Source of the DNA: Secundilactobacillus hailunensis
GTDB lineage: Bacteria; Bacillota; Bacilli; Lactobacillales; Lactobacillaceae
Direction of reading: 5' to 3'
DNA length: 64,000 nucleotides
Assembly: GCF_005405185.1 (NCBI RefSeq)
Contig: NZ_BJDO01000002.1
Coordinates: 1-64,000, forward strand
The notes under the pieces were generated by a model. It saw nothing but the letters and a program-made list of their open reading frames with translations. It was not told the origin of the DNA and did no database searches. Of this stretch, positions 1 to 64,000 are shown piece after piece; the first letter of the stretch is position 1; every line of letters starts with the position of its first letter. Made by a program: the position numbers and the translations under genes.

Positions 1-210
1 GTGGATTCTAGTCTTGATGTGACCGTTAGGGTACAGCGCCTCGAAACCACACTCTGGGCAACGTGCCAGCTGATAGGTTAATACTGCTTGAATCACGAGA
101 AACTTTTTGCGTCCTGTACCTTTGCCATGATTTTCATGGCGATAACCATTAATATGAACGTGAGTATCTGTAATTCCGAGAACTTCTAGTGTAATATTAA
201 TATTGGACAT
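1..210 (-). CDS. ISL3-family transposase, N-terminal part (cut by window edge)
   Basis: The minus strand from 210 reads an open frame of 70 codons starting at an ATG and running off the window. The visible N-terminus (MSNINITLEVLGI...) is followed by a zinc-binding CPECGFEA segment, the arrangement seen at the start of ISL3-family (DDE) transposases. Only the N-terminal zinc-finger region is visible; the catalytic domain lies outside, so intactness cannot be judged. The gene points away from the chromosomal genes to its right. Confidence 0.75.
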   Translation of the reverse strand, partial: MSNINITLEVLGITDTHVHINGYRHENHGKGTGRKKFLVIQAVLTYQLARCPECGFEALYPNGHIKTRIH

Positions 211-346
211 TTAATTTCCCTGCCTTTACTTTTGGTTTGGTCGCTGTAAAGTATAACGCCTGGGAGACTAGGTGTCCTTTTTTTGCAAAAAAACAGGCCT
301 AAGTTTCTCAGTGTTGAACTTAATCAACACTAAAAAGCTTAGACCC
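1..346 (-). mobile_element. End of an ISL3-like insertion sequence
   Basis: Contains the transposase start and about 135 bases of upstream IS sequence. Read on the minus strand, the element plausibly begins at 346 with GGGTCTAAGC followed by TTTTTAGTGTTGA, which resembles ISL3-family terminal repeats. This end also forms an imperfect hairpin with 297-317 (arms around GTGTTGA/TCAACAC). A shorter inverted pair CTGTAAAG (244-251) / CTTTACAG (353-360) brackets the same area. The second IS end and the target duplication are outside the window, so the boundary is an inference. Confidence 0.5.
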
Positions 347-446
347 GCTTTTCTTTACAGTTTAAATAGTTAATGCCCTATATCATAACTGCTATATAAC
401 TTTTAAACCGGACTTTCACGCTAAGAAAACGGTTGTAGTAGGTTTA

Positions 447-455
447 TGCTATACT
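447..455 (+). promoter_or_regulatory. Extended -10 promoter for minJ-like/phoP/phoR
   Basis: TGCTATACT is an extended -10 element without a good -35. It lies 39 bases before the ATG at 494. Transcription from it would leave only about 10 bases before the alternative ATG at 473, which favours the later start. Confidence 0.45.
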
Positions 456-493
456 GCTTTTAGAAACAGATAATGAAAATGCAGGTGTTGATA

Positions 494-1648
494 ATGACAA
501 TTGGCTTATTGATATTAAGTTTAGTGGCTCAACCGGTTTGGTGGGCTGGCCTAATTCGTGAATGGTGGACGGCTGATAAACGAATTAAGCGGGAACGATT
601 AACCTTTGGCAGTGCCGTTTATTCTGATAAGTATGAAGTTCGGCATTTTGTGCTGTACAGTGTCTTCCTGGGACTGATTTTTTCAATCGTCTCGCTGGTT
701 TTAGGCATGACTGTGCCTATCGGTTGGTGGGTCTGTTACACCGTTTTAGCGTTGGTGGCGATGATTATCGGTCTGGGGGCGCGACTTCCAATCACCCTTT
801 TTGTCGGATCCGTGGTATTGTATGACTGGCTCAATAAACTTGATGTGAACCAGCATCTCATGTCTGGAATACGGCAGTTGGATTTTTCCAATAAATCAGT
901 TAATCTGGCTAATTCAGTGATTTTATTTGCAGGAGTTTTGTGCTTACTGGGCCTTTGGCTGCGCAAAATCGGCGGTCGCTTTGCTTCCCCCAAAATCTTT
1001 GCGCAGAAGCGCGGCAAGCTCATTGCAGGTTATCCCTTTAACGAACTGCTAGTTGTCCCAATGCTAGTCTTAGTGCCCGGGAATTTTATCAGCACGCATT
1101 TAGCCTTCTGGCCAGTGTTGTCATTTGGGTCGACCAGTGTCACGCCGTTATTTTTACCAGTACTGATTGGTCTGCACCTGACGATTTTCAAACAAGCGCC
1201 GAAAATGGCTCTCAAAAAACTATCCAAAATGATTCTAATACTGAGCGTTCTGGTACTGATTGGCGGTGGCTTATCACTATTGAGCAAGTCCGTAGCTGCA
1301 ATCGTGCTGGGATTAGCGTATGTCTGCTATGTCGGCTGCTTAATCAAAGCGCGCTGGCAGGACCGGCGGCAGTCGTTTTGGTTTTCTAAAGTCGACCATG
1401 GCGTTCGGGTGTTAGGCATCAAACCGGAAACGCCGGCTGCCAAGATGGATATTCAAGTTGGCGACATTATTACGACTTGCAACCAGCAGCCAGTCTCCTC
1501 AGAAACTAATTTTTACGAAGCTTTATTGTTAGATCCAACGTATTGTCACCTTAAGATTCAGACGCCAGAGGGTGATCTGAAAGTTACCGAAACCGCCATT
1601 TTTGACGGTGCCCCGCATGAGATTGGAATTGTGATGTTCAAAGATTAG
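494..1648 (+). CDS. MinJ-like PDZ-domain membrane protein
   Basis: Predicted 384-residue integral membrane protein. Several hydrophobic segments fill residues 1-290; an early basic cytoplasmic stretch (RIKRERLTF) resembles the one after the first helices of Bacillus MinJ. The C-terminal 80 residues form a PDZ domain with GVRVLGIKPETPAAK and GDIITTCNQQPV blocks. Length (about 390) and order match MinJ/YvjD, which links DivIVA to the Min division-site system; that role is inferred from family. Start: ATG 494 is preceded by AGGTG at 483-487 with 6 bases between; the upstream ATGs at 473 and 479 have no ribosome site. It ends 9 bases before phoP, so it is probably co-transcribed with phoPR. Confidence 0.7.
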   Translation: MTIGLLILSLVAQPVWWAGLIREWWTADKRIKRERLTFGSAVYSDKYEVRHFVLYSVFLGLIFSIVSLVLGMTVPIGWWVCYTVLALVAMIIGLGARLPITLFVGSVVLYDWLNKLDVNQHLMSGIRQLDFSNKSVNLANSVILFAGVLCLLGLWLRKIGGRFASPKIFAQKRGKLIAGYPFNELLVVPMLVLVPGNFISTHLAFWPVLSFGSTSVTPLFLPVLIGLHLTIFKQAPKMALKKLSKMILILSVLVLIGGGLSLLSKSVAAIVLGLAYVCYVGCLIKARWQDRRQSFWFSKVDHGVRVLGIKPETPAAKMDIQVGDIITTCNQQPVSSETNFYEALLLDPTYCHLKIQTPEGDLKVTETAIFDGAPHEIGIVMFKD

Positions 1649-1657
1649 GAGGACCTT

Positions 1658-2368
1658 ATGCAAAGAGTCTTGGTTGTTGATGACGAACCGGCGATTGTAA
1701 CGCTGTTAACTTATAATTTGGAAAAGGCTAATTTTGAAGTGGACACGGCGGTTAATGGTCCTGATGCAGCTTCGTTAGCGGTCAAGAAGCACTATGACGC
1801 GATTTTGTTAGATTTGATGCTTCCTGGTATGGATGGTGTGGAAGTCACAAAAAAACTGCGACAGGAAAAAATTGATACACCGATTTTGATGATTACAGCT
1901 AAGACGGATGAATTTGATAAGGTATTTGGACTGGAACTAGGGGCGGATGATTACATCACCAAACCCTTCAGTCCCAGAGAAGTATTAGCACGACTAAAAG
2001 CAGTTTTACGGCGAACACAAAGTAATTCCGGTGGTGAAAACGGGTTTGATGAAAATCAGCAGCTACACATTGGCAATATTTTGATCGATCAATCCACCGT
2101 GAGTGTAACGGTGGACGGCCGCAAAGTTAAATTAACCCCCAAGGAATTTGAACTCTTAGTTTACCTTGTAAAACGGCCTAATCAGGTCCTCAAGCGCGAT
2201 CAGATGCTTGAAGGCGTCTGGGGATTCGATTATGCCGGTCAGACGCGAATGGTTGATATTCATATCTCGCATTTGCGGGATAAAATTGAGGCTGACCCCA
2301 AGCACCCGGTTTATTTAAAGACGGTCCGGGGCTTTGGCTATCGCTTTGAGGCACCTCAGCATGATTAA
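1658..2368 (+). CDS. phoP: PhoP, OmpR-family response regulator (phosphate)
   Basis: 236 residues. Receiver domain 1-120 carries the acidic pair D8/D9, phospho-acceptor D52 in LLDLMLPGMDG, T80 and K102 (ITKPF). Residues 135-232 form the winged-helix DNA-binding domain (RMVDIHISHLRDKIE, TVRGFGYRF). AGGAGGA precedes the ATG. It sits between the MinJ-like gene and phoR, and upstream of the pst operon, which supports the assignment to phosphate limitation rather than to another OmpR-type system. Its probable targets are the TTTACA repeats at 3840-3879. WalR is the main alternative family member, but the pst context makes PhoP more likely. Confidence 0.85.
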   Translation: MQRVLVVDDEPAIVTLLTYNLEKANFEVDTAVNGPDAASLAVKKHYDAILLDLMLPGMDGVEVTKKLRQEKIDTPILMITAKTDEFDKVFGLELGADDYITKPFSPREVLARLKAVLRRTQSNSGGENGFDENQQLHIGNILIDQSTVSVTVDGRKVKLTPKEFELLVYLVKRPNQVLKRDQMLEGVWGFDYAGQTRMVDIHISHLRDKIEADPKHPVYLKTVRGFGYRFEAPQHD

Positions 2369-3743
2369 ACGAATAAGTTTAGAGTATCTGATAACGACTG
2401 TTACTAATTTGGTGGTTTTTATCCTAGTTGCCCGGCTACTGGTCGGCTCAGGGCAAGTTTCAAGTGTGATGATGCGACTGATTATTCTGGATCTAGTCGT
2501 GTCGGCCATTGAAGTGGGTATTTTTAACTGGGCGTTTCGAAAACGGCAGCAGCCTATTACCGCCATGCAGCACAAGGTTGAAGGCATGCTCAAGGATGAA
2601 GAACCAGCCCACATTTTACTGCATAAGGATAACGATTATTACGAACTAGCCATGGCCATTGATCGGCTGCAGACGCATCAGCAAAAGGCCTTACGCAACC
2701 ATGCGCAACAGAGTGAGGAATTAAAGCTGCTTTTGTCGTATTTGCCGATCGGTGTCATGGTGATCGATAACTATCGCAAAGTTGAAATGGCTAATTCCGC
2801 TATGGCGGAGTTTTTACAAACGGAGATCAGCCCCAGACGGCATCCCTATACACAGGATATTCATCAGTTCGAACTGGTTTCCTTAATTGGCCAAGTTTTT
2901 AGTACCAAAAAATCCAAACGTCAGGTGATTACTTTACCTGGGGTGCCAGCTGAAAAGCGAGTCGAAGTTTCGGTCATCTACACGTCAACTTCTGAAGATT
3001 TTTTTCAAATCTTGGTTTTACTGTATGATGTGACGGAGATCTACGCGGTTGAAAAGATGCAAATGGACTTTTTGTCCAATGCCTCTCATGAACTCAAAAC
3101 GCCCGTGACGGCCATTGCCGGTTTTGCTGAGACGCTGCAAGACGGCGCCAAGGATGATCCAGAAACGTTGAATCAGTTTTTAGATATCATTCAAAAGGAA
3201 AGCAAACGGCTAACGGAATTGATTACAGACGTGTTATCGATCTCACGGATCGAATCACAGTCGATCTCACAGCAAAAAATGACGGACTTGGATATTTCTG
3301 AGATTGTTGATGAACAGATCAGTACGTTACAGCAGATTGCAGCGATGAAGCACGTGACGTTGCATAATCAGGTGCCGGCAGGACAGGCTCAGCAATCCGA
3401 TGAAAAGAAGCTCGTGGAAGTTATCAAGAATTTACTGTCGAATGCGATCAAGTATAATCGTGAAGGCGGTTCAGTTACGGTCAGTTATGGGGCGACAGCA
3501 CATGACTGGACCTTGAAAGTGGCCGATACCGGAATCGGCATTGCGCAAAATGAACAGGCCAGAATTTTTGAACGGTTCTACCGGGTGGACAGCTCGCGAA
3601 CTAATCAGGTGGTTAGCGGTACTGGTTTAGGCTTGGCTATTGTGTTGGAATTGGTCCAGTCACTGCAGGGCCAAATATCAGTTGAAAGTCAACGGGGTGT
3701 GGGCAGTATCTTTACCGTTACATTCCCCATTAAATCGTCATAA
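2361..3743 (+). CDS. phoR: PhoR, phosphate sensor histidine kinase
   Basis: 460 residues from ATG 2361, which overlaps the end of phoP by 8 bases and has GAGG upstream; a longer reading from 2334 would begin inside phoP. Two N-terminal membrane helices are separated by a very short outside loop, so a large extracellular sensor domain is absent. A PAS-like region follows (about 100-205), then HisKA with H243 in FLSNASHELKTP, then HATPase_c with the N box (NLLSNAIKYN), DTGIGI and GTGLGLAI motifs. The gene is translationally coupled to phoP. The small outside loop suggests that it senses phosphate through the Pst transporter and PhoU rather than directly (inference). Confidence 0.85.
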   Translation: MIKRISLEYLITTVTNLVVFILVARLLVGSGQVSSVMMRLIILDLVVSAIEVGIFNWAFRKRQQPITAMQHKVEGMLKDEEPAHILLHKDNDYYELAMAIDRLQTHQQKALRNHAQQSEELKLLLSYLPIGVMVIDNYRKVEMANSAMAEFLQTEISPRRHPYTQDIHQFELVSLIGQVFSTKKSKRQVITLPGVPAEKRVEVSVIYTSTSEDFFQILVLLYDVTEIYAVEKMQMDFLSNASHELKTPVTAIAGFAETLQDGAKDDPETLNQFLDIIQKESKRLTELITDVLSISRIESQSISQQKMTDLDISEIVDEQISTLQQIAAMKHVTLHNQVPAGQAQQSDEKKLVEVIKNLLSNAIKYNREGGSVTVSYGATAHDWTLKVADTGIGIAQNEQARIFERFYRVDSSRTNQVVSGTGLGLAIVLELVQSLQGQISVESQRGVGSIFTVTFPIKSS

Positions 3744-3757
3744 TCAGATTATTTTGT

Positions 3758-3801
3758 AGGATCCTAGATATTCAGATCATTGAATATGTGGGATCCTTTT
3801 T
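3758..3801 (+). terminator. Terminator after phoR
   Basis: AGGATCC (3758-3764) pairs with GGATCCT (3791-3797), with an inner ATATTCA/TGAATAT pair, followed by a T run. It separates the phoPR transcript from the pst promoter. Confidence 0.8.
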
Positions 3802-3839
3802 GTCTAAATTAAGATTGGTATAGGTAAAAGTAACGAATA

Positions 3840-3894
3840 TTTACATAACCTTTACAAAGATATGTATATTACATTTACAATGTCTCGATATACT
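3840..3894 (+). promoter_or_regulatory. PhoP box and promoter of the pst operon
   Basis: TTTACA occurs at 3840-3845, 3851-3856 and 3874-3879. The first two are exactly 11 bases apart and the third falls about two further periods on, so the sites lie on one helix face. This matches the TT(A/T/C)ACA direct repeats bound by Gram-positive PhoP dimers. A -10 TATACT lies at 3889-3894, and there is no good -35, as expected of an activated promoter. Confidence 0.75.
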
Positions 3895-3924
3895 GATTTT
3901 GAAAGATGAAATGGGGGCTTGAAC

Positions 3925-4812
3925 ATGCAAAAGAAGCGGTGGATCGAATGCCTGCTGCTGGTTGGCTTGATTATTTTAGGTGGCTGGGCCTATCAGACTA
4001 GGCAAGTTAACAAAGCTAATATGACCATTACAGCGGTGGGTTCCACCGCTTTGCAGCCACTGGTAGAAGCGGCTGGGGAAGATTATTCTAATCATCACTT
4101 GGGCACGTTTATCAATGTTCAGGGTGGCGGTTCTGGTACGGGGCTAAGCCAAGTTCAGGAAGGCGCGGTTGATATTGGTAATGCTGACGTTTTTGCTGAG
4201 GAGCAAAAGGGCATTGTCGCTTCTCGGCTGCAGGATCATCGAGTAGCGGTTGTGGGCATTACACCCATTGTTAATCGCTCAGCAGGAATCAACCAGTTGA
4301 CAACGGCTCAGCTGATTGCGGTGTTTACCGGGAAAGTCCGCAATTGGTCTCAGGTGGGTGGCAAAGATCAAAAAATTGTCATCTTAAACCGGGCTCAAGG
4401 TAGCGGTACGCGCACGACATTTGAACGCTTTGGGTTGAAAGGTCAGCGCAGTATCGCCGCGCAGGAACAGGACTCTTCTGGGATGGTTCGGCAAATTGTC
4501 GCGACTACTCCAGGTGCGATTAGTTATGTTGGGTTCTCCTACGTTAATAAGACGATTCAAGCGGTTAGCTTAAATGGCATTCAGCCGACTAATCAAAACG
4601 TGGCTGATAACCAGTGGTCGATCTGGTCTTACGAGCATATGTATACGGGTCATAATCCGCAGCCACTAGCTAAAAAATTTATTCAGTATGTGCAATCGAA
4701 TGCAATTCAAAATACGCTGGTTCGGCGGTTAGGTTATATCAGTATGGCGGATATGAAGGTTACCCGTGATGGACAAGGAAAAGTGCACCAAGTGGAGGCC
4801 AATCATGAATAA
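3925..4812 (+). CDS. pstS: PstS, phosphate-binding protein
   Basis: 295 residues. A hydrophobic N-terminal segment (about 8-24) is followed by the substrate-binding domain, with the GSTALQPL, GGGSGTGL and NRAQGSGTRT phosphate-binding blocks of PstS. It captures phosphate outside the membrane for PstCAB. Start: ATG 3925 lies 7 bases after GGGGG; a TTG at 3919 is too close to it. No lipobox cysteine follows the hydrophobic segment, so the protein is probably an uncleaved membrane-anchored binding protein instead of a lipoprotein. It is the first gene of the pst operon and overlaps pstC by 8 bases. Confidence 0.9.
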   Translation: MQKKRWIECLLLVGLIILGGWAYQTRQVNKANMTITAVGSTALQPLVEAAGEDYSNHHLGTFINVQGGGSGTGLSQVQEGAVDIGNADVFAEEQKGIVASRLQDHRVAVVGITPIVNRSAGINQLTTAQLIAVFTGKVRNWSQVGGKDQKIVILNRAQGSGTRTTFERFGLKGQRSIAAQEQDSSGMVRQIVATTPGAISYVGFSYVNKTIQAVSLNGIQPTNQNVADNQWSIWSYEHMYTGHNPQPLAKKFIQYVQSNAIQNTLVRRLGYISMADMKVTRDGQGKVHQVEANHE

Positions 4813-5731
4813 TAACTTACAAAAACAGCTTCTTAAACGGTCTAAAGCAGCCAAGCTGGAACGGCTGGGGAAAACGGTCAGCTTTCTAGCTTTAATGCTG
4901 ATTACGCTCACCGTTTTTGCAATTATCATTTTTGTGGCCTCTAAGGGGTTATCCACCTTTTTTACCAATCACGTTAATTTGATGGATTTTTTAACGGGTA
5001 AGAATTGGAATCCCAGTGTAACGAATTCAAAGGGTCAGCCTGAAGTGGGCGCCTTACCCATGATCAGCGGGTCGTTTGTGGTGACGATCTTGTCAGCACT
5101 GTTGGCAACACCATTTGCTATTGGAACAGCCATCTTTATGAATGAAATTTCACCGCATCGGGGCGCCAAATTGTTACAGCCAGTGATCGAACTGCTGGTG
5201 GGAATTCCTTCAGTGGTCTATGGCTTTATTGGACTGACAGTCGTTGTACCAGCCGTCCGCAGTGTCTTTGGCGGCAGCGGGTTTGGTATTTTAGCGGGGA
5301 CGTTTGTACTGTTTGTCATGATCTTACCAACGGTCACGTCTATGAGCGTTGACGCCTTACGTTCCGTACCGCGCTACTACCGCGAAGCTGCTTTGGCGTT
5401 GGGCGCTACCCAGTGGCAAACGATTTACAAGGTGGTTTTAAGAGCTGCAACGCCAGGAATGCTGACCGCCATCGTGTTTGGAATGGCTCGAGCCTTCGGT
5501 GAAGCGTTAGCGGTACAGATGGTGATTGGTAACGCGGCACTGATGCCAACGAGCCTAGTTTCACCGGCATCAACGCTGACGTCAGTACTGACTACCGGTA
5601 TTGGCAATACGGTGATGGGATCACTGCAAAATAATGCACTGTGGTCACTAGCGTTAGTCCTGCTGGTCATGTCATTGATCTTTAACTTAGTGATCCGCAT
5701 GATTGGCCGGAAGGGGGCAATGTCGAAATGA
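4805..5731 (+). CDS. pstC: PstC, phosphate ABC transporter permease
   Basis: 308 residues from ATG 4805, 6 bases after a GGAGG at 4794-4798. About six membrane helices and the permease EAA loop (YREAALALGATQWQTI) that contacts the ATPase are visible, plus the MEISP-like N-terminal loop typical of PstC. It forms the membrane channel with PstA. The start overlaps the end of pstS, and the stop overlaps the start of pstA in an ATGA junction, so translation is coupled. Confidence 0.92.
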   Translation: MNNNLQKQLLKRSKAAKLERLGKTVSFLALMLITLTVFAIIIFVASKGLSTFFTNHVNLMDFLTGKNWNPSVTNSKGQPEVGALPMISGSFVVTILSALLATPFAIGTAIFMNEISPHRGAKLLQPVIELLVGIPSVVYGFIGLTVVVPAVRSVFGGSGFGILAGTFVLFVMILPTVTSMSVDALRSVPRYYREAALALGATQWQTIYKVVLRAATPGMLTAIVFGMARAFGEALAVQMVIGNAALMPTSLVSPASTLTSVLTTGIGNTVMGSLQNNALWSLALVLLVMSLIFNLVIRMIGRKGAMSK

Positions 5732-6612
5732 ATCCGAAATTAAGTAATCGCGTAGCAATCACGGTACTTTACGTCATTGCCAGTACCATCGTGGTGATCT
5801 TAGCCGCGTTATTAGGGTACATCATTATTAGTGGGCTGCCGGCATTGAGCTGGCATTTTCTGACTTCGCCAGCCAGAGCGTTTACCAGTGGCGGTGGTAT
5901 CGGAATTCAACTGTTTAATTCCTTTTATCTGCTGATTTTAACCATGCTGATTTCCTTTCCAATCGCGTTAGGGGCCGGTATTTATTTAAATGAATATGCT
6001 AAACAAAATTGGGTGACCTCACTGGTCAGAACTTCTATTGAAATCTTAAGCTCATTGCCTTCAGTAGTGGTCGGACTCTTCGGTTTCTTGATCTTCGTGG
6101 TCCAGTTTGGGTTTGGTTTTTCAATCTTGTCCGGGGCGTTTGCGCTGACGTTCTTTAACTTACCGTTACTGACACGCAGTATTGAAGAAGCGCTGGCGGC
6201 CGTTCCCGATGAACAGCGTGAAGGCGGCCTGGCACTGGGTCTTTCAAAATGGGAAACGGTGCTCCACGTTATTGTACCGGCCGCGTTGCCCACTATTTTA
6301 ACCGGGGTAATTTTGAGTGCCGGCCGGATTTTTGGGGAAGCCGCTGCCTTGATCTTCACCGCTGGTCAAAGTGCACCAGCCCTGAACTTTACCGACTGGA
6401 ATCCGTTTAACATCTCCAGTCCACTAAATCCAATGCGGCCTGCAGAAACCTTAGCCGTTCACATTTGGAAGATTAACTCGGAAGGTATCATGCCCGACGC
6501 GAAAGCCATTTCTTCTGGTGCTTCGGCCGTGCTGGTCATCTCGGTTCTGGGCTTTAATTTATTGGCCCGGTTCGTTGGCCACCGACTATTTAAACGGCTG
6601 ACAGCGGGTTAG
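5728..6612 (+). CDS. pstA: PstA, phosphate ABC transporter permease
   Basis: 294 residues with about six membrane segments. It has the EAA loop EQREGGLALGLSKWETV and the PstA-type block FGEAAALIFTAG. It pairs with PstC to form the phosphate channel. The ATG overlaps the pstC stop codon by four bases. The stop is followed by a 36-base gap containing AGGAGG for the next gene. Confidence 0.92.
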   Translation: MNPKLSNRVAITVLYVIASTIVVILAALLGYIIISGLPALSWHFLTSPARAFTSGGGIGIQLFNSFYLLILTMLISFPIALGAGIYLNEYAKQNWVTSLVRTSIEILSSLPSVVVGLFGFLIFVVQFGFGFSILSGAFALTFFNLPLLTRSIEEALAAVPDEQREGGLALGLSKWETVLHVIVPAALPTILTGVILSAGRIFGEAAALIFTAGQSAPALNFTDWNPFNISSPLNPMRPAETLAVHIWKINSEGIMPDAKAISSGASAVLVISVLGFNLLARFVGHRLFKRLTAG

Positions 6613-6648
6613 AATACTAATGAAAGCTATTATCAGGAGGTCTAAAAA

Positions 6649-7479
6649 ATGCTGATCAATCCTTCAAGCCCGCATTCAGATGACGGGTGGCTGGCACGCA
6701 ATATTGTGGATCCCAGTCTAAAAGATTCAGCGCCAATCGTGCTGGAAACCAAGCAGCTGCACGTTTACTATGGTGACAATGAGGCCATTCATGAAGGTGA
6801 TCTCAAGTTTCCTGAACATCGAATTTCGGCACTGATCGGGCCATCCGGTTCTGGGAAATCAACCTATTTAAGGTCATTGAACCGGATGAATGACGGCGTT
6901 GCCCGGGTAACGGGGGAAATTCTCTATCGTGGTGTTGACGTGAACCGCCCAGAAATTGACGTTTACGAGATGCGCCGGCGAATCGGGATGGTTTTTCAAC
7001 GGCCCAACCCGTTTTCCAAATCAATTTATGACAACATTACTTTCGCGTTAAAGCGTCGTGGGGTTACCGATAAGCAGACATTAGATGAGGCCGTAGAGAC
7101 TAGCTTAAAACAGGCCGCACTCTGGGATGAAGTTAAGGATCAACTGAAAAAGAGTGCTTTAGCGCTATCGGGCGGTCAGCAGCAGCGATTATGCATTGCC
7201 CGAGCACTGGCCGTTAAACCGGATATTTTACTGTTAGATGAGCCGGCCAGCGCGTTGGATCCAGTTTCTACCAGTAAATTAGAAGAAACACTGCTGCAGT
7301 TAAAAAATGACTACACCATTATTATTGTGACCCATAATATGCAGCAGGCTGCTCGAATCAGCGACTATACCGCATTCTTTAATATGGGCCGGGTGCTTGA
7401 ATATGATGAAACGTCACAAATCTTTACGAGCCCTCAAGTGCAATTGACGAATAATTACGTTGCTGGGGACTTTGGCTAG
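6649..7479 (+). CDS. pstB: PstB (first copy), phosphate ABC transporter ATPase
   Basis: 276 residues. Walker A GPSGSGKST at 64-72, ABC signature LSGGQQQRL, Walker B ILLLDEPASALDP and the switch histidine (VTHN) are all present. It energises phosphate uptake through PstCA. About 30 N-terminal residues precede the usual PstB start. AGGAGG lies 8 bases before the ATG. It is followed after 9 bases by a second, closely related ATPase. Tandem pstB genes are common in lactic acid bacteria. Confidence 0.93.
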   Translation: MLINPSSPHSDDGWLARNIVDPSLKDSAPIVLETKQLHVYYGDNEAIHEGDLKFPEHRISALIGPSGSGKSTYLRSLNRMNDGVARVTGEILYRGVDVNRPEIDVYEMRRRIGMVFQRPNPFSKSIYDNITFALKRRGVTDKQTLDEAVETSLKQAALWDEVKDQLKKSALALSGGQQQRLCIARALAVKPDILLLDEPASALDPVSTSKLEETLLQLKNDYTIIIVTHNMQQAARISDYTAFFNMGRVLEYDETSQIFTSPQVQLTNNYVAGDFG

Positions 7480-7488
7480 GAGGCTGCC

Positions 7489-8244
7489 ATGACTAAACTA
7501 TTAGAAACCCATGATCTGCACGTTTACTACGGTCAAAAAGAAGCCCTCAAAGGCATCAATCTCTCGTTTGACGAGGGTGGAATCACCGCTTTGATTGGGC
7601 CTTCTGGTTCCAGTAAATCAACGTACCTGAGAACCCTTAACCGCATGAACGACTTAATTCCCGATGTGACCATTACGGGAACCATCAAATTTCGTGGTCA
7701 GGATATCTACGTCCCCCAAACTGATCTGGTGACCTTGCGTAAAGAGATCGGGATGGTTTTTCAGCAGCCCAACCCGTTCCCCTTTTCAATTTACGATAAC
7801 GTGATTTTCGGGCTTAAATTAGCTGGCGAGAAGGATCATGAACGGTTAGATCAAGTCGTCGAGACCAGTTTGAAGCAGGCAGCTGTTTGGGACGAAGTGA
7901 AGGATCACCTGCATGAAAGTGCGCTGTCGCTGTCAGGCGGTCAGCAGCAACGGGTCTGCATTGCCCGGGTACTGGCCGTTTCACCGCAGATTATCTTACT
8001 GGATGAACCGACTAGTGCGCTGGATCCAATTTCTAGTAGCCAAATTGAAGCGACTTTGTTAAAATTAAGAACCGATTACACCATCATCACCGTGACGCAT
8101 AATCTACAGCAGGCTTCCAGAATTGCGGATCGGACAGCTTTTTTCATGAATGGTGAAGTGATCGAAGTTGATGATACTAAGAAGATCTTTATGAATCCTG
8201 CGCATAAACAGACGGAAGATTATATTAGCGGCCGGTTTGGCTAA
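7489..8244 (+). CDS. pstB: PstB (second copy), phosphate ABC transporter ATPase with altered Walker A
   Basis: 251 residues, collinear with the preceding PstB apart from that copy's N-terminal extension. Signature LSGGQQQRV, Walker [14 protein letters not shown] and VTHN are intact. The Walker A reads GPSGSSKST (37-45): the glycine before the lysine is Ser42 (codon AGT at 7612-7614) where the first copy has GGG glycine. This position is normally a conserved glycine in the GxxGxGK[ST] loop, so ATP binding may be weakened or the ATPase may act as a partly degenerate partner. Ribosome site AGGAGGC. The gene lies between pstB and phoU in the same operon. Confidence 0.9.
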
Positions 8245-8262
8245 AACCTGAGGAGGGTTTCA

Positions 8263-8925
8263 ATGAGACGTTTATTCGATGAAGAACTAGATGAACTGGA
8301 CAATGGGTTTACCGAAATGGGCATCTTGGTCAGCAACGTGGTGCAGCAGTCGGTGGCCGCATTTATTGATCATGATCGCGAGGCAGCGCAAAATATTATT
8401 GACCATGATCATGATATCAATGACCGCGAGATTCAGCTGGAAACGAAATCCTTTGAGATCATTGCCCTGTATCAACCCGTAACTTCTGACCTCAGAGAAG
8501 TCGTAACCATTCTAAAGGCCGTTTCGGACCTTGAACGGGCTGGTGATCACGCCCGCAATATTGCGCACGCCACCATTGAAGTTAAGGGCAATACGCGGGT
8601 AGCAGAGATTGAGACCCAGCTTGCCGAAATGGGGCATCTCACCACCGATATGGTGAAACAGGCGATTCAGGCCTACGTTGATAAGGATGAAGAGGCGGCT
8701 AAGGCGTTGGTGACGGTAAACAATCAGCTGGTTGATTATCGGAATCAGATCATGCGGGATAGTTACCATGAGATTACCACGGATGCCGATGTCGTAGTGG
8801 CCGCGATGAATTACAACAACGTTGCGGCGGACCTCGTACGAATTGCCGATTATTTAACTAACGTTGGTGAATGGATCGTTTATCTAAAAACGGGTCAAAT
8901 TGTTGAATTAAAGTTAATGAAGTGA
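8263..8925 (+). CDS. phoU: PhoU, phosphate signalling regulator
   Basis: 220 residues, all-helical, with two PhoU repeats (about 15-105 and 118-210). Each carries the E/D-rich metal-site helix, e.g. DLERAGDHARNIA and DLVRIADYLTNVGEW. PhoU links the Pst transporter to PhoR and restrains signalling when phosphate is ample. The ribosome site GAGGAGGG lies before the ATG. It is the last gene of the pst operon and is followed by a hairpin. Confidence 0.92.
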   Translation: MRRLFDEELDELDNGFTEMGILVSNVVQQSVAAFIDHDREAAQNIIDHDHDINDREIQLETKSFEIIALYQPVTSDLREVVTILKAVSDLERAGDHARNIAHATIEVKGNTRVAEIETQLAEMGHLTTDMVKQAIQAYVDKDEEAAKALVTVNNQLVDYRNQIMRDSYHEITTDADVVVAAMNYNNVAADLVRIADYLTNVGEWIVYLKTGQIVELKLMK

Positions 8926-8933
8926 TATATGTT

Positions 8934-8971
8934 AAAGCCAGTAGCCATTATAATGATGACGACTGGCTTTT
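8934..8971 (+). terminator. Terminator after phoU
   Basis: AAAGCCAGT (8934-8942) pairs with ACTGGCTTT (8962-8970). The T run is short, so termination may be partial. Confidence 0.6.
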
Positions 8972-9048
8972 ATGGTTTTTACGCTGCTCATTAGGGCTTA
9001 GACAGTTGAATTTAATGAAGTAAAAAAGCGTGTTAAAGTAATGTTGAA

Positions 9049-9077
9049 TTGTTCATATCCCAAGGAGCAGGTATAAT
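9049..9077 (+). promoter_or_regulatory. Promoter of the pspC/yvlD pair
   Basis: TTGTTC (9049-9054), a 17-base spacer and TATAAT (9072-9077). The roughly 95-base leader ends with a small hairpin, CACTTAT (9137-9143) / ATAAGTG (9147-9153), just before the GAGGTG ribosome site. Confidence 0.55.
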
Positions 9078-9179
9078 GATTCTAGTAGTGACTATCCAGT
9101 TACTCGTTTATCATGATTAAAGGTTGCAGAGCAGTTCACTTATTTGATAAGTGGTAACTAGAAATGAGGTGATTTTTTG

Positions 9180-9473
9180 ATGAATAGCAAACGACGGCTT
9201 ACACGTTCGCCAAACCGAATATTAACTGGTGTCCTGGGCGGCTTAGCCGAGTACTTTGGTGTTAATAAAACCCTGGTGCGGGTCATTTATGTGGTTTTAT
9301 CGATTTTTCTAGGGCGAATTTTATTTGGCATACTCGTTTATCTACTGCTCACCGTATTGATCCCAGAAGATTCTGGTACCAGCCATCACACGACTTTTTG
9401 GGGTTCAGGACAGCAGTCACGTTCGCGAAAAGAACTTCATGATGTTACTGAAGAAGACACTGATAAAAAGTGA
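9180..9473 (+). CDS. PspC-domain membrane protein
   Basis: 97 residues. The N-terminal half is a PspC domain (RLTRSPNRILTGVLGGLAEYF, split here by function: basic stretch then LGGLAEYFGV) with one or two hydrophobic segments at about 30-62. The C-terminus is a soluble polar tail. PspC proteins take part in envelope-stress responses. Start: ATG 9180 lies 8 bases after GAGGTG; the TTG at 9177 is less well placed. The gene is followed after 10 bases by a YvlD-type gene, a pairing also seen in envelope-stress loci of other Firmicutes. Confidence 0.8.
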   Translation: MNSKRRLTRSPNRILTGVLGGLAEYFGVNKTLVRVIYVVLSIFLGRILFGILVYLLLTVLIPEDSGTSHHTTFWGSGQQSRSRKELHDVTEEDTDKK

Positions 9474-9483
9474 GTTGTAGACT

Positions 9484-9849
9484 ATGAAAGCTTGGGCTCG
9501 GATTTTAATCAACGCCGTGTTATTTATGGCACTAGCTGGTTTTTTAAGTACCAGTTTTTACGTGGCCAGTCCGTGGATCGCGTTATTAGCCAGTGTGGTT
9601 TTATCGGTGTTAAACGCATTAGTGAAACCAGTGCTGCAAATTCTATCACTGCCAATCACCGTGGTGACGCTGGGCTTATTCAGCATCGTGATCAACGGGG
9701 CAATGCTGCAGCTGACCTCAATGTTAATTGGTAATGACTTTCATTTCAGTTCATTTGGAACGGCGCTGTTAGTGGCCGTTTTGATGTCGCTGTGTAACGC
9801 CGTCATTTCCAATTACGTCGGTCACGGCCATAAGCAGAGTAAAGAGTGA
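9484..9849 (+). CDS. YvlD-type (phage-holin-like family 4) membrane protein
   Basis: 121 residues with about four membrane helices and short loops. The central LNALVKPVLQILSLPITV and LGLFSIVINGAMLQL blocks are typical of the YvlD/DUF360 family, which is annotated as holin-like but is a cellular envelope protein. It is probably co-transcribed with the PspC gene before it. The biochemical role is not known from sequence. Confidence 0.75.
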   Translation: MKAWARILINAVLFMALAGFLSTSFYVASPWIALLASVVLSVLNALVKPVLQILSLPITVVTLGLFSIVINGAMLQLTSMLIGNDFHFSSFGTALLVAVLMSLCNAVISNYVGHGHKQSKE

Positions 9850-10041
9850 TAATCACCTCCGTATTTCTCATGAGGACCAGATTTGGAAAGAAGGGCGAGC
9901 CACTACTGGCTGGTGTTAGCTAAAATGGTTTCTGATGAGAATGATGTTTAAACGGAGTATAAAATCCCCGGTGGCTAACCGGGAAACTAAAGTGACAGCG
10001 CTTTAGTTCATGCACATCGTGTACCAGTAGTGGTCAATAAT
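9850..10041 (+). promoter_or_regulatory. Structured leader upstream of hprK (candidate cis-regulatory RNA)
   Basis: Four complementary sets are visible. Stem A: CTCCGT (9857-9862) with ACGGAG (9952-9957), and TTCTCAT (9865-9871) with ATGAGAA (9935-9941). Stem B: CCACTACTGG (9900-9909) with CCAGTAGTGG (10024-10033), a perfect 10-base pair set. Hairpin C: CCCGGT (9967-9972) / ACCGGG (9978-9983). Hairpin D: ACTAAAG (9986-9992) / CTTTAGT (10001-10007). A and B cross, so they exclude each other. The 3' arm of B covers the only ribosome-site-like bases of hprK. No known riboswitch class was recognised. A 23-codon basic reading frame (9935-10006) lies inside the structure without a good ribosome site. 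Confidence 0.45.
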
Positions 10042-10980
10042 TTGGCAGAAAGTGTAACAGTTGCAGAATTAGTCAAAAATATTCGCCTAGACGTGCTTTA
10101 CGGCGATGATTTCTTAGCTGACCGGAAGATCTCGACCAGTGATATTTCACGGCCAGGGCTTGAATTAACGGGTTACTTTAACTACTACCCAGCTAAACGG
10201 ATTCAGCTATTGGGGATCACTGAGACCTCCTTTGCGAAGGGCATGAGTCATGATGATCTCTTAAAAGTCATGCGGCAGATGTGCCAGCCTGAAACGCCCG
10301 CGTTTGTAATCTCAACGCAGCTTGAACCGCCGGAAGAATTACTGCAGGCGGCTAAGGAAACCAACATTCCAATTCTGGGCACTAAAATGACGACTTCCAG
10401 AGTTTTGAGTAACATGACCAACTATCTGGAAGGTAAATTGGCTGAACGCCAGTCACTGCACGGTGTTTTAGTTGATATCTACGGTGTCGGGGTCTTGATT
10501 ACCGGTGATTCCGGTGTCGGTAAGAGTGAAACCGCGTTGGAACTGGTTAAGCGTGGTCACCGGCTGATTGCTGATGACCGGGTGGAAGTCTATCAACAAG
10601 ATGAACAGACCTTAATTGGTGAAGCACCCGCGATTTTGTCACATCTATTGGAAATTCGTGGTATTGGGATCATCGATGTGATGAATCTATTTGGTGCCGG
10701 TGCGGTTCGCAGTGAAACCGATATTGAACTGATCGTCCACCTAGAAGCGTGGACTCGGGATAAGAAGTTTGATCGTCTAGGAAATAATTCCGAAACCCAA
10801 AAGATTTTTGACGTTGAGATCCCTAAGATTTCGATTCCCGTTAAAACGGGTCGGAATTTAGCCATCATCATTGAAGCCGCGGCCATGAACTTCCGGGCCC
10901 GTTCAATGGGTTATGACGCAACCAAAGTGTTTGATCAGAACCTCAACCGACTGATCAAGAAAAATTCCAACGAGAAATAA
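10042..10980 (+). CDS. hprK: HPr kinase/phosphorylase
   Basis: 312 residues from TTG 10042, which gives the family N-terminus (M)AESVTV; a GTG at 10030 would add four residues. The bifunctional enzyme phosphorylates HPr of the sugar phosphotransferase system on a serine and removes the phosphate, setting carbon catabolite repression with CcpA. The catalytic histidine (SLHG, about 140), Walker A GDSGVGKS (155-162) and the signature EIRGIGIIDVMNLFG are present. The upstream leader folds over its weak ribosome site. It starts the hprK-lgt-gpsA cluster usual in lactobacilli. Confidence 0.95.
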   Translation: MAESVTVAELVKNIRLDVLYGDDFLADRKISTSDISRPGLELTGYFNYYPAKRIQLLGITETSFAKGMSHDDLLKVMRQMCQPETPAFVISTQLEPPEELLQAAKETNIPILGTKMTTSRVLSNMTNYLEGKLAERQSLHGVLVDIYGVGVLITGDSGVGKSETALELVKRGHRLIADDRVEVYQQDEQTLIGEAPAILSHLLEIRGIGIIDVMNLFGAGAVRSETDIELIVHLEAWTRDKKFDRLGNNSETQKIFDVEIPKISIPVKTGRNLAIIIEAAAMNFRARSMGYDATKVFDQNLNRLIKKNSNEK

Positions 10981-11016
10981 ACATTAATAATAAGTGAAAG
11001 TTAAGAGGTGGCATCC

Positions 11017-11871
11017 TTGCAGGGAATTCTCGCAGCACTAAATCCCATTGCGTTTCATCTGGGACCGATTCAAGTTCATTGGTATGGCGTCATTATTGCC
11101 AGTGCCGTGATTATTGCGGTGACATTGGCCGTTCGTGAAGGCGGTCGGCGAAACGTGTTAGCCGATGATATCTACGACATGATTTTATGGGCACTACCAG
11201 CGGCCATTATTGCAGCCCGGATCTACTACGTGGCGTTTGAATGGCCCTATTATTCCCAGCATCCGGCAGAGATCATTCGAATCTGGGATGGCGGAATTGC
11301 CGTGTATGGTTCTTTGATTGGAGCCGGCATCGTGGTCTTCTTCTTTTGCCGGTCGCGCTTTATTCCGGTTTGGCTAATGCTCGATATTGCTGCGCCAACG
11401 GTGATCATGGGACAAGGCATTGGCCGCTGGGGTAATTTTATGAACCAGGAAGCGTTTGGCCAGATTACCAGTCTGAGCTTTCTTCAGGGGTTACATCTAC
11501 CGCATTTTATTATCTCCCAGATGCTGATCAACGGGGCATACCGTCAGCCGACTTTCTTGTATGAGTCGACTTGGGATATTCTGGGTTTTATTGTCCTGAT
11601 GAGCTTACGGCATCGACCGGGGCTGTTTAAACAGGGTGAAGTGTTCCTGAGCTATGTCATCTGGTATTCGTTTGGCCGTTTCTTTATTGAAGGAATGAGA
11701 ACGGATAGCTTAATGCTGTTTAACACGATTCGAATATCACAGCTGTTATCCGTAATATTGTTTATTGGTGCAATTGGACTCATGATTTACCGTCGCCGGC
11801 TTGGTACGCAGGTTCCTATGTATCTGGACGGTAATCCGTTTTCAAAAAAGGCCCAGCAGGCTAAAAACTAA
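11017..11871 (+). CDS. lgt: Prolipoprotein diacylglyceryl transferase
   Basis: 284 residues, about seven membrane segments. Adds diacylglycerol from phosphatidylglycerol to the lipobox cysteine of prolipoproteins. The Lgt signature [13 protein letters not shown] is present. Start: TTG 11017 lies 6 bases after AGGTGG (11005-11010); the GTG at 11008 would lie inside that ribosome site. It follows hprK and precedes gpsA by 12 bases. Confidence 0.95.
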
Positions 11872-11883
11872 GGAGTAATTACT

Positions 11884-12897
11884 ATGTCTGAAAAAATTGC
11901 TGTATTAGGTGCAGGTTCTTGGGGCAGTATCTTAGCTAATCTATTGGATGAAAATGGCAATGAAGTGTCACTCTGGTCATACAATCCAAAACAAGTCAAA
12001 GAGCTTAACGAAAAGCACACTAATACGCATTATATGAAAGATTTTACGTATTCTGAAACCCTGATAGCCTATTCAGATTTAAAGCAGGCGTTAACGGGGG
12101 CAACCACCGTGTTGTTCGTTGTGCCAACCAAGGCCGTTCGTTCTGTGGCGGGTGACGTTAAACAGGTACTGGAAGAATTACAGACCAAGCCTCAGTTGAT
12201 TCACGCCAGCAAAGGGATTGAGCAGGGGACTTACAAGCGGGTCTCTGAGATCCTAGCAGAGGAGATTCCAGCTGAACTTAGAAAATCGATCACAGTGCTA
12301 TCAGGACCAAGTCATGCTGAAGACGTTGCTAAACGCGACATTACACTGGTGACTGCAGCCAGCACGGACGCGGACGCTGCTAAACACGTTCAGCAGCTGT
12401 TTATGAACCGTTATTTCCGGGTCTACACCAACAGCGATGTGATCGGTGTGGAAATTGCGGCTGCCCTGAAAAACATCATTGCGCTGGGCACTGGTGCTTT
12501 AAACGGGTTAGGCTACGGCGATAACGCCAAGGCGGCTTTAATGACCCGTGGACTAGCTGAAATTTCACGGCTAGGCGCTTCATTTGGGGCCAACCCACAG
12601 ACCTTTACTGGGTTAGCGGGTGTCGGTGACATTATCGTGACTGGGACCAGTGAAAATTCCCGTAACTACCGGGCCGGTGATGAACTGGGTAAGGGCCAGA
12701 GCCTGCAAGAAGTGATTGATACCATGGGCATGGTCATTGAAGGGGTTGCCACGACTAAGGCTGCTTATGAATTAGCTAAACAGCGCGGCGTTGAGATGCC
12801 AATTACCGGTGCTATTTACCAAGTACTCTATGAAGGCAAAGACATTCGCACGGCCATTTCTGACTTAATGATGCGTGAAGGCCGTTCCGAATTTTAA
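11884..12897 (+). CDS. gpsA: Glycerol-3-phosphate dehydrogenase [NAD(P)+]
   Basis: 337 residues. Reduces dihydroxyacetone phosphate to sn-glycerol-3-phosphate for phospholipid synthesis. N-terminal Rossmann motif GAGSWGS, the catalytic lysine region [12 protein letters not shown] and the substrate-binding [11 protein letters not shown]-like block ([15 protein letters not shown]) are seen. AAGGAG precedes the ATG. Its position after lgt places two phospholipid/lipoprotein functions together. Confidence 0.95.
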
Positions 12898-12959
12898 CAG
12901 GCTATTTTGCTGGCAGTCGGATTACTCGACAAACTTACAAAAAGATAGTAAACTGAATT

Positions 12960-12988
12960 TTGTCAAAAATTACAGTAAGCAATTAAAT
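12960..12988 (+). promoter_or_regulatory. Promoter of trxB
   Basis: TTGTCA (12960-12965), 17 bases, TTAAAT (12983-12988). It indicates that trxB can be expressed apart from hprK-lgt-gpsA. Confidence 0.45.
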
Positions 12989-13028
12989 TAATGAGTGTCG
13001 CACGTGTTGCGCTGAAAGGGGAAGTCGT

Positions 13029-13973
13029 ATGGCTAAACAGTATGATGTGATTGTAATTGGTGCAGGTCCCGGTGGAATGACCGCCGCGCTCTATGCATCC
13101 CGTGCCAACTTATCCGTACTCATGTTAGACCGCGGAATTTATGGCGGTCAGATGAATAACACCGCAGCAATTGAAAATTATCCCGGTTTTTCATCAGTGC
13201 TGGGTCCTGATTTAGCAGAGGATATGTATAAGGGGTCCACTCAGTTTGGTGCTGAGTATGCTTATGGCAGTGTGGAATCCGTTGAGGATCACGGTGCCAC
13301 TAAGGTTGTGACCACTGATACGGAAACTTATGAAACCAAAGCCGTCGTGATTGCGACTGGCTCTGAATACCGTAAATTAGGGGTTCCTGGTGAAGAAGCC
13401 TATGGTGGCCGTGGGGTTTCGTACTGCGCGGTTTGTGACGGGGCCTTCTTTAAAGGTCGCGAAGTCATCGTGGTCGGCGGTGGTGATTCTGCCGTTGAAG
13501 AGGGGCTTTACCTCACGCAATTAGCTTCTAAGGTCACGGTGATTCATCGTCGCGATCAATTACGGGCACAAAAGGTCATTCAAGACCGGGCGTTTGCTAA
13601 CGAGAAGATGAACTTTGTCTGGAACAGCAATGTTGAGGAAATCCTTGGTGACGACCAAAAAGTGACTGGCGTGAAAGTTAAGAACAACCAGACTGGTGAA
13701 GAAACAACGATTGATGCCAGCGGGGTCTTCATTTACGTTGGCATCTTACCTAAGACTGAGCAGTTCATGAATCTTGGGATTACCGATAAAACGGGCTGGA
13801 TCGAAGCCAACGACCACATGGAAACTAAGGTTCCCGGTATTTTTGCAATTGGTGATGTCCGGGTCAAAGACCTGCGTCAAATTACGACGGCGGTCGGTGA
13901 CGGCGGTATCGCTAGTCAACAAGTGTTTAAGTATATTGAATCATTAGCTGACAGTGGAGCAACTGTTAAGTAA
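13029..13973 (+). CDS. trxB: Thioredoxin reductase
   Basis: 314 residues. FAD-dependent enzyme that reduces thioredoxin with NADPH. FAD-binding GAGPGGMTAA at 11-20, redox-active C133-A-V-C136 in SYCAVCDGAFF, NADPH-binding GGGDSAVEE and the C-terminal FAIGDVR block are present. GGGGAAG lies before the ATG. It is followed by a strong terminator, so it is the last gene of its unit. Confidence 0.95.
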   Translation: MAKQYDVIVIGAGPGGMTAALYASRANLSVLMLDRGIYGGQMNNTAAIENYPGFSSVLGPDLAEDMYKGSTQFGAEYAYGSVESVEDHGATKVVTTDTETYETKAVVIATGSEYRKLGVPGEEAYGGRGVSYCAVCDGAFFKGREVIVVGGGDSAVEEGLYLTQLASKVTVIHRRDQLRAQKVIQDRAFANEKMNFVWNSNVEEILGDDQKVTGVKVKNNQTGEETTIDASGVFIYVGILPKTEQFMNLGITDKTGWIEANDHMETKVPGIFAIGDVRVKDLRQITTAVGDGGIASQQVFKYIESLADSGATVK

Positions 13974-13995
13974 ATGCAGTCGGTTATAAAATGAT

Positions 13996-14032
13996 AAAAA
14001 GATGGAATGGTTATCGGCCATTCCATCTTTTT
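13996..14032 (+). terminator. Terminator after trxB
   Basis: AAAAAGATGGAATGG (13996-14010) pairs perfectly with CCATTCCATCTTTTT (14018-14032). Confidence 0.9.
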
Positions 14033-14087
14033 GTTGCGTTAAACGATATAATAAAGTCAAACTGTAAACTAAAAAGGGGATACCATT

Positions 14088-14612
14088 ATGCAGACACTTG
14101 CTAAACAACTCGCTAACCAGCTTTCGTACGACGTTCGGGAGCTGACACATGACGATGAGGATCAGATCTATCGGTTGCAAAAACAGCAGCGCGACTACTT
14201 TGATTTATTTTTGGACCATCAGCTGACTAAACAGGAAGCCATTGCTGATCTAGATGAGGTTGCCAGTGAAGCTACCGCTGATCAGAAACATTATTTAGGG
14301 TTATTTAAGGCTGATAAGCTAGTCGCAACGATTGATTTAACCATTGATTATCCAGCACCCCAACTAGTTTGGTTAGGGCAATTCTTTGTTGATGACACCA
14401 GCATCTCGGCTAGTGAACGTCATCAGATCCTTAACCAAGTTTTAGCGACGTTGAAAAAATTGACCGCCGTGCAGGTGCAATTACTGGTGCTTAAAGCAGA
14501 CCAGGATAGTCAGCAATTTTACACTCAGGCGCAATTTGAACCCGTCAGCGAAACGCGAACGAAGGCTGGCTCAGTGTTCATGGATGCGGTGATTTATCAA
14601 AAGGCGCTATAG
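14088..14612 (+). CDS. GNAT-like acetyltransferase family protein
   Basis: 174 residues with a weak GNAT pattern: an N-terminal helix pair, a beta strand (HYLGLFKADKLVATIDL), a strand before a helix (LGQFFVDDTS...), and a C-terminal QLLVLKAD...QFYTQAQF block that fits the last strands. The acetyl-CoA loop (Q/R-x-x-G-x-G/A) is not clear, so activity is doubtful. AAGGGG precedes the ATG. It is single, between a terminator and the LexA-controlled uvrB promoter. Substrate unknown. Confidence 0.6.
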   Translation: MQTLAKQLANQLSYDVRELTHDDEDQIYRLQKQQRDYFDLFLDHQLTKQEAIADLDEVASEATADQKHYLGLFKADKLVATIDLTIDYPAPQLVWLGQFFVDDTSISASERHQILNQVLATLKKLTAVQVQLLVLKADQDSQQFYTQAQFEPVSETRTKAGSVFMDAVIYQKAL

Positions 14613-14680
14613 GTAATTTGAACGTCAAAAGGCTGTTATATCAAGCTTTATATGACTACGAGCAATACCTAATACTTTTG

Positions 14681-14710
14681 TTGGCGAAAATATGTTCGCT
14701 ATGTTAGAAT
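14681..14710 (+). promoter_or_regulatory. LexA (DinR)-controlled promoter of uvrBA
   Basis: TTGGCG (14681-14686), 18 bases, TAGAAT (14705-14710). CGAAAATATGTTCG at 14685-14698 differs by one base from the Gram-positive SOS box CGAACATATGTTCG and overlaps the -35 and spacer. A weaker half-site CGAACGCATGT lies at 14714. Confidence 0.8.
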
Positions 14711-14783
14711 AGACGAACGCATGTGGGAAGGCAGCTGCTTTCCTGCTTTTAACGTGTACTGAAATTAAGGGGGTATTCCATTT

Positions 14784-16790
14784 ATGATTGAACGGCAGGA
14801 AGATCGTCAGTTTGACCTAGTTTCAAAGTATCAGCCAACAGGTGACCAGCCTGAAGCTATCAAGGAATTGACGGCAGGTATCGACCAAGGTAAGCGGGCT
14901 CAGGTACTGTTAGGCGCGACTGGAACTGGGAAAACTTTTACTATTTCCAACGTGATCAAAAACGTGAATAAGCCAACGCTGATCTTGTCTCATAACAAGA
15001 CGCTGGCTGGCCAACTTTATGGTGAATTTAAGGAATTTTTCCCCAATAACGCGGTTGAGTATTTTGTCAGTTACTATGACTATTACCAACCGGAAGCGTA
15101 CGTGCCATCTAGTGATACGTACATTGAAAAGGATTCTTCAATTAATGATGAAATTGATAAGCTGCGGCACTCCGCAACCAGTTCGTTGTTGGAACGCAAC
15201 GATGTGATCGTGGTGGCGTCGGTGTCATCGATCTTTGGTTTAGGGGATCCCACCGAATATAAGAACCACACAGTGTCCCTTCGCGTCGGTCAGCAAATTG
15301 AACGCAATGACCTGATGCGCAAGCTGGTGGATATTCAATTCGAACGTAATGATATCGATTTTCAGCGTGGCCGATTCCGGGTTCACGGCGATGTGGTGGA
15401 AATCTTCCCGGCTTCCCATGATGAAAAAGCTCTGCGAATCGAATTCTTCGGTGACGAGATCGACCGAATCCGTGAAGTGGATGCCTTAACGGGTGAAATT
15501 GTCGGTGATCGCGATCACGTAGCGATTTTCCCGGCGACTCACTTTATGACTAACGATGATATCATGGACCGTGCGATTACTGGGATTGAAGCTGAATTAA
15601 AGGATCGTCTAGCCCACTTTGAAAAAGAAGGTAAGCTACTAGAGGCTCAGCGGCTTAAGCAACGAACTACTTATGATATTGAAATGCTGCGGGAAATGGG
15701 CTACACCAACGGGATCGAAAACTATTCACGCTTCATGGATGGTCGTAAACCTGGGGAGCCACCGTACACCTTGCTAGATTTCTTCCCGAAAGATTTCCTG
15801 TTGGTAGTGGACGAATCCCATGTTACCATGCCGCAAGTTCGCGGAATGTATAATGGTGACCGCTCTCGGAAGCAGCAGTTGATCGACTATGGGTTCCGGC
15901 TGCCAAGTGCACTGGATAACCGGCCGTTAAAACTAGATGAATTTGAAAAACACATTAACCAGGTGGTTTATATGTCGGCCACACCCGGTGATTATGAGAT
16001 GGACCAGACGAATACAGTGGTTCAGCAAATCATTCGACCAACTGGATTACTGGATCCAACGGTTGAAGTGCGGCCAATCATGGGGCAGATGGATGACTTG
16101 GTTGGTGAAATCAATAAGCGCGTCGATGCCAACGAACGGGTCTTTGTCACCACGTTAACTAAAAAGATGGCTGAGGATCTCAGTGATTATCTCAAGGATC
16201 TGGGCATTAAAGTGGCTTATCTGCACAGTGATATTAAAACGCTGGAACGGACCCAGATCATCCGTGATCTACGGTTGGGCAAGTACGATGTGCTGGTCGG
16301 CATCAACCTGTTACGTGAAGGAATTGATGTTCCTGAAGTTTCCTTAGTCGCTATTTTGGATGCCGATAAGGAAGGCTTCCTGCGTAACGAACGGTCCCTG
16401 ATTCAAACCATGGGCCGGGCTGCGCGGAACGTTCATGGTGCGGTTATTATGTACGCTGATACGGTGACGGATTCCATGAAAAAAGCGATGGATGAAACCG
16501 CTCGGCGGCGAAAGATTCAAACGGCTTATAACAAGAAACATCACATTACACCGAAGACAATCAAGAAGGATATTCGTGATTTGATCAGTGTGACTAAGCC
16601 GGATAAGAATGCCGGCAAGAAGGATGACTTTGTTGAAACTGACTTTGAATCCATGACACTGGAGCAGCAAAAAGACATGATCAAACGACTGGAAGATGAA
16701 ATGCGCAGTGCGGCTAAGAAACTCGATTTCGAACACGCCGCAACGCTGCGTGATACTGTACTGGAATTAAAAGCTGAATTAGATGGGTAA
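14784..16790 (+). CDS. uvrB: UvrABC system protein B
   Basis: 668 residues, full length. Damage-verifying helicase-like subunit of nucleotide excision repair. Walker A GATGTGKT at 44-51, the tyrosine-rich beta-hairpin ([12 protein letters not shown]) that is inserted between DNA strands, DESH-like Walker B (VVDESH), helicase motifs V and VI ([18 protein letters not shown]) and the C-terminal UVR domain that binds UvrA/UvrC (about 630-665) are visible. AAGGGGG precedes the ATG. It is co-transcribed with uvrA (17 bases apart) under the LexA box upstream. Confidence 0.97.
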
Positions 16791-16807
16791 CGAGGGAGCG
16801 ATTGTTT

Positions 16808-19672
16808 TTGGCAAATGATTATATTGATATTCACGGGGCAAGAGCCCATAACTTAAAGAACATTAACGTCAAGATCCCCAAAAATAAATTGGTCGTGGTG
16901 ACCGGTTTATCGGGCTCTGGTAAGAGTTCACTGGCCTTTGATACGCTTTATGCTGAGGGGCAGCGGCGCTATGTCCAAAGTCTATCTTCTTACGCTCGCC
17001 AATTTTTAGGTCAAATGGATAAGCCGGATGTGGACTCGATCGATGGGCTTTCACCCGCAATTTCAATTGATCAAAAAACGACCTCTAAAAACCCCCGTTC
17101 AACGGTGGGAACCGTGACTGAGATCAACGATTATTTACGGCTGCTGTGGGCTCGGGTTGGGACACCAATCTGTCCTAACGACGGGACTGAGATTACTAGT
17201 CAATCAGTTGAACAGATGGTGGATAGGGTGCTGTCTTTGCCTGAACGCACTAAGCTGCAGATTCTCTCACCAATTGTGCGTGGCAAAAAAGGCCAGCATA
17301 AAAAGGTTTTCGATAAAATTAAACGAGAAGGTTTTGTGCGGGTTCGTGTTGATGGCGAGGTCCACGACGTTGATGAAACGATTGATCTCAATAAGAACCA
17401 GTCGCATTCCATTGATATCGTGGTCGATCGAATCGTCGTTAAGAAAGGCATTCGTTCGCGACTGTTTGATTCTTTTGAAGCAGCGCTACGTTTAAGTGGC
17501 GGTTATGCCGTTGCTGATTTGATCGATGGCGAACCAATTATGTTTTCTGAACACTATGCCTGTCCCATCTGCGGTTTTACGGTGGGTGAACTGGAACCAC
17601 GGCTATTTTCGTTTAACGCGCCATATGGTGCCTGTCCCGACTGTGATGGTCTGGGGATGAAGCTGGAAGTGGATCCTGATTTGATCGTGCCTGATAGGAC
17701 TAAAACGTTGAATGAAGGGGCATTGGCACCTTGGAATTCCAGTTCTAAATACTATCCGGAAATGCTGCGTCAGGCTTGCAAACAAGCTGGTATCGACATG
17801 GATACCCCTTGGGAGAAGCTATCTGCCAAAGACCAGCAATTTGTTTTGTACGGGTCGAAGGGCAAGAATTACCACTTTTTTTTAGACAGTGATTTTGGTG
17901 GGGTCCGAGAAACGGATGCCCCATTTGAAGGAGTCGTTAACAACGTGGAACGGCGGTATCACAATGGTTCGGACTTTACTCAGGGCCAGATGCAGCAGTA
18001 CTTCCGTGAATTGACCTGCCAGACCTGTCATGGTTACCGGCTGAACCGTAAAGCGCTGGCCGTTAAAGTCGGTGGTCAGCACATCGGTGAAGTTTCTGAT
18101 TTGGCGATCAGTAAGGAATTACCATTCTTTGAAAAATTACAGTTTAGCGAACAAAACGCAACCATTGCTAAACCAATCTTAAAGGAAATTCGGGATCGGT
18201 TGACCTTTTTGGAAAACGTTGGGTTAGATTATTTGACGCTGAGTCGTTCAGCGCGAACCTTATCCGGTGGGGAAGCTCAACGAATTCGGCTGGCGACTCA
18301 AATTGGCTCGAACTTATCAGGCGTTCTCTATATTCTGGATGAACCCTCAATTGGGTTGCACCAACGAGATAACGACCGGCTGATTGCTTCATTAAAAAAG
18401 ATGCGTGATTTAGGGAACACCCTGATCGTGGTGGAACATGATGAAGACACTATGTTAGCTTCAGATTATCTGATCGATATTGGACCAGGGGCTGGTGAAC
18501 ATGGTGGTGAAGTCATGGCTGCCGGAACGCCGAAACAGGTAACTCGGGTCAAGAAGTCGTTGACTGGTCAATACCTGTCGGGGAAGAAGTTTGTACCAGT
18601 ACCAACCGAACGTGGTAAAGGTAACGGCAAGAAGATTCGGATTACCGGGGCGGCTGAAAATAACCTGAAGAACATCACCGTTGATTTTCCCCTGGGTGAA
18701 TTTGTGGTGGTGACTGGGGTCTCTGGTTCTGGTAAGTCGACGCTGGTCAACACGATCTTAAAGCGGGTGCTGGCGCAGAAGCTTAATCACAACTCAGAAA
18801 AGCCTGGGAAGTATAAGTCAGTTAGCGGTATCAAGAACATTGAGAAAGTTATCAATATTGATCAAAGTCCCATTGGTCGGACACCGCGAAGCAATCCAGC
18901 CACCTACACGGGTGTCTTTGGTGACATTCGTGGGCTGTTCGCTCAGACCACCGAAGCTAAATTGCGGGGTTATCAAATGGGCCGGTTCAGCTTTAACACT
19001 AAGGGTGGCCGTTGCGAAGCTTGTCACGGTGATGGGATCTTAAAGATCGAAATGAACTTTTTGCCAGACGTCTATGTGCCTTGTGAAGTTTGTCATGGTT
19101 CCCGCTACAACTCTGAAACCTTGGAAGTTGAGTATAAGGGTAAGAATATTTCTGATGTTCTGAACATGACGGCAGATCAAGCACTGGACTTCTTCAGTGC
19201 CATTCCGAAGATCACCCGCAAGCTGCAAACGATTCACGATGTTGGCCTAGGTTATGTGACGTTAGGTCAAGCAGCAACCACGTTATCTGGTGGTGAAGCC
19301 CAGCGGATGAAGCTGGCTTCAGAACTGCAGAAGAAGGCCGATGGTAAGAACTTTTACATTCTTGATGAACCAACGACCGGACTGCACACGGATGACATCA
19401 AACGCCTGTTAGTGGTTTTGCATCGTCTAGTGGATAAGGGCAATACGGTCTTGATCATTGAACATAACTTGGATGTGATCAAGACGGCGGATTACTTGAT
19501 CGATTTAGGGCCTGAAGGTGGCGACGGTGGCGGCCAAGTAGTTGCGACTGGGACACCAGAAGACATTGCTAAGGTCAAGGAAAGCTATACCGGTCAGTAT
19601 TTAGGACCAGTCTTGAAGCGTGATAAACAACGGATGGCGGATCAAACTGCTAAAACAGTCAAGAGTAAATAA
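16808..19672 (+). CDS. uvrA: UvrABC system protein A
   Basis: 954 residues. ABC-type damage sensor of nucleotide excision repair. Two ATPase halves: Walker [10 protein letters not shown] near residue 32 and GVSGSGKST near 640; signatures LSGGEAQRI and LSGGEAQRM. Zinc-finger pairs CPICGF...CPDCDG and CEACHG...CEVCHG are intact. Start: TTG 16808, 9 bases after GAGGGAG, gives the family start (M)[13 protein letters not shown] 16802 is closer to the site. Second gene of the uvrBA operon. Confidence 0.97.
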
Positions 19673-19697
19673 CATTCAATTTAAATCAACTAAAATT

Positions 19698-19745
19698 AGT
19701 TCCAGTAAGAACCGGTGAATTTCCGGTTCTTACTGGAACTTTTTT
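19698..19745 (+). terminator. Terminator after uvrA
   Basis: AGTTCCAGTAAGAACCGG (19698-19715) pairs with CCGGTTCTTACTGGAACT (19723-19740), followed by six T. A strong factor-independent terminator. Confidence 0.92.
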
Positions 19746-19813
19746 GACTACCTGTGATAATTATAAAAATAAGCCATTATGATATTTTTGTTCTAATTAT
19801 TTAGCCAAATGAG

Positions 19814-19842
19814 TGTTCTTTTTTGCTTACTTTTAGTATAAT
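19814..19842 (+). promoter_or_regulatory. Probable promoter of the glycosyltransferase/adhesin locus
   Basis: TATAAT at 19837-19842 with a weak -35 (TGTTCT, 19814-19819, 17 bases). It would give an AT-rich leader of about 105 bases before the GGGGGG ribosome site. No other clear structure was seen in 19746-19952. Confidence 0.45.
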
Positions 19843-19952
19843 CGAAGTTAGTTATACATTATTGGAATAAAGCCTTAATATTATTAATAGTTATATTTAA
19901 AAGCAATTTATTTCTGGAAAGATTGTTGAGCTATGTAGGGGGGGTACATAGT

Positions 19953-21908
19953 ATGTATTTTTTTGTGAATGAACGGGTTGCCGAGCAAGGCTCAGGAATT
20001 GAACATGCGCAAGTGCAACGGGGATTACTATTTCGGAAGAATCAAGTCTCATTTAAGATCGTCACTCGAACCTATACCCAAACCGGGCATCGGGATATTT
20101 TAGCATGGGGCGTTAATGACGCTGAGCTGATCAACCTATTTGATTATTACGCCCAGACAGAATACGTGCCGGAACATCCAGTTCACGCTAAAGATGTGGA
20201 CTGGGGCGGACGCACACCCGCTGTGCTTGAAGCGGATAAAAATAAGCCAGACACGACTTTAGTCTGGGAAGATACCGATAAGCAAAAGTTTATGGGCCGG
20301 ATTCATACGGATCCCAAACATGATAACATTGTGACTTTCACCGAAGTGTTCGAACATTTTGGTAATTTGTATAAGGTGGATTTTTACGATACCCGCGGTT
20401 TTGTCTCTAAAACCCAGTACGTTGATCCTGATGGAACACCGAATACCAACGTTTATTTAGACTTAGATGGGCGTCCGGTGATCGAAGAATTCTTACGTAA
20501 AAAGCCATTGCGGCCAAGCGAGATCAACTTGCGGAAACGGAAATTCTTTGAAGCAGAGGGGCAACGCAAAGCGAATGCTAAGTTAAACGGTGAGGACTTC
20601 AAAGCAGGCAAATTTGAGACCCCCAAGGATGAAGCCATTATTACTGGCTACCGCTTAGTCAAACCAAACGGGTTCACGTACGTATTGGATTCCTTTGATG
20701 AATTGACTAAGGAATTTTTAAATGATTTAAACAATGATTTCTTTAGTGAAAAGACGCCTAACGTCTTCATCTCTGATCGGAGCAGTGGTGCTAGCGATGG
20801 CATGATCAACATGGAACAGCCAGCCTATAAGGTCTTACATCTGCATAACCTGCACGCTTCGGATACCCGGGATGTGATGACTACCGATGCCAACAATAAC
20901 TATGAATATGATTTAATGAACATTAATCGCTTTAACGCCGTAGTTTCGGCCACCAATAAGCAGCGTAGAGATGTCAATAAACGGTATAAATCAGCTGCTA
21001 AGGGCTTTACGATTCCCGTTGGTGTTGTGCCACAGGCTATTCGTGATTTAGACCGCGTGCCAATGGCTGACCGTGATCCGCACTCCGTTTTGATGATCGT
21101 CCGGCGGGCACCCGATAAGCGGATCAACGCGGTAACCGAGGCGCTGATGATTGCTAACCGCGAACATCCTGGGTTGAACGCCCATCTAGACGTTTATGGT
21201 TACTTTGATGGCAGCAATAATAATCAGACTAATCGCGACTTGTTGAAGTTATTTGAAGAGTTTAAATTAGCCAAGCCGACCATGTTAGATGATCATGATC
21301 AGCCAACCGACGATATTACCAAGGTTCGCCGAATCGAGTCCGATGTGGTGACGTTACACAACTATGTTACAGATCGTGACGAACTCTACCGCATTCATCG
21401 GCGCCACCAAGTTTATGCCTTAGCTTCGATCATGGAAGGCTTCAATATTTCCATGATGGAAGCCATGGCGAACGGTGAACCAGCCATTTCGACGGACGTT
21501 AATTATGGTCCCAACGATCTGGTGGTTCACGGTAAGAACGGTTACTTGACTCGCTGGGCACCACAGGGTGAGGAAAGTTTGTTCGTTAAAGAAATGGCGG
21601 ATCGCTTTTACGAAGTTTTTAGCAGTGATAAAAAATTGCAGGAGCTTTCTGATCAAGCCTATGATCTGAGTTCCCGTTACTATGAGGAAACGGTTTGGGA
21701 TGCTTGGAAGCAGTTAATTGCTGATGCCAACAAGCAATGGCCGGAGCTGTATCAGCAGCATTTTGACCTACCACGGTATGGGGTTGCTTATAAGGGTGAG
21801 ATGGATACCCAATTCCAGCTTGGCCAACGGGCTAACGAAATTACCTGGCGTGGGCCAAAGTCCGTGAAGTACTTTAAGCGGATGAAACAATTGGAGGGAC
21901 AGTTATGA
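19953..21908 (+). CDS. gtfA: GtfA/TarM-like glycosyltransferase (GT4, with N-terminal DUF1975-type domain)
   Basis: 651 residues. N-terminal beta-rich domain (about 1-250) with MYFFVNERV...SGIEHAQ, then a GT-B fold glycosyltransferase: VFISDRSSG acceptor-side motif, HLHNLHASD, and the donor-binding EGFNISMMEAMANGEPAIS with the E-x7-E pattern. Such enzymes (GtfA of SRRP loci; TagE5-type in Lactiplantibacillus) add GlcNAc to serine/threonine of exported proteins. Start: ATG 19953 about 10 bases after GGGGGG; ten earlier in-frame codons lack a site. The next gene overlaps by four bases and the giant Ser-rich protein follows. A teichoic-acid glycosyltransferase (TarM/TagE) is the main alternative. 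Confidence 0.75.
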   Translation: MYFFVNERVAEQGSGIEHAQVQRGLLFRKNQVSFKIVTRTYTQTGHRDILAWGVNDAELINLFDYYAQTEYVPEHPVHAKDVDWGGRTPAVLEADKNKPDTTLVWEDTDKQKFMGRIHTDPKHDNIVTFTEVFEHFGNLYKVDFYDTRGFVSKTQYVDPDGTPNTNVYLDLDGRPVIEEFLRKKPLRPSEINLRKRKFFEAEGQRKANAKLNGEDFKAGKFETPKDEAIITGYRLVKPNGFTYVLDSFDELTKEFLNDLNNDFFSEKTPNVFISDRSSGASDGMINMEQPAYKVLHLHNLHASDTRDVMTTDANNNYEYDLMNINRFNAVVSATNKQRRDVNKRYKSAAKGFTIPVGVVPQAIRDLDRVPMADRDPHSVLMIVRRAPDKRINAVTEALMIANREHPGLNAHLDVYGYFDGSNNNQTNRDLLKLFEEFKLAKPTMLDDHDQPTDDITKVRRIESDVVTLHNYVTDRDELYRIHRRHQVYALASIMEGFNISMMEAMANGEPAISTDVNYGPNDLVVHGKNGYLTRWAPQGEESLFVKEMADRFYEVFSSDKKLQELSDQAYDLSSRYYEETVWDAWKQLIADANKQWPELYQQHFDLPRYGVAYKGEMDTQFQLGQRANEITWRGPKSVKYFKRMKQLEGQL

Positions 21909-22612
21909 AATTATACGTTGATAAATCAAATAATCCTAACTTGGACCCGACAGTTGCGGCGACTGTAAAAAAAGAAAAGGATGCCGGCAATCCAGCTAAA
22001 ATCGTGGTTCGGGGCTATTTTCCTAACCAGCATGCCCACCTCAAAGATTACGGGTTAGATAGTGGTGATTTGCTGAATATGTACGACGTATTTTTAGGAA
22101 CTGTGGATATGCCTGAAAAAATCGTTCACTACCGTTATAATCCGGAAATCGACAAAACCAGGTACCATTTGGAAGGTACCGATTTTGCATTGGCACGTGC
22201 CAAGCGTGATGGTGTAGACTATGGCCGAACAATGATCGATATTGACCTTTACGGTGAACAGCCGTTAGGTCAAGTGTCCATGTTAAACTATCTCGACCGG
22301 CGTGAAGAAAACGTGGTGTCAGATATTTGGGACTGGCGCGGTTTTCGGTCAGCTACCCGCTATTACACCACGTTTGGCGGCCTCTCACACATCACCTTTT
22401 ACAATGGTGAAGGTAAGGTTGGTGCCCAATCATCATTTATGTGGCAACACTTGGATGGTAAGGGGCCTAACGAATGGCCAATCGTGCAGACCAGTTTTGA
22501 AATCATGGATTACGATGGTCAGCACAGGTGGTTCGACAGTGAGCAGACCGCTTTCGACTATTTCTTAAGTAATGAAGTTAAAAAATATGATGCAGATCTC
22601 ATCATGAGTTAA
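21905..22612 (+). CDS. Short GtfB-like partner protein lacking the GT-B domain
   Basis: 235 residues. The whole length resembles the N-terminal beta-rich domain of the preceding GtfA-like enzyme (a D-L-x-N-x-Y-D block near 55-62, GQVSMLNYLD, then alternating aromatic beta strands such as FGGLSHITFYNGEGK). It ends at DADLIMS, where full-length family members continue into the ISDR(S/T) segment and the Rossmann domains. No donor-binding E-x7-E motif is present. The ATG overlaps the gtfA stop. In related loci GtfB is about 440 residues and acts as chaperone and acceptor-binding partner of GtfA; this protein could keep that role with its add-on domain only, or be a truncated remnant. Only 28 bases separate it from the adhesin gene. 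Confidence 0.6.
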   Translation: MKLYVDKSNNPNLDPTVAATVKKEKDAGNPAKIVVRGYFPNQHAHLKDYGLDSGDLLNMYDVFLGTVDMPEKIVHYRYNPEIDKTRYHLEGTDFALARAKRDGVDYGRTMIDIDLYGEQPLGQVSMLNYLDRREENVVSDIWDWRGFRSATRYYTTFGGLSHITFYNGEGKVGAQSSFMWQHLDGKGPNEWPIVQTSFEIMDYDGQHRWFDSEQTAFDYFLSNEVKKYDADLIMS

Positions 22613-22640
22613 GTGCAGTTTTTCTAAGGGGGAGTTAGAG

Positions 22641-25600
22641 ATGAGCAGTAGGTTCAGAAATTTAAAGGACCAAGATGACGTGACGGAAAAGCGTCATTAC
22701 AAGATGTTTAAGGCTGGCAAGAGATGGATGTACTCTGCCATTCTGCTGTTTTTTACTACTATCAGTGCCTACGTGATCGATGATGGCAATACCGCGCAAG
22801 CTGATGCGGTTACAACGACTAAGAATAATTCACCGGATACAACGGCGAAGGCTGATAGTGCGGGCCAGTCGCTTCAAGCTAACACATACACGCTTCAGCA
22901 AAGTGCCACGGCAGCAACCACCAACAGTATGGCTGCTGATACCAGCGTTGCCTCACCAAGCAGCGTTTCTTCAAGCGCGGCTTCTGATGACGCCAGTATC
23001 GCCGTTAAAGTTGCGGATGATGTCACTGATAAAGCAACTAATGAACTCGCTTCAGATGATGCCCAAAAGACAGCTGTTAAAACTGCCGAATCTGCAGGGA
23101 TAACTGTGGCCAGTTCGACTGAAAGTAAAAATGCAAATGTTAGCGCTAACAGTGGTACACCAACAGCGGTTCAACCTGTTAAGAGTGACAGTACGGGAGC
23201 ATTTTCCGCAAGCGCTGGTAGTACGTCAGCTTCTGACAAACAGACCAGTGCTAGTGCTGGGGCAAATTCTAGTAATGGTTTGACTAGTGCAGGTTCTACG
23301 AGCGGTGCTGCTTCTGCTGGGAGAGATTCAGTTGTTTTGAGGACGCCACCGGTTAAGGCGGGATCGTTGACGCCTGAACAGCAGGAAATGTCGAATTCGA
23401 TAACTTCAGCAACCAATAATTTAACTTTGCTTACTAATGCCATTACTAATATAAACGCAGACTATTCTTTGGGAATGGCAGCAACTTACGCTGGTTCAAA
23501 CGGATTTGCCAGTTCGAGTGCCTCTTTAATGAATATTTTCATTGCAATGACTGCTATCTATAATGCCTTTTATGGTACAGCTACACCCCAGGCACTCACC
23601 TCTTATTCTAATGCGGTTTTAAGTATGACCAAAAGCTTAACAGGTGTTTTGAATAGTCTTAATGCTGCAACGAATTCGACATCTGTTCAGAATTTAATGA
23701 AGCAGTTTAATGATCTATCGAACAGTATTACGTCTTATGCGTCAAATGCAACTAAGCAGAACTTGGCAGCGGATAATCAACTTAATTCTTTTGCCAATAT
23801 CATCATGCCATATGCTTCGAGCGCCGCATCTTCTTTTACTGCTGAGGCTAAAGAAGTTAGTGGGATAGTTGCGGGATTAACGCAATATCCGAACTTAGTG
23901 GGTGCTACTGCCGTTACTTCTATGACATCTGTTTATAATAGCTTGTCTGCAGCAAACGCTTCGGCTATCGCTGTTTCTGAGGCTCTTGCGTCGATGTTCA
24001 ATAAAACAATTATTATTTCAAATACTGCAATACTCCAGAATCAACTTGACTCTTTGAATGCTGCAAGTATTGCTGGAAGTTCAGCTGTTAGTCACCTAAA
24101 TACGCTAGAGACTGCTGCTTACGCAACAGCTTCTACGGCTATTACAGCGCAAGCAACAACGTATTCAAATGCATTAGCTGGATATGAAAAGTCTATGACG
24201 GTGTGGCCTGCGTTAAGTGCAGCGTTACCCGTGATATCTGCTAGTTTGGCGGCCACTGGCGGGGCTAGTTTAGCCACTGTATCTAGTGCTCTTACTAAAT
24301 TAAATAGCATTATGGCTGCTGTTAACACCGACACCGTTTCGATGGGCAAAGCTTACACTGAGGCGTCAACGGCTGTAAATACAGCGAGAGACAGCAAAGA
24401 TCTTGGGGCCGCACTAGTTGCACTAACTGATATGAGTGCAGCAACAAGTAAAATGATTCAATATTACGCTTCAGCAGGATCAGGGACCAATTATGGTATG
24501 GGCGTCACTGGATTCTCGTCTCCCAAAACTTCCATAAGTGGTGTAATAAACTTCCCGTCACTTTCTACAAGTATGAGTGGCGCTAATGCTAAGTTCACGA
24601 CGCAAGCTAAACAGATTACCACTAATAATTACACTTCAAATGCTAATTTTAATGCCACCGGGTCAGCTTTATTAAGTGGATTGGTTAATTCTATGAATGC
24701 CGCAAGCAATGCTGCGGGTACTTTGGTAACTTCTGGACAAGCTGTAAGTAACGCGGTTAATACCCAAATAGCTGCAGGTCTTACTCAAAACTTAGGAAGT
24801 ATGGCTAACTTAGGAAGTATGGCCTCAGCGTTTATCGGTGCTTTAACAAGTGCTGGTTCATTCGACTCTCTTGCTGGGACGATGAGTGATACCTACACCA
24901 AATATTCCACAGCTTCTGCATCTGCCGCAGTTGTCAATGCAGCACTTCAAGCTGATCTATCAGCTAAGACTGCAATCGCAAATGTTAATACTACGATTGC
25001 TAGTTTAAGTAACGCTATTCAGTCAGTAAGTGCCGGTTTGAATGGAATTAGTGGTGGCGTAACAAGTTATGGTGGGTCTGATGCCCAATTAAGCACGGCT
25101 AACGGAACCGTTACAGATACATTAGCTGCCTTAAATGCGTCATTGACAGCCGTTCAGGCACAAAGGACCAATCTAAATAACATTTATAATTCACTTGAAA
25201 ATGATATTAACGCTGGTTCATACGGAGCTGCTGCAACATACAATGATGCACAGACTCCTATTAGTAATGCGTTAACAGCTGCTAATACAGCATCAACGGC
25301 TGCAGGTACAGCAACGACGACGGCAAATAATAACCTTACAAGTGCTTCCAACCGAATCACCATTGACAATGCAGTTTCCGTAGCTAACTCAACGCTAGCA
25401 TCGGCAACTCCAACATCAACGGGCATTGATAACACTGCTAAGGCAGGTGCCGATTTACTCACAAGTGCTCAGACAACGGCCAGTGGTTATTTGACCAGTG
25501 GTACCAGTTTGGCCTCACTCATGGGTAGCTTAACAACAGCTGTTAATAGTTTACAGACTGCAAACACTGGCGCCAATACCGCTTACAAGGCTGTAACGTC

Positions 25601-28600
25601 ACTTTCTGATGCAATCAAGACCGCTGATACAGCTAATAACGCATCAGGTATGTCAGACTTACTTACTAGTTTGGCAACCGCAGCTGCTAAATTGAAAGAT
25701 ATTTCAGGTGTTGCAGCAACGTTAAGCGGACAAGCTGCCATACTTGCCGATCAAGTAGGCGTAGCAACCTCCGTAGCATCCGCAACTTCAACGCTTAATC
25801 ATTTATCAGCTGCTTCAACAGCCGTTTCAAATGATTACCAGAATGCATTAAACAACTATAATGCTTTATCGACATCAGCCGAGACTAATAAGTCGGATGC
25901 TTCAGTTGCAGCGCTACTTAATAACGCTAAGACTAGTCTAGATAGTATTGGTGCAGTTTCAACTGCGGCCAGTGCTGCTTATAACGGGATGTCTAATGCG
26001 GTCAACAGCATGAGTACTGCAATTACTAATGGTAGTTATTCAGCTGTGAGCGATTTAGTGCAGAACTTTAATACAGGTTCGTCAGCATTTAACGCTAATA
26101 GTAATGTGACCGCTGGTAGTTCCGCAATTACGAGTGATTCTAACGCATTCACTGGCTTAACTTACACGAATACCTTAAACAGTGCTCTTGCTTCAGCACA
26201 AACGGATGTTACAACGGCTACTAGAGCTAGCGATGCGATTAAGACAGCATCTCAAAGCGTTTCGAAAGCCATTAATGATTACGCATCAGTTGCTGCATCG
26301 ACTGGTGTAACGGACAACAATACGAGTTTAGCTGCTAATCAAACGGTTGCTAGTGGTGCTGTTACAGCCGCTAATTCGGCTGTTACGGCTATTCAAGCTG
26401 CTTCAACGGCATTGAGTTCAGCACTTGCCAATGGTGATTTAGCCACAGCAAGCAGCATTGTTAATTCAGTGACTACGAGCACTTTAGCTTCAGCTGCGAA
26501 TGCTGCAAAGACTGCCACTGATCAGTCCACTTTAGCTTCGGGTACTGAAAGTACGGTTAATAACTGGCACATGGGTCAAGATGCTAGTGTAGTCGCATCA
26601 ACAGCTGCATCAGCTTCAACAGCGGCAAACCAAACGACTAATTCGACTGCTGCTAGCACTGCTGTATCTTCCGTTACTAACCTATTAAATGATTATTCAA
26701 ATGATGCTGATCTTATTTCAGCATCAACAGCGATCAATAGTATTAGTGCAGCTATTCAAGCTGCTTCAACAGCTGCCGCATCCGCTGCTAAATCAGCCCA
26801 GTCATTTGCGGATAATGCGTCAACAGCAGCAACTAATAATAATAGTGCAGCAGTTAGCTCTGCGTTAACTTCTGCATCAGTTCAATTAAACAGTGCAAAC
26901 AATCAATCAAGCATTGCTTCCACAGAAGCAGGAAAACTTGCTAATGAGATTGCCAATGCTAACAGTGCACATGCAAGAAATGATGCTTCAGCGGCTGCGG
27001 TGAATGCCAGCGTTGCAAATAAAGCGTCTGGAGCAGTAGCTGGGGAATCCAATGCTGTTTCTACAGCTGCCGGTTCAATTGGTAGTATGATAGCGAACTA
27101 TCCAAGTGATGGTTCATTAATCAGTGCAAAGAACGCAATCGACAGTGTCAATGTGGCAATCAACACCGCCACAACGTCAGCTGCCTCGGCCTCATCAGTC
27201 GCATCTAGCGCGGCCAAGGAAGCCAGTGAATTTGCACAGGCGGGCAATAGTGCGTCGGCAAGCTCTGCTTCAGCTGTTGCCTCCACGGCAGCTAGTGATG
27301 CCAAGACAGCTTCCACGACCGCTGCGAGTGAAGGTGCCAAGATCAATGATATTTTAAGTGGTGCCACAACAGCGCACATTAATGCTGATGCTTCGGCTGC
27401 CACTATAAATGCTGGGGTCGCAAATACAGCGTCTGGAGCAGTGGCTGGGGTATCCAATACTGCTTCTACAGCTGCTGATTCGATTGCCAGCATGGCAGCA
27501 AACTATCCAAGTGATGGTTCATTAGCCGGTGCGAAGACCGCAATCAACAGTGTCAGCGCGGCAATCAGCACCGCAGCAACGTCAGCTGCATCGGCCTCAT
27601 CAGCCGCATCCAGTGCGGCCAGCGCAGCCAGTGAGTTTGCTAAAGCGGGTGAGAGTGCCTCCGCAAGTTCTGCTTCAGCTGTTGCCTCAACGGAAGCGAC
27701 CAAAGCCAAGGTGGCCTCCGCAACCGCTGCGAACGAGGGCGCTAAGATCAATAACATTTTAAGTGGTGCCGCAACGGCGCACGTCAATGATGATGCCTCG
27801 GCTGCCACCGTGAATGCTGGAGTAGCTAGCGATGCCTCCGCGTCAGTAGCAATTCAGTCAGGGACTGCAAGTACCGCTGTAACGTCAATTGCCAGCATGG
27901 CTACAAACTATCCAAGCGATGGTTCATTAGTCAATGCGAAATCCGCAATTGATAGTGTCAGTGCGGCAATTAATACTGCGACAACATCAGTTGCATCAGC
28001 CTCAATCGCTGCTTCGAATGCGGCCAGCATGGCGAGTGATTTTGCAAAATCGGGCAATAGCGCGTCAGCAAGTTCTGCCTTAGTTGCCGCTTCCACGGCA
28101 GCTAGTGCAGCCAAGGATGCTTCCACAATTGCTGCTACCGAGGTTGCTAAGATCAATGACATTTTGAGTGATGCCACCAAGGCGCACGTCAATGATGATG
28201 CTTCAGGTGCTGCTGTGAATGCTGGGGTAACCAGTAATGCTTCTGCATCAGTAGCGATTCAATCAGGTGCTGCAAATACCGCAGCAACGTCAATCGCCAG
28301 CATGGCCGCGAACTATCCAAGCGATGGTTCATTAGTCAATGCGAAATCCGCAATTGATAGTGTCAGCGCGGCAATTAACACTGCTACAACAACGGCGACA
28401 TCAGCCTCAACTGCTGCATCCAGTGCAGCCAGCGCGGCAAATGAATTTGCACAATCGGGCAACAGCGCATCCGCAAGCTCCGCATCAGTAGCTGCTTCCA
28501 TGGCAGCTAGTGCAGCTAAATCGGCTTCCACAATTGCTGCGGATGAGGGTGCCAAGATCAATGGTATTTTAAGTAGTGCCACTACAACGCACATCAATGA

Positions 28601-31600
28601 TGATGCTTCCGCTGCCGTTGTAAATGCTGGGACAGCTAACAATGCCTCCGCATCAGTAGCAATCCAGTCAGGTGCTGCAAATACTGCGACAACGTCAATC
28701 GCCAGCATGGCTGCAAATTATCCAAGTGATGGTTCGTTAACCAATGCGAAGACTGCAATTGACAGCGTTAGCGCAGCAATTAACACTGCCACAACAACGG
28801 CAACATCAGCCTCAACCGCCGCTTCGAATGCGGCCAGTGCAGCCAGTTACTTTGCACAATCGGGCAATAGCGCTTCAGCAAGTTCTGCCTTGGTTGCTGC
28901 TTCCACGGCAGCCAGTGCAGCTAAGTCGGCTTCCGCAATTGCTTCAACCGAGGGAGCTAAGATCAATGATATTTTAAGTGGTGCCACAACGGCGCACATC
29001 AATGATGATGCTTCAACTGCCACAACGAATGCTGGGACAGCTAGTGATGCCTCTGCGTCAGTAGCAATCCAGTCAGGTGCTGCAAGTACTGCCGCGACAA
29101 CGATATCCAACATGTTATCAAATTATCCAAGTGGTGTTTTATTATCTGTTGCCAAGACCGCAATCGATAGTGTCAGTGCAGCAGTTAATACTGCAACAAC
29201 GTCAGCTGCTTCAGCCTCAACCGCTGCATCCAGTGCGGCCAGCGCAGCCAATGAATTTGCAAAATTAGGTGAAAGTGCGTCTGCAAGCTCTGCATCAGTA
29301 GTTGCTTCCACGGCAGCTAGTGCAGCCAAGTCGGCCTCCACAACTGCTGCAAATGAGGGTGCCAAGATCAGTGGCATTTTGAGTGGTGCCACAACGGCGC
29401 ACATTAATAACGATGCCTCGGCTGCTGCCTCAAATGCTAGGACAGCCAGTGAAGCCTCCGCATCGGTAGCAACTCAGTTAGGTGATGCAAGCACCGCTGT
29501 AACGTCAATTGCCAGCATGGCCGCAAACTATCCAAGCGATGGTTCATTAGCCAGTGCCAAGACTGCAATTGATAGTGTCAGTGCGGCAATTAATACTGCG
29601 ACAACATCAGCTGCCTCAGCTTCAACCGCTGCATCCAGTGCGGCCAGCGCAGCCAGTGACTTTGCAAAATCGGGTGAAAGTGCATCCGCAAGCTCTGCTT
29701 CAACTGCCGCTTACACGGCAGCTAGTGCAGCCAAAGTGGCTTCTGAAACTGCGGCGAACGAGGGAGCCAAGATCAATAGCATTTTGAGTGATGCCACTAA
29801 GGCGCACATTAATGATGATGCAAGCAACGCAGCCAAAGATGCTTCCACAGCCGCTGATAGTGCTGCGGCAATTGATAAAATTGCTTCCAATGCTAGTTTA
29901 GTTGCCTCCAGTATTGCAAGTATGGCTAGCCAGTATCCGAGTGATACTGCGTTGAACAGTGCTAATTCAACCGCTAAAGATATAGCTTCGAATGCCTCAA
30001 GTGCTGCGCATACAGCCAGTGGTGCCGCAAGTAACGCTTCCAGCGCAGCGACAGTCGCTAGTTCCGCTGCCAGTGCTGGTGAGAGTAGTGCCACTAGTTC
30101 TGCTAGCGTGGTTGCTAGTGATGCTTCCACGGTTGCCAGCAATGCCACCCAATCGTTCAATGACATGAGTACTGCCGCCAGCACGGCCAACAGCTTGGCT
30201 AGTGATGCTAGTTCTGCAGCGAATATTGCCAATACTGCTTCAAGTGTTGCTTCCAGTGCTGCTTCAACTGCCAATTCTGCTGCCAGTGCCGGTAACTACA
30301 GTGCTGCTGGCGCTGCATCCAGCATGGCTAGTGCGGCTTCAAGTACAGCTGCTAGTGCTGCAGCTACTGTTACCAATATCTTAAATAGTCTGGTTAGCAT
30401 CGCTACGAGTGCGCACATTAAGAATGATTTGAGTGTGATTGCGAGTGACTCAGTGGTTACGAATAGTTTGGCTGCGGGTTACCCAGACGATGGCACATTA
30501 AGCAAGCAAAATACCGATTTAGCAAATGTTAGCGGATCAGCTGCGTTACAATCGGCAGCTGCTTCTAACGCAACTGCTGCCGCTTCAGCTGCCTCAACAG
30601 CTTACAGTAATGCCATTGCCAAAGGTGATGATACTGCGGCAGCGACTGCTTCAACAGCGCTTAGTACTGCCAACACGAATTTAACTGCTGCATCTACTGC
30701 AATTATGAATTTGAAGAATTCAGCAGACAGTTTAAAGAACGCAGCTATGATTCAGTACGCAGGTGATGATGCCACTAGTGCTGCCACCAGTGCTGGAGTG
30801 GCCGCAAATCAGGTCAAGGGTGCCAGTTCCACGGTAGAAAATGTTGCTAGCTTAGCTAAGAACTATAGCAGTGATACGGCTTTAAGCAGTCTGACCATTG
30901 CCGCTGGTAGTTTTGCAACAATAGCTTCGAACCAAGCAAGTATGGCTAATGATCAAGCTAAAACGGCTTCAAGTGAAAACGCAAAAATGAGCGATCTGCT
31001 GTCCAACAAGGATTCAGCCGGATTCAGCGCCGTCTCCACGGCTGTATCCAGAGCTTCGTTAGCTGCTTCGACAGCTTCAGTAGCTGCCTCAACAGCCATG
31101 AATAGTCTAACCAGTGTGGTCAATGCTGCTAATACGCAGCATATGATTGATGACGCAAGTAACGCTGCTAGCGCTGCTTCGACAGCTGCCGGTAGTGCTG
31201 CCTTAACCAGCCAAGCCGTTTCTGGTACCAGCTCAACCGCCAACAGTATTGCAAGTATGGCCAGTCAGTATTCAGGTGATTCTGCTTTAAGCACTATCGC
31301 TTCAAACGCTAAAGATTTAGCCTCGACTGCATCCAGCGCTGCACAAGTAGCCAGTGATGCTGCAATTAGCGCTTCTAATGCGGCTTCAGTTGCTAGTTCC
31401 GCTGCCAATGCCGGTGATAGTGGCGCTGCTAGTGTCGCTAGCTTGGTCGCTAAGGACGCTTCAACGGCTGCCAACTCTGCTTCGATTGTTGCTGGTAATG
31501 CCATTAAATCGTTGAATGATTTGAGTACCTCAGCTGCCAACACCAACATGAACGACAATAGCAGTGCCGCCGCAAGCAATTCAGCAGCTGCCAGCTCAGC

Positions 31601-34600
31601 TGCTAGTTCGGCAACGACTGACTCGACTAATGCTGCAAGTGTTGCTAACTCGATTAAGAGTGCGGCTAGTGATTATCCAAGCGATGCCAATTTGAGTAGC
31701 ACTGCCAGCACGGCTGGTAGTTTAGCTAGTGCTGCCGGTTCTGCAGTGAGCGTTGCTAATTCGGCTGCTAGTGCTGCTTCAACGGCTGCCAATACTGCCA
31801 GTTCTGCAGCCAATGTCGGTAACTCTAGTGCCGCCAGTACCGCCGCTTCAACCGCTAGCTCGGCTGCAACCATCGCTGCCAGTGCAGCATCCGCAGCCTC
31901 GACTGCTTTGAGTGCTTTAAACAGTTTAGGTAACATTGCTACAAGTGCCCACATCAAGAATGATATGAGTGTAATTGCGAGTGACTCAGCGGTTACGAAT
32001 AGTTTGGCCAAGGATTATCCAAGTGATGCCACATTAAGTGGGCAAAACACTAGTTTAGCAACTATTAACAATTCGGCTATAGGCCAATCAGCCGCTGCCT
32101 CAACCGCGGCATCGGTCGCTTCATCTGCTTCAACGGCTTACAGTAATGCTGTTACCAAAGGCGATAGTGTTGCGGCATCATCTGCTTCAACAGCATTCAG
32201 TAATGCCAATACGGACTTAACCGCCGCAGCCAGTGCAATTACTAATTTGAAGAACTCAGCAGACAATTTAAAGAACGCAGCCATGATCCAGCACGCAAGC
32301 GATGATGCTAGTGGTGCTGCCGCTAGTGCATCAGCGGCCACTACCCAAGTTACAAGTGCTAGTGTCATGGCACAGGGAGCTTCTGACTTGGCTAATGACT
32401 ATAGCAGTGATAAGGGATTAGGTAGTCTGGCCAGTGCCGCTGGTAGTTTTGCAACGGTAGCTATTAATCAGGCAAGTACAGCTAGTGACCAAGCCTCGAC
32501 TGCTTCAAGCCTGAAGAACAGTTTAGCAGGGACAGATCCAGCTGATCTCAGTGCTGCTTCCACGGCTGTTTCTAGCGCATCAGTAGCTGCTTTGTCAGCA
32601 TCAGTAGCCGCCTCAACAGCTATGAATAGTCTGACCAGTGTGATCAATGCCGCTAACACGCAGCATATGACCGATGATGCAAGTAACGCTTCTAACACAG
32701 CTTCCACAGCTGCTGGTAGTGCTGTGTCAACTAGCCAAGCCGTTTCTAATACTGGTTCAACTGCCAATAGCATTGCAAGTATGGCTAGTCAGTATCCTAA
32801 TGATCCAGCTTTAAGCACTGCCACTTTAACCGCCTCAGGTTTAGCCTCGACTGCATCCAGTGCTGCGAAAGACGCCGGTGCCGCTGCAATTAAAGCTTCA
32901 ACAGCAGCTTCAGTCGCTAGTTCCGCTGCCACTGCTGGTAAGAGTAATGTTGCTAGTTCTGCTAGTGTGGCTGCTAACGCTGCTTCAACGGTTGCTAACG
33001 CTGCTTCAATTGTCGCCAGCTCGGCTGTCAAATCGTTGAATGATTTGAGTGCCGTAGCCACCGGCATCAATATGAGCGATAACGCCAGTGCCGCTGCCAA
33101 CGTTTCAACGACTGTCGGCTCGGCTGCTAAATCGGTAGCGACTGACTCGACCAGTGCTGAAAGTGTTGCTAACTCAATTAAGAGTGCGGCTAGTGATTAC
33201 CCAAGCGATGTTGATTTGAGTATCGCCGCCAGCACGGCCGGCAGTTTGGCTAGTGATGCCAGTGCTGCAGTGGGTGTTGCCAATTCCGCTTCCAGTGTTG
33301 CTTCAGCTGCTGCGTCAACTGCCAGTTCTGCGGCCAGTGTCGGTAACTCTAGTGCTGCCAGCACCGCCGCTTCAACCGCCAGCTCGGCTGCAATCCAAGC
33401 TTCCAGCGCTGCGTCTACAGCCTCAAGTGCTTCGAGTGCCTTAAACAGTTTGGCTAGTGTTGCTATGAGTGCCCACGTCAAGAATGATTTAAGTATCATT
33501 GCCAGCGGTTCGAGTGCTATTTCCAGCATGGCAGCCAGTTATCCAAATGATGGCAGCTTGGCCTCTGACAATAACTCAACCGCAAGCCTTGCCGGTGTTG
33601 CGACAACTGAGTCATCTGCAGCTAGTTCCGCTTTGACTAACAGTGAAACTTCTGCCTTCAACAGTGCTTCAAGTGCCATTGCTAGTTTGAAGACATCAAT
33701 GAACAATCTGGCTTCTGCAGCAACAGCGACGCACGAGAAGGATGATGCCAGTGCAGCATCGAGTTCCGCTAATGTTGCCAGTTCGGCAGCATCGGTAGGC
33801 TCAACAGGGGCTTCAACCGCCACGAATGATGGATCAGCGGCTGCTAGTCAAGCGGCTAGTCACCCATCAGATGCTAGTCTTCAGTCAGCTGCTTCTACTG
33901 CTTCTTCAGCAGCTAGTGTAGCCAGTTCCGCGGCATCGGTTGCTTCCAGCGCAGCTAGTGTAGCAAGTTCTGCTGCCTCGGTTGCCTCCAGTGCGGCCAG
34001 TGCTAATAGTTCCAGTGCTGTAAGTCTTGCTTCCAGCATCGCTTCCAGTGCCGCTAGTGTGGCAATTGAAAATGCCAGCTTAGCAAGCTCAGCTGCCTCA
34101 GTAGCTGCTAGTGCATCTAGCGCAGCCAGTTCGTTAGGCGCCATCGACAGTGCATATGAGTCTTCGGTTGTTGTAAGTGAAAGCGGAGTTAACACATCTA
34201 ATAGCAGCAGTGCCAACCTTAGTGAGAGCGCTGCAAGTCCTCTCTCAGTATCCAATAGTGCTTCAAATGAGAGTAGTTCAGCCGGTGGACCACAAAGCAT
34301 AGGAATCTCAGCACCAACTCAGTCTTCAAATGGTGCTTCAAATAAAAATAGTTCAGCGGGCAACAAGGGTTCAACTACTGGACCGAATAGTACAGGGATT
34401 CCAACGCCAACTCTGCCTTCAAACGGTGGTACCCAAAACGGTAGTCAGCATTTCGAGGGCAATGGACCAGCCGAGGGTAATGGACCAGCTAACCTGGCTA
34501 GCAAAGAAGCAATAATTATTGGTCACAAAGATTCAGTAGATCAGAATCAATCAGTAGATCAGAATCAAAATGGTGTAACACCTTCTGGTCAAGCAAATAT

Positions 34601-34733
34601 CGCAGGCAACAAATTGCCACAAACTAATGACGAGAATAACAAGACCGGTGCTGTAATTGGCCTAGGTCTTGCAGGTTTGTTGATGTTGTTTGGATTGGCA
34701 GGTCGTAAGAAACGTAAACAAGACGATAAGTAA
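22641..34733 (+). CDS. Giant serine/alanine-rich repeat wall-anchored adhesin (SRRP-like)
   Basis: 4030 residues. KxYKxGKxW-type signal peptide (HYKMFKAGKRW near 19-29, hydrophobic core to about 45, cleavage near AQADA), Ser/Ala/Thr-rich segment 55-240, a less repetitive region about 250-1330 that may hold the binding part, then about 2400 residues of Ala/Ser/Thr-rich repeats, a Ser/Asn/Gly linker, LPQTN (3992-3996), membrane helix and RKKRKQ tail for sortase. Residues 1351-2430 are eight tandem units of exactly 135 residues marked by NYPSDGSL; residues from 2431 follow a larger 508-residue pattern. GGGGGAG precedes the ATG. The upstream gtf genes suggest Ser/Thr glycosylation. Role in adhesion or aggregation is inferred from the class. 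Confidence 0.88.
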   Translation: MSSRFRNLKDQDDVTEKRHYKMFKAGKRWMYSAILLFFTTISAYVIDDGNTAQADAVTTTKNNSPDTTAKADSAGQSLQANTYTLQQSATAATTNSMAADTSVASPSSVSSSAASDDASIAVKVADDVTDKATNELASDDAQKTAVKTAESAGITVASSTESKNANVSANSGTPTAVQPVKSDSTGAFSASAGSTSASDKQTSASAGANSSNGLTSAGSTSGAASAGRDSVVLRTPPVKAGSLTPEQQEMSNSITSATNNLTLLTNAITNINADYSLGMAATYAGSNGFASSSASLMNIFIAMTAIYNAFYGTATPQALTSYSNAVLSMTKSLTGVLNSLNAATNSTSVQNLMKQFNDLSNSITSYASNATKQNLAADNQLNSFANIIMPYASSAASSFTAEAKEVSGIVAGLTQYPNLVGATAVTSMTSVYNSLSAANASAIAVSEALASMFNKTIIISNTAILQNQLDSLNAASIAGSSAVSHLNTLETAAYATASTAITAQATTYSNALAGYEKSMTVWPALSAALPVISASLAATGGASLATVSSALTKLNSIMAAVNTDTVSMGKAYTEASTAVNTARDSKDLGAALVALTDMSAATSKMIQYYASAGSGTNYGMGVTGFSSPKTSISGVINFPSLSTSMSGANAKFTTQAKQITTNNYTSNANFNATGSALLSGLVNSMNAASNAAGTLVTSGQAVSNAVNTQIAAGLTQNLGSMANLGSMASAFIGALTSAGSFDSLAGTMSDTYTKYSTASASAAVVNAALQADLSAKTAIANVNTTIASLSNAIQSVSAGLNGISGGVTSYGGSDAQLSTANGTVTDTLAALNASLTAVQAQRTNLNNIYNSLENDINAGSYGAAATYNDAQTPISNALTAANTASTAAGTATTTANNNLTSASNRITIDNAVSVANSTLASATPTSTGIDNTAKAGADLLTSAQTTASGYLTSGTSLASLMGSLTTAVNSLQTANTGANTAYKAVTSLSDAIKTADTANNASGMSDLLTSLATAAAKLKDISGVAATLSGQAAILADQVGVATSVASATSTLNHLSAASTAVSNDYQNALNNYNALSTSAETNKSDASVAALLNNAKTSLDSIGAVSTAASAAYNGMSNAVNSMSTAITNGSYSAVSDLVQNFNTGSSAFNANSNVTAGSSAITSDSNAFTGLTYTNTLNSALASAQTDVTTATRASDAIKTASQSVSKAINDYASVAASTGVTDNNTSLAANQTVASGAVTAANSAVTAIQAASTALSSALANGDLATASSIVNSVTTSTLASAANAAKTATDQSTLASGTESTVNNWHMGQDASVVASTAASASTAANQTTNSTAASTAVSSVTNLLNDYSNDADLISASTAINSISAAIQAASTAAASAAKSAQSFADNASTAATNNNSAAVSSALTSASVQLNSANNQSSIASTEAGKLANEIANANSAHARNDASAAAVNASVANKASGAVAGESNAVSTAAGSIGSMIANYPSDGSLISAKNAIDSVNVAINTATTSAASASSVASSAAKEASEFAQAGNSASASSASAVASTAASDAKTASTTAASEGAKINDILSGATTAHINADASAATINAGVANTASGAVAGVSNTASTAADSIASMAANYPSDGSLAGAKTAINSVSAAISTAATSAASASSAASSAASAASEFAKAGESASASSASAVASTEATKAKVASATAANEGAKINNILSGAATAHVNDDASAATVNAGVASDASASVAIQSGTASTAVTSIASMATNYPSDGSLVNAKSAIDSVSAAINTATTSVASASIAASNAASMASDFAKSGNSASASSALVAASTAASAAKDASTIAATEVAKINDILSDATKAHVNDDASGAAVNAGVTSNASASVAIQSGAANTAATSIASMAANYPSDGSLVNAKSAIDSVSAAINTATTTATSASTAASSAASAANEFAQSGNSASASSASVAASMAASAAKSASTIAADEGAKINGILSSATTTHINDDASAAVVNAGTANNASASVAIQSGAANTATTSIASMAANYPSDGSLTNAKTAIDSVSAAINTATTTATSASTAASNAASAASYFAQSGNSASASSALVAASTAASAAKSASAIASTEGAKINDILSGATTAHINDDASTATTNAGTASDASASVAIQSGAASTAATTISNMLSNYPSGVLLSVAKTAIDSVSAAVNTATTSAASASTAASSAASAANEFAKLGESASASSASVVASTAASAAKSASTTAANEGAKISGILSGATTAHINNDASAAASNARTASEASASVATQLGDASTAVTSIASMAANYPSDGSLASAKTAIDSVSAAINTATTSAASASTAASSAASAASDFAKSGESASASSASTAAYTAASAAKVASETAANEGAKINSILSDATKAHINDDASNAAKDASTAADSAAAIDKIASNASLVASSIASMASQYPSDTALNSANSTAKDIASNASSAAHTASGAASNASSAATVASSAASAGESSATSSASVVASDASTVASNATQSFNDMSTAASTANSLASDASSAANIANTASSVASSAASTANSAASAGNYSAAGAASSMASAASSTAASAAATVTNILNSLVSIATSAHIKNDLSVIASDSVVTNSLAAGYPDDGTLSKQNTDLANVSGSAALQSAAASNATAAASAASTAYSNAIAKGDDTAAATASTALSTANTNLTAASTAIMNLKNSADSLKNAAMIQYAGDDATSAATSAGVAANQVKGASSTVENVASLAKNYSSDTALSSLTIAAGSFATIASNQASMANDQAKTASSENAKMSDLLSNKDSAGFSAVSTAVSRASLAASTASVAASTAMNSLTSVVNAANTQHMIDDASNAASAASTAAGSAALTSQAVSGTSSTANSIASMASQYSGDSALSTIASNAKDLASTASSAAQVASDAAISASNAASVASSAANAGDSGAASVASLVAKDASTAANSASIVAGNAIKSLNDLSTSAANTNMNDNSSAAASNSAAASSAASSATTDSTNAASVANSIKSAASDYPSDANLSSTASTAGSLASAAGSAVSVANSAASAASTAANTASSAANVGNSSAASTAASTASSAATIAASAASAASTALSALNSLGNIATSAHIKNDMSVIASDSAVTNSLAKDYPSDATLSGQNTSLATINNSAIGQSAAASTAASVASSASTAYSNAVTKGDSVAASSASTAFSNANTDLTAAASAITNLKNSADNLKNAAMIQHASDDASGAAASASAATTQVTSASVMAQGASDLANDYSSDKGLGSLASAAGSFATVAINQASTASDQASTASSLKNSLAGTDPADLSAASTAVSSASVAALSASVAASTAMNSLTSVINAANTQHMTDDASNASNTASTAAGSAVSTSQAVSNTGSTANSIASMASQYPNDPALSTATLTASGLASTASSAAKDAGAAAIKASTAASVASSAATAGKSNVASSASVAANAASTVANAASIVASSAVKSLNDLSAVATGINMSDNASAAANVSTTVGSAAKSVATDSTSAESVANSIKSAASDYPSDVDLSIAASTAGSLASDASAAVGVANSASSVASAAASTASSAASVGNSSAASTAASTASSAAIQASSAASTASSASSALNSLASVAMSAHVKNDLSIIASGSSAISSMAASYPNDGSLASDNNSTASLAGVATTESSAASSALTNSETSAFNSASSAIASLKTSMNNLASAATATHEKDDASAASSSANVASSAASVGSTGASTATNDGSAAASQAASHPSDASLQSAASTASSAASVASSAASVASSAASVASSAASVASSAASANSSSAVSLASSIASSAASVAIENASLASSAASVAASASSAASSLGAIDSAYESSVVVSESGVNTSNSSSANLSESAASPLSVSNSASNESSSAGGPQSIGISAPTQSSNGASNKNSSAGNKGSTTGPNSTGIPTPTLPSNGGTQNGSQHFEGNGPAEGNGPANLASKEAIIIGHKDSVDQNQSVDQNQNGVTPSGQANIAGNKLPQTNDENNKTGAVIGLGLAGLLMLFGLAGRKKRKQDDK
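26691..29930 (+). repeat. Eight tandem 405-bp coding repeats in the adhesin
   Basis: The motif encoding (N/D/Q)Y(P/S)xD starts at 26691, 27096, 27501, 27906, 28311, 28716, 29121, 29526 and 29931: eight intervals of exactly 405 bases (135 residues). Each unit also carries a KIxxILS...AH(I/V)NxDAS block. Adjacent units are close in DNA sequence, especially 27501-29930; the first unit is more diverged. Confidence 0.92.
29931..33857 (+). repeat. Higher-order 1524-bp repeat in the adhesin
   Basis: The Y(P/S)xD anchors continue at 30477, 30861, 31266, 31671, 32013, 32397, 32790, 33195, 33537 and 33858. The series 405-342-384-393 from 31266 to 32790 (1524 bases) starts again at 32790 (405-342), with matching AHIKNDxSxIAS and LKNSADxLKNAAMIQ blocks. 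The copy beginning at 29931 has a single 546-base interval where later copies have 405 plus 342, i.e. it is 201 bases shorter there. Confidence 0.85.
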
Positions 34734-34747
34734 TCGTTGTCGTTAAC

Positions 34748-34785
34748 AAAAAGCGCGCAGAATTCGTAAATTCTGCGCGCTTTTG
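34748..34785. terminator. Bidirectional terminator between the adhesin and the YeiH-like gene
   Basis: AAAAGCGCGCAGAATT (34749-34764) pairs perfectly with AATTCTGCGCGCTTTT (34769-34784), with a CGTA loop. A-tract and T-tract serve both convergent genes. Confidence 0.93.
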
Positions 34786-34796
34786 TAGTGTAAAAA

Positions 34797-35801
34797 TTAA
34801 AGTAACACGGTAATTAAAATTAGAGCACTAGCAACCTGGATAATCATCAGGCCACCGCCGTATAAAACCAGTTTCTTACCCGCTTTAACGAAGGCTGCAA
34901 AGTTTAGTCGCAGCCCAATGGCAGCTAAGACGGTGACTTCACACCAGCTGGACAGGCCGTGAGCAAAGTCAGAAATAGTTGTGTCAAAATGGAGCCAAGA
35001 ATTAAGCGCACATAACACCACAAAGCCAATCACGTACCAGGGTAAAGCCCGCCGCCAACTATTTTGTACTGTGGTTTCGACCCCCTTAGCCGACTGATTA
35101 TGCTGGTGGATTCGGCTAAAAATGACGACCACCGCAACCAGCATGATGATTCGTAAAATTTTAAACAGCGTGGCGTAGGTCGTGGTGGGGTCGTTGACCA
35201 TGGTGGCACTGGCAATGACTTGTCCCACTGACTGGACGGTGCCGCCAATGAGCGCACCCCGTAAAAAATTATTATGGTGAAAGGCCAATAAACTAATCAC
35301 CGGCAGCGTCAGCATGAGGATCGTCCCCGAAAGGTTCACCAAGGTGACCGCCAACCGTTTATCTTCGTCCTTGGCTTCAATGGCGGGGGTGATTGCAGCA
35401 ATTGCCGAAGAACCGCAGACGGCATTGCCACCAGCCATCAGTAACGTCATGCCCTCTGAAAAGTGCAGCCGTTTTCCTAATAGCAGGGCACCGCAAATAG
35501 TAATGGTCATCTGCAATAAGATGAAGATGATGCCGGTTAAATGTAAGTCACGAATCGTCTGGAAGGTGATAGTGGCGCCCAGCAAAAGCACGGAGTATTC
35601 CAACAGCCGTTTTTCTGACCAAGCGGTTCCGCTCTGCCACATGGGCTGGCGGATGATGGTATTGCCAAGCAAAATTCCGATCAATAAGGCAACGGTAGGT
35701 GCACCGATTCCCTTAATTAAATAGGAATTGATCAATTGACTAATAATGGCAATAATGAAGCTAAGAATAAGTCCTGGCAAAACTGCCCGTTCTGGTTTCA
35801 C
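34797..35801 (-). CDS. YeiH family (UPF0324) putative anion/sulfate exporter
   Basis: 334 residues with about ten membrane helices. The LLIGILLGN, GGNAVCGSSAIAA and GGTVQSVGQV blocks are typical of the YeiH/UPF0324 family, named putative sulfate exporters although the substrate is not established. The GTG start at 35801 has AGAGAGGA about 10 bases before it. It is divergent from a LysR gene, with a perfect palindrome in the shared 113-base spacer, so that regulator probably controls it. Confidence 0.85.
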   Translation of the reverse strand: MKPERAVLPGLILSFIIAIISQLINSYLIKGIGAPTVALLIGILLGNTIIRQPMWQSGTAWSEKRLLEYSVLLLGATITFQTIRDLHLTGIIFILLQMTITICGALLLGKRLHFSEGMTLLMAGGNAVCGSSAIAAITPAIEAKDEDKRLAVTLVNLSGTILMLTLPVISLLAFHHNNFLRGALIGGTVQSVGQVIASATMVNDPTTTYATLFKILRIIMLVAVVVIFSRIHQHNQSAKGVETTVQNSWRRALPWYVIGFVVLCALNSWLHFDTTISDFAHGLSSWCEVTVLAAIGLRLNFAAFVKAGKKLVLYGGGLMIIQVASALILITVLL

Positions 35802-35870
35802 TAATATCGCGTCCTCTCTATGTACTTGTTGAAGTATACAGAAATTGGTATCATTAATAAAATATTAAAA

Positions 35871-35889
35871 ATTAATAGATTCTATTAAT
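35871..35889. promoter_or_regulatory. Palindromic LysR-type operator
   Basis: ATTAATAGA (35871-35879), one T, TCTATTAAT (35881-35889) form a perfect palindrome containing the T-N11-A pattern of LysR sites. It lies between the divergent YeiH-like and LysR genes. Confidence 0.6.
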
Positions 35890-35914
35890 AATCCTAATGA
35901 ATGGGGGAAAAACA

Positions 35915-36733
35915 GTGAATAAGCTTTTGATCACCTTTATGGCCGTCTATGAAACCCGTAATTTTTCGTTAGCGGCTAAACAGCTCTTTATTTCTCAACC
36001 CAGTGTTTCGGTGCAGATCAATCAGTTGGAAAAACAGCTTGGCATCAGTTTATTTGACCGTAGCGGCCACCGCCAAGTGCAGCCCACACCCGCTGCAGTT
36101 CGACTGTATAGCACTGCTGAACAGCTGCGGCGGACCTGGGAGCAGGGCGTTGAGCAGCTTAAACAATCCGTTGAACAGCCTAAGATCAAAGTGACGTTGG
36201 GCTTTTCGCAAACTACTTCGGTTGAATTACTGCCGCGGGTGATTCAATCACTGTTGGCGGATGTTCGTTTTCAATTTGAAATTCAAACGATGAACTCTGA
36301 AAGCATTTTGCAGGCTGTAGTTGATCGGCGAGTCGCGTATGGCATCATTGAAAAACCAATTGTGGCCGATTACGTGTTGCAAACGGAGCTTCCAGGAGAT
36401 CAGCTGGTTCTAGCTGGCCGTCCAGATGAAAAATTGTGGCTGTTACGTGAGCCCGGTTCCGGTGTACGCCACTATACGGAAGCCTACTTGCATGAGCAAG
36501 GCATCGTACCACAGCGGACACTAGTTGTGGACAGCAACCAGAGTATTATTGGCTTGCTGACTCACGGCATTGGAAAAACACTGATGTCTGAAGGGATACT
36601 GCCAAATAACGTTACCCATCAGTCGATTGGGGAACAGTATCATCGACATTTTTACCTGATTGGTCTGGATCAACAGCCCAACGCTCAGTTAGCTAGTTCA
36701 AGGGCGGTACTGAGTCGGGCCATGAAGCAATAA
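35915..36733 (+). CDS. LysR-family transcriptional regulator
   Basis: 272 residues. N-terminal winged helix-turn-helix (NFSLAAKQLFISQPSVSVQINQLE, residues about 14-37, with the LysR hallmark SQPSVS) and a C-terminal periplasmic-binding-like effector domain (about 90-265). Start: GTG 35915, 8 bases after GGGGG; the frame upstream (35897) has no site. Divergent orientation with the YeiH-like transporter resembles the YeiE/YeiH or CysL pairing of other bacteria, which points to an anion or sulfur-related effector (inference). Confidence 0.87.
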   Translation: MNKLLITFMAVYETRNFSLAAKQLFISQPSVSVQINQLEKQLGISLFDRSGHRQVQPTPAAVRLYSTAEQLRRTWEQGVEQLKQSVEQPKIKVTLGFSQTTSVELLPRVIQSLLADVRFQFEIQTMNSESILQAVVDRRVAYGIIEKPIVADYVLQTELPGDQLVLAGRPDEKLWLLREPGSGVRHYTEAYLHEQGIVPQRTLVVDSNQSIIGLLTHGIGKTLMSEGILPNNVTHQSIGEQYHRHFYLIGLDQQPNAQLASSRAVLSRAMKQ

Positions 36734-36818
36734 CTGGCATCTAATGGGTTGCCCTTAGTCGCCACAATCGCTATGATTAACTTATATTATTGAATATACA
36801 GGATAAGGAGTGAGGGAT

Positions 36819-37355
36819 ATGTTTAGTATGCGACCGAAATGGGGATTTGACTGGCACGAATTAATTACGGGTGTTTTAAGCTTGATTGCGGCTTACGTCG
36901 TCGTTGGGATACCGCGAGTCAGTCTGACAGCGATGGCAGTCATTTTTGGCTTTTTAGCGATTCTCAGTGGGCTGACGACGTTATCTGGTGTTAGCAAGCT
37001 GCGGGAATTTGTTGGTAACTGGGCCAATGCGGCCTTGGTGTTTGCCTTGATTGACTTATTGATCGGCGTTTTCTTTATCATTAGACCCAGCAGCGGCATC
37101 GTGGTGCTGGGGTACCTAGTGGCCTTCTGGTTCTTGATCGACGCGGTTGAGCGCTTAATGGTGGTGGGACACCTGCGTGACTTTGGTTCTGGCTATTTTA
37201 TTGCCTCGCTGATTTTAGATATTTTGTCATTGCTCATTGGCATCATGCTGCTGATCAACCCAATCATTGCCATTATGTCGATGACGTGGCTAATTGGGTT
37301 TTACCTGATCGTTTTTGGCATTAATGCGATTATGCTAGCGTTTGCCCGGCGATAA
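36819..37355 (+). CDS. HdeD-like (DUF308) membrane protein
   Basis: 178 residues with six hydrophobic segments arranged as paired repeats (e.g. LIDLLIGVFFIIRPSSG and LDILSLLIGIMLLINP), the pattern of the HdeD/DUF308 family. HdeD is linked to acid resistance in enterobacteria; the role here is unknown. Start: ATG 36819, 9 bases after AAGGAG; a GTG at 36810 abuts that site. It stands alone between the LysR gene and a terminator. Confidence 0.75.
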   Translation: MFSMRPKWGFDWHELITGVLSLIAAYVVVGIPRVSLTAMAVIFGFLAILSGLTTLSGVSKLREFVGNWANAALVFALIDLLIGVFFIIRPSSGIVVLGYLVAFWFLIDAVERLMVVGHLRDFGSGYFIASLILDILSLLIGIMLLINPIIAIMSMTWLIGFYLIVFGINAIMLAFARR

Positions 37356-37383
37356 TTAACGGTTAAAATAGTAATCATAAAGG

Positions 37384-37422
37384 ACTGCCAGTGAGGTTTA
37401 ACTGATTGGCAGTTATTTTTTT
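37384..37422 (+). terminator. Terminator after the DUF308 gene
   Basis: ACTGCCA (37384-37390) pairs with TGGCAGT (37407-37413), followed by TATTTTTTT. Confidence 0.8.
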
Positions 37423-37462
37423 GCAAAACACCCGGTTAAAATTAGTAATGAAACGCCTGGTG

Positions 37463-37471
37463 TGTTAGAAT
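37463..37471 (+). promoter_or_regulatory. Extended -10 promoter of rapZ-yvcK-whiA
   Basis: TGTTAGAAT is an extended -10 element; the -35 region (TTAGTA, 37442-37447) is poor. It lies 35 bases before the rapZ ATG. Confidence 0.45.
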
Positions 37472-37505
37472 GTTTAAATGATTGTATTGATTGGAGATAG
37501 AACGA

Positions 37506-38384
37506 ATGAACGATGATGTACAATTAGTCATTATTTCTGGAATGAGCGGGGCTGGTAAAACAGTTGCCATGCAGGCCTTTGAAGACCTTGGCTATTTTTG
37601 TATCGATAATATGCCGTCGTCATTAATGAGCAAGTTCTGGGAGCTGGTTCAAGAAACCGGCAAAATCAAAAAAGTTGCCGTTGTGATTGATTTACGAACA
37701 AAAGCTTTCTACGACGAAACGTTTCAAATGACGGATGATATTTCAAATCTAAATCGGTCTGACTCAGCTCAAATCGTCTTCTTAGACGCGGATGATGAGA
37801 CGCTGGTTTCACGCTACAAGGAAACCCGCCGTTCCCATCCGCTGGCCCGAAATGGCCGAGTAGTGGACGGCATTAAAGCGGAACGTAAACTATTGGCACC
37901 CCTTAAACAAGCGGCCCAGCTGGTCATTAATACGACACAATTGTCACCGCGTAAGCTGCGGGAAGAAATTTTCCATAACTTTGAAGCGGGCGACATTGAG
38001 AAGTTTCACATTGAACTGATGTCGTTTGGGTTTAAATATGGCTTGCCAATTGATGCTGACATTGTGATGGATGTGCGGTTCTTACCTAATCCGTACTATC
38101 TGCCGGAGCTTAAGAATTTAACCGGCGTCGATCAGCCAGTTTATGATTATGTAATGAAACAGCCGGAAACGGAATCTTTTTATCAGCAATTTTTAGGGTT
38201 ATTAAAATCCACCTTGCCCGGGTATAAACGGGAAGGTAAGAATAATTTAACCATCGCCATTGGCTGCACCGGTGGACAGCACCGGTCAGTAGCCTTGGCT
38301 GAACGGATCGGTAATGCGCTGGGAGAAGATTATCCCGTGCACATTACTCACCGTGATATTTCAAAGCGAAAGGAATCAAATTAA
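37506..38384 (+). CDS. rapZ: RapZ/YvcJ, nucleotide-binding regulator
   Basis: 292 residues. N-terminal P-loop GMSGAGKT, and the C-terminal domain with [15 protein letters not shown] that is conserved in RapZ. In Bacillus YvcJ affects competence; in enterobacteria RapZ governs glucosamine-6-phosphate synthase through small RNAs, a pathway not expected here. Start: ATG 37506, 9 bases after GGAG. It heads the conserved rapZ-yvcK-whiA operon. Confidence 0.93.
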
Positions 38385-38386
38385 CT

Positions 38387-39397
38387 ATGATGGAAGAACG
38401 ACATCAGCCTAAGATCGTGGTGATTGGTGGGGGAACCGGCTTACCAGTCATTCTTCGCAATCTTAAGGAACAAGATGTAGACATCACTGCCGTAGTAACC
38501 GTGGCAGACGATGGTGGCTCATCTGGAATTATTCGCAACTATGTAAACGTGGTGCCACCTGGAGATATTCGTAACGTCGTGGTGTCACTGTCGCAATTGT
38601 CACCATTGATACTGCAGCTGTTTCAGTACCGGTTTGACAGTAAGGATCAATTCTTTGCCGGCCATGCATTAGGTAACCTCGTGATCGCCGCTTTGTCTGA
38701 AATGAAGCACGGTATTTTTGACGCGGTTCAGGAACTCTCAGATATTATGCAGGTCGATGGTCACATTTACCCGGCTGCTAACGAACCGTTGGAGCTCAAC
38801 GCCGAATTTTCTGATGGGTCAACGTTAACCGGCGAATCAGAAATCACGGCTGCTCACAAACTGATCAAACACGTGTGGGTGACTTCCAGCGCCCATAAAG
38901 ATGTCGCGCCCAAGGCCGTGGATGAAGTGATCGACGCCATTATGGATGCGGATCAAATCGTGCTGGGACCGGGGAGTCTATTTACCAGCATTCTGCCTAA
39001 CTTAATGATCGGTAACGTGGGCGATGCGCTGCGTAAGACGCAGGCTGAAGTGGTTTATATTTGCAATATCATGACTCAAAAAGGTGAAACCGAAAAGTTC
39101 ACGGATGCCGACCACGTGCGCGTCTTGAACCAGCACTTAAAACAGCAAGTCATCAATACGGTATTGGTCAACACCCAAAAGGTACCAGATGAATACATTG
39201 ATTACCAACGCTGGAACGAGATGTCCCGCCAAGTGGTCCATGATTTCCACGGGCTACGGGAACAGGGCTGCCGGGTGATCTCTGCCGATTTCCTGGAACT
39301 GCGGGATAACGGGGCCTTTCATAACGGCGAGCTGGTGGTTAACGAACTGATGAACCTGTTGGGGCAGGTCACATCGCGGTCTGCTGAAGGGAGGTAG
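38387..39397 (+). CDS. yvcK: YvcK/GlmR, UDP-GlcNAc-binding regulator of envelope and carbon metabolism
   Basis: 336 residues, CofD-like fold. [14 protein letters not shown] at the N-terminus, the [13 protein letters not shown] block and the [14 protein letters not shown] block match the YvcK/GlmR family, which binds UDP-GlcNAc and sets carbon flow to cell wall. Two ATGs stand in tandem (38387 and 38390); the ribosome site is weak (AAGGA about 13 bases away), consistent with coupling to rapZ, whose stop lies 2 bases before. Confidence 0.92.
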
Positions 39398-39402
39398 TGC
39401 CA

Positions 39403-40341
39403 ATGTCATATGCCAGTGAAGTCAAAAAAGAGCTGACGACACTTGTTGTTCATCGTGACAATGCCAAGGCTGAATTGATTGCTTTGATTCGGATGAATGG
39501 GTCGATTGCGATTTCTAATCACCACTTTGTCCTCAACATTCAAACCGAGAATCCGGCTATTTCACGGCGAATTTACCAACTTTTGAAGCAGTTTTACGAT
39601 GTGGAAAGTGAGTTAATGGTCCGGCGTAAGATGAAGCTCAAGAAGAACAACCTGTACATTGTCCGGGTGAACGAAGGTACCGATAAAGTTTTGGCTGACC
39701 TCGGTATTTTTAAGGATGGTCAGCTGACTGAAAAAGTGTCGCCTGAACTGTTAAAAAGCGACGGTCAGGTTCGGTCGTATTTAAGAGGCGCTTTTTTGGC
39801 TGGTGGATCAGTTAATAATCCAGAAACGTCGCGTTATCATTTGGAAATCTATTCCGTATATGAAGACCATAATCAGATGATTGCGGACATGATCAATCAC
39901 TATGATTTAAATGCCCGGACGACAGCTCGGCGCGGCGGTTTTATTACCTACATTAAAGAGGGCGAGCGGATTGCTGACTTTCTTTCCTTAATTGGAGCTT
40001 CTAGTGCCATGCTTAAATTTGAAGACGTGCGTATCATGCGTGATATGCGCAATTCAGTGAACCGGCTGGTCAACTGCGAAAATGCCAATATGGATAAAGT
40101 GGCTAACGCATCGACCAAACAGATTGAAAACATTAAGTTTATTCAATCAACGGTGGGCTTAGACCAACTGCCACCTAAATTACGGGAAGTGGCTGAGATT
40201 CGGATGGCCAATAGCGAAGTCAGTTTGAAAGAACTGGGGGCCATGCTGCCCAGCGGCGCTATTTCAAAATCTGGCATCAATCATCGACTCCGTAAGATTA
40301 GCGACTACGCAGATAGTTTAAGAACAGCTAAAGTAGTATAG
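39403..40341 (+). CDS. whiA: WhiA, DNA-binding protein
   Basis: 312 residues. N-terminal LAGLIDADG-like homing-endonuclease fold ([17 protein letters not shown] region), C-terminal helix-turn-helix ([26 protein letters not shown], given in parts). In Firmicutes WhiA binds DNA and affects division and chromosome segregation. Start: ATG 39403, 8 bases after GGGAGG; a GTG at 39397 is too near. It is the last gene of the operon. Confidence 0.93.
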
Positions 40342-40375
40342 AAAAAAGGCGAATTCCTAGGAATTCGCCTTTTTT
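40342..40375. terminator. Bidirectional terminator between whiA and clpP
   Basis: AAAAAAGGCGAATTCC (40342-40357) pairs perfectly with GGAATTCGCCTTTTTT (40360-40375). It serves both convergent genes and starts directly after the whiA stop. Confidence 0.92.
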
Positions 40376-40391
40376 GGTACGTCTTTAAAAA

Positions 40392-40985
40392 TTATTTACG
40401 ATCCTTTGTGCTGGTCATAATTGAATCAATCAGACCATAATCAACCGCTTCTTGAGCCGTTAAGTAATGGTCACGTTCAGTATCAGCGTTAACTCGCTCA
40501 ATTGGTTGACCAGAATTATCGGCTAAGATCTTGCTGATCATCTTACGAGCCTTCAAGATTTCTTCAGCCGCAATTTCGATTTCAGTTTGTTGACCTTGAG
40601 CACCACCAGATGGTTGGTGAATCAAGACTTGTGAGTGTGGCAATGCAAACCGCTTGCCCTTGGCACCAGAAGATGCCAGAACACTAGCCATTGATGCCGC
40701 CATACCAGTAACGATGGTTTGAACATCAGACTGGATGAAGTTCATGGTATCGTAAATCGCCATACCAGAAGTGATGACACCACCTGGAGAGTTGATGTAT
40801 AAGTAAATATCTTTCGTAGAATCTTGCGCATCCAAGAACAAGAGTTGGGCAATAATGGCGTTTGCCATATCGTCTTCAATTGGACCGGAGAGCATGATAA
40901 TTCTATCCTTTAATAGGCGAGAGTAAATATCATAAGCACGTTCGCCACGGGAAGATTGTTCAATAACCGTTGGGACTAAGTTCAT
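40392..40985 (-). CDS. clpP: ATP-dependent Clp protease proteolytic subunit
   Basis: 197 residues. Serine protease barrel that degrades proteins fed by Clp ATPases. Catalytic S98 (GMAASMAS), H123 (HSQVLIHQP) and the aspartate near 172 are present. AAGGAGG precedes the ATG on the minus strand. A CtsR direct repeat lies about 70 bases upstream over the -35, so heat and protein-damage induction is likely. Confidence 0.97.
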
Positions 40986-41042
40986 AGTCTTGCAGCCTCC
41001 TTATGATCTATATTGGATTAGTCATTTGACTAACTATTTTGT

Positions 41043-41072
41043 AGTTTAACCTAAAGGTCAAGAAAGGTCAAA
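41043..41072 (-). promoter_or_regulatory. CtsR operator and promoter of clpP
   Basis: GGTCAAG-AAA-GGTCAAA (41056-41072, plus strand) is the CtsR heptad direct repeat with one mismatch. On the minus strand TTGACC (41071-41066), 17 bases, TAAACT (41048-41043) form the promoter, so the repressor site covers the -35. Confidence 0.85.
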
Positions 41073-41196
41073 CAAAATCACTTCGTTTATAAAAGTCAGC
41101 TTGTTTGGCGCAATGCCCACGTTTAGGATAACATATTTTGAACAAATCTAGCGAACGGACGCTCTTATCAATCGGTTTTTCATGACATGACTTGAT

Positions 41197-41225
41197 TTGA
41201 CACGGTCTGAATAGGTTCGCATACT
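41197..41225 (+). promoter_or_regulatory. Promoter of the TSUP exporter gene
   Basis: TTGACA (41197-41202), 17 bases, CATACT (41220-41225). Nothing else was recognised between the CtsR site and this promoter. Confidence 0.6.
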
Positions 41226-41261
41226 AGAAAATAAATTAACTGTTTAGCAGGGGGAAAGTGT

Positions 41262-41978
41262 ATGACGTGGTTACTGATTGTATTGCCAGCATTACTAGCT
41301 GGTTTAATTCAAGGGATGACGGGTTTTGGCGCCGTGATTATTATGATGATCTTCTTTCCATCGATTTTGCCAATGGCGCAGGCTGCCGGAATTGGCGGAA
41401 TCATCATGTTGCCTAGTGAAATTGCGTTAGCCTTTCATTACCGGCACGCTTTCAAAGTTAAACGAGTGCTGCCGGCGCTTATCGTGTATGCGGTAGTGGC
41501 AACCTGGTCTGTGCAGTTAGGTAAAGTATTAGATACACATGTTTTACGGTTGATGTTAGGGGTGTTATTAATCGCGCTTTGTATCTACTTCTTGGCCTCT
41601 AAAAATGCGGATAGCCGCCATTATCCTTGGTATGTTGCCATTTTATTTATGATTATTTCAGGGTTCTTCAGTGGGTTGTTTGGCATCGGCGGGCCGTTAA
41701 TGGCGCTCTATTTTCTGTCACTGTCCAAATCAATGCCGGAATATCTTGCTAACATTCAAGGCTTCTTCTTATTAGATGGCCTTTATATTACCAGTGTTCG
41801 GGTAATCAGTGGTATTTTAGTCGCTCGGCTGGTGCCCTATATCTTAGCCGGCATGTTGGCTGGGGTAATTGGCACAATGGTGGCTTCCCGCTTATCCAAC
41901 CGGTGGAATCTGGCGACAATCAAGCCCTGGATCTACCGCTTTATCGGGTTAGCAGGACTTTATTATTTGTTCTTTTAG
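41262..41978 (+). CDS. TauE/SafE (TSUP) family membrane exporter
   Basis: 238 residues with about eight membrane helices. The N-terminal GLIQGMTGFGAVI and the internal repeat GFFSGLFGIGGPLMALY are the paired hallmark loops of TSUP proteins, which export sulfite, sulfonates or related anions. The substrate is not visible. GGGGGAAAG precedes the ATG. Single gene with its own promoter and terminator. Confidence 0.87.
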   Translation: MTWLLIVLPALLAGLIQGMTGFGAVIIMMIFFPSILPMAQAAGIGGIIMLPSEIALAFHYRHAFKVKRVLPALIVYAVVATWSVQLGKVLDTHVLRLMLGVLLIALCIYFLASKNADSRHYPWYVAILFMIISGFFSGLFGIGGPLMALYFLSLSKSMPEYLANIQGFFLLDGLYITSVRVISGILVARLVPYILAGMLAGVIGTMVASRLSNRWNLATIKPWIYRFIGLAGLYYLFF

Positions 41979-41985
41979 TGAGTGC

Positions 41986-42021
41986 AAAAAACAGACTACC
42001 GATTTCGGTAGTCTGTTTTTT
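41986..42021. terminator. Bidirectional terminator between the TSUP gene and tRNA-Arg
   Basis: AAAAAACAGACTACCGA (41986-42002) is complementary to TCGGTAGTCTGTTTTTT (42005-42021). It ends both converging transcripts. Confidence 0.9.
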
Positions 42022-42041
42022 CATAACGTTAATTCTTCTGA

Positions 42042-42113
42042 TGCGCCCGGGGGGAATCGAACCCTCATTTCAAGAACCGGAATCTTACGTGCGATCCATT
42101 ACACTACGGGCGC
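42042..42113 (-). tRNA. tRNA-Arg (anticodon CCG)
   Basis: 72 bases on the minus strand. Acceptor GCGCCCG pairs with CGGGCGC, discriminator A, CCA not encoded. Anticodon stem TAAGA/TCTTG with loop TTCCGGT gives anticodon CCG (reads CGG). T loop TTCGATT is present. The T stem GAGGG/CCCCC contains one A-C mismatch. Confidence 0.93.
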
Positions 42114-42139
42114 ATATATCTGCTTTACAACACTAGAAT

Positions 42140-42168
42140 ACTATACCTGAATTTGTATATAAATTCAA
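42140..42168 (-). promoter_or_regulatory. Promoter of tRNA-Arg
   Basis: On the minus strand TTGAAT (42168-42163), 17 bases, TATAGT (42145-42140), about 27 bases before the tRNA. Confidence 0.7.
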
Positions 42169-42225
42169 GGGGAAATCCAATAATTGCTATAGCATTGATG
42201 TGATATTAGAAACTTGGTAAGTTGT

Positions 42226-42254
42226 TTGCATTTAACTAGGCCCCCTGCTATAAT
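42226..42254 (+). promoter_or_regulatory. Promoter of the cggR glycolytic operon
   Basis: TTGCAT (42226-42231), 17 bases, TATAAT (42249-42254) with an extended TG two bases before the -10. A strong promoter about 110 bases before cggR. Confidence 0.8.
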
Positions 42255-42318
42255 CTTGTTTGTGGGTAATGATAAGTGCCCATTAAATTTTGACCTGCAT
42301 GGGTCACATTACGTCACT

Positions 42319-42339
42319 ATGGGACATATACTGTCCCAT
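42319..42339 (+). promoter_or_regulatory. Candidate CggR operator
   Basis: ATGGGACA (42319-42326), TATAC, TGTCCCAT (42332-42339) form a perfect palindrome. GGGAC is the core of known CggR operators. It lies downstream of the promoter, where a roadblock repressor would act. A related GGGTCAC is at 42301. Confidence 0.65.
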
Positions 42340-42365
42340 CTGATGGTGGAGAGTTGGTTAAAACT

Positions 42366-43394
42366 ATGGATCTTGAGTGGAAATGGGTGAATGCGGTTGT
42401 TCCGAAAATGACCCAGAAACTGCTCAGACGCTATTCGCTGCTGTTGATGATTCGACAGACACAGCCGGTTGGCCGCCGCTCTTTGGCTGAACGATTGGCG
42501 CTTACCGAACGAACGGTGAGGACTGACCTCGACAGTTTACTGGACACTGGATTAGTCTCAATGCAGACTAACGGTGTGTGGCTGACTGATGATGGCCAGA
42601 CGGCGATTCTGAATTTGCAGCCACTGGTAGCAGATCTAACGGGTCTTCGTAAGAAGGAGACACAGCTCAAAACCCGGCTTGGCTTAAAGGATTGTCTGAT
42701 CGTTTCTGGTGATTCAGATGATCGCCCAGACGTTAAACGAACGATGGGTGAAGCTGCTAACGATTTACTGCGGCAGCAGCTGCCAACTGGTGAAAGCGTT
42801 GTTGCCGTCATGGGTGGGACCACAATGGCCGCTGTCGCCGAAACGCTATCAGCCACGTTAGCTGATAACCGGCAATTAACCTTTGTGCCGGCTCGGGGCG
42901 GCATGGGTGAGTCCCCTAAGATTCAGGCCAATACGGTCTGTGCGCGAATGGCTGAAGCAACCAATGGTCATTTTCAAGCACTGTATTTACCCGAGTTAAG
43001 TTCCAAATTAGCATCAACCTCATTACGTCAGGAACCAGCTATTGCACAGACCCTTGATTTGATCGACCATGCCAACGTGGCGATTCATTGTGTGGGCGAC
43101 GCAATGGCAATGGCCAAACGGCGTCAAATGTCCGCTGAGGTAACGGCAACGTTAGTTAACCGGCACGCGGTTGGGGAAGCTTTTGGTGATTTCTTTGATC
43201 GAAATGGTCAAATCGTTTACCGGGTTCCCAAACTAGGCTTGTCGATCTCGGATCTGGATCGCATGGATCTGGTCGTTGCAGTTGCTGGTGGCCACAGTAA
43301 GGCTGCCGCAGTTGAGGCATATTTCAAAATTCCTCCGGCTAAAACATTTTTAATCACGGACGAAGGATTAGCTGACATGATTTTAAAGAAGTGA
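42366..43394 (+). CDS. cggR: CggR, central glycolytic genes regulator (SorC family)
   Basis: 342 residues. N-terminal helix-turn-helix (GRRSLAERLALTERTVRTDL) and a C-terminal sugar-phosphate-binding SorC domain (AVMGGTTMAAVAE, FVPARGGMGES blocks). It represses the gap operon until fructose-1,6-bisphosphate rises. The start is uncertain: ATG 42366 fits the family N-terminus but lies 14 bases after GGAGAG, while TTG 42354 is only a few bases after it. First gene of cggR-gap-pgk-tpiA-eno. Confidence 0.9.
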   Translation: MDLEWKWVNAVVPKMTQKLLRRYSLLLMIRQTQPVGRRSLAERLALTERTVRTDLDSLLDTGLVSMQTNGVWLTDDGQTAILNLQPLVADLTGLRKKETQLKTRLGLKDCLIVSGDSDDRPDVKRTMGEAANDLLRQQLPTGESVVAVMGGTTMAAVAETLSATLADNRQLTFVPARGGMGESPKIQANTVCARMAEATNGHFQALYLPELSSKLASTSLRQEPAIAQTLDLIDHANVAIHCVGDAMAMAKRRQMSAEVTATLVNRHAVGEAFGDFFDRNGQIVYRVPKLGLSISDLDRMDLVVAVAGGHSKAAAVEAYFKIPPAKTFLITDEGLADMILKK

Positions 43395-43460
43395 TACTAT
43401 ATACTAGTGTCGCTGTTTAAAATAATTATTTTTTAACTTCCTAAGGAGGAAAACACAGTT

Positions 43461-44471
43461 ATGACTGTAAAAATTGGTATTAACGGTTTTGGCCGTATTG
43501 GACGTTTAGCATTCAAGCGGATCCACGAACTTCATTCTAACGACATCGAAGTAACAGCAATCAATGATTTGACTACTCCTTCAATGCTGGCATACCTTCT
43601 CAAGTATGATTCAACACATGGTCGTTTCCCTGGCGAAGTTTCAGCAACTGATAAAGGTATCGTTGTTGACGGCAAGGAAATCCCTGTATATGCAGAACCA
43701 AAGGCACAAAACATTCCTTGGGTTAAAAACGACGGGGTTGACTTTGTTCTCGAATGTACTGGTTTTTACACTTCAGCAGAAAAGTCACAAGCTCACTTGG
43801 ACGCCGGTGCAAAGCGTGTCTTAGTTTCAGCTCCTGCAGGTGACATTCGTACTGTTGTTCCAGGTGTTAACTTGGATACCTTAAAGGCTGATGACAAGAT
43901 TGTTTCAGCTGGTTCATGCACAACCAACTGCTTGGCACCATTAGCTTACTTCATGAACGAAGAATTCGGCATCAAAGTAGGTACTATGACTACTATCCAT
44001 GCCTTTACTTCAACTCAACAAATTCTTGATGGCCCTCGCGGTAAAAAGATGCGTAACAACCGTACTGCAAGCATCAACACGATTCCTCATTCAACTGGTG
44101 CAGCTAAGGCTATTGGCTTAGTTATCCCAGAATTGAATGGTAAATTACAAGGCCACGCACAACGTGTTGCCGTTGTTGATGGTTCATTGACTGAATTAGT
44201 TGCTATCTTGAACAAGAAGGTTACAGCTGACGAAGTTAACGCAGCAATCAAGAAGCACACTGTTGACAACGATGCCTTTGGTTACAACGATGACGAAATC
44301 GTTTCAACCGACATCATTGACGACCCTCATGGTTCAGTATTTGACCCAACTCAAACTGAAGTTACCTCTGCTGGCGACGCTCAATTAGTTAAGACTGTTG
44401 CTTGGTACGATAACGAATGGGGCTTCACTTGCAACATGGTTCGTACCTTGTTGAAGTTTGCTTCACTTTAA
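43461..44471 (+). CDS. gap: Glyceraldehyde-3-phosphate dehydrogenase
   Basis: 336 residues. NAD-binding [10 protein letters not shown], catalytic C153 in [10 protein letters not shown], and WYDNEWGF are present. Oxidises glyceraldehyde-3-phosphate to 1,3-bisphosphoglycerate. AAGGAGGAAAA precedes the ATG, an excellent site. Codon use is strongly biased to a few codons, as in very highly expressed genes. An intercistronic hairpin follows. Confidence 0.98.
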
Positions 44472-44489
44472 TATTAATTAGAAAAAACT

Positions 44490-44523
44490 AAAAGGCGGAG
44501 GAGGGAGACTTTCTCCGCCTTTT
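44490..44523 (+). terminator. Intercistronic hairpin/terminator between gap and pgk
   Basis: AAAAGGCGGAG (44490-44500) pairs with CTCCGCCTTTT (44513-44523). It may end part of the transcripts or stabilise the gap 3' end, giving gap more mRNA than pgk. Confidence 0.75.
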
Positions 44524-44587
44524 ACAACAATTGACTTGTACCATAGGTCACAATGATCAACTTGATATAAATCAGGAGGACTTAAAA

Positions 44588-45790
44588 TTGGCTAAATTAA
44601 CTGTTTCAGATTTAGATTTAAAGGACAAAAAAGTTTTAATGCGCGTGGACTTTAACGTGCCGATCAAAAACGGTGTCATTGGTAACGATAACCGGATCGT
44701 TGCTGCATTACCAACCATCAAATACGTTATCGAACATGATGGTAAGGCCATCTTGCTTTCTCACCTTGGCCGGGTTAAGTCAGAAGACGACAAGCCAGGT
44801 TTGTCAATGCGTCCAGTTGCAGAACGGCTTTCTAACTTGCTGAACAAGCCCGTTACCTTCGTTCCCGTAACTGAAGGCAAACAGCTTGAAGATGCCATCA
44901 ACAACATGAATGACGGTGATGTTTTAGTTATGGAAAACACCCGTTACGAAGATGTTAAGAACGGCGAACAAGTTAAGCGCGAATCAAAGAACGATCCAGC
45001 CTTAGGTAAGTACTGGGCATCACTTGGCGACGTCTTTATCAACGACGCCTTCGGTACTGCTCACCGTCAACATGCTTCTAACGTTGGTATCGCTTCTAAC
45101 ATGCCACAAACCGCTGCTGGTTTCTTGATGGAAAAGGAAATCAAGTTTATCGGTGGTGCCGTTTCTCACCCAGCTCACCCATTCGTTGCTATCTTAGGTG
45201 GTGCTAAGGTTTCTGATAAGATCGGTGTTATTGACAACTTATTAGACAAAGCTGACAAGGTTATCATCGGTGGTGGTATGACTTACACCTTCTACGCTGC
45301 AAAGGGTATGAAGATTGGTAACTCATTAGTTGAAAAAGACAAGATTGATTTAGCTAAAGAGATCATGGACAAGGCTGGCGACAAGTTAGTATTGCCTGTT
45401 GATTCCGTTGTTGCTGAGAAGTTCGATAACGATGCTGCTCACAAGACTGTCGACGGCGACATTCCTGATGGCTACATGGCATTGGATATCGGACCTAAGT
45501 CAGTAAAGGCTTTCGAAGACGTTTTGAAGTCAGCTAAGTTAGTTGTTTGGAACGGGCCTATGGGTGTGTTCGAAATGAGCAACTACGCTGAAGGAACCCT
45601 TGAAATCGGTAAGTACTTGGGTACTTTGACTGATGCCACAACCATTGTCGGTGGCGGTGACTCAACTGCTGCTGTTCAACAACTTGGCGTTGGCGACAAG
45701 CTGACCCATATCTCTACCGGTGGTGGTGCTTCATTGGAATACCTTGAAGGTAAGACTTTACCTGGTATTGCTGCTATCAGCGAAAAGTAA
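44588..45790 (+). CDS. pgk: Phosphoglycerate kinase
   Basis: 400 residues. Transfers phosphate from 1,3-bisphosphoglycerate to ADP. RVDFNVP, the [11 protein letters not shown] block and the C-terminal GGGDSTAAV nucleotide-binding loop are seen. Start: TTG 44588, 8 bases after AGGAGG, gives the usual (M)AKLTVSDL; a longer frame upstream runs through the hairpin region. Codon bias as in gap. Confidence 0.98.
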
Positions 45791-45797
45791 ATCAACT

Positions 45798-45838
45798 AAA
45801 GAAGCTGGGATGATCGTCCCGGCTTCTTTGCTAGTTTT
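45798..45838 (+). terminator. Hairpin after pgk
   Basis: AAAGAAGCTGGGA (45798-45810) pairs with TCCCGGCTTCTTT (45817-45829); T run after GCTAG is displaced, so it may be a partial terminator. Confidence 0.6.
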
Positions 45839-45947
45839 TAGTTGTTAAGCTGATTTCTAAAAATGGCGATTAACTTCACTAGCTAAAACGGTTTCATTTC
45901 GATAGAATGGTGTTGTGTTTAAATGACTGAACAAAGGAGCGTTAACT

Positions 45948-46703
45948 GTGCGGATACCACTGATTGCGGGTAATTGGAAGATGAATAAGTCTGTCGATGA
46001 CGCCCGCTCGTTTATGCAAATTGTGTCAGATCAGCTGCCTGAACCGGATCAAGTTGAAACGGCGATCGCAGCACCGGCTATTTTATTAGAAACGATGATT
46101 GAAGCTAATGGGGCAAAACGATTAAGAATTAGTGCTGAAAATTGCTACTATGAGGATGCTGGTGCGTTTACCGGTGAAACCTCACCGCAGGCACTGGCTA
46201 AGATGGGCATTCCATACGTCATTGTCGGCCATTCTGAGCGGCGGAGTTATTTTAACGAAACCGATGATATTATTAACCGAAAAGTCCACGCGGTTTATCG
46301 CAATCACATGACACCGATCTTGTGCTGTGATGAAACGATGGGACGTTTGGAAGCCGGCGAAAAGATCCACTGGGTGGTCAGTCAAGTGACCGGTGCCTTA
46401 AAGGACATCACCGATGCTCAGGCGCGTCAGTTAGTGATTGCCTATGAACCTAGCTGGGCCATTGGCAGCGGTAAATCTGCTTCGGCTGATCAGGCTGAAG
46501 AGGGCTGCTACCTTATTCGCCAGACGGTTGCTGATTTATATGGTGACGATGTTGCTAACCAGATGCGGGTTTTATATGGCGGCAGTGTTAATCCAGAAAA
46601 TATTTCTCAGATTATGGCGAAGCAAAATATCGATGGTGTTTTGGCTGGTGGTGCGAGTCTGGACCCGGAAACATTTTTACAATTGGTCCACTACCAAAAA
46701 TAA
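45948..46703 (+). CDS. tpiA: Triosephosphate isomerase
   Basis: 251 residues. Interconverts dihydroxyacetone phosphate and glyceraldehyde-3-phosphate. N-terminal GNWKMNKS (catalytic Lys), VGHSERR (catalytic His) and [11 protein letters not shown] (catalytic Glu) are present. GTG start with AAAGGAG before it. Its codon use is ordinary, unlike gap, pgk and eno around it. Confidence 0.98.
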
Positions 46704-46787
46704 ACTCAAATAGTAATTGCAAGTTCAAAGGTAAACTAATAGAATAGACTGCGGGGAATTGTTTCCCGCTAGGATAAACTTTCATAA

Positions 46788-48119
<1,332 letters not shown>

Positions 48120-48159
48120 TAAATGAATTGAGGCAGCTTGTCTCGATTCCATAAATTAA

Positions 48160-48203
48160 GGGTTCTCAAATGATGACTAACATCGTTTGAGAACCCTTTT
48201 TTT
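48160..48203 (+). terminator. Terminator after eno
   Basis: GGGTTCTCAAA (48160-48170) pairs with TTTGAGAACCC (48186-48196), followed by seven T. It ends the glycolytic operon. Confidence 0.92.
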
Positions 48204-48269
48204 ATTTCTAATTTAAATCGGCTGATTTTGCGTAGTTAATGGCATCACTAGAAAGGAGAACAATACGCA

Positions 48270-49562
48270 ATGAAGTATAGTCGATTATTACTCGGAATAG
48301 CAGTGGCCATGGGGGTGGGGCTGACCGGCACTAGGGCCAGTGCTGATCAGAGTGCATTTAAAACCTATGATCTAACGTATGTAGTGACGAAGAGTGTTAA
48401 AGATGCAGGATCACAAAGTTGGCGGGATTTGCCTAAGGAAAATAATATCATTTCGGTAACCTTACCTAAAGGATCGAAGACTTATAATCTGAGAGCTATT
48501 TTTCCAAATTATTATAATTCTCCGGTTGATACTTCAGATACTACTATGATTGTTAAGGTTCCAGAAGATGAAAAAGACTCGCTTTCGGTCAATATGAAGC
48601 TGTTTGCCGAGAAGGAAACGCCTAAATTAAGGTATGTGCTTGAAAACCCCGATGCAACCAAGAGTACCAAGCAATTTACTGATTATCAGTATGTTACGGG
48701 TACCATTGATGGTAATTGTCGACCAATCTTGGCTGAACCACTAAAAGCTGACTATTCTTTAGCAGCTGATAAAGAGACCGTGATTACTCGGAATATGGCG
48801 CCACTTGAGACTACTATCCATCGTCAAAAAATTAATTATCAGATTACTTATGAGACTGTTGATGGGGAAAAGGTGGCTCATGAAGGCCTGGATACGGATA
48901 GTACAGCTACCTATAATCAGGTGACTGAAAAATTAAATCAACTTTCTGATCAGGTCAAGACTGCAGGCTATCAAATTCAATCGCGTAAAGTCAGCTATGA
49001 TGAAGCAGGGAATGGCAGTATCCAATTTGAAGTTAAAAAGAATCCGGATAAGCAACCGGAAAAGCCGAATCCACAGCCAGGACAATCGGATCTAGGGTCA
49101 AAGCCAAAACCACAGCCGGAACCAGAGACAAAGCCAGAACCAGAACCTAATCCAAAACCAATACCTACACCGACTCCTCAACCTTTACCAATGGGAAATT
49201 CTAATAATGGTTCTAATCCCATACCGAATCCTGACACAAACGGGAACACCAATCAGCTAGATAACAATGCAGCCTTGACCCAATCACCAGAATTTAAGAA
49301 GTTGCTAGACCGGTTTAACCAACTGTTGCAACGGTATACTAGATTATTGGAGAAACAACCAACGAGTCAGCATAAAAAGACTAAGCATAAACACGCTCAC
49401 ACAAAACATAAAAAGCGTCAGATCAAACAACGGAAACAACATTCTAAAATCAGTAAAATCAAAAAACAGGGTCAACGATTAAAGCACCGTCAAGCAAAAC
49501 GTCATCAGTCAAAACACCATTCCAAAAATAATCACCATTTACACCACAAAAAGCACGCTTAA
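48270..49562 (+). CDS. Secreted protein with proline-rich linker and Lys/His/Arg-rich C-terminal tail
   Basis: 430 residues, family not recognised. Signal peptide (hydrophobic 5-22, cleavage near RASA-DQ). Residues 26-180 look like a folded beta-rich domain; about 185-250 resembles an MucBP-type beta unit (INYQITYETVDGEKVAHEG...QSRKVSYDEAGNGSIQFEV). Then a Pro/Glu/Lys linker (about 255-310), an Asn/Gly stretch, a short helix (KLLDRFNQLLQRYTRLLE) and a last stretch of about 65 residues almost only Lys, His, Arg, Gln and Ser. No LPxTG, no membrane anchor. The tail could hold it to wall teichoic acids or bind metal (inference). AAAGGAG before ATG; single gene after a strong terminator. Confidence 0.75.
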   Translation: MKYSRLLLGIAVAMGVGLTGTRASADQSAFKTYDLTYVVTKSVKDAGSQSWRDLPKENNIISVTLPKGSKTYNLRAIFPNYYNSPVDTSDTTMIVKVPEDEKDSLSVNMKLFAEKETPKLRYVLENPDATKSTKQFTDYQYVTGTIDGNCRPILAEPLKADYSLAADKETVITRNMAPLETTIHRQKINYQITYETVDGEKVAHEGLDTDSTATYNQVTEKLNQLSDQVKTAGYQIQSRKVSYDEAGNGSIQFEVKKNPDKQPEKPNPQPGQSDLGSKPKPQPEPETKPEPEPNPKPIPTPTPQPLPMGNSNNGSNPIPNPDTNGNTNQLDNNAALTQSPEFKKLLDRFNQLLQRYTRLLEKQPTSQHKKTKHKHAHTKHKKRQIKQRKQHSKISKIKKQGQRLKHRQAKRHQSKHHSKNNHHLHHKKHA

Positions 49563-49656
49563 AGCGACACGAATTCAACCAAAAGTCCGATTTTACATCG
49601 GGATTTCGCTTACATATGCTAAAATAATAGCCGAACGAAAATGTTAGGAGTACGTT

Positions 49657-51195
49657 ATGAACGATAAACAACGTAAAAAAATTGATTTCTCGCGAATCAA
49701 TGCGGTAGCGCAGGGAATCTTGATTGGCCTGATTGCCGGCGTGGTCGTGAGCGTTTTTCGCTTATTGATCAGCCACGGGCTGCTATTGATACAATGGTTC
49801 TTTCGTCAGGCTAATCAGCATTATTGGCTACTTGGCGTTTGGCTCGTTATTAGTGTTTTACTGACGCTACTGATTGGCCATTGGCTAAAGCAAACGCCAG
49901 AGATCAAAGGTTCCGGGATCCCCCAAGTTGAAGGTCAATTGATGGGAGAAGTAGAGTATCATTGGTGGCCGGTACTCTGGAAAAAGTTTGTTGGCGGTGT
50001 GCTGGCTATCGGCAGCGGCTTGTTTCTGGGACGTGAAGGACCTTCCATTCAGTTGGGTGCCACGGTGGGACAAGGTTTTGCTGCTGGCCGGAAGATTTCG
50101 GGCAATAAGCGCCGAATCTTGATTGCCAGTGGGGCTTCAGCCGGATTGTCGGCGGCGTTTAATGCGCCCATTGCCAGCTCCCTGTTTATTTTAGAGGAAG
50201 TTTATCATAATTTTTCAACGATGGTGTGGATCACAGCACTGGCCAGTGCGATCGCCGCTGACTTTGTGTCAACATTCTTCTTTGGTTTAACACCGGTATT
50301 GCACATTAGCTATGTGCACGCCTTACCACTAGGACAATATGGCTGGTTGATTTTGCTGGGGCTATTATTAGGGCTATTTGGCCGGCTTTATCAACTGGTC
50401 GTGTTAAGAGTTGGTTCTTGGTATCACAAGTTAAAATGGCTGCCGGATGAATATAATAGTTTAATTGCCTTTATTCTCCTGATTCCGGTGGGCCTATTTC
50501 TGCCACAGATCTTAGGTGGTGGGAATCAGCTGATTGTTTCCATTGGTGGCCGAGCTCCCGGCATTATGATCTTGCTGGTCGTGTTTGTCGTCCGGTTCAT
50601 TTATTCCATGATGGCGTATGGGACGGGCTTACCCGGTGGTATTTTCCTGCCAATTTTAACCTTAGGTGCTGTTTTAGGTGCTTTGTTTGGGCAGGTATTA
50701 GTAGCTTGGCATTTAGCTAGTCCAGCACTGGTGCCGATCTTTACGATCACGGCCATGGCCGGTTATTTTGCGGGCATTAGTAAGGCACCGTTTACGGCAA
50801 TCTTACTGATCACTGAGATGGTGGGGACGCTGCAGCATCTCATGCCATTAGCGGTGGTTTCATTAATTGCCTATTTGACCGTTGACGTACTGGGTGGGAC
50901 GCCCGTATACGCAGCCATGCTGGAACAGTCGCTTCACAAGGCCCATCACGGTCAATCGCAGCCAGTGACCCAGTTAGAGTTTCCGGTGTTTGAGAACGCC
51001 ATTATAGACGGTCAGCAGACCCGGGATGTGAACTGGCCAGAAGGGACGTTGCTGACCGAAATCAAACGTGGTGAACGCGTGATCGTGCCCCATGGTGATA
51101 CGGTGATTCGTCTGGGTGATACGCTATTATTAAACGTACCGCAAAAAAGGCTGTCACATGTTCGCCGGAAAATGAAACAGTTAACCGGAGAATAG
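49657..51195 (+). CDS. ClC-family chloride/proton exchanger with RCK_C domain
   Basis: 512 residues. Membrane part (about 15-425) has the three ClC selectivity signatures GSGIPQV, GREGPSIQLGA and GLPGGIFLPIL. The gating-glutamate position is the E of GREGP. The C-terminal 70 residues form an RCK_C (TrkA-C) regulatory domain (GTLLTEIKRGERVIVPHGD). It probably exchanges chloride or another anion against protons, with a role in acid tolerance (family inference). TTAGGAG precedes the ATG. Confidence 0.92.
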   Translation: MNDKQRKKIDFSRINAVAQGILIGLIAGVVVSVFRLLISHGLLLIQWFFRQANQHYWLLGVWLVISVLLTLLIGHWLKQTPEIKGSGIPQVEGQLMGEVEYHWWPVLWKKFVGGVLAIGSGLFLGREGPSIQLGATVGQGFAAGRKISGNKRRILIASGASAGLSAAFNAPIASSLFILEEVYHNFSTMVWITALASAIAADFVSTFFFGLTPVLHISYVHALPLGQYGWLILLGLLLGLFGRLYQLVVLRVGSWYHKLKWLPDEYNSLIAFILLIPVGLFLPQILGGGNQLIVSIGGRAPGIMILLVVFVVRFIYSMMAYGTGLPGGIFLPILTLGAVLGALFGQVLVAWHLASPALVPIFTITAMAGYFAGISKAPFTAILLITEMVGTLQHLMPLAVVSLIAYLTVDVLGGTPVYAAMLEQSLHKAHHGQSQPVTQLEFPVFENAIIDGQQTRDVNWPEGTLLTEIKRGERVIVPHGDTVIRLGDTLLLNVPQKRLSHVRRKMKQLTGE

Positions 51196-51313
51196 CCAGT
51201 TATGAGGTTGTTAACAACCGGAATTTGAGTCACAGGGTAGCAATCTATCGCGTTTTATGATAAATTGTATAGAGGTATTGTCGGAGACAAAAGGTGTAAT
51301 AGGAGGCAATTTC

Positions 51314-51550
51314 TTGTACAATTTACTGTTAACATTACTGATGATCGATAGTGTACTTATTATAATTGCAGTGTTAATGCAACCCGCTAAGCAAGACGAT
51401 GCAATGTCTGCCTTAAGTGGTGGCGGTACAGACTTATTTTCCCATCAAAAGGCTCGGGGCTTTGAAGCATTCATGCAAAAGGCAACAGTTGTTCTGGGAG
51501 TAATTTTCTTTGTGCTGGCGTTAGCATTAGCCTATCTATCTTCACACTAG
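51314..51550 (+). CDS. secG: SecG, protein translocase subunit
   Basis: 78 residues with two membrane helices around the conserved loop (MQPAKQDDAMSALSGGG, LFSHQKARGFEAFM). Accessory subunit of SecYEG. Start: TTG 51314, 7 bases after AGGAGG (51301-51306); the frame open upstream (51257) is non-coding. Followed by a terminator; esterase, rnr and smpB follow as in Bacillus. Confidence 0.93.
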   Translation: MYNLLLTLLMIDSVLIIIAVLMQPAKQDDAMSALSGGGTDLFSHQKARGFEAFMQKATVVLGVIFFVLALALAYLSSH

Positions 51551-51556
51551 CAATAG

Positions 51557-51587
51557 ATCCTCCTGTGATGACCACAGGGGGATTTTT
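51557..51587 (+). terminator. Terminator after secG
   Basis: ATCCTCCTGTG (51557-51567) pairs with CACAGGGGGAT (51573-51583), T run after. Confidence 0.82.
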
Positions 51588-51622
51588 AACTTTTTACCAC
51601 CACTGACCGGAGGTGAATAAAG

Positions 51623-52369
51623 ATGATTCAGCTGCCAAGATCCTTCTTTTTTGAAGGTGGGCCCCAAGCAGTCATTTTAATGCATGCTTATGCTAGTAAT
51701 TCGAACGATGTGCGGATGCTTGGCCGGTACCTGCAACGGTTGGACTATACGGTCTATGCCCCAATGTTTACCGGTCACGGGACAGCTGAGCCAGCTGACA
51801 TTTTAACGCTGGGATCGCCCGATGCATGGTGGCGCGATACAAAAAAAGCCATTCAATTTTTGCGCGATCGACAATTTACGCGCATTAGTATTTTTGGCCT
51901 GTCGTTGGGTGGCGTTTTTGCGATGCGGGCGTTAGAAGGAGATACGCAGTTACTGGGTGGCGGATCGTTTAGCTCACCCGTCATTGCGTCCGAGAAAAAT
52001 AACCTCGTACCGGAATTTATCAAACTGGCCAAAGCAACGTATCAGTATCTGAAAATTGGCGATGAGGAACAGCAGCGGCGTTTAGACTGGATAACAGCAC
52101 ACCTGCCAGACCAATTAGCCCAGATCAGGCAGTTTTCTGGTCGGGTAGCTGATAATCTAGGCAGTATTCAGCAACCGACGTTTGTTGCTCAGGGCGGTCA
52201 AGATGAGTTGATCGACGCGCAAAAGGCGTATGCGTTGCGGAATGCCTTGACCCATAGTGAGGTCAGCTTTCACTACTATCAAGATGCCGGTCACGTCATT
52301 ACGGTCAATAATGCGCATCAGCAACTTGAACAAGATTTAACAGTTTATTTAAAACGGATATTTAACTAA
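51623..52369 (+). CDS. est: Carboxylesterase (alpha/beta hydrolase, Est/YvaK type)
   Basis: 248 residues. Nucleophile elbow GLSLGG, oxyanion region LMHAYASNSNDV, catalytic Asp in AQGGQDELID and His in DAGHVI are present. Hydrolyses short-chain esters; the natural substrate is unknown. GGAGGTG precedes the ATG. The secG-est-rnr-smpB order is conserved in Firmicutes. Confidence 0.92.
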   Translation: MIQLPRSFFFEGGPQAVILMHAYASNSNDVRMLGRYLQRLDYTVYAPMFTGHGTAEPADILTLGSPDAWWRDTKKAIQFLRDRQFTRISIFGLSLGGVFAMRALEGDTQLLGGGSFSSPVIASEKNNLVPEFIKLAKATYQYLKIGDEEQQRRLDWITAHLPDQLAQIRQFSGRVADNLGSIQQPTFVAQGGQDELIDAQKAYALRNALTHSEVSFHYYQDAGHVITVNNAHQQLEQDLTVYLKRIFN

Positions 52370-52409
52370 GTAACACAAAACCAAATACTAAATTAATGAG
52401 GAATAAATC

Positions 52410-54785
52410 GTGGAAGATAACAATTTAAAGCAACAGATAACGGATCTGCTTCGAGCAAATCCCACAAAACGCTTCCGGGTTGAGGATGTATCCGATGCCC
52501 TTGGCTATCACGGCTCAGCAGCGTTTAAACTGATTGTGCAAGAGTTTGCGCGATTGGAACGCGAAGAAATCGCCGTGGTCACTAGTGAAGGCGAATTTCA
52601 ACTAAATGAAAAGGCCCGCACCCTGACTGGTGTATTTCACGCCAATGATAAGGGGTTCGGGTTCGTCGCTTACGATGATGAATTACCGGATGCTTATATT
52701 GCACCTGATAACACCATGTTGGCGTTAAACGGTGATACGGTCAACATGGAGATCGTCCGTGCTGCTGACCCGCATTCAGACCGTGGTCCAGAAGGTAAAG
52801 TCACTGGTATCGAAGAACACCACTATACACACGTGGTAGGTGCTTTTACGCAAACCGATGACGATGCCGGCTATTTCGGTCAAGTTCGTTTAACCGATAA
52901 GAAGTTGAACCGTTACAAGTTCTACGTCGTGGACACTGGTCTGAAACCAACGCCCGGTGAAGTTGTGACCGCAGAGATCACGGAATATCCAAACTCTGAT
53001 CACCCATTAGCCATGATTGGGATTGCCAAGAAGGTCATTGGTAGTGTCGATGATCCCGGAATCGATATTCTGCAGATCGTGTACGCACATGATATTCCAG
53101 CTGAATTTCCTGAGGACGTTTTACAGGAAGCCGATGCTATTCCAGATCACGTCACGGAAGCCGAAATGGCTGGTAGAGAAGATATCACTGATCAAGACTT
53201 AGTTACAATTGATGGGGAATCATCAAAAGACTTAGATGATGCGGTTACTGTCTGGAAATTGGACAATGGTAACTATCATTTAGGGGTGCATATTGCCGAT
53301 GTTTCACACTACGTTAAGGAAGGTTCACTGATCGATCAGGAAGCTTACAAGCGTGGGACCAGTGTTTATCTGACTGACCGGGTTATTCCAATGCTGCCAC
53401 GGCGGTTATCAAACGGGATCTGTTCTCTAAATGAGGGCGTTTTGCGGCTATGTATGAGTTGTGAAATGGAAATCGATCCGCAAGGTAACGTTGTTAAGCA
53501 CCGGATTCATCCAAGTGTCATGAAGTCAGCAGCACGGATGACCTATACCGATGTGAACAAGATCTTGGAAGCACACGATGATGCCACCCGTGAAAAGTAT
53601 GCCAAGTTAGTGCCAATGTTTGAAGCCATGGGCGAACTGCATAAAGTTTTATACAAGCAACGTAAGCGTCGCGGTGCCATCGACTTTGATGATCAAGAAG
53701 CAGAAATCATTGTGGACGAAACCGGCCATGCCATTGATATTAAGTTACGGGTTCGTGGCTTAGCTGAAAAAATGATTGAATCATTTATGCTGGCTGCTAA
53801 CGAAACGGTTGCTGAACACTATAATAAAGCAAAAGTACCATTTATTTACCGGGTTCATGAAACGCCAGATGGCGAACGGGTCAAGAGTTTCTTCGAATTT
53901 CTGACCGCCTTTGGAATCAACGTTAAGGGTGATCCTGATCATTTGCGGCCAAAGACGCTGCAAAGCGTGCTGAAGTCCGTTGCTGGCAAGCCTGAAGAAG
54001 CAGTTGTTTCAGTGATGATGCTGAGAAGTCTGAAACAGGCTCGATACACCGATCAATCCTTGGGTCACTTTGGGTTAGCTGCGCAATACTACACCCACTT
54101 TACGTCACCAATTCGGCGTTACCCTGACACCATGGTTCACCGTTTGATTCATTTCTATGAGGATAACGGGATCAATGCTAAGAGTAAAGAACGGTATGCT
54201 AATCTGCTAGAAGAGATTGGAACCCATTCATCAGAAATGGAACGTCGGGCAGTGGACGCCGAACGGGATACTGATTCCATGAAGAAAGCCGAATACATGG
54301 CTGACCATCTTGGTGAAGAATTTGACGCTACTGTCAGTTCGGTCATGAAGTTTGGGATGTTTATTGAATTGCCGAACACGGTTGAAGGTTTGATTCACAT
54401 CAGCCGCTTAACGGATGATTACTATGAATACGTTGAGAAGTATCTGGCACTGGTTGGGCGTAAGACCCACCGGACCTACCGGATTGGCCAACCAGTTAAG
54501 GTCAAGGTCGTCAACGTGGACAAGGAACAATCACAAATTGACTTTGCTTTAGTTGATCCGAAAGCAGCGCCAGTTTCTGACCTGCTGCCAAAGCGGGAAC
54601 ACCACAGTTATTCTGGCAACCGCAATCGTAATGGTCGGCCAAACGATCATCGCCATTCTCAAAATAACGGTAACCGTAACAACAATAAAAACGGTAATCG
54701 CAATGGCGGCCGCAATAACAACGTCCACCGTACGAGAAACCAGACCCAATCTGGTAATCGTTCAAACCACAAACCAAGTCATTAA
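52410..54785 (+). CDS. rnr: Ribonuclease R
   Basis: 791 residues. N-terminal helix-turn-helix and cold-shock domains (about 1-230), RNB catalytic domain (DGESSKDLDDAV metal-site aspartates; HFTSPIRRYPD), S1 domain (about 640-720) and a low-complexity Asn/Arg/Gly/His tail (about 725-791). A 3'-5' exoribonuclease that degrades structured RNA and works with SmpB-tmRNA, whose smpB gene follows after 24 bases. GTG start after GAGGAAT. Confidence 0.96.
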   Translation: MEDNNLKQQITDLLRANPTKRFRVEDVSDALGYHGSAAFKLIVQEFARLEREEIAVVTSEGEFQLNEKARTLTGVFHANDKGFGFVAYDDELPDAYIAPDNTMLALNGDTVNMEIVRAADPHSDRGPEGKVTGIEEHHYTHVVGAFTQTDDDAGYFGQVRLTDKKLNRYKFYVVDTGLKPTPGEVVTAEITEYPNSDHPLAMIGIAKKVIGSVDDPGIDILQIVYAHDIPAEFPEDVLQEADAIPDHVTEAEMAGREDITDQDLVTIDGESSKDLDDAVTVWKLDNGNYHLGVHIADVSHYVKEGSLIDQEAYKRGTSVYLTDRVIPMLPRRLSNGICSLNEGVLRLCMSCEMEIDPQGNVVKHRIHPSVMKSAARMTYTDVNKILEAHDDATREKYAKLVPMFEAMGELHKVLYKQRKRRGAIDFDDQEAEIIVDETGHAIDIKLRVRGLAEKMIESFMLAANETVAEHYNKAKVPFIYRVHETPDGERVKSFFEFLTAFGINVKGDPDHLRPKTLQSVLKSVAGKPEEAVVSVMMLRSLKQARYTDQSLGHFGLAAQYYTHFTSPIRRYPDTMVHRLIHFYEDNGINAKSKERYANLLEEIGTHSSEMERRAVDAERDTDSMKKAEYMADHLGEEFDATVSSVMKFGMFIELPNTVEGLIHISRLTDDYYEYVEKYLALVGRKTHRTYRIGQPVKVKVVNVDKEQSQIDFALVDPKAAPVSDLLPKREHHSYSGNRNRNGRPNDHRHSQNNGNRNNNKNGNRNGGRNNNVHRTRNQTQSGNRSNHKPSH

Positions 54786-54809
54786 TCTTTAGAAATGAGG
54801 TGAGGACTG

Positions 54810-55283
54810 TTGGCCAAGAGAAAAAATAAACCAACTAGCAAGAATGTCATGGCTCAAAATAAAAAGGCGCGGCATGATTATGCGATCCTCAATACCTATG
54901 AAGCAGGTCTGGTACTCACCGGGACCGAAATCAAGTCGATTCGCGCTAAACGGGTCAATCTGACTGATGGATTTGCTCAGATTCGCAATGGCGAAGCTTG
55001 GCTTATGAACATTCATATTAGCGAGTATACCCAGGGGAATCGCTTTAACCATGATCCGCTGCGTAACCGCAAGCTGCTCCTGCATAAGAAAGAAATTGCT
55101 CGACTGGCTGGCGCAACGCAGGATAAGGGGATCACAATCGTTCCCTTACGCATCTACCTTAAAAACGGTTTTGCCAAAGTGTTACTTGGTGTTGCTAAAG
55201 GGAAACACGAATATGATAAACGTGAGACCATCAAGCGTCGTGATCAGGATCGTCAAATCGCACGTGTGATGAAACACTATTAG
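54810..55283 (+). CDS. smpB: SsrA-binding protein SmpB
   Basis: 157 residues. OB-fold protein that brings tmRNA to stalled ribosomes. The [22 protein letters not shown] core, LLLHKKEI block and the basic C-terminal tail ([14 protein letters not shown]) are present. TTG start after a GAGGTGAGGA site. tmRNA itself was not found in the window. Confidence 0.96.
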
Positions 55284-55285
55284 TC

Positions 55286-55337
55286 AAAAGGAGCATTTGT
55301 TGATCAGTTTACAAACTGATTAACAAATGCTCCTTTT
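55286..55337. terminator. Bidirectional terminator after smpB
   Basis: AAAAGGAGCATTTGTT (55286-55301) pairs with AACAAATGCTCCTTTT (55322-55337); inner AATCAGTTTGTAAACTGATT-like pairing extends the stem. It serves smpB and the convergent minus-strand gene. Confidence 0.9.
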
Positions 55338-55339
55338 AA

Positions 55340-55915
55340 TTAATGTAACATTCGGTGCCAAACTTGATGATTAGCATAATGCCAAGCGTTGCTGCCATGC
55401 AGGCCCAATTGGCGATTAAGAGTCGCGTGCCAAGCCTGAGCCGGTGTCTTCAACTGGCTGTGGCCACTTGCCCAGTGATCGAGGGTCGCTGCGATACAGA
55501 TACAGATCGGTTCCAGCTCTTCGGTCGCAATTTTCATTTCACGCAGGTCGCCATCACCACGGGAATTCATGATCGTGGTGGTGCCATGATAAATTTTATA
55601 ATTACCGCTGACCAAATTACCAACGATGATCCAGTGCAGATTGCTGATGTAGATCATTTGGTTAAAGAAACCCAATCGTTTTGAAATTGCTCCTACTTTT
55701 TCACCCTGATAGTAAATATCAAAGTGGGGGAGCAGGCCCAGTGACGTTTGGCGCAGTTCTGCGAGTAGGTCACCACTAATTTGGTACAGCGAAAGGGCGT
55801 CTTGATGACGTCCCCATTTACCGACCAACAGGTAAATTGAGCGTCGATCTTCGTCGCGGACGACGCTGGCCCCCTTAGCGGCTAAACTGTCTTGTCGAAT
55901 ATACAGTGTGCGCAT
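55340..55915 (-). CDS. LURP-one-related/YxjI-like protein
   Basis: 191 residues. The beta-strand-rich 1-150 region with MRTLYIRQDSL, GKWGRHQDALSLYQI and LPHFDIYYQGEKVG blocks, then a C-terminal helix (ICICIAATLDHWAS), fits the tubby-C-like LURP-one/YxjI family. Function unknown; some relatives act as membrane-lipid-linked scaffolds. Start: ATG 55915, 7 bases after GGAGGGG; six more codons upstream lack a site. An extended -10 (TGTTAGAAT) lies at 55982-55974. Confidence 0.7.
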   Translation of the reverse strand: MRTLYIRQDSLAAKGASVVRDEDRRSIYLLVGKWGRHQDALSLYQISGDLLAELRQTSLGLLPHFDIYYQGEKVGAISKRLGFFNQMIYISNLHWIIVGNLVSGNYKIYHGTTTIMNSRGDGDLREMKIATEELEPICICIAATLDHWASGHSQLKTPAQAWHATLNRQLGLHGSNAWHYANHQVWHRMLH

Positions 55916-55973
55916 GGAAGCCCCTCCAATCATTTTTGTCGTTAGTTCAGTTAATTTGCATTATTTAACATTC

Positions 55974-55982
55974 ATTCTAACA
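55974..55982 (-). promoter_or_regulatory. Possible extended -10 for the LURP-like gene
   Basis: Minus strand TGTTAGAAT, no good -35. The rest of the 55916-56193 spacer shows no feature I could identify. Confidence 0.3.
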
Positions 55983-56193
55983 TGGATAGTCATTAAATTG
56001 AGCTTAATCAACTGGCTATTTTAGAGTTAATCAAATTATTAACGGCCAACTAAATTTCGAACTGGCAGTCGACCGCTGATTGGGATAAATTGGCATCAGC
56101 AAAGTGCAGCGGTTTGCAGTTCAAGCTATTTTCCGGCGTTATCACTAATAATTTGTGAAAATCTATGATAGAATGAACGTTGAGGTGTTGGGA

Positions 56194-56919
56194 ATGAAAC
56201 CGTTTATTCATAATGATTGGTGGCCCGTTTTGGAGCCTGAGTTCAAAAAGGCATATTATCAAAACTTACGCGTTTTTCTAGTTCATGAGTATCAGACACA
56301 AAACATCCATCCTGATATGTTTCATATTTTTGAAGCATTTGAATGGACGCCCTTTTCAAAGGTTAAAGTTGTGATCTTAGGGCAGGATCCTTATCATGAG
56401 CCTAATCAAGCTCATGGGTTGAGTTTCTCGGTTTTACCTGGGGTTCAGATCCCACCGAGCCTGAGAAATATTTATAAGGAATTGCAGTCTGATCTAGGCA
56501 TTAAGCCGGTTAATCATGGTTATCTGGAGAAGTGGGCAAAGCAGGGCGTCCTGTTATTAAACTCAGTCTTGACCGTCCGTAATGGCCAGGCCTTTTCCCA
56601 CAAAGGAAAGGGCTGGGAACAATTAACGGATGCTGCTATTCATAAATTATCAGAGCGACCAACTCCCGTAATTTTCATTTTATGGGGACGGGCGGCGCAA
56701 AATAAGATCAGTCTGATCGACACGAAAGCTAATATCGTGATTCAGTCAGCTCATCCAAGTCCGCTGTCAGCTAACCGCGGTTTCTTTGGTTCTAAGCCGT
56801 TTTCTAAAACCAACATCGCACTTAAATCACTAGGAGAAACACCCATTGACTGGCAGTTACCTGAGCACGTTACTGCTGAGGAACCAACACCACAGCAAGA
56901 GGCGTCAAAAGAGAATTGA
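56194..56919 (+). CDS. ung: Uracil-DNA glycosylase
   Basis: 241 residues. Removes uracil from DNA. Active-site GQDPYH with D65, uracil-binding LLNSVLTV, and the [11 protein letters not shown] loop are intact. Start: ATG 56194, 6 bases after AGGTG; the open frame extends to 56155 without a site. Followed by pta after 34 bases, an order also seen in other lactobacilli. Confidence 0.96.
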
Positions 56920-56953
56920 CTAGTCGGAATCTCAAAATCTGGAGGTCTATATT

Positions 56954-57928
56954 GTGGAACTTTTTGATAGTTTGAAGCAAAAGATTAGTGGTTTGAACAA
57001 GACAGTTGTCTTGCCTGAAGGTGAGGACATCAGAATTATTGGTGCCGCCAGCCGATTAGCATCGGAAAAATTACTGCAGCCTATTTTACTTGGTGACGTT
57101 GATAAGATCAAAGCCACTGCCAAGGAAAAGGGCTTTGATCTGACTGGTGTTAAGCTGGCAGACCCAACCAAGGCATCTGACGATGAGAAGAAGAAGATGC
57201 TGGATGCTTTAGTTGCACGTCGTAAGGGTAAGAATACCCCAGAACAGGCAGCTAAAATGCTGGAAGATCCGAACTACTGGGGCACCATGCTGGTTTATCT
57301 TGGCCAAGCGGATGCCATGGTTTCGGGCGCTATTCACCCAACTGGTGATACGGTTCGGCCAGCATTGCAGATCATTAAGACCAAGCCAGGTGTTAAGCGG
57401 ATCAGCGGTTACTTCATCTTGCTGAAGGGTGACGAACGCTTGATCTTTGCTGATTGTGCCATCAACATTGACTTGGATGCTGCCGGCATGGCTGAAGTGG
57501 CTGTAGAAAGTGCCAAGACGGCTGAGAAGTATGACATTGACCCGAAAGTTGCTATGTTAAGCTTTTCGACTAAGGATTCGGCTAAGGCTGACCAAGTCAC
57601 TAAGGTTCAGGACGCGACTAAGTTGGCTCAAGAACAGGCACCGGACATTGCCATCGACGGTGAATTGCAATTTGATGCTGCGGTGGTTCCGGAAGTTGCT
57701 GCTAGCAAGGCACCGGGTTCCAAGGTTGCTGGTCACGCTAACGTGTTTGTTTTCCCAGAACTTGAAGCTGGCAACATTGGTTACAAGATTGCCCAACGGT
57801 TAGGCGGCTATGAAGCCGTTGGTCCGCTTTTGCAAGGAATGAACGCACCAGTGTCAGACTTGTCACGTGGCTGCAACGAAGAAGACGTTTATAAAGTTGC
57901 TATTGTGACTGCCGCACAAGCTGTTTAA
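56954..57928 (+). CDS. pta: Phosphate acetyltransferase
   Basis: 324 residues. Interconverts acetyl-CoA and acetyl phosphate. VLPEGEDIRIIGAA, VSGAIHPTGDTVRPALQ, and the C-terminal GVNAPVSDLSRG-like block (GMNAPVSDLSRGC) are typical. GTG start with GGAGG before it. Ends at a nested hairpin terminator. Confidence 0.96.
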   Translation: MELFDSLKQKISGLNKTVVLPEGEDIRIIGAASRLASEKLLQPILLGDVDKIKATAKEKGFDLTGVKLADPTKASDDEKKKMLDALVARRKGKNTPEQAAKMLEDPNYWGTMLVYLGQADAMVSGAIHPTGDTVRPALQIIKTKPGVKRISGYFILLKGDERLIFADCAINIDLDAAGMAEVAVESAKTAEKYDIDPKVAMLSFSTKDSAKADQVTKVQDATKLAQEQAPDIAIDGELQFDAAVVPEVAASKAPGSKVAGHANVFVFPELEAGNIGYKIAQRLGGYEAVGPLLQGMNAPVSDLSRGCNEEDVYKVAIVTAAQAV

Positions 57929-57954
57929 ATTGAATTTTTAAATTAAAAAATCTT

Positions 57955-57990
57955 GGAGCTGTCGGCAGCGTCATTGCCCCAGCTCCTTTT
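57955..57990 (+). terminator. Terminator after pta
   Basis: GGAGCTG (57955-57961) with CAGCTCC (57980-57986) and an inner GGCA/TGCC pair, followed by TTTT. Confidence 0.8.
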
Positions 57991-58006
57991 GAGTTAAGGA
58001 GCAGAT

Positions 58007-58489
58007 ATGACAGTTACAGTTAAAGTTTCAACACCAGAAGAGACCATGACGATCGGCCAACAAATTGCACCGTTATTGGCGCCAAAAGACATTATTTTGC
58101 TAGATGGCGACCTGGGTGCCGGTAAAACGACCTTTACCAAGGGCTTGGCAGCCGGATTAGGGATTAAGCGTAACGTTAAAAGTCCTACCTTCACCATTAT
58201 TCGTGAATATCAAGACGGTCGGATTCCGCTGTATCACATGGACGTTTACCGACTGGAAGATGGCAGCGGCGATGAACTGGGACTAGAGGAATACTTCAAT
58301 GGTGACGGTGTCAGCGTTGTGGAATGGTCAAAGTTTGTGGCCGATGAGCTGCCCGCTGATTATTTACGCATTGCCTTTAAGCGGTTAGATGATCTGGGTG
58401 AAAACCAGCGTGAATTAACGTTTGAGCCCCATGGTGAAAGATTTGTTGCCATGGTCAAACAATTACAGGAAAAACGTCATGGCAAATGA
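58007..58489 (+). CDS. tsaE: TsaE, tRNA t6A synthesis ATPase
   Basis: 160 residues. Walker A GDLGAGKTTF, the SPTFTIIREY block and LYHMDVYRL are typical. Works with TsaB/TsaD in the threonylcarbamoyl modification of tRNAs that read ANN codons. AAGGAG before the ATG. Overlaps the following acetyltransferase by 11 bases, suggesting coupled translation. Confidence 0.94.
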   Translation: MTVTVKVSTPEETMTIGQQIAPLLAPKDIILLDGDLGAGKTTFTKGLAAGLGIKRNVKSPTFTIIREYQDGRIPLYHMDVYRLEDGSGDELGLEEYFNGDGVSVVEWSKFVADELPADYLRIAFKRLDDLGENQRELTFEPHGERFVAMVKQLQEKRHGK

Positions 58490-58982
58490 GCCGGAATTAA
58501 CGCTTCGAAAAGCTCTGCCAACGGATGCACAGGCCACGTTAAAGTTACTCAAAATCCTCAAAACGGAATCGACCACTTTTGAAGATACCAGCGATGATGT
58601 TGATCCGGCGACTGAAAGTGAACAGATCAAACAAATTAGCAACTCCAATCAGCAGTTGTTGCTGTTAGCTATCTTAGATGGGAACCCAGTTGGATTGGTC
58701 ACCATTTTGCCGACCTCGGCAAACGGAACCGGTGAAATTGGTGTCGCGGTTCTGAAACAGCATTGGCAAAAGGGCATTGGCCGGGAACTCATGTTAAGCG
58801 GCCTTGATTGGGCAGCTTTAGACAGTTCCTACGAAATTATTTCACTGACCGTGCAGGCACGTAATCAACGGGCTGTAAAACTCTATCAAGATATTGGGTT
58901 TCAGACCACGCAAAAATTACGGGTGACCACTTCAGCTGGTGAAGTAGTTGCAGCCTATGAAATGCAGTTAGCGGTGAAGTAG
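58479..58982 (+). CDS. GNAT-family N-acetyltransferase
   Basis: 167 residues. The acetyl-CoA-binding segment reads VLKQHWQKGIGRELM (Q/R-x-x-G-x-G), followed by the C-terminal ARNQRAVKLYQDIGF block, so the fold is clear. Substrate unknown; the neighbouring tsaE often stands next to RimI-type acetyltransferases, but this one is not a clear RimI. ATG 58479 lies inside tsaE, 7 bases after CAGGA. Confidence 0.85.
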   Translation: MANEPELTLRKALPTDAQATLKLLKILKTESTTFEDTSDDVDPATESEQIKQISNSNQQLLLLAILDGNPVGLVTILPTSANGTGEIGVAVLKQHWQKGIGRELMLSGLDWAALDSSYEIISLTVQARNQRAVKLYQDIGFQTTQKLRVTTSAGEVVAAYEMQLAVK

Positions 58983-59004
58983 TTTTTTGAATTTAGCTGA
59001 AAAT

Positions 59005-59046
59005 AAATAAGCCTAGTTACCATTTTTCTGGTAATTAGGCTTATTT
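59005..59046. terminator. Bidirectional terminator
   Basis: AAATAAGCCTAGTTACCA (59005-59022) pairs with TGGTAATTAGGCTTATTT (59029-59046). Between the convergent acetyltransferase and exonuclease genes. Confidence 0.88.
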
Positions 59047-59057
59047 TGGTGAAATCA

Positions 59058-59591
59058 TTAGGCCAGTTTAATAAACGGTTTAATAGCTTCCTGACCAAAA
59101 GTATTGGTCTCTGACAGTAAAATGTTGGCGCAGGCTAAACTGTCGTCCAGTGCATTATGGTGGTGTTCCAGTGAAATACCTAATGCATCAGCCACGGTAT
59201 TCAGCTTATGATCTGCCAGCGTGGGTAAAAATTGCCGGCTGGTTTTTACTGTGTCCAGTGTGAGGTAGGCTGGTGAAGTCATTCCGTAATGGTTTAGGGT
59301 TTGGCGCAGCACGCTGTTATCAAACTGCGCGTTGTGAGCGATCACCAGCTGTTCTGGTGTGAATAGCGATTGAATGTGCGGCCAGACCGTTGGAAAATCC
59401 GGTGCATCGGCAACGTCAGCTTCATGAATACCATGGATCTGGACGTTGCGCCAAAAAAAGTCAGTGTCAGGTTTGATCAGCGTGTAAAATTCATCGGCTA
59501 CCTGACTGTTACGAACGATGGTCAGCGCCAAGGAACAAGCAGAATAGCGCTTGCCGTTAGCAGTTTCGAAATCCATTGCGACAAAGTTCAA
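59058..59591 (-). CDS. DnaQ-type 3'-5' exonuclease
   Basis: 177 residues. DEDDh-family nuclease: motif I MDFETA, motif II HNAQFDNSVL, motif III HHNALDD with the catalytic His. It may be a proofreading-like or RNA-processing nuclease; no polymerase fusion. Start: TTG 59591, with AAGGAG 9 bases before; nine more codons upstream precede the site. It lies directly downstream of the ExoA-type nuclease gene on the same strand. Confidence 0.9.
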   Translation of the reverse strand: MNFVAMDFETANGKRYSACSLALTIVRNSQVADEFYTLIKPDTDFFWRNVQIHGIHEADVADAPDFPTVWPHIQSLFTPEQLVIAHNAQFDNSVLRQTLNHYGMTSPAYLTLDTVKTSRQFLPTLADHKLNTVADALGISLEHHHNALDDSLACANILLSETNTFGQEAIKPFIKLA

Positions 59592-59619
59592 TAGTGCCAC
59601 TCCTTTCAAGTCATTCAAA

Positions 59620-60384
59620 TTATACGTGAAGGTCAGTGGTTGTCAAGACAATTGGACAGTGATCTGAACCGAAAATGGTGTCTTTAATGTCAGCAGAGGC
59701 TAACTTAGATTGGAGGGCATTACTAGTGACGAAGTAGTCGATCCGCCAGCCGGCGTTGCGATCACGGGCTTTGAACCGGTAACTCCACCACGAGTAACGG
59801 TCGGTGACATCGGGATAGAAATAACGGAAGGTGTCGGTGTAGCCACGTCCTAGTAACCGCGTGAAGGCTTCCCGTTCCTGATCAGTAAAACCAGCACTTT
59901 TATGGTTAGTTTTTGGATTACGAATATCAATTTCTTCGTGCGCCACGTTTAAGTCACCGCATAAAATGACCGGCTTCTTGGCGTTTAGCTGATCAAGGTA
60001 GTCTTGAAAGACGTCTTCCCAGCCCATGCGAAAATCAAGCCGTTTTAGACCTGTGCCCGAATTAGGCGTATAGCAGGTGACCAGGTAAAAATCCGTGTAT
60101 TCTAGCGTGATCACACGGCCTTCATGGTCAAATTCATCGGTGCCAATATCGTAAGTGACGTTAATTGGATCATGTTTGGTAAAAATAGCGGTGCCTGAAT
60201 AGCCTTTCCGGTCGGCAGAGTTAAAGTACTGGTGGTACCCGGGTAGCTCCAGCGTGAGCTGATCGGGTTGCATTTTCGTTTCTTGAACGCAGAAGAAGTC
60301 CGCGTCTAAGGTGTTAAAAGTAGTCATAAAATCATGCTTAACAGCGGCTCGTAGACCGTTGACGTTCCAACTGACAAATTTCAC
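59620..60384 (-). CDS. ExoA/Xth-type exodeoxyribonuclease III (AP endonuclease)
   Basis: 254 residues. Acts on abasic sites in base-excision repair. FVSWNVNGLRA, VQETKM, GDLNVAHEEID, and the SDHCPI terminal motif with the catalytic His are present. Start: GTG 60384 gives the family N-terminus (M)KFVSWNVN, with AAAGGA about 11 bases before it; earlier ATG codons abut that site. Together with ung this makes a base-excision pair in the window. Confidence 0.93.
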   Translation of the reverse strand: MKFVSWNVNGLRAAVKHDFMTTFNTLDADFFCVQETKMQPDQLTLELPGYHQYFNSADRKGYSGTAIFTKHDPINVTYDIGTDEFDHEGRVITLEYTDFYLVTCYTPNSGTGLKRLDFRMGWEDVFQDYLDQLNAKKPVILCGDLNVAHEEIDIRNPKTNHKSAGFTDQEREAFTRLLGRGYTDTFRYFYPDVTDRYSWWSYRFKARDRNAGWRIDYFVTSNALQSKLASADIKDTIFGSDHCPIVLTTTDLHV

Positions 60385-60505
60385 GGCAGTCAACATCCTT
60401 TCTTGATACATCATTTAATTCCATTTTAGCATTTTTCAGCGACTCTAGGCGATTGCCGGTTATGATTACAGGCGGGGAAAAGCCGGTACGAATCGAGCTA
60501 ACCTT

Positions 60506-60533
60506 TTGTTTGTACCGGTTCGCATGGTATTAT
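60506..60533 (+). promoter_or_regulatory. Promoter of murB
   Basis: TTGTTT (60506-60511), 16 bases, TATTAT (60528-60533). CCGGTAC (60483-60489) and GTACCGG (60512-60518) form an inverted repeat around the -35, possibly an operator. Confidence 0.5.
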
Positions 60534-60582
60534 ATTAATATGTAATTTAACGAAATCTGGGTATCACGAAAGGAACCTAACC

Positions 60583-61491
60583 ATGAAGGCAAATATCATC
60601 ACAACTTTTCCCCAGGTAAAGTTGCTGCAAAACGAACCTTTATCAAACTATACCAATACTAAAACGGGGGGCAAGGCGGACTACCTCGCTTTCCCAAAGA
60701 ATTTAGATGAGATTCAAGCATTAATGCTTTATGCGCAAAAACAAGATCTGCCCATAACCGTGATTGGCAATGCTAGCAACTTGATCGTTAAGGATGGCGG
60801 TATTCGCGGCTTAGTCATGATCTTGACTGAGATGGATCAGATTACCGTTAAGGGTAATGACATCACTGCTGAGTCAGGTGCCTCGTTGATTGAAGTGACC
60901 AAGGTTGCGCAACAGGCTAGCTTAAGCGGGTTGGAATTTGCTGCTGGTATTCCGGGCAGTGTCGGCGGCGCGATTTTTATGAACGCCGGGGCTTACGGCG
61001 GTGAGATTAGTCTGGTAGCTGATTCTGTGACCGTTTTAACACCCAAAGCTCAGCTTAAAACCATTCCACGCGCTGATCTGGATTTTGCTTATCGCCATAG
61101 CCGCGTTCAGGATGAAGGCGATATTGTGATCAACGCGATTTTTAAATTGCAAGCTGGTGATCCAGCTCAGATTCAAGCTAAGATGGATGAGCTAAATGCC
61201 CGCCGAGCAGCCAAGCAGCCACTGGACTTGCCTTCCTGCGGCAGCGTCTTTAAACGGCCCACTGGTTATTTTGCCGGTAAGCTGATTCACGATGCTGGCC
61301 TGCAAGGTTATCAGTCTGGCGGGGCTCAGGTTTCCATGAAGCACGCTGGGTTTATCGTGAACGTTGACCATGCCACAGCGTCGGATTATCTCGCAGTCAT
61401 CGCCCACGTTCAGGCAACGGTTTTAACCCAGGCTGGTGTTCATTTGGAAACAGAAGTCCGCATTATTGGTGAAGATCCCGTTTCGAATTAA
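60583..61491 (+). CDS. murB: UDP-N-acetylenolpyruvoylglucosamine reductase
   Basis: 302 residues. FAD-dependent second step of UDP-MurNAc synthesis. [48 protein letters not shown] and the SCGSVFKRP catalytic serine block are present. Type II MurB length. AAAGGAAC before the ATG. Followed after 17 bases by the antiporter gene. Confidence 0.96.
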
Positions 61492-61508
61492 CGAAAGGAG
61501 ATAGCTAG

Positions 61509-63620
61509 TTGCCGATAGTTGAAGCAGTTATTTTATTAGTTGTTTTAGTTTTAATTTCAAACGTCATCAGCCACTACCTCACCTTTATTCCCGTTAGTTT
61601 GATCCAAATTGCTTTGGGGTTAGTCATTGCTCTGTTTTGGGAAATTAAGATTCCGCTGGATACCGATTGGTTCTTGCTGTTATTTATTGCACCATTGCTA
61701 TTTAATGATGGTCGGCGGTTTCCTAAACGAGAACTGTGGCAGCTTCGAGGACCCATTTTTGCAAACTCCATCTTATTGGTCTTCTTAACGACGATCGTGG
61801 GCGGTTATCTGATCTACCTGATGATTCCGCGATTGTCACTGTCAGTCAGTTTTGCGCTGGCAGCAATCCTATCGCCCACTGATCCGGTAGCGGTGCAGTC
61901 AATTTCTAAACGAGTGAAATTACCGGACCGGATTTTGCACCTGGTGAGTGGTGAAAGCTTGATCAACGATGCTTCAGGCTTGATCGCCTTTAAATACGCA
62001 GTGGCCGCAACCGTGACTGGTGTTTTCTCATTTGGTAACGCGGTTGGCGATTTCTTCTACATTAGTATCGTGGGGTTTCTAGCTGGTTTTGCTTTGATGT
62101 GGGTCATTGAATTCATGCGTGACTTTTTGAGGCGTCAAGGAATCAGTGACGTGGTGTTTAACACAGTGCTGCAGATCATGACGCCGTTTGTGATCTACGT
62201 GATCACAGAAGAGCTGTTCCATGCTTCTGGGGTGATTGCGGTGGTCACAGCTGGTGCCGTTTCACACGCACAGGAGAATCGCTTAGTTGAAGCTTCACCG
62301 GAATTGAAACTGGTCAGTGAGAAGACCTGGGATATTATCGTTTACCTCTTAAACGGTGTAGTGTTCTTGATCTTAGGTGATGAACTGCCAGTTGCGACTA
62401 CGACGATCATTCACGATGTTCATTTTCATACGTTTCAAGCGGTTGCCTATTCCTTTGGCGCATGGGCGATTTTGCTGTTGATTCGGGTGATCTGGATCTA
62501 CCTCTACCAAATGGTCAGTAAACCGCGCAAGCCGAGCTTCCGAGTGGCGTTGTTAGCCGGACTTTCCGGTGTTCGCGGTGCCGTAACCATGGCCGGGGTA
62601 TTGTCGTTGCCGGCAGTAATTGCAACTGGTCAAGCATTCCCGCAACGAGCATTAGTCCTGTTTGTGGCAGCTGGCGTGATCATTATTAGTCTGGTAGCTG
62701 CTGTAGTCACGTTACCGTTAGTGGCACCGGATAATCCAGTACCGCTGCAGACGCGAGCCAGTTTTAACGATGAAGCGGATGAAGACGCTGAAGATGATGA
62801 AGGAGACGATCAGAACGGTGGCCAGCCCCATTCAATGAGTGAAGCCGAAGCGCGGATCTACATTATGCGACTGGCAATCAACGCTATTGAGGAACACCGG
62901 CGAATTAAAAATCAACGGGCCGCTTATGACCTGATCTTGGATTATCAGTTTATTATTCGCAGGTTAGAGTTGACCACTCGTGATGATGCACAGCGACAGC
63001 AAGTGATGGCGGATGAAATTGCGCTGCGGCAAGTTGGCTTAAAGGGTGAACAGTCGGCGCTAGATCGATTGGCTGACCATCAGCAGATTTCACCACAGGC
63101 TTATCGTTCGGCTAGTCGAGCGGTGGAACGGACGCTACGGCGAGTTACGCATCCCAATAGCCATCTGAACGTAGTTGTGTTCAGGAGCTGGTCGTCAACT
63201 TTTCACCGCACGCGACAATGGATCAAGGCGGCTGTTCATGGTTCACAGGGAAAGTCCACTGACAATGAATGGCAATTGATCGACCGTGAAAGTGCTAAAG
63301 CCGCGATCAAGGCATTATCCAAATATTTGGCAAAGGATGAAGTTGACTCGCAATCCTTAGATAAGCAGGCAATTTATCATTTAGTGGTTTTTTACCGCAA
63401 CCGAATTGAACGGGCGCGTAAACATCAGCAGGTATCGCGATCAGATTATGCCAAGCAGCTTAATCGGTTAAGGGTGATTGCCCTTGGTGCAGAACGCACC
63501 GGGGTCCAGTCACTGCTTGAATCAGGAAATATTACTTGGCAGATGTCAGGTCATTTACGGCAGTATATCAATTACTCAGAAAACGTGCTGATGATGGCCA
63601 CTAACGATGAGCTTGATTAA
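61509..63620 (+). CDS. CPA1-family Na+/H+ antiporter with cytoplasmic C-terminal domain
   Basis: 703 residues. Twelve or so membrane helices in 1-410 with the ion-site motif SPTDPVAVQS and GESLINDASG. An acidic linker (about 420-440, Asp/Glu-rich) leads to a 260-residue soluble helical C-terminus. Extrudes sodium (or potassium) against protons. TTG start after AAAGGAG. The bacterial NhaP-type length is usual for Lactobacillus. Confidence 0.9.
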   Translation: MPIVEAVILLVVLVLISNVISHYLTFIPVSLIQIALGLVIALFWEIKIPLDTDWFLLLFIAPLLFNDGRRFPKRELWQLRGPIFANSILLVFLTTIVGGYLIYLMIPRLSLSVSFALAAILSPTDPVAVQSISKRVKLPDRILHLVSGESLINDASGLIAFKYAVAATVTGVFSFGNAVGDFFYISIVGFLAGFALMWVIEFMRDFLRRQGISDVVFNTVLQIMTPFVIYVITEELFHASGVIAVVTAGAVSHAQENRLVEASPELKLVSEKTWDIIVYLLNGVVFLILGDELPVATTTIIHDVHFHTFQAVAYSFGAWAILLLIRVIWIYLYQMVSKPRKPSFRVALLAGLSGVRGAVTMAGVLSLPAVIATGQAFPQRALVLFVAAGVIIISLVAAVVTLPLVAPDNPVPLQTRASFNDEADEDAEDDEGDDQNGGQPHSMSEAEARIYIMRLAINAIEEHRRIKNQRAAYDLILDYQFIIRRLELTTRDDAQRQQVMADEIALRQVGLKGEQSALDRLADHQQISPQAYRSASRAVERTLRRVTHPNSHLNVVVFRSWSSTFHRTRQWIKAAVHGSQGKSTDNEWQLIDRESAKAAIKALSKYLAKDEVDSQSLDKQAIYHLVVFYRNRIERARKHQQVSRSDYAKQLNRLRVIALGAERTGVQSLLESGNITWQMSGHLRQYINYSENVLMMATNDELD

Positions 63621-63643
63621 TTGAAAGACTTGAATGATCTATT

Positions 63644-63687
63644 AAAAGGGTGCCACTAGCAACGGGATTGCTAATGACACCTTTTTT
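63644..63687. terminator. Bidirectional terminator after the antiporter
   Basis: AAAAGGGTGCCACTAGCAA (63644-63662) pairs, with two wobble/mismatch positions, with TTGCTAATGACACCTTTT (63668-63685). Confidence 0.85.
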
Positions 63688-63700
63688 GAGTTTAAAATGA

Positions 63701-64000
63701 TCATTTTTGCTGATCATGCTGCTCTAAGTTATCTTTGAGTGATTTATCCCGGTTAATGCCCTGCTCATTAGCCATTTGACTGTGATATGCCAAGTACACT
63801 AACCAGTAGGCGATGAGCTGAATCAGCGTCATTAAACCCACAAACACGAGCATGGTCGGTGTCCACATATGCAACAGACGACTGGTAATTAATTCAGGAG
63901 AAATAAAGAGGTAGACGGTGTGAATTCGCATAAACCGTCCCACGTAGATACCAACGGAGGACAGGAAAGTTAAGAGGAGAACTAGACCAGACTGCAACCA
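63701..64000 (-). CDS. DUF1361 membrane protein, C-terminal part (cut by window edge)
   Basis: The frame is open to the right edge (TGG at 64000-63998), so only the last 99 residues are seen. Two or three membrane helices and the SSVGIYVGRFMRI segment resemble the GIYLGRFxR motif of DUF1361 proteins. A polar tail ends it. Function unknown. Confidence 0.6.
   Translation of the reverse strand, partial: WLQSGLVLLLTFLSSVGIYVGRFMRIHTVYLFISPELITSRLLHMWTPTMLVFVGLMTLIQLIAYWLVYLAYHSQMANEQGINRDKSLKDNLEQHDQQK

Follow-up and report, generated by a model that had tools for sequence, protein, structure and literature searches.

The hprK gene of Secundilactobacillus hailunensis is preceded by a structured leader that is likely, as far as sequence comparison and computed folding can tell, to be a domesticated deletion derivative of an IS607-type tnpB/RAGATH-18 transposon, working as a split ribosome-binding site. 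The leader probably folds in such a way that a replacement Shine-Dalgarno (SD) sequence is held next to the start codon, so that hprK stays translated. The window analysed is the whole 64,000-nt stretch at the start of contig NZ_BJDO01000002.1; an earlier note on it had pointed to two crossing stems ahead of hprK and had taken them for a possible switch of hprK translation.

The hprK locus and the architecture of its leader

The hprK gene (10042-10980, forward strand, start codon TTG at 10042) encodes a protein with the domains Hpr_kinase_N and Hpr_kinase_C that is up to 96% identical to proteins of named Secundilactobacillus species. Upstream lie a PspC gene and a Phage_holin_4_2 gene, the latter separated from hprK by a gap of about 190 nt that holds the leader, all of whose elements are given here on the forward strand. 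Stem A consists of an outer helix (9857-9862 with 9952-9957) and an inner helix (9865-9879 with 9926-9941) with small bulges. Within it lie loop L1 (9885-9894), the candidate surrogate SD GGAAAGAAGG, and, adjoined by L1 on its 5' side, the 5' arm of stem B (9899-9909), which pairs with 10024-10034 in 11 pairs, a basal G-U included; the UUG start follows 7-8 nt 3' of stem B. A further helix, P (9915-9922 with 9972-9979), joins GUUAGCUAA to the GGCUAAC loop of hairpin C (9967-9983), the corresponding arms being AUUAGC and GCUAAU in L005 and GUUAAC and GUUAAC in L088. Hairpin D (9985-10008) follows. The earlier note's stems A and B, their crossing and its two further hairpins, C and D, are all borne out; helix P, which also crosses A, had been missed. 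B and P are mutually nested and each crosses A, so that all of them can be drawn as a single pseudoknot, and A, B and P are best read, on their predicted pairings, as one such pseudoknot rather than as the mutually exclusive stems that A and B had been supposed to be.

At gathering score the only Rfam match across the window is a tRNA, the leader having none, and a more permissive search (up to E 5) of the 401 nt that surround the leader (9750-10150) likewise gave no match. The leader thus fits no described family in Rfam, in agreement with the earlier note, which had recognised no known riboswitch class. Directly before stem A stands GATAAT (9849-9854), by eye a possible -10 box, which is absent from the promoter scan. 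Hairpin D is similar, by eye only, to the cre palindrome TGACAGCGCTTTA and to the AAAGTGATA hprK promoter box of relatives, and may be a cre-like site or what is left of such a promoter.

Covariation and folding

The leader is found in nine of 15 Secundilactobacillus genomes, the other six having hprK without it, and A, B and P are retained in all nine leaders, which come from the one genus only and include two that are nearly identical (L082 was kept despite its near-identity to the window). In an alignment-free arm-swap test, in which 5' arms were paired with the 3' arms of other species in 20,000 permutations, self-pairing was matched by no permutation for A, by 250 for P and by 808 for B, which varies little within the hprK leaders. 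On a MAFFT alignment of the nine sequences, not fitted to the structure, 89.9% of the cells assigned to pairs are paired, vs. 85.2% after shuffling, and 15 of 54 pairs are changed on both sides, vs. a shuffled mean of 6.1 and with none of 500 shuffles as high; the structures slid along the alignment give only 3 to 7 such pairs. These changes include pairs in the outer (4 of 6 pairs) and inner (5 of 14) helices of stem A, both of whose 3' arms are thus supported by the arm-swap test and by alignment covariation alike, as well as in stem B (3 of 11) and helix P (2 of 9). Stem B has 99.0% of its cells paired and hairpin D 90.6%, with no pair of D changed on both sides; the inner helix of A has 78.6%, in an alignment with one misplaced bulge. 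The compensatory changes in relatives that the earlier note had proposed to look for are therefore present, with A, B and P covarying among the nine leaders. The fold of the 211-nt leader has a z score of -3.99, equalled by none of 200 shuffles.

Start codon and displaced Shine-Dalgarno sequence

The hprK start lies within TTGGCAG at all nine leader loci; the in-frame GTG at 10030 was rejected as a start, being unconserved and reading GCG in L001. Over the 20 nt before the start the anti-SD energy is only -2.7 to -6.0 kcal/mol at the nine leader loci, while at all 74 of the hprK orthologs without a leader it is -7.4 or better (mean -11.3); these 74 loci were drawn from 80, and the best nearby in-frame start was taken for each, a bias in their favour. 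The hprK genes of the leader loci have lost their usual local SD. What they have instead is L1, whose core AAAGAAGG is invariant in all nine leaders, as is the extended SD RAAAGAAGG, with anti-SD energies of -9.8 to -12.2. The earlier note had the 3' arm of B covering the only SD-like bases of hprK; in the window those bases reach -2.7 kcal/mol, against -9.8 for L1, which lies 5' of B.

Measured along the sequence, L1 is 126-153 nt from the start codon at all nine loci, too far for an SD, but the conserved structure between them gives a usable predicted distance: across stem B, present in all nine, there remain 4-5 plus 7-8 unpaired nt. This is the arrangement of a split ribosome-binding site, in which L1 would bind the anti-SD, stem B would carry L1 to the UUG, and P and A would brace the fold, the state with B formed being the expected ON state. 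A spacing of 11-13 nt together with a helix end is long for an SD and counts against the split-site reading. Of the earlier note's idea that the leader switches hprK translation, the structured cis-acting leader is supported; the hiding of an SD by B is not, and B more likely delivers one, because an invariant and strong SD-like loop is 5' of B and the start directly 3' of it. Control of the leader by a signal is possible but unsupported, and nothing was found that points to the new input into carbon catabolite control that had been suggested, the relatives of the element being transposon sequences before unrelated genes.

A different conserved leader lies directly before hprK at L053:2388-2510 and at 11 other Lactiplantibacillus loci (alignment A3). 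It forms a hairpin with conserved internal CTTGAAA and GGAC and a terminator-like T run at its end, with changes on both sides in 14 of 31 predicted pairs, and is possibly an attenuator of hprK; Rfam searches of L053 and L048 gave nothing beyond one chance-level match.

Resemblance of the leader to tnpB/RAGATH-18 transposons

A covariance model (R1) built from the nine hprK leaders alone, and whose E-values are rough, matched transposon-type leaders elsewhere in the family, genus g38 being represented by three genomes (E 3.3e-4 to 5.4e-4 per genome) and genome G285 by a match at E 0.052; rescored in 55.7 kb, the g38 leader L152 has E 1.7e-7. Genus g38 is Lactiplantibacillus-like, its HprK being 95-99% identical to that of L053 (L. 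plantarum) in six of six genomes tested. The R1 matches and the hprK leaders have in common AAAGAAGG-N5-CTGCTACTGR, a TTAGC or CTAGC stretch, a GCTA-loop hairpin and the end CAGTAGCA. Of 397 family genomes, 40 contain the relaxed pattern AAAGAAGG-N5-CYRCTRCTGR and none the reversed one. In 12 of the 20 genus copies fetched with the pattern, the motif sits in the middle of a tnpB frame of 377-409 aa; the one product checked in Pfam carries Cas12f1-like_TNB, OrfB_IS605 and HTH_OrfB_IS605. RAGATH-18, described as the guide RNA core of IS607-type TnpB (PMC11061315), stands at the right ends of all five intact copies scanned (46.1-52.3 bits, cut-off 44.9). It was found in seven of the 15 genus genomes, all of them leader-bearing, and in none of 14 control genomes; the genome of the window itself has five matches, four of them above the cut-off.

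Hairpin C of the hprK leader corresponds to the hairpin at the 5' flank of the RAGATH-18 guide RNA, hairpin D occupies the place of the core, and the 3' arm of stem B is the counterpart of the transposon right end TCAGTAGCAG. Sequence-only profiles of the relatives rank the leader first in the window, though weakly, at E 0.098 for the L1-B-P block, and hairpin C against the relatives' right ends is again the window's best but weak match (E 0.049), the best values in the reversed window being 0.84 and 0.48, respectively. The leader itself has no Rfam match to the RAGATH-18 core and no TnpB frame in cis, only the roughly 190 nt between the genes, and neither a left end nor AGGAG was seen in the window's copy. 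In ISFba1 a pseudoknot, PK2, in which a hairpin loop pairs with the 3' end of the scaffold, is reported to be needed (PMC11061315); its equivalent was computed to be weaker than in intact copies (-4.4) in four of six hprK leaders and equal in two. Among the weaker candidates, the short family matches of the first DNA search (L089-L094) were taken as chance, the weak R1 matches L121 and L125-L127 were inspected and not accepted, and L132 and L133, which have the pattern without a right end, were dropped.

Insertion sites

Forty regions of the genus were collected, 20 by the motif and 20 by RAGATH-18, and in 38 of them the right end could be located by its core (L169 and L172, without that core, were excluded). 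Every one of the 38 scored copies has its right end 5-13 nt (median 8) ahead of a host start codon, the host start being counted where the frame was open for at least 60 codons or ran off the stretch. The local anti-SD energy before these starts is -6.9 to 0.3 (n=38). The domains of the downstream genes fit pyrH (AA_kinase), aspS, mvaS, sufB and lepA, these names having been assigned by us, and host genes such as these are probably essential.

At the other side, GGAG or GAGG occurs within 16 nt before the left end in all 15 strictly recognised cases, and AGGAG in 13 of the 15. Published target-adjacent motifs from 22 strains read AGGAG in 18 cases and GAGGG in the other 4 (PMC11061315); AGGAG is the SD itself. 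An empty sufB site in G115 reads AAGGAGGAGTAGCAAATG, and in G237 the element sits between AAGGAG and GAGTAGCAAATG; the sufB comparison covered 4 of 12 sufB loci. Because right ends precede starts and the SD precedes left ends, and from the sufB site, the elements separate SD from start. Across the phylum a start codon is found 3-17 nt after the right end in 12 of 17 elements, and not in the other five.

Many left ends (e.g. L165 and L175) read, by eye, GGAGG-N-ATGAACAGTAAC, a possible short frame after the host SD; those of L170, L171 and L257 have ATA. One of the regions also holds a T-box leader (L166:1-238, minus strand), clipped by the end of the stretch and scoring 55.7 bits, below the family cut-off of 93.

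A surrogate SD and a right-end complement inside tnpB

The SD-like site within tnpB has an anti-SD energy of -8.7 to -13.1 (n=37) and is unbeaten by any other window of the gene in five of seven tnpB genes checked; better energies than that of L1 were found in 6 of 402 windows in L166 and in 10 of 391 in L243. In a scan of 18 tnpB frames of at least 370 aa, synonymous identity peaks at the motif and just before it, the top window (codons 246-255) reaching 0.951 against a mean of 0.616 (sd 0.113) and lying wholly outside the codons of the search pattern (259-266). The codons CAG, TAT, GCA and AAA before the motif and CTA, CGG, GTG and CAA after it are identical in all 153 pairs. Synonymous identity is also high, about 0.85-0.90, at the 3' end of tnpB.

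A motif-free test was made with RAGATH-18 loci across the phylum, found in 14 of 299 genomes. Fourteen loci had enough flank and 13 of these an intact tnpB, which L268 is without; L259, L270, L274 and L275 were omitted as contig ends. Across Bacillota the best complement of the right end within tnpB lies at stop -436 to -443 in 12 of the 13 genes, in each case 4-6 nt 3' of an SD-like stretch, although these 12 loci are not independent, coming from 8 genomes and 5 families with 8 of the 12 in family f35. L264 and L269 have AGAAGGAGGTGAATA followed by the complement of CTGTAACGG, and the L260 type has AAAGGTGGTAGTA followed by the complement of AGTAGCAG; the SD-like stretch of L271 is AAAAGAGGTGAAAAGT, the complement in L272 is weak (-9.1), and the tnpB of L273 has no right-end complement. 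Shuffled right ends had their best site at that place in 11 of 520 trials. When partners were swapped among 13 representative elements, none of 20,000 permutations reached the sum of the self pairings, and both pairing sides covary.

We infer that the leader as a whole descends from such a transposon, the 5' arm of stem B going back to the stretch of tnpB that is complementary to the right end. On the scheme that we propose, the transposon would use AGGAG, the SD of the host gene, as its target-adjacent motif and so insert between SD and start codon. Within its tnpB there would be a surrogate SD and, 3' of it, a stretch complementary to the right end of the same transposon; in a putative read-through mRNA that stretch would pair with the right end, forming stem B and leaving about 11-13 unpaired nt between the surrogate SD and the start codon of the host gene. 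On the way to the hprK leader the original SD and the left end would have been lost, together with the RAGATH-18 core and most of tnpB; what is kept would be L1 (9885-9894) as the surrogate SD, along with stem B, helix P and the bracing stem A. Since B and PK2 draw on the same right-end bases, the fold for translation and that of the guide RNA should be incompatible, and in mobile copies B and P would accordingly be expected to compete with the latter. Intact copies would need pairing across about 0.6 kb of translated mRNA, which counts against the scheme. We lean slightly towards the full joint reading, in which TnpB/RAGATH-18 transposons target the SD, the tnpB RNA doubles as the carrier of a substitute SD pulled in by right-end pairing, the bases shared with PK2 force a choice between host translation and guide RNA, and the compact form has been domesticated before hprK, BCCT, pyrH and aspS.

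Compact derivatives before other genes

Compact forms have no recognised left end and are without most of tnpB, and they keep L1, the 5' arms of B and P, and the right end. Two stand before pyrH, one in G162 (L256) and one in the window's own genome (L258, G000:C13:1-1300), both found by RAGATH-18; others precede aspS (G253) and a yaaA-like gene named by eye (G285). A compact leader before a BCCT transporter gene is present in all 21 sampled g38 genomes (L134-L154), and its stem A covaries (0 of 20,000 permutations). In all 21 genomes the CAGTAGCAG right end is followed, 7 nt on, by an AUU of the BCCT frame, with no ATG, GTG or TTG conserved at that place, and the AUU is possibly the start. 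The anti-SD energy is -4.5 before this AUU, -0.4 for pyrH and -3.0 for aspS, with L1 at about -9.4 in all three; all derivatives except those of pyrH were found via the motif or the hprK model, and their retention of the motif is in part a selection effect.

Alternative explanations

The main competitor is the reading of the earlier note, in which A and B form as alternatives and the initiation region of hprK is hidden by B in response to a ligand, a protein or some other signal. Stem B does end 7 nt ahead of the start codon, stem A is transcribed earlier than the 3' arm of B, and the nested A-only and B-only folds, at -59.6 and -49.5 kcal/mol in the window, are close in several species. The bases that B covers, however, contain no conserved SD (-2.7 to -6.0), L1 being both invariant and uncovered; the same pairing precedes many unrelated genes in transposon copies, and no known RNA class matches, so that we regard a switch of this kind as unlikely. 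A ligand riboswitch in particular had the conserved structure as its sole support and was rejected. It would be still more surprising if the leader were a structured remnant, setting the stability of the mRNA or carrying a promoter, with hprK initiating without an SD. Ribosomes may start without an SD at a UUG whose surroundings are AU-rich, but all 74 other orthologs have an SD, and L1 is not only invariant but recurs together with B across Bacillota.

Two further explanations begin from the transposon itself. Insertions before probably essential genes need some means of tolerance, and group I introns are combined with insertion sequences in IStrons (PMC4227781), so that the insert might be spliced from the mRNA, rejoining SD and start codon. 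The Rfam matches include no intron of group I or II, whether in five intact copies (up to E 3) or in six leader loci (up to E 1), and the hprK leader has neither the original SD nor a left end for splicing, which makes this very improbable. We give the least credence to a retained guide RNA, by which the leader would still make a TnpB guide, with the hprK start as guide, and its structure would be kept for that. The leader does match the right end of a guide-RNA transposon, and seven of the nine leader genomes hold RAGATH-18 copies as a potential supply of TnpB; yet the RAGATH-18 core is gone from the leader, PK2 is weakened in four of the six leaders computed (equal to intact copies in two), the covarying A and the elements L1, B5' and P5' lie outside the published scaffold, and G185 and G253 retain the leader without any RAGATH-18 match.

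Implications and comparison with known systems

If the split-site reading is right, a mobile element can land where silencing of the gene would be expected, even before a probably essential gene, and do so harmlessly, the insertion being made harmless by the element's own ribosome-binding signal, positioned by long-range RNA pairing. That would supply a biological reason for the AGGAG target motif of the IS607-type TnpB nucleases, would stretch split ribosome-binding sites from tens of nucleotides to more than 100 (hundreds in intact copies), and would be a case of transposon ends converted to gene-control RNA. It would also matter for annotation, where such genes would seem SD-less and their leaders would seem to be orphan riboswitches. 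In the titles and abstract openings of the open-licence literature we found no report that TnpB elements insert at SDs or that a transposon brings a substitute SD with it.

The closest mechanistic parallel is in genes 25 and 38 of phage T4, where RNA structure shortens the distance between SD and start from 27 to 11 nt and from 22 to 5 nt (PMC3014915). As there, structure between SD and start cuts the distance, in the hprK leader to a predicted 11-13 nt; the hprK case differs in its gap of 126-153 nt, its pseudoknot, its chromosomal gene and its apparently transposon-derived parts, and there is no homology. Pseudoknot riboswitches of the preQ1 type likewise place a pseudoknot at the initiation site, but the hprK leader has no Rfam match or sign of a ligand, and its SD is open and, on our model, carried to the start rather than buried. 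With the IS607-type TnpB/RAGATH-18 elements, as described in the available part of PMC11061315, the leader shares the GCTA-loop hairpin, a CAGTAGCAG-like end and a host gene directly after it, and its mobile relatives share the AGGAG target motif; it differs in having no tnpB frame, left end or RAGATH-18 core, and the tnpB-internal SD and right-end complement, from which its L1 and B would derive, do not figure in that part of the description. The IStrons (PMC4227781) resemble the proposed arrangement in that a transposon is rendered harmless by an RNA structure which it brings along. There the means is group I self-splicing, while at hprK it would be the restoration of translation initiation, which would make elements of this kind a translational counterpart of the self-splicing IStrons.
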